Below are positions 1 to 36,581 of a DNA stretch of 36,581 nucleotides, one piece after another. A program made the translations under genes and the position numbers. The notes beneath the pieces are model-generated. The model was not told the DNA's origin. It ran no database searches and saw only the letters and a program-made list of their open reading frames with translations. Positions within the stretch are counted from its first letter, which is position 1, and each line of letters begins with the position of its first letter. The stretch is from positions 1 to 36,581 of the forward strand of contig WLKK01000004.1 of NCBI GenBank assembly GCA_009701305.1, in the 5' to 3' direction. The DNA comes from Actinomycetota bacterium. Its GTDB lineage: Bacteria > Actinomycetota > Actinomycetes > Nanopelagicales > Nanopelagicaceae.

Positions 1-162
1 ACTGATATCAAGAAAAGTTAATTCATCTGCGCCTTCGAGATCGTAAACCCGAGCCATCTCAACTGGATCTCCGGCATCTTTCAGATTAGTAAAATTGATT
101 CCTTTTACAACTCTTCCTTCAGTTACATCTAAACACGGAATAATTCTGATCGAGGGATTCAC
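1..162 (-). CDS. hisF: Imidazole glycerol phosphate synthase subunit HisF, N-terminal part (truncated by window edge)
   Basis: Reverse strand reads (GTG)[54 protein letters not shown], the typical HisF N-terminus; the GTG start shares one base with the hisA TAG stop (TAGTG). Absent from the ORF track because it runs off the edge. Confidence 0.95.
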
Positions 163-884
163 TATTGACTAACTTTCGCTAACGCTTCGCTTAAAGTAAA
201 TGCACCTGCATATAGAGCTTTGCCGACGATTGCACCCTCGACTCCTATTGTCGTTAATTCTCTAAGTGCTTCAAGGTCGGCAAGTGAAGAGACTCCACCA
301 CTTGCAATAATGGGACGATCAGTCACTGCTGCAACTTCTCTCAATAATTTGATGTTTGGGCCCATCAATGTTCCATCTTTCGCCACATCAGTTAACACAT
401 AACGTGCACACCCATCACGATCTAATCTTTCAATCGTTTCAAAAAGATTTCCACCTTCGGTAGTCCAGCCACGTGCAGCAAGGGTGTGACCACGAACATC
501 AAGTCCTACGGCAATCTTTTCACCATGTTTAGCAATTACCTGTGCGGTCCAATCCGGATTCTCTAACGCTGCAGTTCCCAGGTTTATCCGAGCACATCCA
601 GTTGCCAATGCCCGTTCAAGAGATTGGTCATCACGAATTCCACCTGAGAGTTCAACTTTTACATCTAGTGCGCCAACAACCTCAGCCAGAAGCGCAGCAT
701 TACTACCAATTCCGAAAGCCGCATCAAGATCAACAAGATGGATCCATTCGGCACCAGCACTTTGGAAATCTAATGCTGCATCTAATGGGTTTCCATACTT
801 TGTTTCATTTTCAAGGGCTCCTTGAACCAAGCGAACTGCTTGGCCATCTTTAACATCGACCGCAGGCAAAAGTATTAAGCGCAT
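162..884 (-). CDS. hisA: Phosphoribosyl-formimino-AICAR ribotide isomerase (HisA / actinobacterial PriA type)
   Basis: ORF 162..896; [22 protein letters not shown] matches the HisA/PriA N-terminus, so start is likely the internal Met at 884. Confidence 0.93.
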
Positions 885-1498
885 TTCGCGATCCAATTCT
901 CAATCAATTTAGCTCCAGCATCCCCAGATTTCTCAGGGTGGAATTGCGTAGCACTAAGCGGACCATTTTCAACAGCAGCAATAAATTTTCCACCGTAATT
1001 ACTCCAACTTACTTTCGCTTTTTTCAATGGTGAGTGCGAATCTTCTTCCCAGTTTTGAGCTGCAAAAGAGTGCACAAAATAAAATCTTTCTTTTTCTACG
1101 CCAGTGAAGAGTGTGCTTTCCGCTGCGACGTCAATCAAATTCCAACCCATATGTGGAAGTTTTGGAGCTGGCAACTTAGTAACGGTTCCATTCCATTGTC
1201 CCAACCCTGGGGTTACCACATCGTGCTCATCACCGAATGAAAAAAGAGTTTGTGCTCCCACGCAAATACCTAATGTTTGTAAATTCTTAGTCATGCGAGC
1301 ATCAATAATTGCATCCGCTCGATGCTTTAGTAGGCCTTCCATGCAAGTCGCGAAAGCGCCAACCCCTGGAATGACTAAACCATCAGCATTAACGCATTTT
1401 TGAAAATCATTAGTGACATCAACTTGAGCACCGTGTCTTGAAAAAGCCCGCTGAGCAGATTTAATATTTCCAGAACCATAATCCAAAATTGCTATCAA
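875..1498 (-). CDS. hisH: Imidazole glycerol phosphate synthase glutamine amidotransferase subunit HisH
   Basis: [26 protein letters not shown] nucleophile elbow; QFHPEKSG. Confidence 0.96.
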
Positions 1499-2079
1499 AG
1501 AACGCCCTTGGTCGAGGGAACTCCAGCTACGCCATCAAGTCTGACCGCATCGCGTAATGCACGCGCAACTGCTTTAAATTGCGCTTCCATTACGTGATGG
1601 GCATTCCGTCCCTCTAAGACCCGGATATGTAATGCGATGTGAGCTTCGGCAACCAATGACTCCCAAATATGACGCGTCAAAGTGGTGTCGTATGTTCCTA
1701 TCAATTCTACGATCTCGGGTTGACGGTGCACTAAGTAAGGCCTCCCAGAAAGATCAACTGCAGCAGTAACTAGAACTTCATCAAGTGGGACTGTCGCATC
1801 ACCAAATCTCCTGATGCCAACTTTGTCGCCGAGTGCTTCACGCAACGCCTGTCCAAGTGCTAAAGAAGTATCTTCGACGGTGTGGTGTGAATCAACTTCA
1901 ACATCGCCTTTGGTAATTACTTTCAAGTCAAACCCACCATGCTTACCTAATTGATTTAGCATGTGATCGAAAAAGGGAACTCCAGTTTCTATCTCAATTA
2001 CACCAGTGCCATCCAACTCCAATTCAACATGAACTGAAGACTCTTTAGTGGCCCGTTTTACGATCGCTTTGCGACTCAT
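1495..2079 (-). CDS. hisB: Imidazoleglycerol-phosphate dehydratase
   Basis: 194 aa; [54 protein letters not shown] motifs; 4-bp overlap with hisH. Confidence 0.97.
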
Positions 2080-3209
2080 TTTTCCCCTTTCGATGCTCTA
2101 AGAATCTCACGAAGTGCTGCTAGGAAGAGCTCATTTTCACTCGGAGTTCCGATGGTTACCCTTAAATGACCCGCAATTCCCACATCCCGGACCAACACTC
2201 CAACATTTACCAACTCTTGCCAAACCTGCTTTTCATTTTCGACCGAAAAAAGCAAGAAATTTGCCGAGCTGGGAACAACAGTTAATCCAAGGGCCGATAA
2301 CTCCCCCACGACCTTGTTGCGTTCAATTTTAAGTTGTTCAACTTCAGCTAGTAATTCACCCTGAAATTCAAGTGCCACTTTGGCTAGCAGTTGTGTTGGA
2401 GTGCTCAAGTGATAAGGCAAACGGACTAATTGGAGTGCATCAACAACTTCTTTAGCCGCAGCCAAATAACCAACCCTGACGCCCGCGAATGAAAATGCTT
2501 TACTCATCGTGCGAATTACCACTAAATTCAAATAATCATTTAGGAGTTCGATATTAGACGGCTCTTCAGAAAATTCTGCATACGCTTCATCGATTATCGC
2601 TAATCCACCAACTTGGGCTGTTGCTTCAATCACCTTCCGGATGTCAGAGATTTTCGTACTCGTTCCTGTTGGATTATTTGGTGTAGTGATAAATACTAAT
2701 TTAGGTTTTTGTTTTGAAATTTGAGTCAAGGCTGATGAGATATCAATATTGAAGTCACTTAATCGGTCTGCAACGATCCAATTTGTACCGGTGCTTCTAG
2801 CAATATTTTCATGCATTGAGTAAGACGGGGTGAAGCCCAGAGAATTCACGCCAGCCCCGGCGAATGCCAAGAAAAGAGTTTGAATAATTTCATTGCTTCC
2901 ATTCGCAGCCCAGATTTGATCCACACCTAAATTCACACCTGTTGTCGAATTTAGATACTTTGCTAACTCCGTTCTAAGTTCAATTGCATCTCTATCGGGG
3001 TACCGATTAAAATCTTTCGCAGAATTAGCAATTGACTCCGAAAGTTTTGCTACTAAATCTGGTGACAAAGAAAATGGATTTTCATTTGTATTTAATTTAA
3101 CCTCGAGTGGCAACTGCGGAGCGCCATAAGGTGATTGACCTTTTAGATCTTTACGTAGCGGAAGCCACTCTGGCCAGACATAGCTATTGGCACTACTTTC
3201 GCTACTCAT
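2076..3209 (-). CDS. hisC: Histidinol-phosphate aminotransferase
   Basis: Class I/II aminotransferase; [39 protein letters not shown]; 4-bp overlaps on both sides. Confidence 0.96.
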
Positions 3210-4540
3210 GAATCACCTTTAGCCAGAAATCGGGCACTCATCGCTTCGCCATGAGCTGGGAGATCCTCTGAATTTGCCAATGTGATTACATTCTCAGCAA
3301 TTTCGGTAAATGCTTTCTCGTTGTACTCGACAAAATGGATCCCACGCAAAAATGTTTGAACAGATAAACCACTTGAGTGACAAGCGCATCCCCCAGTAGG
3401 CAGTACGTGGTTTGAGCCTGCGGAGTAATCGCCTAATGAAACCGGAGTGTAAGGTCCAATAAATACAGCGCCAGCGTTGCGTACTGATTTAGCAACATTT
3501 ACTGCATCATTGGTTTGGATTTCTAGGTGTTCGGCACCATATGCATTTACGACTGCTAATCCATCCTCAAGGTTTTTAACAATCACAATTGCCGATTGAA
3601 TTCCATTAAGTGCCGTACTTATTCGTGCACTATGTTTTGTCTTTTTAACACGTGAATCAAGTGCGATTTCAACATCATCAGCAAGTTTCACGCTAGTGGT
3701 TACTAAAACTGCTGCAGCGATCGTGTCGTGTTCAGCTTGACTAATTAAATCTGCAGCGACGTTTTCTGCAGTTGCGGATTCATCTGCAAGAACCATAATT
3801 TCAGTTGGTCCAGCTTCGGAATCAATGCCGATTAAGCCACGCAAAGCTCGCTTTGCGGCTGCAACATAAATATTGCCAGGACCCGTAACAATATCTACTG
3901 CTTCGCACCCAGCACCATAAGCAAACATTCCAATTGCTTGTGCTCCCCCAACAGAATAAATCTCATCGACACCAAGAAGAGCACACGTTGCTAAAATTGT
4001 TGGGTGTGGGTAACCGCCAAAATCTTTTTGTGGGGGTGATGCAACAGCGAAAGATTTGACTCCGGCGATTTTGGCTGGAATTACATTCATCATCACACTG
4101 CTTGGATAAACAGCTTTTCCACCGGGAACATAAAGTCCAACTCGATCTACCGGAATCCAACGTTCAACTACATAGCCACCAGGGACAACATCTGTCTGTT
4201 TTTCAACACGCTTTTGATCATTGTGCACTTTTTCAATTCGCTTTATGGCTTCAACTAATGCTTCTTTAACTTTAGGGTCTAAATCAAGAAGAGACTTTTG
4301 AATAATCTTTGCTGGAACTCGTAATTGTGGGATTTCTACGCCATCAATTTCGGCGGTAATAGCGATAACCGCCTTTTCGCCCTCTTTTTTAATTCTTTCA
4401 AGTAGCGGCTTTACTGTTACAAGAGCAGCCTCAATATCCATCTCGGCTCGGGGCAGCAGATTGCGCAGATTAGCTCTACTGAAATCTTGGTTCCCAGTTA
4501 GATCAATTCTGCGGATCAATCGATCTGCCGGTGTGCTCAC
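3206..4540 (-). CDS. hisD: Histidinol dehydrogenase
   Basis: 444 aa; [62 protein letters not shown]. Confidence 0.97.
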
Positions 4541-4551
4541 CTGCGTACTCT

Positions 4552-4567
4552 ACCGAACCAATTCGGT
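4552..4567 (-). other. Small perfect hairpin in dnaE-hisD intergenic region
   Basis: RNA ACCGAA-UUGG-UUCGGU, 6-bp stem with 4-nt loop; no U-run follows. Confidence 0.5.
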
Positions 4568-4602
4568 TGGAGGCCGGAGTAATTAATAAATTCAATGAAT
4601 TG

Positions 4603-7600
4603 CTACACCAGACATGCGGGCCCTAATAATGCTTTTAAATCAGCACTCAGACTCGGAGAAACGCTCACCCGTAAGCCGTCATCGATCTTCATAACGGTGC
4701 TACTCGTTGGGCTATCAAGCCTGAGGTGGACTTCAGTCGCCCCTGGGTGAGAACGTAAAACTTCTTTCATGCGATCGATAATAGGAGGAGTGCACCTTGC
4801 GAATGGGAGCGAAACAATCAGTGGACCGCGACGTTCTTGCGATAAATCTGGAAGTGATAAATCTAGAGCCATGATTCGAGGAGTGTCTTCACGTCGATCT
4901 ACTCTGCCGCGAACGATTACAACGACATCTTCTGAAAGAGCAGTTGCATGTTGAGAGTAAGTGCTTGAAAAAAACATCACATCAATAGCACCAGCTAAAT
5001 CTTCGATCGTAACGATTGCCCAAGAGGCTCCCGCCTTAGTAACTTTTCGTTGAATTGAAGTTACCAATCCACCGATTGTCACGATGTCGTCATGACCAAC
5101 TTCATCACCTGATATTTCGCTGATCGGGCGATCAACTAACGCTGCCAATGTTGATTCGATTCCAAGTAATGGGTGATCTGAAACGTAGAGTCCGAGCATT
5201 TCACGTTCATGTGCAAGTAGTGTTGATTTATCCCACTCTTCAATCGGATACTTCAATTCCAATCCAGTAACTTCATCACCTGTTGTCGAACCAAATAAGT
5301 CATACTGACCGAGTGCTTCGGCACGCTTTGCCTCAATGACACTATCCAATGCTTCTAAATAAATTGCCATTAAGCCACGTCTAGTGTGGCCAAGGGAATC
5401 AAAGGCTCCGGCTTTAATTAAAGATTCAATTGTTTTTTTGTTGCAGACATTTCCGTCTACTTTGGCTAAGAAATCATCAAATGAAGTGAACTTGCCTTTT
5501 TTAATCCTTGTAGCCGCAATAGATGCGACAACTCCTTCGCCTACATTTCTAACAGCAGCTAATCCAAACCGGATATCTTCGCCTCTAGGTGTGTAATCAG
5601 CATCAGATTCATTTACATCTGGTGCTAAAACTTTGATTCCCATTCGCCTTGATTCATTTAGATACAGGGCGCTCTTATCTTTGTCATCACCAACGCTTGT
5701 TAATAATGCGGCCATGTACTCCGCTGGATAATTAGCTTTCAAATAACCAGTCCAATAAGAGACCATTCCATATCCGGCACTGTGCGCCCGGTTAAATGCG
5801 TAATCAGAGAATGGCACCAAAATTTCCCAAAGCATTTCAATTGATTGGTCTGAATAACCGCGCTCGCGCATTCCGGCTTGGAAAGGGATGTACTCCTTAT
5901 CGAGAATCTCTTTTTTCTTCTTTCCCATTGCTCTACGAAGAAGATCTGCGCCACCAAGTGAGAATCCCGCTAACTTCTGCGCTATTGCCATTACCTGTTC
6001 TTGGTAGACGATCAATCCATAAGTGTCCCCTAATATCTCTTGCAAGGGCTCGGCAAGTTCACGATGGATTGGCAAAACCGGTTTTCGTTTATTTTTTCGA
6101 TCTGCATAATCATTGTGGGCATTAGCGCCCATTGGTCCAGGTCGATACAACGCAATAACGGCAGAAATATCTTCAAATGAGTCTGGAGCAAGTGAGCGAA
6201 GTAAAGATCTCATTGGCCCACCATCGAGTTGGAATACTCCAAGGGTTTCACCACGAGCTAACATTTCAAAAGTTTTTTTATTGTCTAGAGTTAAATCTTC
6301 TAATCTGAAAACTTCATCCTTATTCAACTTAATATTTCTAAGACAATCATCTAAAACAGTTAAGTTTCTTAATCCCAAGAAATCCATTTTGAGTAAGCCA
6401 AGTGCTTCACATGCACCCATATCAAATTGGGTGATGATAGATCCATCAGCTTCACGTCTTTGAATTGGTATCACATCAAGCAAAGGCTCTTTACTTAAAA
6501 TTACTCCAGCGGCGTGAACTCCCCATTGCCGCTTTAACCCTTCAAGCCCTTTTGCAGTATCTATCACGCGTTTTATATCTGGGTCGGCGTCGTATAGAGC
6601 ACGTACTTCGCCAGCTTCTACATATCTATCATCATCTGGATTAAATACTCCAGCGAGAGAGATTTCTTTACCCATTACTGCTGGAGGAAGCGCTTTAGTT
6701 ACTCGCTCACCGATCGCATATGGATAACCCAATACCCTTGTGGCATCTTTAATTGATTGCTTAGCCTTAATAGTTCCGTAAGTAATAATCTGCGCTACTC
6801 GTTCTTCACCGTACTTCTCAGTTGCGTACCTAATCATTTCGCTGCGGTGACGTTCATCAAAATCTAAATCGATATCAGGCATTGAGATACGTTCTGGATT
6901 TAGGAAACGCTCGAAAAGTAAGCCGTGCTTAATTGGGTCAAGGCCAGTTATCTCAAGTGCATAAGCGACAACAGAACCGGCTGCCGAACCACGTCCTGGG
7001 CCAACTCGAATTCCCCGATCATGTGCATGTCGCACTAAATCTGCAACAACTAAAAAATACCCTGGGAATCCCATTTGGCACATAACAGAAACTTCAAACT
7101 CGGCCCGCGCTCGATGCTCTTCTGGAACACCATCTGGGAATCGTTTCAGTAAACCACGGGCCACTTCTTTAGCAAGCCATGACTCTTCCGTCTCCCCTTT
7201 TGGGACTGGGAATTGTGGCAAGAGATTTTCACCTTCGCGGAATGAAATTTCGCAACGCTCGGCAATAAGTAAGGTGTTATCGCAAGATTCCGGAATTTCT
7301 TTAAACAATTCTCGCATCTGCGCCGCTGATTTTAAATAAAACTCCCCGTTTTCAAATTTAAATCTCTTTGGATCGGCCAAAGTAGATCCTGATTGAACGC
7401 ACAACAGGGCTTCATGTGCCACGCTATCTTTTTCATAGGTGTAGTGCAGATCGTTAGTAGCCAATAATGGTAATTTCAAATCTTTTGATAATTTAATTAA
7501 ATCTTCACGAACCCGGTTTTCAATTGAAATTCCATGATCCATTAACTCAAGGAAATAATTCTCTTTTCCGAAAATATCTTGGTAATCAGCTGCAGCTCGT

Positions 7601-8139
7601 TTGGCTTCGGCATATGCACCCATTCGTAAGCGCGTTTGAATTTCGCCACCAGGACAACCCGTTGTCGCAATTAGCCCCGTTGAATATTGAGAAAGTAATT
7701 CACGGTCCATCCGCGGTTTGTAGTAATACCCTTCAAGAGATGCTAATGAAGATAATCTAAATAAATTATGCAGTCCCACATTATTTTCGGCCAAAATTGT
7801 CATATGGGTATAAGCGCCACCACCAGAAACATCATCTTCGCCACCTTCGGCCCACTTAACACGTTTGCGTTCATGACGTGATCCAGGAGCAATGTATGCC
7901 TCTATACCAATTATTGGTTTTACTCCTGCATTTTGTGCTTCTTTATAAAATTCATAGGCGCCAAATAAATTTCCATGATCAGTAATTGCAATCGCCGGTG
8001 CTCCAGAAACGGATACCTCTTTAACTAACTCTTTTACTCGGGCGGCTCCGTCAAGCATCGAGTACTCACTATGAACATGTAAGTGCACAAATTGTTTTGA
8101 AGGGTCACTCTGATTAGTCTCAGATGCGGGAGTACTCAC
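4603..8139 (-). CDS. dnaE: Replicative DNA polymerase III alpha subunit
   Basis: 1178 aa; PHP HLHVHSEYSMLDG, PDIDLDFDERHR active site, clamp-binding-like QYDLFG, C-terminal OB-fold. Confidence 0.97.
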   Translation of the reverse strand: MSTPASETNQSDPSKQFVHLHVHSEYSMLDGAARVKELVKEVSVSGAPAIAITDHGNLFGAYEFYKEAQNAGVKPIIGIEAYIAPGSRHERKRVKWAEGGEDDVSGGGAYTHMTILAENNVGLHNLFRLSSLASLEGYYYKPRMDRELLSQYSTGLIATTGCPGGEIQTRLRMGAYAEAKRAAADYQDIFGKENYFLELMDHGISIENRVREDLIKLSKDLKLPLLATNDLHYTYEKDSVAHEALLCVQSGSTLADPKRFKFENGEFYLKSAAQMRELFKEIPESCDNTLLIAERCEISFREGENLLPQFPVPKGETEESWLAKEVARGLLKRFPDGVPEEHRARAEFEVSVMCQMGFPGYFLVVADLVRHAHDRGIRVGPGRGSAAGSVVAYALEITGLDPIKHGLLFERFLNPERISMPDIDLDFDERHRSEMIRYATEKYGEERVAQIITYGTIKAKQSIKDATRVLGYPYAIGERVTKALPPAVMGKEISLAGVFNPDDDRYVEAGEVRALYDADPDIKRVIDTAKGLEGLKRQWGVHAAGVILSKEPLLDVIPIQRREADGSIITQFDMGACEALGLLKMDFLGLRNLTVLDDCLRNIKLNKDEVFRLEDLTLDNKKTFEMLARGETLGVFQLDGGPMRSLLRSLAPDSFEDISAVIALYRPGPMGANAHNDYADRKNKRKPVLPIHRELAEPLQEILGDTYGLIVYQEQVMAIAQKLAGFSLGGADLLRRAMGKKKKEILDKEYIPFQAGMRERGYSDQSIEMLWEILVPFSDYAFNRAHSAGYGMVSYWTGYLKANYPAEYMAALLTSVGDDKDKSALYLNESRRMGIKVLAPDVNESDADYTPRGEDIRFGLAAVRNVGEGVVASIAATRIKKGKFTSFDDFLAKVDGNVCNKKTIESLIKAGAFDSLGHTRRGLMAIYLEALDSVIEAKRAEALGQYDLFGSTTGDEVTGLELKYPIEEWDKSTLLAHEREMLGLYVSDHPLLGIESTLAALVDRPISEISGDEVGHDDIVTIGGLVTSIQRKVTKAGASWAIVTIEDLAGAIDVMFFSSTYSQHATALSEDVVVIVRGRVDRREDTPRIMALDLSLPDLSQERRGPLIVSLPFARCTPPIIDRMKEVLRSHPGATEVHLRLDSPTSSTVMKIDDGLRVSVSPSLSADLKALLGPACLV

Positions 8140-8150
8140 GACGGTTGAGA

Positions 8151-9107
8151 TTATCGCTTTGGCATGCCGGCAACCCGCAAAAGCCCAAGAGCTGCTTCCA
8201 AGTCGGCCGGATATTTAGAGGTAAAGGTCACTGATTCCCCGCTTGCCGGGTGGGTGAAATTCAATCGAACCGCGTGCAGCCACTGCCTGCTCAATCCCAA
8301 CCTGCTCGCAAGTGTGGGATCGGCCCCGTACATCAGGTCCCCTACCAATGGGTGACGCAAAGCCGCAAAGTGAACTCTAATTTGGTGAGTGCGACCAGTT
8401 TCCAATTCAATCTCTACAAGGGTTGCTCCAGGAAAAGCCTCAACAGTTTCGTAGTGAGTAATGCTGGGTTTCCCATCAGCAACAACGGCAAATTTAAACT
8501 CTTCGCGAGGATGGCGATTTATCGGTGCATCAATTGTTCCTCGAGATGGATCTGGATGGCCTTGTACAACTGCGTGATAAATTTTGGAAACTTCACGAGC
8601 TCGGAATTGTTCCTTGAGATTTGAATAAGCATTCTCAGATTTTGCAACAACCATCAAACCTGTCGTACCAACATCTAATCTATGAACAATCCCCTGTCTT
8701 TCAGCCGGTCCTGAAGTCGAAAGTGCAACACCCCGGCTTGCGAGAACTCCGACAATAGTCGGCCCAGTCCACCCAACGCTTGGATGTGCGGCAACACCAA
8801 TTGGCTTATCGATAATAAGTAGGTCGCTGTCCTCATAAATTATTTCAAGCTCTGAGACATCGGTAGCCACAATTTCAAGAGGTACTCGAACAACAGTATT
8901 GATCACAACTTCAATTAAATCGCCGGCGTTAACTCGATGAGATTTATTTACTTCGCGACCATTAATACTTATTGCGCCATTTTCTGCCATTTCTGCAACA
9001 GCGGTCCGCGAAAATCCCAACATTCGTGCAAGAGCGCTATCTAATCGTTCTCCGTCAACGCCTTCTGGGGCGCTAATACTTCTGACTTCACTTTCACTCA
9101 TCTTCAA
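8151..9107 (-). CDS. rluD: RluA/RluD-family 23S rRNA pseudouridine synthase
   Basis: S4-like N-terminus; IVHRLDVGTTGLMVVAKS, GRTHQIRVHFAALRHPLVGD. Confidence 0.9.
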   Translation of the reverse strand: MKMSESEVRSISAPEGVDGERLDSALARMLGFSRTAVAEMAENGAISINGREVNKSHRVNAGDLIEVVINTVVRVPLEIVATDVSELEIIYEDSDLLIIDKPIGVAAHPSVGWTGPTIVGVLASRGVALSTSGPAERQGIVHRLDVGTTGLMVVAKSENAYSNLKEQFRAREVSKIYHAVVQGHPDPSRGTIDAPINRHPREEFKFAVVADGKPSITHYETVEAFPGATLVEIELETGRTHQIRVHFAALRHPLVGDLMYGADPTLASRLGLSRQWLHAVRLNFTHPASGESVTFTSKYPADLEAALGLLRVAGMPKR

Positions 9108-9582
9108 CTACGACCGTTCGAATTGGAACTTCGCGCCATGACAGGAAAATCATCAAAGCTACTGAGGCCACTATAAATGAATCTGCCACATTGAATAACG
9201 GCCAATTAGGTAATCTGATCCAATCAATAACTTCCCCTTGCATAACTCCTGGTGCTCTAAATAATCGATCTGCCAAATTTCCACAAATTCCACCTGTGAG
9301 TGAGCCAAAGCCGAGCGCCCAGAGTGGGTGCGAAATTCTAGGTATGTACCAAATAATTGCTACCAAAGCGCCGATTGCAAGAAATGTCAGAACTACTGTC
9401 AGGCCAGTAAATGAACTAAAGGCAGCCCCCGAATTACGCGCAAAATCCAGACGTAGAAAATTTCCAAGAATCGATCGGGAACTTTTTCCTTCAAGTGCGT
9501 TAGTTGCCCAAACCTTAGTTGCTAAATCTAAGATAAAAATAAATAGGGCAGTTCCACTAACGATTTTTATCTTAGTATTGAT
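9094..9582 (-). CDS. lspA: Signal peptidase II (prolipoprotein signal peptidase), probable ATC start
   Basis: The ORF track shows only 9094..9366 (TTG start). The frame is open for 72 more codons upstream: INTKIKIVSGTALFIFILDLATKVWATNALEGKSSRSILGNFLRLDFARNSGAAFSSFTGLTVVLTFLAIGA + LVAIIWYIPRISHPLWALGFGSLTGGICGNLADRLFRAPGVMQGEVIDWIRLPNWPLFNVADSFIV. DxxTK, NSGAAF, GNLADR, VIDW and FNVADS are LspA hallmarks. No ATG/GTG/TTG exists between the upstream in-frame TAA and codon 72. Confidence 0.88.
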   Translation of the reverse strand: MNTKIKIVSGTALFIFILDLATKVWATNALEGKSSRSILGNFLRLDFARNSGAAFSSFTGLTVVLTFLAIGALVAIIWYIPRISHPLWALGFGSLTGGICGNLADRLFRAPGVMQGEVIDWIRLPNWPLFNVADSFIVASVALMIFLSWREVPIRTVVVEDE

Positions 9583-10415
9583 TAACGTCGTTCCTCTTTT
9601 TGCTTACAGATCATGCAAAGTGTGGCGCGAGGGAATACTTGCAATCGTGCTTTACCAATTGCATTTCCACAATCTTCACACTTTCCGTACGAACCAGCAG
9701 TTATTCGATCTAGTGCGTGCTCAGTTTGCATCACCATATCTCTTGCGTTGTATACAAGTGATATTTCATGCTCACGCTCAAAAGTTTTTGCACCTGCATC
9801 TGCTTGGTCATCTCCGGCGCCATCTCCCGAATCTTGTAATAAATCTTCCGCTTGTGCTTCTGCAAGTACAAGTTCAGCGCGCAAACGAATTAATTCTTTT
9901 GATAACTCAACTTTCATCTCTTTCAACTCGGAATTACTCCAAGGCGCTTCAGTTGCTGCCGCAACAAGTGGAGTAGGAATATCGCGCAAAGGTTTCAACG
10001 TTCCGGCTTTGGATGTTCGCTTCTCAATTTTTGCAGGTGGCGGAAGAGTTAATCTTCTTTGAAATCCATCGGCGGCCGCTGTTGCTGCTGCATTTTTCGG
10101 CAAATTTTTAGGTGGTTCGACAACTGCGGGAACCGGATTATCTTTTTTAGGAAATGGCTTTCCTGGAGCTTTTACCGCTGCAGCTTTTTTGGCGACCACT
10201 TTTTTAGGTGCGATTTTCTTAACCGGTGCTTTTTTAACCGGTTTGGCTGGGACTTTTTTTACTGGTTTGGCTGGGACTTTTTTTACTGTTTTTACTGGTT
10301 TTACCGTTTTTTTAACCGGTTTGGCTGGGGCTTTTTTCGCTGGTTTGCTCCCCTTCGCAGCTTTTTTCGCTGGTTTGGCTGGTTTAGTTGGCTTGCGCTG
10401 CTTATTTGTGCCCAT
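9582..10415 (-). CDS. TraR/DksA-family zinc-finger protein with long Lys/Pro/Ala-rich N-terminal tail
   Basis: C-terminal CEDC-x17-CMIC zinc finger with EDCGNAIGKARLQVFPRATLCMICK. N-terminal KPAKKAPAKPVKKTVKPVKTVKKVPAKPVKK... repeats. ORF opens at 10496 but the likely start is MGTNKQRK at 10415. Confidence 0.87.
   Translation of the reverse strand: MGTNKQRKPTKPAKPAKKAAKGSKPAKKAPAKPVKKTVKPVKTVKKVPAKPVKKVPAKPVKKAPVKKIAPKKVVAKKAAAVKAPGKPFPKKDNPVPAVVEPPKNLPKNAAATAAADGFQRRLTLPPPAKIEKRTSKAGTLKPLRDIPTPLVAAATEAPWSNSELKEMKVELSKELIRLRAELVLAEAQAEDLLQDSGDGAGDDQADAGAKTFEREHEISLVYNARDMVMQTEHALDRITAGSYGKCEDCGNAIGKARLQVFPRATLCMICKQKEERR
10187..10400. repeat. Degenerate tandem DNA repeat encoding the K/P/A-rich tail
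   Basis: Repeated ACTGGTTTGGCTGGGACTTTTTTT and TTTTTTAACCGGTTTGGCTGG units on the plus strand. Confidence 0.8.
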
Positions 10416-10504
10416 GGCGGCACAGGTTAGTCCTGTCGAGGTCAATGAGCCATTACTAGCCTTTCGACTCGCTAGACTCCCCCTCGATGCTGGCACTCAC
10501 TAGC

Positions 10505-10750
10505 GTCAAACGTATTGATCAGGGCGATCACCCTGGGAGCGTTCGGAAGATTTATCAAGATTTTGCGTGATTACTTCGTAATTTCGCAATATTGTTGATG
10601 AGGTAGAACCGGTTGAGTTAAGTGGTTGTCTGACCCGTAAACGGCATTTAGAAGTAGCCCTCGGGTTGGGGAACAAGGTGGGTGGTACCGCGCATCGCGT
10701 AAGTGAGCGTCCCTCCAGATAGCTGATTTAACTATCTTGGAACGAGGAGC
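10505..10750 (+). promoter_or_regulatory. T-box leader (tRNA-Ile sensing, probably translational) upstream of ileS
   Basis: Canonical T-box core GGTGGGTGGTACCGCG (10677-10692) with the UGGU bulge, then GCGTCCCTCC. Candidate Ile specifier ATC at 10527-10529 in GCGATCACCCTGGGAGC. Downstream hairpin CTCCAGATAG...CTATCTTGG...GGAG can sequester the ileS SD. Confidence 0.9.
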
Positions 10751-10753
10751 TTG

Positions 10754-13700
10754 ATGAACGCGGATAAAGGTAAATCTTCAGTGAACCTGACGTACCCGAG
10801 TTACACAGCCCTGTCTGCCCAAATTGATTTGCCTTCAATGGAGCACCAAATCCTCGAATTTTGGCGCACTGGAGAAATTTTTGCCAAGAGCACCGCTGCT
10901 CGCGATATTCCTGGTGCCCGGGAATGGACTTTTTACGAGGGTCCACCGACAGCAAATGGATTACCTGGAACTCATCACATCGAAGCCCGCGTATTTAAAG
11001 ATCTCTTCCCACGCTTTCACACAATGAAAGGTGCATTTGTTCCGCGTTTTGCTGGATGGGATTGTCATGGATTGCCGGTTGAACTTGCCGTTGAAAAAGA
11101 ATTAGGTTTTACCGGTAAATCAGATATTGAAAAATTCGGTGTTGCTGAATTTAATGATAAATGTCGCACATCGGTACAACGTCATGTTGGCGCTTTTGTT
11201 GAGATGACAGAACGCATGGGTTTCTGGGTTGATTTTGAAAAAGCTTATTGGACTATGTCGCCTGAATACATAGATAGTGTTTGGTGGTCAATCAGCGAGA
11301 TTTGGAAAAAAGGACTTTTAGTTCAAGACCACCGTGTGGCTCCATACTGTCCGCGATGTGGAACTGGATTATCCGATCATGAACTTGCACAAGGTTATGA
11401 AAATATAACTGACCCTTCTGTATTTGTTGCATTTCCGATTACTTCTGGTCACTTAGCAGAGATTGCTGCCAAATTGCTGGTTTGGACTACAACTCCGTGG
11501 ACGCTAGTTTCAAATACTGCAATTGCTGTGCATCCAGAAGTCAAATATCTAGTTGCAAAAACTGAAGAAAATGAAATCTATGTAGTGGCTGAGCCCTTAA
11601 TTAAAATCCTGGGCGAAAATCTACAAATCATTGAAGAGATTTCTGGAAAAGATTTGGAACATACCAAATATAAAAGACCCTTTGATTTTGTTGAGATACC
11701 AGACGCTCATTTCGTAGTACTGGCTGATTATGTGACAACTGAAGATGGAACTGGCTTAGTCCATCAATCACCCGCATTTGGTGCCGAAGATTTAATCGTT
11801 TGCCGGAAATACAATTTGCCGGTAGTTAATCCAATTGCTGGAGACGGAAAGTTTCTAAGTGAAGTTCCAGTTGTTGGAGGTATGTTTTTCAAAGATAGTG
11901 ACAAAGTATTAGTTAAAGAGTTGAAAAAGCTTGGAGTTCTCTACAAGCATCTGCAGTATCAACACTCTTACCCACATTGCTGGCGGTGCCACACCCCATT
12001 GATGTATTACGCACAACCATCTTGGTATATCCGGACTACCGCGATCAAAGAAGCCCTGATGCGCGAAAACACAAACACTGATTGGCATCCAGAAACCATT
12101 AAAAGTGGCCGGTATGGCGATTGGCTTGAAAACAATATTGATTGGGCATTATCCAGAAACCGCTATTGGGGAACTCCACTACCAATCTGGAGATGCGAAG
12201 AAGGCCATCTTGAATGTATTGGCTCTCGAAAAGAGTTAAGCGCGCGAACAGGTAATGATTTAGATGAATTAGATCCGCACCGTCCTTTTGTTGATGAGAT
12301 TTATTTTGATTGTCAGCAATGTGGTGGCCAGATGAAGCGGGTACCTGAGGTAATCGACTGTTGGTATGACTCAGGTGCAATGCCATTTGCTCAATTGGGG
12401 TACCCACACAAGCCTGGTTCTATAGAGGCGTTTGAAAAAACTTATCCAGCTGATTTCATCTGTGAAGCGATCGACCAAACTCGAGGTTGGTTTTACACAA
12501 TGATGACTATAGGAACATTAGTTTTTGATAAATCCTCATACAAAACTGTGCTCTGTCTCGGACATATTTTAGATAAAGATGGTCGCAAGATGAGCAAGCA
12601 TCTTGGAAATGTTTTAGAGCCCATGCCTTTGATGGATAAACATGGGGCTGACGCCGTGCGTTGGTACATGTTGGCTGCTGGATCACCTTGGGCATCTCGT
12701 CGCGTCGGTCATGATGCGATTTCCGATGTAGTCCGTAAAACTTTATTAACTTACTGGAATACCGTTTCCTTCCTAACTCTTTACGGAAAAGCCGCTGATT
12801 TCAAACCAACAGGTGTATTGAATTCTGAAAATACTCTTGATCGTTGGATAATTTCACAACTAAACCGCACAATCGAAGAATGTGATCGCTCTTTCACAGA
12901 TTTTGATTCACAAAGCGCAGGTCGCGCCTTAGCAACATTTATTGATGAATTATCAAATTGGTATGTCAGACGTTCTCGTCGCAGATTTTGGGATGGCGAT
13001 GCACAAGCTTTGGAAACTTTGCACCATTGCATTAAATCTCTCACTTTAATCATGGCCCCAATGGTGCCTTTCATCACGGAAAAAGTTTGGCAAGATGTAA
13101 TCAAAGTTGTCCAACCAGATGTAGTTGATTCAGTTCACTTGGCTGATTGGCCAATCTTTAATCAAGGTTCGGTTGATCTAGCACTAGGTGATGCTGTTGC
13201 CGCTACGCGCAGATTGGTGGAACTTGGTAGAGCCGCACGTGCCGAGTCCGGAGTAAAGATTCGGCAACCTCTTGGCCGGGCCCTCATCTCTGGTTTTGCC
13301 AGATTAAGTCACGAATTACAAAGTGAGATTGCCGATGAGTTAAATGTCCATCGGATCGAAGATCTATCAACCGCTGATGGCGAACTTGTCGATTATTCCA
13401 TTAAAGCCAATTTCCGAACTCTTGGCACTAAATATGGTGCAAATGTACAAGAGATTGCTACTGCTTTATCAAAACTAAATGCCGCTGATGTTGTTAGCAA
13501 AGTGCGCAGCGGTCAGCCACAAATTATTAGTGGTGATTCCAGTTTTGAAGTAAATGAAGAGGATCTAATTATTACGGAAACTCCACGTACTGGCTGGGCG
13601 GTGGCTTCTCACGATGGCGAAAGTGTTGCCATTGATTTAACCATCACGCCAGAGTTGCATCAAGAAGGTGTAATTCGCGAAATTATTCGGGCCATTCAAG

Positions 13701-13900
13701 AGGAACGCAAAAATGCTGGCTTTGATGTCTCTGACCGGATCAAATTGATTTGGAATGGTTCTGCTGAAGTTAGCGACGCCCTAGAAAGCGGAATAAAACT
13801 TATTTCCGAAGAAGTTCTCGCCTTGGAAGTTGAAAAAGATTCATCCTTGAAATTTGCTGATGGGGAGTTAGAACTTGGATTGAAACTTTTGCGGCTATAG
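10754..13900 (+). CDS. ileS: Isoleucyl-tRNA synthetase
   Basis: ~1048 aa; EGPPTANGLPGTHH (HIGH-like), DGRKMSKHLGN (KMSKS). ATG at 10754 preceded by GAGGAG; TTG at 10751 is the alternative start. Confidence 0.98.
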   Translation: MNADKGKSSVNLTYPSYTALSAQIDLPSMEHQILEFWRTGEIFAKSTAARDIPGAREWTFYEGPPTANGLPGTHHIEARVFKDLFPRFHTMKGAFVPRFAGWDCHGLPVELAVEKELGFTGKSDIEKFGVAEFNDKCRTSVQRHVGAFVEMTERMGFWVDFEKAYWTMSPEYIDSVWWSISEIWKKGLLVQDHRVAPYCPRCGTGLSDHELAQGYENITDPSVFVAFPITSGHLAEIAAKLLVWTTTPWTLVSNTAIAVHPEVKYLVAKTEENEIYVVAEPLIKILGENLQIIEEISGKDLEHTKYKRPFDFVEIPDAHFVVLADYVTTEDGTGLVHQSPAFGAEDLIVCRKYNLPVVNPIAGDGKFLSEVPVVGGMFFKDSDKVLVKELKKLGVLYKHLQYQHSYPHCWRCHTPLMYYAQPSWYIRTTAIKEALMRENTNTDWHPETIKSGRYGDWLENNIDWALSRNRYWGTPLPIWRCEEGHLECIGSRKELSARTGNDLDELDPHRPFVDEIYFDCQQCGGQMKRVPEVIDCWYDSGAMPFAQLGYPHKPGSIEAFEKTYPADFICEAIDQTRGWFYTMMTIGTLVFDKSSYKTVLCLGHILDKDGRKMSKHLGNVLEPMPLMDKHGADAVRWYMLAAGSPWASRRVGHDAISDVVRKTLLTYWNTVSFLTLYGKAADFKPTGVLNSENTLDRWIISQLNRTIEECDRSFTDFDSQSAGRALATFIDELSNWYVRRSRRRFWDGDAQALETLHHCIKSLTLIMAPMVPFITEKVWQDVIKVVQPDVVDSVHLADWPIFNQGSVDLALGDAVAATRRLVELGRAARAESGVKIRQPLGRALISGFARLSHELQSEIADELNVHRIEDLSTADGELVDYSIKANFRTLGTKYGANVQEIATALSKLNAADVVSKVRSGQPQIISGDSSFEVNEEDLIITETPRTGWAVASHDGESVAIDLTITPELHQEGVIREIIRAIQEERKNAGFDVSDRIKLIWNGSAEVSDALESGIKLISEEVLALEVEKDSSLKFADGELELGLKLLRL

Positions 13901-14179
13901 AAGCACCACAAAACGCATCAAAAGTTGAACTCCAAAAAATAGCAGTACAAATGCCAAGTCGATATTGACCGATCCCACTCGCAGTGGTGGTACAAATTTT
14001 CGGACAAAAACCAATGGCTTTTCAGTAACTGTAAATACAAATTCAGAGAGAACTAAAGCGATTCCTTTTGGACGCCAGTTTCGGGCAAACATTTGTACAT
14101 AATCTAAGACCAAGCGAGCAATTAATGTGATTATAAATAATTGCAGAACTGAGTGTAAAACTGAACCAAGAGCTCCCAT
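13895..14179 (-). CDS. YggT-family membrane protein
   Basis: 94 aa, hydrophobic; LFIITLIARLVLDYVQMF, EKPLVFVRKFVPPLRVGSVNIDLAFVLLFFGV. Confidence 0.9.
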   Translation of the reverse strand: MGALGSVLHSVLQLFIITLIARLVLDYVQMFARNWRPKGIALVLSEFVFTVTEKPLVFVRKFVPPLRVGSVNIDLAFVLLFFGVQLLMRFVVLL

Positions 14180-14188
14180 TAAAGTTGA

Positions 14189-14692
14189 TTAGCTCTGATT
14201 AAAGAAACTCGCCTCTGCGGCAGCGACTTTCTCTTCAGCTGAAACTTTTACATTTGGTGGTGACAAAAGAAAGACGCTCTTTGTTACTTTCTCAATAACT
14301 CCACGATGACCAAATACCAATCCGGCTGCAAAATCAACTAACCGTTTTGCATCTGCATCATCCATCTCAGTTAAGTTCATGATCACCGGGGTGTATTCAC
14401 GGTAATGCTCACCGATTGTGCGCGCATCGTTATAGCTACGTGGATGCAAAGTTACAATTTTTTCTACTGGCGCATCTAGATCTAATGCGAGTGCAGGGGA
14501 ATGAGTTGCTTGTGGTGAAGAGTGCACTAATTCAACAGAACGACGGGCACTCGAAACTAGATTTGGCATTACTGGACGTGGACGGGCTGCTGGTGCAGAT
14601 TTAGCAGTTGAAGGAGCAAAACTCTCTTCGCCTTCACTTCCATCATCAACAAGTCCAAGATAAAGGGCCATTTTACGTAGGGGACTCGACAT
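14189..14692 (-). CDS. sepF: Cell division protein SepF
   Basis: MSSPLRKMALYLGLVDDG N-terminus; RSYNDARTIGEHYREYTPVIMNLTEMDDADAKRLVDFAAGLVFG. ORF opens at 14743; the internal start is preferred. Confidence 0.94.
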   Translation of the reverse strand: MSSPLRKMALYLGLVDDGSEGEESFAPSTAKSAPAARPRPVMPNLVSSARRSVELVHSSPQATHSPALALDLDAPVEKIVTLHPRSYNDARTIGEHYREYTPVIMNLTEMDDADAKRLVDFAAGLVFGHRGVIEKVTKSVFLLSPPNVKVSAEEKVAAAEASFFNQS

Positions 14693-14711
14693 GCCTATAA
14701 CGATACCTGTC

Positions 14712-15431
14712 TTATACGCGTGATCCGAGGATTGAACTGCCAACTCTTAAATGTGTCGCGCCGGCTGCGATCGCTGCGGCAAAATCACCACTCATCCCGG
14801 CAGAGATCCAAGTCGCATCTGGAAAAGCCCTTAAAAAAGTCCCGCTAATGGTTTTAAGTGCGTTAAAAGCCAATTCAGGGGCGACATCTAATGGTGCTAC
14901 AGCCATTAATCCTTGAAGTTTTAATCCCGAATGTTCCTTCACCTTTTCCCCTAATTCAATCAACTCCTCCGGCGCTACTCCCCCACGGTCTGGTCGAATC
15001 GGAAGATCTAAAGAGAGTTGCAATAGCAGTGAGATTGGTTTTTCTAACTCTATGGATAATTGTTGTAGCGGGAGTAAGTATCTTTCTTGATCAAATGAAT
15101 GAATAAAATCTGCCCAAGTCGCAATTGATCGTAATTTATTTCTTTGTAACTGTCCTTGGAAATGCCACTTAACTTCCTTTTTCTCATCATCTGCAACGTA
15201 ATTTTTGAACTCTTCAACTTTAGCCTTAGCCTCTTGATCTCGATTTTCGCCAAAATTTCGAATTCCTAAATCATAAAGATGCACAACGTCACTAGCTGGA
15301 AAATTTTTTGTAACAACAATTAAAGTTATTTCAGATCTCTCTCGATTACTCTTTTCGACAGCAAGGCAAATCTCACGTTCTACCGCAGCTAAATTTTGAG
15401 AAATCTCAATTTGTCTTGTGCTACTAGACAT
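14712..15431 (-). CDS. yggS: YggS-family PLP homeostasis protein
   Basis: VTKNFPASDVVHLYDLGIRNFGENRDQEA, WHFQGQLQRNK, SAGMSGDFAAAIAAGATHLRVGSSILG. Confidence 0.94.
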   Translation of the reverse strand: MSSSTRQIEISQNLAAVEREICLAVEKSNRERSEITLIVVTKNFPASDVVHLYDLGIRNFGENRDQEAKAKVEEFKNYVADDEKKEVKWHFQGQLQRNKLRSIATWADFIHSFDQERYLLPLQQLSIELEKPISLLLQLSLDLPIRPDRGGVAPEELIELGEKVKEHSGLKLQGLMAVAPLDVAPELAFNALKTISGTFLRAFPDATWISAGMSGDFAAAIAAGATHLRVGSSILGSRV

Positions 15432-16120
15432 TAACGTCTTCCGTGCACCACTACTCCGGCTTGGCGGCCGGTGAGTTTGTCTCGACGGTATGAGAAAAAA
15501 GATTGATCTTCATGGGTACAAACACCATTCCATTTTCCCGGAATTTGCGCAGTAGACAAGATAGAGATGATTGCTTTCGGGATATCAATACTTGGAGCAG
15601 ATCTACGCGTCTGACTAGCGGCTATCGGCATAAACTCTTCAGCCTCATCACGCATTTCTTCTGAGACTTCATAGCATTTTCCGCAAATAGTTGGACCAAT
15701 TTGAGCGCTAATTCCAATAGCACCCATATCGCGCATTTGAACCAATACCTTGTCAACAATATCTGCCAATAATCCTTTGCGCCCTACATGTACAGCCGCA
15801 GAAACTTGCTTGCTGGAAAGTAAAAGTGGAGCACAATCTGCAAACATCACAGCTAGGCCATAATTTAATTCTCTAGTGATCAAAGCATCGGCAGTTGGGG
15901 AGATTGACGGGTCACTCTCTTTATCAATTATCGCAATTTCATTCCCGTGAACTTGCTCCATAAAAAACAATTTTTCAGGAGCCACTTCAACTTTTGCGGC
16001 TAATGCTGCACGATTTTTTGCAACCGCAACAGGATCATCCCCGACATTAGTTGACAAATTGAAGGTCGCAAATGGTGCCGCGCTGGCGCCACCATTTCTA
16101 TCGGTATAGTAAAACTTCAT
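15431..16120 (-). CDS. pgeF: PgeF/YfiH-family multicopper-oxidase-fold (laccase domain) protein
   Basis: EQVHGNEIAIID, MFADCAPLLLSS, AAVHVGRKGLLADI, IGPTICGKCYEV. Confidence 0.9.
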   Translation of the reverse strand: MKFYYTDRNGGASAAPFATFNLSTNVGDDPVAVAKNRAALAAKVEVAPEKLFFMEQVHGNEIAIIDKESDPSISPTADALITRELNYGLAVMFADCAPLLLSSKQVSAAVHVGRKGLLADIVDKVLVQMRDMGAIGISAQIGPTICGKCYEVSEEMRDEAEEFMPIAASQTRRSAPSIDIPKAIISILSTAQIPGKWNGVCTHEDQSFFSYRRDKLTGRQAGVVVHGRR

Positions 16121-17263
16121 TTACTTAAGGAAATCTGGGATATCCAACTCTTCAACGGATCCATCTTCTTCGAAGACAATTCGCTTGCGTTCACGCGGTG
16201 GAGCGGTAGTGATAGCGGCAGCAATATCAATTGGGTCACTCTTTTCATTACTTGAGGGTACCGCTACCGGAGCTGCCGCAGAAACACTTGGTGGAGGTGA
16301 GATGATTTTTGTAGGTTCTCCCCCTTCAAAGCCCGCAGCAATCACAGTCACGCGCACTTCATCCCCTAATGCATCATCAATTACAGTGCCGTAAATAATA
16401 TTTGCATCTGGGTGAGCAGAAGCTGCTACTAATTCTGCAGCCTCACTTATTTCAAATAAACCTAAATCAGATCCTCCGGCAATCGACAGGAGCACTCCGT
16501 GGGCACCATCTATTGAGGCTTCAAGTAGTGGACTGGCGATAGCACTCTCAGCAGCACGAGTTGCTCGCGCTTCGCCACGAGCGGAACCAATACCCATTAA
16601 TGCTGATCCAGCATCCTTCATAATGCTGCGAACATCTGCAAAATCTAGATTGATTAAACCAGGCGTAGTGATCAAATCTGTAATTCCCTGCACACCGGCA
16701 AGCAGTACTTGATCCGCGCTTTTAAATGCTTCGAGTGCGGTTATGTTGCGATCTGAAATCGACAAGAGTCGATCATTTGGAATCACTATCAATGTGTCGA
16801 CTTCTGCACGTAAATCTGCAATTCCTTCATCTGCTTGAGAGGCACGACGCTTACCTTCAAAGGTAAATGGTCGAGTAACAACACCAACTGTTAGTGCTCC
16901 TAATTCGCGCGCAATTTTTGCAATGATTGGTGCACCGCCAGTTCCAGTTCCACCACCTTCACCTGCAGTTACAAAAACCATATCTGCACCACGTAATACT
17001 TCTGTAATTTCATCAATATGATCTTGCGCAGCTTGTCTTCCAATATCGGGAGATGCACCTGCGCCAAGTCCACGAGTTACTGCACGTCCGATATCTAATT
17101 TCACATCAGCATCACTCATTAATAAAGCTTGGGCATCAGTATTAATCGCAATAAATTCAACACCTTTTAATCCAACATCTATCATGCGATTAACTGCATT
17201 TACTCCGCCGCCGCCAATACCAACTACTTTGATAACTGCTAAATAATTTTGTGGTGTAGCCAC
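16121..17263 (-). CDS. ftsZ: Cell division GTPase FtsZ
   Basis: [38 protein letters not shown]-terminal tail [12 protein letters not shown] start with AAGGAGGG upstream. Confidence 0.99.
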
Positions 17264-17345
17264 GGAACGCCCTCCTTAACGAAACCTCAATCTCTAGTTG
17301 AGAGTGAGTGAGTTCGCAAAACCTGGCTGAAGGTAGGGGGGAATT
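17264..17345 (-). promoter_or_regulatory. ftsZ leader with potential SD-sequestering hairpin
   Basis: RNA CCCUACCUU (17338-17330) is complementary at 8 of 9 positions to UAAGGAGGG (17278-17270), with nested GCGAAC/GUUUCGU and CUCAA/UUGAG helices between. Confidence 0.45.
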
Positions 17346-17406
17346 GCTCTGGCTACAAACACCTAGCAAATCTTTTTTTCTGTGTCGCGAATTTTAACAA
17401 AAGAAT

Positions 17407-18090
17407 TTATCTAACAGTAGGAGCTAAAGGTGAGGAGATATCAAAAATTTTGACTCTCTTATTCTTAGGATCTGCCAAAAGTGCATTTAAAACATCGATT
17501 TTCAAATCCTGCTCTTGTGTACCGCCCCAAACTATTTCTACCCCTAAGGTCAAGTTGAAAGTTATTGAATCTCGAGTTTTAGCGTCGATAGAAATTACTC
17601 GATTTTGGATCTTTGGGGGCAGGGAATGAAAGACCAACAAAGTTTGCCTAAGTAATTGCTTGGATGTTGAGGCCCTGATAATAGGTATTCCGCGCGGCAC
17701 TTGACTTACTTTTGCAAAAGTCACTCCTGAGGAATCTCCCACAAGATACCCACCTCCGGGAGCGGTAACCGCTATTTCAATTTTTCGCAGCTTCAAATCT
17801 ATTACTACCGTGCCAGGTAACTGCCGATTAACTTTTACATCTAAAATTTGCGGAAGAGCAAGTAATTTTCTTTTTACAGCAGATGAATTAACACGTGCCA
17901 TTGGCTGCCCTTTTTTAATTCCGCTTAATTTTATAACTTCCTTCAGTGACAATTTGGAAACATTTTCCGTTTTGGTAACTCCGGCGACCTTAATTTGATC
18001 TATGTTCATTAATCCTGACCATCCCAAGAGATAAGCCAAGAGCGATACTAAAACAACAGTGCCAATCAAATATATTTTTTTACGATTCAT
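17407..18090 (-). CDS. ftsQ: Cell division protein FtsQ (POTRA domain)
   Basis: N-terminal TM, then INDQIKVAGV-like POTRA region (MNIDQIKVAGVTKTENVS) and QLPGTVVIDLKLRKIEIAV; position between murC and ftsZ. Confidence 0.92.
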   Translation of the reverse strand: MNRKKIYLIGTVVLVSLLAYLLGWSGLMNIDQIKVAGVTKTENVSKLSLKEVIKLSGIKKGQPMARVNSSAVKRKLLALPQILDVKVNRQLPGTVVIDLKLRKIEIAVTAPGGGYLVGDSSGVTFAKVSQVPRGIPIIRASTSKQLLRQTLLVFHSLPPKIQNRVISIDAKTRDSITFNLTLGVEIVWGGTQEQDLKIDVLNALLADPKNKRVKIFDISSPLAPTVR

Positions 18091-19468
18091 CTGAAGTGGC
18101 TGCCTCAGCTAATCTCGTGAGTATCTGCATTCCAAGCGAGGTGACATCTCCGGCGCCCATAGTTATGATCAAATCATTTGCTTTAGCCGCAGATACCGCC
18201 AACTCAATCGCTGTAACTATGGAGGGTTCAAAATCAACTTTGGTTCCTAATGCGCGGATCTTTTCGGCGATTACCGAGCTGCTGGCACCGGGAATGGACT
18301 GCTCACCCGCACCATAAATATCCAATAAAATAACTTGATCTGCACCTGAAAGAGAGGATGCAAACCCCTCTGAAAACGCAAGCGTGCGTGAATAACGGTG
18401 TGGTTGAAAAATCACAATGATCTTGCCCTCTTCAACAACCTCCCTGGCGGTGGCAATAGTTGCGCTTACCTCAGTTGGATGGTGCGCATAATCATCAAAA
18501 ACTCGAATATCTCTGATATTTCCTTTTAACTCAAATCTACGACGAACCCCCTGGAATTTGGAAAGTCCAAGGATTAATTGATTTGGATTTAAGCCTAAAG
18601 CCAGTCCAGCGGCTAATGCCGCCGTGGCATTCAGAACATTATGCCTTCCTGGAATATTTAAACGAACTTCACCAAGTACTACTCCTTGCCAGGTAATTCT
18701 AAAAAAAGAACCAGTGGCAGATGTCGCAACGTGGGATATCCGTAATTGGGCATTTTCGGATTCGCCATAAGTAATAAGATTTAATGAAAGTTTTTTAACT
18801 GAATTAGCTAGTTCATTCCCGCCAGCATCATCTATACAAATGACTAAGAATTCATTTATGGATTTAACAAAATCAAAAAAAGTTTCCTGTAATTGTTTTT
18901 TAGAAGAAAAATGATCAACATGATCAATTTCAACATTTGTAATTATGGCTCCATATGGGTTGTAAACCAAAAAAGAACTATCAGACTCATCTGCTTCTGC
19001 TATAAAAATATCACCGTTGCCATGATGTGAATTTGAATTCGAATCATTTGGAGTCCCTCCGATTGCAAATGAAGGATCAACGCCGCACTCTTGGATTGCA
19101 ACTGCCAACATTGATGTTGTTGTAGTTTTTCCGTGAGTCCCAGCAACTGCAACTGATCTGTAACCTTTCATTAGTTCACTCAAGGATTGTGCCCGTGAAA
19201 GTACCGGAATTCCCGATTCCAACGCTGCCTTTAATTCGGGATTACTTACTTTTATAGCAGTAGATACCACCACTGTTTTTGCCATTGTGATGTTTTCTGC
19301 ATGGTGACCAATTTCAATTTTTGCGCCAAGTGTTCGTAAACTTGCTATAACTATTGAATCTTTTGCGTCAGAACCTGAAACTTGCACTCCACGATCCAAA
19401 AGTATTCTCGCGATAGCACTCATTCCCGCACCACCGATGCCGATAAAATGCACGGGTTCCTTTAGCAT
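18080..19468 (-). CDS. murC: UDP-N-acetylmuramate--L-alanine ligase
   Basis: HFIGIGGAGMSAIARIL, AGTHGKTTTTSM, FDDYAHHPTEV. Confidence 0.98.
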   Translation of the reverse strand: MLKEPVHFIGIGGAGMSAIARILLDRGVQVSGSDAKDSIVIASLRTLGAKIEIGHHAENITMAKTVVVSTAIKVSNPELKAALESGIPVLSRAQSLSELMKGYRSVAVAGTHGKTTTTSMLAVAIQECGVDPSFAIGGTPNDSNSNSHHGNGDIFIAEADESDSSFLVYNPYGAIITNVEIDHVDHFSSKKQLQETFFDFVKSINEFLVICIDDAGGNELANSVKKLSLNLITYGESENAQLRISHVATSATGSFFRITWQGVVLGEVRLNIPGRHNVLNATAALAAGLALGLNPNQLILGLSKFQGVRRRFELKGNIRDIRVFDDYAHHPTEVSATIATAREVVEEGKIIVIFQPHRYSRTLAFSEGFASSLSGADQVILLDIYGAGEQSIPGASSSVIAEKIRALGTKVDFEPSIVTAIELAVSAAKANDLIITMGAGDVTSLGMQILTRLAEAATSDES

Positions 19469-20562
19469 TAAAACTCCCCCTTGTGGGAATGCAAAATCTT
19501 TTCAGCAATTAAATCAACAAAATCAGTAGCAGCAGACAATTTAGTACTTTTATTTGCAACAGCATTCTTTGAGAATTCCGTAAATGACTCATTAATTTCT
19601 AATACTACTGATAATAAATTATCTGAAGTGCAATTACTGTTTAGTAGGATTTTTGCACTTCCACTGGTGACTAATTTCTCAGCATTTACGACCTGCTCGC
19701 CATTGCCAATCGACAATGGGATAAATACGGCTGGCAATCCCATAGCTTCGATCTCTGCACAAGTTCCGGCTCCCGCTCTTGCGATAATGAAATCCGCTGC
19801 CAAATAAGCCAACTCCATCTTTGCTAAGTAAGGAATCTGTCTATACCCAGCAGAATCAATTGCTTTGGCATTACCCACGCCAATTAAATGTAATATGGAA
19901 ATATTCTCAATGTTTAAGTGCGTGGTTATCGCAATTACCGCATCATTAATTTTCTGTGATCCAAGAGAGCCGCCCATGACCAGTAAAACTTTTCCTTCAG
20001 ATTGCAACCCTAACTCTTTACGCGCTGACACTTTAGCCAAAATTAACGCTTCTCCATTCAGTTTTGCTGCTTCGACAATGCTACTTCGCATCGGAAAACC
20101 AATAACATGTTGATCATTCCAATTCTTTATCGGGTTGAAAACTGCGACAACTTTTGCCCACTTGCGGCCCACTCGATTTGCAAGTCCGGGGACAGAATTA
20201 GATTCATGGATTGCAATTGGAATGCCAAGTATTCGGGCAGCTATGTATACCGGGGTCGCAACATAACCTCCAAAACCAACAGCGAGAGTTGCACTTCTCA
20301 ATAAAAATAGGGACTTAACTATCGCCGCCGAAAAGCGAGGGATGAATGTTAATGAATCCAAATTTAACTTGCGTGGAAAATTAGCTTTTAACAAATATTT
20401 GATTTGATAATTCTCCGCAGGCACAAGTTTTTCATCTGCTCCACCTTTTGAACCTATAAAAAGAATATCTGCTTTACCAAATCTTTTTTTAATTTCATTT
20501 GCAACTTCCAGGGCAGGTAATACATGGCCAGCTGTGCCACCCCCAGCAATTATTACTTTCAT
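19468..20562 (-). CDS. murG: UDP-GlcNAc: lipid I GlcNAc transferase MurG
   Basis: IIAGGGTAGHVLPALEVA, GFGGYVATPVYIAARILGIPIAIHESNSVPGLANR, MGGSLGSQKIND. Confidence 0.98.
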   Translation of the reverse strand: MKVIIAGGGTAGHVLPALEVANEIKKRFGKADILFIGSKGGADEKLVPAENYQIKYLLKANFPRKLNLDSLTFIPRFSAAIVKSLFLLRSATLAVGFGGYVATPVYIAARILGIPIAIHESNSVPGLANRVGRKWAKVVAVFNPIKNWNDQHVIGFPMRSSIVEAAKLNGEALILAKVSARKELGLQSEGKVLLVMGGSLGSQKINDAVIAITTHLNIENISILHLIGVGNAKAIDSAGYRQIPYLAKMELAYLAADFIIARAGAGTCAEIEAMGLPAVFIPLSIGNGEQVVNAEKLVTSGSAKILLNSNCTSDNLLSVVLEINESFTEFSKNAVANKSTKLSAATDFVDLIAEKILHSHKGEF

Positions 20563-21758
20563 TTATTTCCTCGGTTAAAAATAAACAGAGGAGGTCGTTT
20601 ATCTAGAATCGCTTTGGCGCCTGGCTCGCGTCTAGCTGCGCCCACCAAGAATCCCAATGCCATCATTGAACTAATTAAAGCTGAGCCCCCGTATGAGATG
20701 AATGGCAATGGCACGCCAACTACTGGAAACATTCCAACAACAGATGCAATGTTGATTGTTGCTTGGACACTTATCCATGCGATTATTCCGGCAACCGCAT
20801 ATCTAGTAAATGGGTCCTTAGTTTTGATTGCCACATTTATTCCAGCCCAAACAAAAGCCAGGAAAGCCAGCAAAACTGTAACCGTTCCAAATAAACCCAT
20901 CTCTTCACCTATAACTGCAAAAATAAAATCAGTGTGCGCTTCAGGGCCAAGGTTGCCCCACTTCTGGCGACTTCCTCCTAAACCAACTCCAAAAATGCCA
21001 CCAGAAGCTAGCGCCATAATGCTATGGGCTGGCTGCCAACCCGCACCAAGATAATTGCTTTCCGAAAAAGGGTTTAAGAAGGAACTTAATCTTGCCAATC
21101 TAGATTGTCTAGTCATCAATGCACCAAATAATAAAACTACTCCAACAACGCCTATACCGAGAAGATGATGTAATTTCATTCCCGATAAAAATAACAATGC
21201 CATTAATATCGCCGCAAGAATTAAAGTGGTTCCCAAATCACCACCTGCAAGTATTGGAGCTGTTATCAAACCAAAACCAATTATTAGTGAGTAAACCGCG
21301 CGCCTTTGATCAATTTCATCTTTTTCAAGTCGCGCTAATACTTGTGCGGCCCAAATAATGATTGCAAACTTAGCAATTTCACTAGGTTGAATTGTAAAAA
21401 ATCCAAGATTAATCCAATTTCGATTTCCATTAATTTCAACTCCGATTCCAGGCACAAAAACCGCAATTTCAAGTCCAAAAACTAAAAGTAGTAAAGCTGG
21501 TATTAGACGTTTCCAAGCTTTTGGTGGAATTTTAAAAGCCAACCACATTGGAATCAGGCCGATGCAAAACCACATAAATTGTCGACCGGCGATGGAAAAT
21601 GAAGATCCAGATGTGAAATATGATCGAATTCCAGAAGCTGACAAAACCATTATCAGACCTAGCACGATCAAAACACCTGCAGAACCAAGCAACCAGTTGT
21701 AAGCGGCAATCGGATTAGAAAAAATATTATTTTTGAAAGCCAAATTATTTTTTCTCAT
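20559..21758 (-). CDS. ftsW: FtsW SEDS-family lipid II polymerase
   Basis: Polytopic; FTIQPSEIAKFAIIIWAAQ, FAVIGEEMGLFG, GVPLPFISYGGSALISSM. Confidence 0.97.
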   Translation of the reverse strand: MRKNNLAFKNNIFSNPIAAYNWLLGSAGVLIVLGLIMVLSASGIRSYFTSGSSFSIAGRQFMWFCIGLIPMWLAFKIPPKAWKRLIPALLLLVFGLEIAVFVPGIGVEINGNRNWINLGFFTIQPSEIAKFAIIIWAAQVLARLEKDEIDQRRAVYSLIIGFGLITAPILAGGDLGTTLILAAILMALLFLSGMKLHHLLGIGVVGVVLLFGALMTRQSRLARLSSFLNPFSESNYLGAGWQPAHSIMALASGGIFGVGLGGSRQKWGNLGPEAHTDFIFAVIGEEMGLFGTVTVLLAFLAFVWAGINVAIKTKDPFTRYAVAGIIAWISVQATINIASVVGMFPVVGVPLPFISYGGSALISSMMALGFLVGAARREPGAKAILDKRPPLFIFNRGNK

Positions 21759-23140
21759 TTATTACTGCCTACTAGTTGCTTTACCTTTTCGGCAAATAAT
21801 TCTCCTCTGTGGGCATAAGAAGCAAATTGATCCATGGAAGCGCAAGCTGGTGCTAATAAAACTACATCTCCACTTACTGCTAACTCCATAGCTTTCGAAA
21901 TTAGATTCTCCATCAATTGATCGGCTGAAATACCATCAATTAAATAATTTGGAATTTCTGGAGCGTATTTAGCAAGTGCAGTTGAGATCAATTCTCTATC
22001 TGTGCCTATTAATAAAACCGCTTTTAGTCGACTTGATTTACTTTTTACCAATTCATCCATATCTGCACCTTTTGCTAAACCACCTGCTATCCAAATGATC
22101 GACGAAAACGCTGCAAGAGAGGCATTTGCAGCATGCGGATTGGTCGCCTTTGAATCATTTATCCAACGAATACCAGCTGAATGTTCAATCTCTTCTATCC
22201 GATGATTCCCAGGAGTAAAATTTCGTAAACCTTTGGCAATCGATTCGACATTTACTCCACAACTTCGCGCTAACGCCATGGCCGCTAACGCATTAGCCAC
22301 ATTATGCGGAGCTTGTGGATTTATGTCAGAAAGTTCAGCAAGTGCGATCGCTTCTTGCGGATCATCAACAAAGGCACGATCAACTAACAACTCTTCAACT
22401 ACCCCAATTTCACCTGGGCGTGGAGCATCGAGCGTAAATTTGACGAGCTTGTGGTCACCCTTGAATTCAATACTGTTTAAATGCCGATCATCTCGATTAA
22501 TTATGATCTGTTTAGTGCCACTGGTGATGCGTTTCTTGGCTGCTAGATACTCAGGAAAAGATCCGTGCCAATCTAAATGATCATCGGCGATATTTAAAAT
22601 CGCTGCACTTTGGAGCCGAAGATGAGTCGACCAATGCAATTGAAAAGAAGAAAGTTCAATTATCAAGTAATCAACTTTCTCATCACCAGTAATAACTTCA
22701 ATAACCGTTTTACCAATATTGCCACATGCCACAGCTCGTTTTCCGTCAGCAAGAAAGATAGCTTCAGCCATGCTCACCGTTGTGGTTTTTCCATTAGTGC
22801 CAGTAAGTCCAATCCAAATTTTAGGTTTAGCGCTTTCCTGATCAATTCGCCATGCATACTCGACTTCGCTAATCACTTCACAACCGCTACTTAATGCACG
22901 GATTAAAACAGGATGATTTGGCTTCCATCCTGGAGATGTAATAATTAATTTTGGCAAAACTTCAGGTTGAATAAAAGTGACTTCGATATTGGCAATCAAG
23001 CTAATTTCATTTGCTTTACTTTGCATTGCTGCCGATGCATCTTCTTCAAATACTAAAATCTGCTTACCTAATTTGGCTAAAGCTTTAGCAGTGGCTATTC
23101 CGGTCACCCCTAGCCCTGCAACCAAGATCTCTTGTTTCAT
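21755..23140 (-). CDS. murD: UDP-N-acetylmuramoylalanine--D-glutamate ligase
   Basis: VAGLGVTGIATAKAL, GLTGTNGKTTTVSM, NDSKATNPHAANASLAAF. Confidence 0.97.
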   Translation of the reverse strand: MKQEILVAGLGVTGIATAKALAKLGKQILVFEEDASAAMQSKANEISLIANIEVTFIQPEVLPKLIITSPGWKPNHPVLIRALSSGCEVISEVEYAWRIDQESAKPKIWIGLTGTNGKTTTVSMAEAIFLADGKRAVACGNIGKTVIEVITGDEKVDYLIIELSSFQLHWSTHLRLQSAAILNIADDHLDWHGSFPEYLAAKKRITSGTKQIIINRDDRHLNSIEFKGDHKLVKFTLDAPRPGEIGVVEELLVDRAFVDDPQEAIALAELSDINPQAPHNVANALAAMALARSCGVNVESIAKGLRNFTPGNHRIEEIEHSAGIRWINDSKATNPHAANASLAAFSSIIWIAGGLAKGADMDELVKSKSSRLKAVLLIGTDRELISTALAKYAPEIPNYLIDGISADQLMENLISKAMELAVSGDVVLLAPACASMDQFASYAHRGELFAEKVKQLVGSNK

Positions 23141-24199
23141 TTATCCAACAACCCAATCGGCGTAAAACAAACCTAATCCCGCAGCAACACAAAGTCCGGC
23201 GATGATCCAAAAACGGATCACAATTGTTACTTCTCCCCAGCCCAATAATTCAAAGTGATGTTGCAGTGGTGCCATACGAAATAAACGTTTTCCTTTGGTT
23301 GCTTTGAAATAACCAACTTGCAAAATTACAGATAAGGTAATTATTGCAAATAATCCGCCAATAAGAGTTAATAAGAGTTCAGTTCGTAAAGTTACGGCTA
23401 ATCCTGCTAGAGCGCCGCCTAATGCAAGGGCTCCTGTATCTCCCATAAAAATTTTTGCTGGGCTGGCATTCCACCAGAGGAATGCAAAAGTTGCTCCAGC
23501 AAGGGCTGCTGATAAAACCGCCAAATCCAACGGATCACGTACTTGATAACATTTTAAACCAGGAGATACAGAACAACTTTGCCCAAACTCCCACACACCA
23601 ATTAGCACAAATGCCAAGAAGCTCATGACCGATGCACCGGTGGCTAGTCCATCTAATCCGTCAGTTAAATTCACTCCGTTACTTGTAGCAACTATCATCA
23701 AGAAAACCCAAACAACTACAGCGACAGCTCCTAATTTAAGTGAGGTATCCCGGACTGTAGATAAATGTAATGAAACTGGAGTCAGTCCCGTGTCATCTGG
23801 AAAATTTAAACCCGCCCAAGCAAAAGAAATCGCAAAGATACTTTGGCCAAAGATTTTTGATCTTGCGCGTAATCCTAAAGAGCGTTGACGTGAAACTTTA
23901 AGCCAGTCATCTAGAAATCCAACAAAACCTAGACCTAACATCAGGGCTAAAACTAAGAGTGCAGATACTGTCGGTTCTCTTCCAGTAAGTAAATGGGAAA
24001 TAAAATATGCAAAAATGACTGAAAATATGATAACTGTTCCACCCATAGTTGGGGTACCGCGCTTGGTGTGATGTGTAGTTGGGCCATCATCCCTTATAAA
24101 TTGCCCATAACTTTTCTTAACAAAGAGTTTGATTGCAAGAGGCGTAGCGAACAAGGCAAATATGAATGCGAGCGCACCAGAAAGTAAGATTCCTTTCAT
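23141..24199 (-). CDS. mraY: Phospho-N-acetylmuramoyl-pentapeptide transferase
   Basis: [59 protein letters not shown]. Confidence 0.98.
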
Positions 24200-24205
24200 G
24201 AGCGA

Positions 24206-25594
24206 TTACCCTTCATTTTTATCGACAGGTAACTCATTTAAGTCCCCAATTAGAAGTTCTGCTAATTTTTCTAACTCCTCAGCCCTAGAACCTTTGATAA
24301 GTATCACATCTCCGGCTTCACTTCCCGTTGCTATTTCCCGTGCGCTTTCAATATTCTCAACCAATAAAATTTCAGTAGAACCCAACTCGGTTTCGCCCAA
24401 GTATTCCGGTGTGCCAATCGCCACCAAATGATCAATCTCTAAATCAATCGCTCTGCGACTAACTTTGTGATGTCCTGAGAGTGAGTATTCTCCCAGTTCA
24501 TGCATCTTTCCTAAAAATGCCCAGGCTCTCCCGCCTCGCTCTTGAGCAAACAGGCGCAGCGAATCAAGAGCTGCAAACATGCTTTCCGGATTTGCGTTGT
24601 AGGAATCGTTAATAATCAATCTTCCTGCTATTTCATGCAATTCCATGCGCCATTTACTCGAACTCTCGGCCGTTGAGAGCCCAGCGCTGATTTTGTCTAT
24701 CGGCATATTAAATGCAGTTGCAATTGCTGCGGCAGCCAACGCATTTGCAACTTGATGTCTACCTGCTTGTCTAAGTGCAACGCTTTCACGACCAAAGGAA
24801 GTAACCAAATCAAAATGTGCAAAACCTTCACGAATTTCAATATCAGTAGCTCTGACATCATCATTTGATTTTTCACCAAAAGTCATAACTTTCGCTTTTG
24901 TTAAATTCTTCATATCAATCGTTAAATCATCATAAGAACCCAAAATTGCAGTTTTGGATGGTTCTAAGTTGATTACCATTTCACTTTTTGCAGTAGCGAT
25001 TACCTCTTGTGAACCGAAAACTCCGATATGGGCACTTCCTACTCCAAGAACAACTCCAACATCCGGACGAAATCTTCGCTCAAGTTTTGCAATGTCTCCT
25101 ACTTTTCTTGCTCCCATTTCTAAAATACAAAATTTGGTATTTTCCTTACATTCTAAAATCGTAATCGGTACGCCTAAATCATTATTGAAAGAAGATTTTG
25201 GAGCAACGGTTTCACCAATCATCGATAACAGATGCTTAGCTAAATCTTTAGTTGTAGTCTTTCCATGCGAGCCAGTTATTGCGATAACTTTCATTTCAGA
25301 AATTATTTGTCTTACATGAGCGGCTAGTTTCGTGATCGCTTCAACCACATCTACTACCACGATGCAGGTCGGTTCAACTTCGCGGCTGCAAATAACTACG
25401 CCCGCTCCGCCTGAGAGCGCCTGAAGAGCAAAATCATGACCATCTACCTGCTCACCTTCAAGTGCCAAAAATATGCCATTTGGAATTATTTCTCGAGAAT
25501 CAAAAAATGCCGGACCAGTGATTAATTTGTTTCCATCTCCTACTACTTTCCCATCAACTACTTCTGAAATTTGAGAGATTGTTAATGGAATCAT
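24206..25594 (-). CDS. murF: UDP-MurNAc-tripeptide--D-Ala-D-Ala ligase
   Basis: FFDSREIIPNGIFLALEGEQVDGHDFA, ITGSHGKTTTKDL, IINDSYNANPESMFAALDSL. Confidence 0.97.
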   Translation of the reverse strand: MIPLTISQISEVVDGKVVGDGNKLITGPAFFDSREIIPNGIFLALEGEQVDGHDFALQALSGGAGVVICSREVEPTCIVVVDVVEAITKLAAHVRQIISEMKVIAITGSHGKTTTKDLAKHLLSMIGETVAPKSSFNNDLGVPITILECKENTKFCILEMGARKVGDIAKLERRFRPDVGVVLGVGSAHIGVFGSQEVIATAKSEMVINLEPSKTAILGSYDDLTIDMKNLTKAKVMTFGEKSNDDVRATDIEIREGFAHFDLVTSFGRESVALRQAGRHQVANALAAAAIATAFNMPIDKISAGLSTAESSSKWRMELHEIAGRLIINDSYNANPESMFAALDSLRLFAQERGGRAWAFLGKMHELGEYSLSGHHKVSRRAIDLEIDHLVAIGTPEYLGETELGSTEILLVENIESAREIATGSEAGDVILIKGSRAEELEKLAELLIGDLNELPVDKNEG

Positions 25595-27093
25595 CTCGTT
25601 CTCCTGATTGCATTTTTTAATTCAACTCTGTCATCAAATGGAGAAATTTTTCCCATAATCTCTTGACCAGTTTCATGGCCCTTGCCGAGTATTACTACAC
25701 AATCATTTCGTGATGCATTGTCTACTGCGAACTTAATGGCTTCCCGTCTATCAACTATTACGAAATGATTCTCTGCTAGTTGAATGCCTTCATGCATTTG
25801 GTCAAGAATAGAAAGTGGATTCTCACTTCGTGGATTATCACTTGTAAAAATCGCAATGTCTGCACCTGAAATTAAAGAGTTACCCATTAGTGAGCGTTTT
25901 GTAGTATCCCTATCTCCACCACAACCTAGTACAGCAATTATTTTTCCTTTTGTTGCTCCCCGAACCGCTTTGAGGGCCGCAGTTACCGCATCTGGAGTAT
26001 GTGCATAATCAACTATTGCAGAGAAGCTTTGACCAAGATCAATTGATTCCATTCTTCCTGGTGCGCCTTTTGCAGTGTTGAGTGCATCGGCTGCGGCTAA
26101 TGGGTCGATTCCACTTTCTACGGCAAGAGCGAGTGCCATCAATACATTGGCACCGTTGTAATCACCAATTAATGGACTCTCAATTGAAAGCAAAATACCG
26201 CCAGGCCCGGTGATAGTAAGTTGAACTTTAGAATTACTTGAAGAAGTTTCGATAATTTTCCAATTGGCTTGGTCATTGTGTGTAGAGACTGAAATTTTTT
26301 CAATTTTGGTCTCATCAAATAAACGTTTTCCCCAAGAATCGTCGATATTTATAATCGCTTTCTCAGCAAAACCAAATTTAAATAACCGACTTTTCGCTTG
26401 ATAATAATCTTCCATATTTTTATGGAAATCTAAATGGTCTTGACTTAAGTTCGTAAAAGCTACAACTGAAAATTTTGTTCCTTCAACTCTATTTAGCGCC
26501 AAAGCATGACTAGAAACCTCTATCACTACATTCAAGTTGTGTCTTTCTCTCATAATGGCAAATGTTGACTGTAGTTCAGGAGCCTCGGGAGTAGTTCGAA
26601 TTGTTGGAAAGATTTCATCGCCAATCCGGGTTTCAACTGTGCCGATCAAGCCAGAAGTTCTGTTATTAAACTCCCAAATTTGCTGCAAAAGATAAGAAGT
26701 TGTTGTCTTGCCATTTGTTCCAGTTATTCCAATTACATTTATAGCACTGGATGGGTTTCCATAAAATTTATCGGCAACTATTCCTAGCCAAAATCTTGGA
26801 TTAGCTACGCGAATAACTGGCACATTAGTATCGATTTCCGCTGACGAGTCGGTTAGTACAGCGACTGCTCCATTTGCAACTGCCGATTCAACAAATTTGG
26901 CTCCGTGTACTTTTAGCCCAGGAAGAGCTACAAATAAATCCCCTTCTATAACATCATTAGAATCTAGAGTCAGCCCATGTATTCGTAGATCATTTTTGCC
27001 TGAAATAACTTCTGAAGATCCAATTAAGTTTGCAATTTCACTTAAAGAAAGTGAATACTCTGAAAGTAAATTTGATCGCATCTTAAATCTCAA
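25591..27093 (-). CDS. murE: UDP-MurNAc-L-Ala-D-Glu--2,6-diaminopimelate ligase-type protein
   Basis: GITGTNGKTTTSYLLQQI, DYAHTPDAVTAALKAVR, FTSDNPRSENP (DNPR motif typical of meso-DAP ligases). Confidence 0.97.
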   Translation of the reverse strand: MRFKMRSNLLSEYSLSLSEIANLIGSSEVISGKNDLRIHGLTLDSNDVIEGDLFVALPGLKVHGAKFVESAVANGAVAVLTDSSAEIDTNVPVIRVANPRFWLGIVADKFYGNPSSAINVIGITGTNGKTTTSYLLQQIWEFNNRTSGLIGTVETRIGDEIFPTIRTTPEAPELQSTFAIMRERHNLNVVIEVSSHALALNRVEGTKFSVVAFTNLSQDHLDFHKNMEDYYQAKSRLFKFGFAEKAIINIDDSWGKRLFDETKIEKISVSTHNDQANWKIIETSSSNSKVQLTITGPGGILLSIESPLIGDYNGANVLMALALAVESGIDPLAAADALNTAKGAPGRMESIDLGQSFSAIVDYAHTPDAVTAALKAVRGATKGKIIAVLGCGGDRDTTKRSLMGNSLISGADIAIFTSDNPRSENPLSILDQMHEGIQLAENHFVIVDRREAIKFAVDNASRNDCVVILGKGHETGQEIMGKISPFDDRVELKNAIRRTR

Positions 27094-28889
27094 TCGCCAA
27101 CTGAAGCTGCAGCAGTGATTTTTTCGCGCTTCTTTAATGTTGCAGCGTCCAGTGGAAAGGCTTCATTCAACTTACCTGTAGGTGCTACTTGATAACTTTT
27201 AAGTGCGTAAGACATAACTTCTTTGAAGACTGGACCACCTAGATACCCACCCCAATGGATTCCCTTTGGATCCTGGATGGTTATGCTCATCACAAAACGT
27301 GGTTTATCTGCAGGTGCAAATCCAATAAATGAGGCCGTGTAACCACTGTAGCAACGACACTTATCATTGAACCTATTGGCAGTTCCAGTTTTTCCAGCAA
27401 CTCTGTATCCTGAAATTTGGGCGCTTGGTGCCGTTCCGCCTTCAGCAACAACACTCTCCATCATCAAACTTAAAGTGGTCGCAACCTCTTTATCAATGAC
27501 TCTAACTCCAGAATTGTTTATCTTAGGTGTGTAATGGCCATTTTGATTACTTGTTCCAGCAACAATATGAGGGGCGGCGCGTACTCCACCATTCGCAATG
27601 GTTGCAAAAACACTGGTCGCTTGAATTGTAGTAAGTGAATAACCTTGTCCAAATGCCACAGTTGGTGCGGTAGACCTTGACCATTTGTTTACTGGACTAA
27701 AAATTCCAGCACTTTCTCCTGGCAATCCCATATTTAACTGTTGTCCAATGCCAAATTTAGTTAGATAAGAATAAAGCGTGTCTTCGCTCATCTTTTCGCC
27801 GATTTGAATAGTTCCGACGTTGCTGGATTTGGCTAAAATCCCAGTAGAGGTTAATTTCCATTTTGGGTGCGGTTCGTGATCATTAAAAATTCGATCTGCT
27901 CTCTTAATTTTATCTGGAATTTGGAAAATGGTCGTAGGTTCAATTAGCTTCTCTTGAAGTGCTGCAGCAAATGTCATTACTTTGCCGGTTGAGCCTGGCT
28001 CATATGAATCTTGAACAGCTGGATTCTGCAGCAAACTTGATTTAGTTAAGTTAAATTTATTTGGATCAAAGGTAGGAGCTGTAGCCAATGCCAAAATCTC
28101 ACCAGTTGCCGGATCCATCACTACCGCTGTGATCGATTGCGCTCGAGTGCTTTTTGCAACGCTTGCTATTGCATTCTCAGTTATCCATTGTAAATCTCTA
28201 TCAATAGTTAACCGGATATTTGTGCCAGCTTTTGCTGGAATGAGAGATTGTCTTGCTGATGGGATCGATGGGCCTTTGCCGCTTGCATAAGTTAAAACTC
28301 CATCAGTTCCCCTTAACAGATTGTTCATTGAGGCCTCTATGCCACCTCCACCCACGCCTTCTGAATTTACAAATCCCAAAGTATTTGCCGAGAGAGTTTT
28401 ACCTGGGTAATCTCGCTTAAATCCGCGTTGGGTAAAAAACCCACCAATGCGTTCCGACATTGGCTTGCCTGAGTTATTAAGAGCAATTACTTCTTTAATC
28501 TTGAGCCATTGTGCCGGAGTAATGTCTTTAGCCACATACACAAATTTTCTGGTACCAGTTAATCTACTTTGGATTGCGCTAGTGGATGCATTGATGATTG
28601 GCGCTACTAACTTGGAAGTCACTTTAGGATCTCCAATTAAATTTTGATCAACTACCAGATCTAACGCATCGATGCTGCGTGCCAAGACATTTCCATTGCG
28701 ATCTGTTATCTCACCCCGTGGAGCCGGTAAATCTACGGTTTGATTTAATTCGCGTGCAGCTTGATTAGCTCGATCCTGTGCATTTACTGCTTGGACAAAA
28801 ACTAATCTGACAAAGAAGGATAAAAAGATAACAAGAACCAGAAGAAATGAGATTCGCAATCTGCCTTGGGCCATACGCAGCGGACTCAT
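27090..28889 (-). CDS. ftsI: Division-specific transpeptidase (class B PBP, FtsI/PbpB)
   Basis: N-terminal TM; YEPGSTGKVMTF (SxxK), KSSNVGTI (SxN), RVAGKTGTANRF (KTG). Confidence 0.96.
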   Translation of the reverse strand: MSPLRMAQGRLRISFLLVLVIFLSFFVRLVFVQAVNAQDRANQAARELNQTVDLPAPRGEITDRNGNVLARSIDALDLVVDQNLIGDPKVTSKLVAPIINASTSAIQSRLTGTRKFVYVAKDITPAQWLKIKEVIALNNSGKPMSERIGGFFTQRGFKRDYPGKTLSANTLGFVNSEGVGGGGIEASMNNLLRGTDGVLTYASGKGPSIPSARQSLIPAKAGTNIRLTIDRDLQWITENAIASVAKSTRAQSITAVVMDPATGEILALATAPTFDPNKFNLTKSSLLQNPAVQDSYEPGSTGKVMTFAAALQEKLIEPTTIFQIPDKIKRADRIFNDHEPHPKWKLTSTGILAKSSNVGTIQIGEKMSEDTLYSYLTKFGIGQQLNMGLPGESAGIFSPVNKWSRSTAPTVAFGQGYSLTTIQATSVFATIANGGVRAAPHIVAGTSNQNGHYTPKINNSGVRVIDKEVATTLSLMMESVVAEGGTAPSAQISGYRVAGKTGTANRFNDKCRCYSGYTASFIGFAPADKPRFVMSITIQDPKGIHWGGYLGGPVFKEVMSYALKSYQVAPTGKLNEAFPLDAATLKKREKITAAASVGD

Positions 28890-29323
28890 TCCTTAGCTCC
28901 TTTATCTTTGATGATTACTTCATTTACTTCTGGTTGATTTAACATTAAGAAATCAGGGTTGCCACTCGGCACCATTCCCAAGAGTCGTGCCTTTTTTGCT
29001 AAGGATTCTGGTGATGAGATGCGCGCTAAATTTTGAGAATTTGCTTCTTCAAGATCAGCTAAATGAATTGCTTCAAACTTAAGTCGGTGCAACTTGATGG
29101 CATCTTGATTAAGAGCCAAATTAAGGCCCATGACACAAACTAATGCGAAAATCATGGCGCCGAAAATTATTGAATTAAACGCTACCTTTGTTACAGATTT
29201 CCCTTCACTTGGTCGCAGTTCGGCAACAAGTCGCAGTACAGGGTCTGGCAATCTCTGGAGACGTGGAAGTGGATTAGGTGAGAGCTTTCGCGCTGGTGAA
29301 CTCTTGAGAGCAGTTATTGCCAT
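28886..29323 (-). CDS. ftsL: FtsL-like small bitopic division protein
   Basis: 145 aa with a single TM (FNSIIFGAMIFALVCVMGLNLALN) between rsmH and ftsI. The call rests on position and topology. Confidence 0.75.
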   Translation of the reverse strand: MAITALKSSPARKLSPNPLPRLQRLPDPVLRLVAELRPSEGKSVTKVAFNSIIFGAMIFALVCVMGLNLALNQDAIKLHRLKFEAIHLADLEEANSQNLARISSPESLAKKARLLGMVPSGNPDFLMLNQPEVNEVIIKDKGAKE

Positions 29324-30264
29324 TAGGCAGCCACTCCCCCCACTTTTTCAATTGCGCGTAAACGCACTGAAGTGGCACGCGGATTTTCGGAAATTTCAAC
29401 ATCTGATGCACTTTCGCTTTGCCTTGTTAGTAAGCGATAGTCAGCTGGCGTTGGTTCAATCGGCAACCCATGTGGAACAGATGATGTTGAAACCGCAGTG
29501 AAGGCACGTTTCACAATTCGGTCTTCTAGCGAGTGGTAAGAGAGCACAACCATTCGACCATTTTGATTTAAGATATTTAATGCTGCTGGGATTGCTCTTT
29601 CAAGTATCGAAATCTCATCATTAATAAATATCCGCAATGCTTGGAATGTGCGTTTGGCAGGATGTCCACCAGTTCTGCGAGTTGCAGCAGGGATACTCTC
29701 GCGAATTACTTCAGCCAAGCGACTGGAATTTGTAAATAATTCAACTTCACGTTCTTTAATGATGCGATCTGCAATTCGAGATGCAAATCGTTCTTCGCCA
29801 TACTCACGGAAGATTCGTGCTAACTCTTTGCCACCAAATGTATTTATAACTTCAGCAGCTGTAATTCCATCTGTAGAATCCATCCGCATATCAAGCGGTG
29901 CATTCTGTGCGTAAGAAAATCCTCGCTCTGGCTCATCAAGTTGCATTGATGAGACTCCTAAATCAAAAAGAATTCCATCAACTCCGCTGTATCCAGCAGC
30001 AGCGATAACTTGTGGCATCTGATCATAAATTGCGTGGATTAATGTAATGCGCCCATCAAATTTCGCTAATCGAGTTTTAGCATGATCGATTGCGGTTAGA
30101 TCGCGATCAATTCCAATTAGATGAATATTTGGAAAGTGAGTTAGTAATTCAAATGAATGGCCGCCGGCGCCAAGAGTCGCATCAACAACTAATGCATTAT
30201 TTTTCGTTAGTGCAGGGGAAAGTAGCGCAAGTGATCGCTCAAGTAATACTGGCTGATGTAACAC
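29323..30264 (-). CDS. rsmH: 16S rRNA (cytosine1402-N4)-methyltransferase RsmH (MraW)
   Basis: MLHQPVLLERSL, VDATLGAGGHSFELL, GILFDLGVSSMQLDEPERGFSY, VLSYHSLEDRIVKRAF. GTG start with GGGGGAG upstream. Confidence 0.98.
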   Translation of the reverse strand: MLHQPVLLERSLALLSPALTKNNALVVDATLGAGGHSFELLTHFPNIHLIGIDRDLTAIDHAKTRLAKFDGRITLIHAIYDQMPQVIAAAGYSGVDGILFDLGVSSMQLDEPERGFSYAQNAPLDMRMDSTDGITAAEVINTFGGKELARIFREYGEERFASRIADRIIKEREVELFTNSSRLAEVIRESIPAATRRTGGHPAKRTFQALRIFINDEISILERAIPAALNILNQNGRMVVLSYHSLEDRIVKRAFTAVSTSSVPHGLPIEPTPADYRLLTRQSESASDVEISENPRATSVRLRAIEKVGGVAA

Positions 30265-30309
30265 TGCACTCCCCCTTTCTTTCTGGCCTTCTAAAACTCC
30301 CTTGATTCG

Positions 30310-30415
30310 CTAGCTCGAAACTTCGGACACCGCCGCCGGACGGATTGATCGGCGCCGGGGAAGGGGCGTCGATGCGCTATAGCTAGCCGCGGCAGTGACC
30401 GAAATTTCGAGTTAG
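30310..30415 (-). ncRNA. Structured RNA in mraZ-rsmH intergenic region (mraW RNA motif-like)
   Basis: RNA CUAACUCGAAAUUUCGG-U-CACUGCCGC (30415-30389) pairs with GCGGCGGUG-U-CCGAAGUUUCGAGCUAG (30336-30310). The 17-nt part has one A-C mismatch and one G-U; the 9-nt part has no mismatch and one U-G; a U-U separates them. Inner hairpin AUCGACGCC-CCUUCCCC-GGCGCCGAU (30373-30348). GC-rich island in an AT-rich genome. Confidence 0.85.
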
Positions 30416-30843
30416 AAAAATCCTGGGAATACCTCCTCAGATACATCTGCAAAGCCCTTTTCGCGATCTGCGAGGTAGGACTCCCAAGCGGTTGCATCCC
30501 AAATCTCAACGCGAGTGTTTGCGCCAATAACGACGCACTCTTTGTTGAGGTCGGCGTAGGTACGAAGAGACGGGGGAATCGTCACTCGACCTTGCTTATC
30601 TGGAATCTCGTCATGTGCTCCGGCAAACATCACACGCATGTAATCGCGGGCAGATTTAGCGGTAACTGGGGCCTGGCCCATTGCTTCGGTAAGTGCTGCA
30701 AACTCTTTTGCGGGCCATACATAAAGGCACCGTTCTTGACCTTTGGTAATTACTAAACCGGCAGCTAATTCATCTCTGAAGCGGGCCGGAAGGATTACTC
30801 GTCCTTTTTCATCGAGGCGGGGTTGGTAGGTGCCTAGAAACAC
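30412..30843 (-). CDS. mraZ: Transcriptional regulator MraZ
   Basis: 143 aa; [26 protein letters not shown] and [19 protein letters not shown] (two AbrB-like DEKGR/DKQGR modules). GTG start. Confidence 0.97.
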
Positions 30844-30929
30844 TGAACTCTCCCCTTCCCCACTTTTAAAAAGGTTTAGAACTTTTAATCCACATCAACA
30901 GCGATTGAGCACAACTTGTAGCGTTAATC

Positions 30930-30961
30930 CCCCACTTTACTCCACTTATCTCCACTGTCAA
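30930..30961 (-). promoter_or_regulatory. mraZ/dcw promoter with embedded MraZ-type operator (three 10-bp-phased repeats)
   Basis: Minus strand TTGACA-N16-TAAAGT (30961-30934) overlapped by AGTGGAGATA / AGTGGAGTAA / AGTGGGGGAT, with repeat cores at 30956-30950, 30946-30940 and 30936-30930. Confidence 0.75.
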
Positions 30962-31078
30962 CCACCTTCCCCCATTGAACTCCCCTTTTCCCCCCACCCA
31001 TCCAGCAGGCCACCAACAAGCCCCTGCACCAGAGGGGTTGAGTTAGTGCCCGAACCGCCTTGCCTCTACCGTTAGGAC

Positions 31079-31567
31079 ATGGCCAAAAATCTAGATCCGA
31101 AGAGTTTCCGTGCGCTTATGAGTGGCTGGATAACCGGGATTGCATTGGTGACCACGAAAGATGAAACAACTGGGCGAAATATCGGAATTGTTTGCAACTC
31201 GCTAACTTCGGTTTCGCTAGATCCACTTTTAATTTCTTGGTGCGTCGACAAAAAAACTAAATCATTTCCAGATTGGGAAAATGCAAAACAATGGAATGTG
31301 CATATTTTGGCCGCGGGACAAGAGGATTTAGTAAAGCGATTTACTGCTCCAGTTGCAGACCGTTTTGCCGGTCTTGATATTTCTTACACAGATTCTGGAA
31401 TACCTATTTTGCCAAATGTCGAGACTTATTTTACTTGCAATACTTTTGCCAAGCATGTAGCTGGTGATCACGTAATTTTAATAGGTGAAGTTATTGATTA
31501 TCAAGATTCTATTGCTCAGCCATTGACATTTTTCCGCGGTAAATTCTTACCCGGCCCACATGCTTAA
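31079..31567 (+). CDS. Flavin reductase-like (FMN-binding split-barrel) domain protein
   Basis: FRALMSGWITGIALVTTKDE...GIVCNSLTSVSLDPLLISWCVDKKTKSFPDW...FTCNTFAKHVAGDHVILIGEVIDY. Confidence 0.85.
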   Translation: MAKNLDPKSFRALMSGWITGIALVTTKDETTGRNIGIVCNSLTSVSLDPLLISWCVDKKTKSFPDWENAKQWNVHILAAGQEDLVKRFTAPVADRFAGLDISYTDSGIPILPNVETYFTCNTFAKHVAGDHVILIGEVIDYQDSIAQPLTFFRGKFLPGPHA

Positions 31568-31577
31568 TTAATCTGAG

Positions 31578-31946
31578 CTAATAACCTGAATTATTATCGC
31601 CGAATTGCCGCTTTTCCCACCGTTGCTCAAGTTTGGACATCAAGGATGATTTACTTCCTTTGATTTTTCTGCCGTTTTTCATTGACGGCTGGCGAAAGCT
31701 TGTTATTAAGCGATAAATTCCCAATAACGCAATCACAAAACCAAGTACTCCTACTGGAATTGTTTGCGAAATCAATCCGCCAAACAATGTTACAAAACCA
31801 ATTAGTAGCAATGAGATACTCAACAAGGTTGAACGTGGCGTGCGAGTGCGCGCTCCAGTTAAAGTTGAAACTAAACGAGGATCATCTTTGGATAACTGCT
31901 CCTCCATTTGCGCAAGGAGCCGCTCTTCATGCTCCGATAGTGGCAT
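31578..31946 (-). CDS. DUF3040 family membrane protein
   Basis: MPLSEHEERLLAQMEEQLSKDDPRL N-terminus followed by two TM segments, typical of actinobacterial DUF3040 proteins. Confidence 0.85.
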   Translation of the reverse strand: MPLSEHEERLLAQMEEQLSKDDPRLVSTLTGARTRTPRSTLLSISLLLIGFVTLFGGLISQTIPVGVLGFVIALLGIYRLITSFRQPSMKNGRKIKGSKSSLMSKLEQRWEKRQFGDNNSGY

Positions 31947-32000
31947 CTCACGCCCCCTTTCACTTAACTAACTAGTTCAACTACCCAAAAGCATAGTAGG

Positions 32001-33206
32001 TCAACCTGAGCCTGGCAGATCTGGGGGTCTTAGGAGTCTGGCCGGAGCTACCGCTTCGCCCCCGAAACGATCTCGAGCAGCATCAATAGCCACCTCAACT
32101 TCACTCCACCCCTTATCTCGAGCCCCTAATTCAGGCTGAGCAGCTAACGGCTGGCCCTTCAAAGCCAGTAACCCTTCCAGGCGGATTCCGACTAATCGCA
32201 CTCTCGCCCGCTCCAGATTTAGCGCAACATAGAGAGCTTTTGCTTGGCTATAAATTTCTTGCGTCGAACTGATTGGCAAAGGCAGGGTCTTACTTCGCGT
32301 GATTGTGGTGAAATCCCCAAAACGTACCTTTATAGAAATGGTTCGCGCCATAAATTGCTCGTCGCGCAATCTTCTGGTTGCTCGGTCTGTAACGCGCAAC
32401 AACTCTCCTAAAATCTCTTCCTGATTATCAAGATCACTAGAAAATGTTTCTTCTGCGCCAATACTTTTCTCAGGTTCGTTTAAAACGATAGATCGATAAT
32501 CTCGTGCCCACGCTAATTCATAAATAGTTGCACCTGCGCTTTCGCCAACAGCTCTTATTAAAGTAGCGCGTGAAGTATTTGCTATATCGCCAATAGTTTT
32601 TAATCCCAACTTGCTCAAGATCTCTCCAGTTTTCTCGCCCACTCCCCATAATTCATTAATTGGTAATGGGTGCAAAAAAGTTAGTGTTCGATCAGGTGGG
32701 ATCTCGAGCAATCCATTTGGCTTGCATCTACTTGAAGCTAATTTTGCAATTAACTTAGTGCTAGCAATCCCAACCGAGCAGGTAATGCCTTCTTGGCTTT
32801 CTACTTTTTGGCGAATAGCCGATCCAATCTCACGTGGTGTTCCAAGTAAACGTTTAGCGCCAGCAACATCTAGAAATGCTTCATCTACCGATATTGGTTC
32901 CACTAAGGGTGTGAAGTTTCGAAAAATCTCCATAACTTTTTCAGATACCTCGCTGTATCTGCGCATATCTGGCTCAACAAAAACTGCATGAGGCGCTAAT
33001 CGCCGTGCTTGCCCGATTGGCATCGCCGCTCTGATCCCAAATTTGCGGGCTGCATAATTTGCTGAAGTGACAACGGATCGTGGTCCAGTTCCCACAACTA
33101 CAACTTTCCCACGCAACTCTGGGTTATCTCGCTCAGCAACAGATGCAAAAAATGCATCCATATCAATATGCAAAATTGTCGCCTGTTCGGCTTCTATCTC
33201 TTCCAT
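32001..33206 (-). CDS. dinB: Y-family DNA polymerase IV (DinB/DinP)
   Basis: ILHIDMDAFFASVAERDNPELRG, YAARKFGIRAAMPIGQARRL, PISVDEAFLDVAG. Catalytic acidic residues are retained. Confidence 0.95.
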   Translation of the reverse strand: MEEIEAEQATILHIDMDAFFASVAERDNPELRGKVVVVGTGPRSVVTSANYAARKFGIRAAMPIGQARRLAPHAVFVEPDMRRYSEVSEKVMEIFRNFTPLVEPISVDEAFLDVAGAKRLLGTPREIGSAIRQKVESQEGITCSVGIASTKLIAKLASSRCKPNGLLEIPPDRTLTFLHPLPINELWGVGEKTGEILSKLGLKTIGDIANTSRATLIRAVGESAGATIYELAWARDYRSIVLNEPEKSIGAEETFSSDLDNQEEILGELLRVTDRATRRLRDEQFMARTISIKVRFGDFTTITRSKTLPLPISSTQEIYSQAKALYVALNLERARVRLVGIRLEGLLALKGQPLAAQPELGARDKGWSEVEVAIDAARDRFGGEAVAPARLLRPPDLPGSG

Positions 33207-33207
33207 A

Positions 33208-36200
33208 TCAGTGATGAACTGGCTCCTTTCGCATACTTGCTTGATTAATCAGAATACTCAAGTAAGAGCGAACTACTTCGACATCTTGCCCGCTATTTCT
33301 CCAGATTTCATAAACCTCGTCTAAATCCCAAGCGCAATGCGCTCTGACTGAAACCCCACGCGCTCCGGTTCTGCGTAGAAAACCATAGACCAGCAGCAGA
33401 TCAGAGTTATAAAGAGTGCGCGCTGAGTGAATCTGCGTGCTTTCAAAAAAAGTTGAGTCGCTGCAACCACTTCCATCATCCAAACTCAAAAAAATCGTAC
33501 GTTTGCCAGAACGAACCGGTGGCGATTGCACTGCAACTTTAACTCCAGCCAAAAAGATTCCAGTATTGGTACGAAAATTAAGAAAATCTTTAACTCTTAT
33601 AGCCCCTATTTGATTTAGAAGTTTTGCGTAAAAAGAAAGTAAGTGGCCACTTACATCAAGTCCCAAAATCTCTACTTCGCTTTTTACCTCTTCTGCTAAT
33701 GTCATTTTAGGAAGCCCACTCGGCGTCAATGTTGGGGCATCAAAGAAAAGTGAACTTTGTGAACTCCCGATCTGTTTTCCTTTATTCCATTTTTGGATAT
33801 CTGAGTAATGAAGTAAGAGATCTCTTCTAGTTAACTCACTCTCTTTATTTATTTTATATAAATAGTCAAAAGCTCCTAAGTGAATAAGACTTTCTGTCGT
33901 CTTAGTGCTCGCTCTTGCCCTAAGGTGGAAATCAGATATATCTAAGTAGGGCTGTCCTTCAACAATACTTTCAACTTCAGTAGAAGTAATTCCATATAAA
34001 TCAGAAAATGCTAGTTGTATTCCATATTTAGATAAATATTTCACAACCCGGTACTGCTCTTTAGATTTATTTACATCAACATTGAGAAGTTCGACTCCAA
34101 GTTGACGGGCTTCATCTAGTAGTAAACGTTTTGGATACATTCCTGGATCATGAGTCAAGATCCCAGCAATGAAAGCAGCTGGGTGATGAGTTTTCAACCA
34201 TGCTGATTGATAAGTAGGAAGTGCGAAAGCGGCAGCATGGGCTTTGCAAAAGCCAAACGAGGCAAATGCTTGCAGCACCTCCCATACTTCAGCAGCTACT
34301 TGCAATGAATACCCGCGCTCAATAGCAATTGGAATAAACCACTCCTTGAATCTTTCCTGTTGATCAAAATTGCTAAGAGCACGACGATATTCATCTGCCT
34401 GAGCAAGGCTGACCCCAGTCATTTTTGAAATAATCCGAATTACCTGTTCTTGAAATACCACAACCCCTTGAGTTTCAATCAAGATTTCATGCAAGGAAGG
34501 GTCGATTAAACGTGGCTTTGAAAAACCCTGCTTAGCATTTAGAAATGGAGTGATCATGTCGCTTTTAATCGGGCCAGGACGAAACAATGAGATATCAATA
34601 ATTAGATCGTTGAATGTTTCTGGGCCGAATTTTCCAATTAGTTCGCGTTGGCCTGGACTCTCAATCTGAAAAATTCCCAGAGTGCGAGTTGTGCGTATCA
34701 ATTCAAAAGTTTTGGCATCATCAAGTTCGATCTCATCAAGATCAATATTTTTATCATCTACTCGCTTTATTTCGCCCAACGAGTAAGAGATCGCAGATTG
34801 CATTCGAACACCTAAAATATCTAACTTAAGCAAGCCGACAGCTTCAACGTCATCTTTGTCCCATTGCAACATTGGATACCCAGATCCGCTTAATTGCGCT
34901 GGTGCGCGCTCTAACAATTTGCTATCTCCCAGAATTACAGCGCATGGATGCATGGAAATATTTCGGGGTAATCCATCCAAGCGTTGTGCCAGACCAAGAG
35001 CCATGGCTATTTCATTAGAAGTTATTTGAATATGACGAAGTTCAGGTAAATCTTTTATCGCTGCGGTTATATTGCGTGCCCGAATATGTGGCATTGCTTT
35101 TGCTAAAGCATCTACTTCTACCGCCGGCAACCCCATCGCCGCACCAACATCACGAATTGCATGTCTTGCTCGATAAGTTTCAAACATACCAACAGTGGTT
35201 GCTCGAGTTACTCCATCTTTATTATATTTTGTAAATACATCTTCATATATCTCTAACCTGCGTGCTGATTCCACATCTATATCGATATCTGGAAGAGCTG
35301 AACGAAGTGGTGAGCAAAATCTTTCCATAAGCAACCCATGTTTTAATGGTTCAACGGTAGAGATGCCAAGCAAATAGCAGATTAAAGATCCCGCACCACT
35401 CCCACGCGCAGCTACTCTGATTCCTTTACTCCGTGCTGCTTCGACTATGTCAGCCACTGCTAAAAAATATGGTTCATACCCAAGTGTTTTTACTGTCTCT
35501 AATTCATCACCTAATCGTGAAATCGCTTTTTGTAAATCATTATCTCCATAGCGGATATTTATTCGCCCATCACATCTATCACGTAACTGTTTTTGCATCT
35601 CTTCTACTGAATTTGCATTAACTGTTTGGGCTTCAGGTAAGTGAATTCCGCCTAAGCCAATATCGTTACTTGGCGATAAATACGCTCGTTGTGCCCATTC
35701 ATAACTGACTTGCAATAACTTCTTACTGTCGTACTCCCCCGCTGCTTTAGAAATCTCATCTGCCACATACTGCATCTCTAACTGGCTTTTTAAATAGCCT
35801 TCGCTAGTTTTGCGTTCAACAGTTTGCAAGCTCAATGGCATTAATTTTCTTGCGGCATCTAAAACATCAACTACCGGACCATCTTCACGATCAAGCATTC
35901 GCACTGAATTACTTAGTACTGCAGGCACTCTCATCTGATTTGCAAATATTAATGACCGCGCAGCGTGCGCAGTTGTAAGTTCTCCTTCTCCGGGAGCTAG
36001 ATGAGACACAACTTCAATAGCAATTGATCCGGGTTGTGCTATTTCACGCCATTTATTTAGTGCATCTTTTGCTTGATCAATGCGACGTAAGGCTAAAGCT
36101 CTTCCAACATCTGAATTTGGGCCAAGCAATAACAAAACACCTTCGCTATGTTTTGCAAAATTCTCGTGAGTTAAAAGTTGTTCTTCTACCCCAGAAACTA

Positions 36201-36549
36201 TTTTCACTAAGTTGCGCCATCCAGAATTTTGCGATGTTGCTATAACTGTTACACGTGAAAAATTGTTCTCGACAAAATTCCCACCTTTTGCTGGAGTGGG
36301 AGCCGCTTTTACTTTGCGCATTGGCGCAACCTCTAAATTGCATCCAATAATTGGAGCGATTCCTGCGCGCTGGCAAGATTGCGCAAATCTAATTGCACCG
36401 GCGAGCGCATTTCTGTCAGTAAGTGCCAAGGCTGGCATTCCAAAAGTTGCAGCGCGTTCGACTAATTGATTTGGTTGAGCACTTCCGTATTTAAATGAGA
36501 ATCCACTTGCTACTTGCAGATGAACATATGGAATTGTTGAATTACTCAT
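33208..36549 (-). CDS. dnaE2: Error-prone-type DNA polymerase III alpha subunit (DnaE2-like)
   Basis: ~1113 aa; LPDIDIDVESARR active site, ARGSGAGSLICYLLGI, QWDKDDVEAVGLLKLDILG, clamp-binding-like QSSLFF. PHP HxH replaced (HLQVAS). Stop is 1 nt from the dinB ATG. ORF opens at 36570; MSNSTIPYVHLQ at 36549 is the likely start. Confidence 0.88.
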   Translation of the reverse strand: MSNSTIPYVHLQVASGFSFKYGSAQPNQLVERAATFGMPALALTDRNALAGAIRFAQSCQRAGIAPIIGCNLEVAPMRKVKAAPTPAKGGNFVENNFSRVTVIATSQNSGWRNLVKIVSGVEEQLLTHENFAKHSEGVLLLLGPNSDVGRALALRRIDQAKDALNKWREIAQPGSIAIEVVSHLAPGEGELTTAHAARSLIFANQMRVPAVLSNSVRMLDREDGPVVDVLDAARKLMPLSLQTVERKTSEGYLKSQLEMQYVADEISKAAGEYDSKKLLQVSYEWAQRAYLSPSNDIGLGGIHLPEAQTVNANSVEEMQKQLRDRCDGRINIRYGDNDLQKAISRLGDELETVKTLGYEPYFLAVADIVEAARSKGIRVAARGSGAGSLICYLLGISTVEPLKHGLLMERFCSPLRSALPDIDIDVESARRLEIYEDVFTKYNKDGVTRATTVGMFETYRARHAIRDVGAAMGLPAVEVDALAKAMPHIRARNITAAIKDLPELRHIQITSNEIAMALGLAQRLDGLPRNISMHPCAVILGDSKLLERAPAQLSGSGYPMLQWDKDDVEAVGLLKLDILGVRMQSAISYSLGEIKRVDDKNIDLDEIELDDAKTFELIRTTRTLGIFQIESPGQRELIGKFGPETFNDLIIDISLFRPGPIKSDMITPFLNAKQGFSKPRLIDPSLHEILIETQGVVVFQEQVIRIISKMTGVSLAQADEYRRALSNFDQQERFKEWFIPIAIERGYSLQVAAEVWEVLQAFASFGFCKAHAAAFALPTYQSAWLKTHHPAAFIAGILTHDPGMYPKRLLLDEARQLGVELLNVDVNKSKEQYRVVKYLSKYGIQLAFSDLYGITSTEVESIVEGQPYLDISDFHLRARASTKTTESLIHLGAFDYLYKINKESELTRRDLLLHYSDIQKWNKGKQIGSSQSSLFFDAPTLTPSGLPKMTLAEEVKSEVEILGLDVSGHLLSFYAKLLNQIGAIRVKDFLNFRTNTGIFLAGVKVAVQSPPVRSGKRTIFLSLDDGSGCSDSTFFESTQIHSARTLYNSDLLLVYGFLRRTGARGVSVRAHCAWDLDEVYEIWRNSGQDVEVVRSYLSILINQASMRKEPVHH

Positions 36550-36581
36550 CTTCTTCAACTTGAACAGCACTCTTGCTTATC

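Follow-up and report, generated by a model that had tools for sequence, protein, structure and literature searches.

The locus between the cell-division genes mraZ and rsmH in this actinobacterial contig raises the question of what the C-rich loop of a conserved hairpin pairs with, and whether the loop may act as a shared anti-Shine–Dalgarno (anti-SD) element for the two genes that flank it. The window, meaning the whole stretch of 36,581 nucleotides that was analysed, belongs to a 1.48-Mb assembly in 110 contigs from the Nanopelagicaceae, the freshwater acI lineage. Freshwater acI bacteria are very abundant, and in them the loop might place a level of translational control over the dcw cluster.

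The mraW RNA hairpin

The features of the locus are as follows, all on the minus strand.

30412..30843, minus: mraZ coding sequence (PF02381, two domains; GTG start at 30843)
30850..30861, minus: mraZ Shine-Dalgarno (SD) tract GGGGAAGGGGAG
30314..30411, minus: mraW RNA hairpin, from a permissive Rfam scan, folding and family covariation
30357..30364, minus: terminal loop CCUUCCCC, 8 nt, with the core CUUCCCC at 30363-30357
30269..30278, minus: rsmH SD tract AAAGGGGGAG
29323..30264, minus: rsmH (mraW) coding sequence (GTG start at 30264), assigned from its position within the dcw cluster and from alignment to relatives

The RNA lies between mraZ and rsmH/mraW on the same strand, in a gap of 147 nt, and the remaining dcw cluster follows downstream of rsmH. 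In a permissive Rfam scan of the window, the mraW RNA covariance model (RF01746) matches 30303-30418 with 34.0 bits and an E value of 4e-5, which bears out the motif assignment made in the initial annotation, and the match covers model positions 1-107, the full model length. The Rfam scan at gathering thresholds gives no match in the window, the cut-off for RF01746 being 50 bits, a curation threshold and not a biological feature. Among 297 genomes of the class, 191 have an mraW RNA match, with 84 over the cut-off and 107 of the 191 under it. Because sub-cut-off scores are common in the class, the RNA in the window with its 34 bits is labelled a divergent orthologue of mraW RNA. It shares with that family the place between mraZ and rsmH, the long hairpin and the CUUCCCC loop; it differs in its score, 34 bits against the 50-bit cut-off, and in that both flanking SDs match the loop, as they do in Nanopelagicaceae but not generally.

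The hairpin folds with a predicted energy of -52.6 kcal/mol (z -4.85). Its outer stem begins directly past the mraZ stop codon, and the loop core CUUCCCC is modelled as wholly unpaired. Double changes occur at 21 of 28 consensus pairs among 28 family sequences, and the long hairpin is thus supported by covariation. A further candidate recognition site is AUCCGUC (30339-30345, minus), which lies in the internal loop on the 3' side of the inner hairpin and is kept in 34/45 family loci.

The mraW RNA is widespread in Actinobacteria, including mycobacteria and corynebacteria. It is only listed as a motif by Weinberg et al. 2010 (PMC2864571), the family is given no function in PMC5640933, and no function for it was found in the literature searched. 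In C. glutamicum, the 5' end of the mraW mRNA maps within the motif (PMC3890552), and the mraW transcription start site of C. diphtheriae is downstream of the motif (PMC5784534). A shared anti-SD loop would, if true, be the first testable function of this orphan RNA.

Loop complements before mraZ and rsmH in Nanopelagicaceae

The 10-mer CCCCUUCCCC, composed of the 8-nt loop and two stem Cs, is the perfect complement of the mraZ SD tract. The loop segment CCCCTTCCCC is located at 30366-30357 (minus), its first two Cs (30366-30365) being stem nucleotides in the fold, and the leader segment GGGGAAGGGG at 30861-30852 (minus) is followed by AG, 6 nt before the GTG at 30843. The loop core CUUCCCC can also pair over 7 nt with the rsmH SD GGGGGAG (30275-30269, minus), with one G-U pair. 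Both complementarities had been noted in the initial annotation; they are confirmed, and all of its coordinates are correct on the minus strand. In the 1.48-Mb genome, GGGGAAGGGG has two occurrences, namely the loop (antisense) and the mraZ leader, and both copies are present at the locus in opposite orientation, ~500 bp apart, in 14/61 family genomes.

The complement of the loop core with G-U pairs allowed, GGGGRRG, is found before mraZ in 36/45 family loci and before rsmH in 38/45. A second collection, which was MraZ-selected and partly overlaps the first, gives 29/35 for mraZ and 30/35 for rsmH. Before other genes the pattern occurs in about 1% overall: in the window's genome, 5 of 214 sampled genes, mraZ and rsmH included, have it within the 25 nt that precede them, and it is seen in two sister genomes in 0/83 and 0/94 sampled leaders (0/177), this background being a 254-kb sample with pattern searches and SDs taken from automatic start calls. 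The best control on the enrichment is provided by orthologues from the same operon: in 21 family genomes, GGGGRRG is present before mraZ in 18/21 and before rsmH in 19/21, and in 7/288 leaders of 14 other dcw genes. In these genomes ftsZ has GGAGG as its SD and never GGGGRRG. Family leaders that contain a GGGG run continue it with RRG in 36/45 cases for mraZ and in 38/43 for rsmH. When the loop core is compared with all 21 permutations of its C5U2 composition, CUUCCCC ranks first for both the mraZ leader and the gap from the hairpin to rsmH, with or without G-U pairs. This evidence comes from two gene families in one lineage and represents few independent events.

A chance match is ruled out by the two-site occurrence in the genome, the leader background, the operon control and the permuted heptamers. 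A dcw-wide regulon of GGGGRRG SDs is ruled out as well, the pattern being essentially restricted to mraZ and rsmH. In the window's genus only (the window and locus L310), the ftsL leader within the tail of rsmH (29321-29340, minus) also reads GGGGGAG.

The three positions by which the 10-mer extends beyond the heptamer core are loop position -1 and the two stem Cs, and the exact 10-nt pairing requires two stem base pairs to open. In raw counts, the loop -1 C and the leader GGGGAAGG occur together in 15 loci, the loop feature only in 7, the leader feature only in 1 and neither in 22. On the MraZ and RsmH tree there are four leader changes and seven loop changes, giving just three informative independent pairs on well-supported branches. 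In L021, from the window's own genus, the mraZ match is broken (GGAGAAGGGG) with the loop unchanged and no compensation. The extension has no tree support, and the exactness of the 10-mer appears to be partly coincidental. Covariation between loop and SDs in aligned relatives, which had been put forward as a check, is thus unconvincing for the extension, and the CUUCCCC core never varies within the family, so no classical loop/SD covariation can be read from it.

The invariant loop outside the family

All MraZ-selected loci, which were chosen independently of the RNA, carry the CUUCCCC loop (79/79), among them the 44 outside Nanopelagicaceae. The exact complement of the loop is very rare outside the family, at 1/122 for the mraZ leaders, 1/122 for the post-hairpin gaps and 0/44 for either among the MraZ-selected loci; the loop there ranks 19 and 17 among the 21 permutations (122 loci), and 13 and 13 (44 loci). 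Many rsmH starts outside the family are homology-assigned and possibly wrong, and the whole post-hairpin gap was therefore tested too. Before mraZ, the G-U-tolerant complement ranks 4-5 of 21 (122 loci) and second (44 loci), which is in line with the G-rich nature of ordinary GGAGG-type SDs. No alternative loop complement is prominent outside the family in the upstream region, the mraZ coding sequence, the hairpin arms or the rsmH start.

Since the loop is invariant where SDs vary unmatched, the function for which mraW RNA is conserved cannot be SD pairing, and a class-wide anti-SD function is ruled out. The anti-SD switch of the initial annotation accordingly stands only in part: within Nanopelagicaceae the complement persists at the two flanking SDs at frequencies well over background, whereas outside the family an invariant loop faces varying, unmatched SDs, the pattern that the annotation itself had named as a refutation. 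A segment complementary to the SDs in the same transcript, above background, is found in Nanopelagicaceae only. We infer that the class-wide conservation of the loop serves some partner distinct from the SDs nearby, and the SD match looks like a lineage-specific addition, added or made possible in Nanopelagicaceae. The sequence evidence covers the hairpin, the invariance of the loop, the enrichment of its complement at both SDs and the restriction of this enrichment to the family. The analysis in this way separates a lineage-specific SD match, which is directly testable, from a class-wide invariant loop with a putative non-SD partner, and turns attention to a factor that would bind the loop in experimentally tractable species.

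Near both SDs outside Nanopelagicaceae, most of the permuted heptamers are more frequent than the exact complement GGGGAAG, which holds ranks 19 and 17 of 21, and past the hairpin the G-U version ranks 21 of 21 (named loci). The scarcity of GGGGAAG could be avoidance of pairing or, alternatively, an effect of composition.

A candidate translational layer and its alternatives

Transcriptional control of the locus by MraZ is predicted from two further features.

30932..30965, minus: four GTGGN6 repeats at 10-bp spacing, predicted MraZ boxes (GTGG at 30965, 30955, 30945 and 30935)
30961-30956 and 30939-30934, minus: predicted mraZ promoter TTGACA-N16-TAAAGT, overlapped by the box array

A MraZ-box-like array is located upstream of mraZ in nearly all loci of the class. 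According to the citing text of PMC8475190, MraZ autorepresses the dcw cluster (Eraso et al. 2014), and MraZ boxes are known from E. coli and Mollicutes. Autorepression resembles the proposed loop control in acting on the same genes, with the box array overlapping the mraZ promoter, but it operates at the DNA level, and the last box is 72 nt from the SD tract.

In the reading preferred here, the hairpin just past the mraZ stop codon displays an invariant CUUCCCC loop that is probably kept across the class for a non-SD partner, and in Nanopelagicaceae mraZ and rsmH, alone among dcw genes, have in addition acquired SDs complementary to the loop. Most likely, the loop could then form a pseudoknot in cis that sequesters the rsmH SD; sequestration of the mraZ SD, by long-range pairing or in trans, is less certain. 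In this way translation of both genes would be lowered beneath the transcriptional control by MraZ. The class-wide binder of the loop could relieve or set this pairing. Taken as a whole, a class-wide loop partner combined with a Nanopelagicaceae loop that sequesters the rsmH SD, and perhaps that of mraZ, is given a little less than an even chance. The narrower proposal, in which one loop serves as shared anti-SD for both genes, a switch grafted onto an mraW RNA bound by a trans-acting factor, is possible but somewhat doubtful.

Predicted energies bear on both SDs. The duplexes of the loop at 37 C are -12.5 kcal/mol with the mraZ SD and -11.5 kcal/mol with the rsmH SD. The 16S tail forms a stronger duplex with the rsmH SD tract AAAGGGGGAG (-15.4 kcal/mol), and about 9-10 kcal/mol would be needed to open the predicted local structure of either SD in the plain fold. 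Given this rsmH SD/16S duplex and the cost of opening, loop-SD pairing is possible and not dominant. The loop lies 82 nt from the rsmH SD downstream and about 490 nt from the mraZ SD upstream, and the rsmH SD in cis appears the more plausible target. Since mraZ would initiate before the hairpin is made, any control of mraZ would presumably be feedback on completed transcripts or act in trans. In the plain fold, the rsmH SD can pair with a TTTCCCC stretch in the rsmH coding sequence. This stretch is present in only 5/45 family loci, of which three belong to the window's genus.

about 30220-30215, minus: TTCCCC in the rsmH coding sequence, starting 44 nt past the first base of the start codon

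A substantial share of the probability, well short of even, goes to the alternative that across the class the loop acts solely through a partner in trans, a protein or an RNA, the G-rich SDs being a flavour of strong SD that matches the loop incidentally. Such a partner would account for the invariance of the loop in all families irrespective of their SDs, the conserved AUCCGUC outside the loop suggests recognition of the whole RNA, and the 16S pairing of the rsmH tract is what a strong SD would provide. However, ftsZ in these genomes has a strong SD of another form, RRG regularly follows GGGG before mraZ and rsmH, and permuted heptamers fit the two SDs less well. It is improbable that the main role of the hairpin lies in processing or stability, for example as an RNase cut site or internal 5' end, and serves to separate mraZ from rsmH mRNA. 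The transcript ends mapped in the two corynebacteria and the position of the outer stem directly after the mraZ stop codon fit this role, but it leaves the invariant 7-nt loop and the family-specific SD match unexplained, and the window shows no promoter-like site in the interval from mraZ to rsmH.

Very improbable is the explanation in which the G tract before mraZ acts at the DNA level, as an additional MraZ box (GTGGGG), and matches the loop as a side effect. The tract in the window, AAGTGGGGAAGGGG, does resemble a MraZ box, but it lies out of 10-bp phase with the array in addition to its distance from the last box, it reads CCUGGGG or CUUGGGG, not GTGG, in genera g3, g4, g10 and g16, and a box at mraZ would not explain the rsmH match. 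A MraZ box is for these reasons an unlikely origin of the mraZ G tract.

Within the same phylum, the 6C/B11 sRNA (RF01066) is a further point of comparison, its C-rich loop binding G tracts beside ribosome binding sites and blocking translation (PMC12395582). It has in common with the loop in the window this complementarity to a G tract of the ribosome binding site; it differs as a separate trans-acting sRNA, whereas the loop in the window is part of the mRNA. The 6C covariance model finds no match in 41 family genomes at E <= 0.001 (0/41), which makes 6C sRNA an unlikely reason for the G-rich SDs.

Short hairpins with GGGG loops seem, on inspection by eye, to be present in the mraZ 5'UTRs of the family loci L012, L022, L163, L172, L174 and L180, and are not universal; in L077, from another family, the loop of a hairpin in the mraZ leader reads UGGGGAA, again by eye. 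The GGGG loops of such leader hairpins could form kissing contacts with the C-rich loop.
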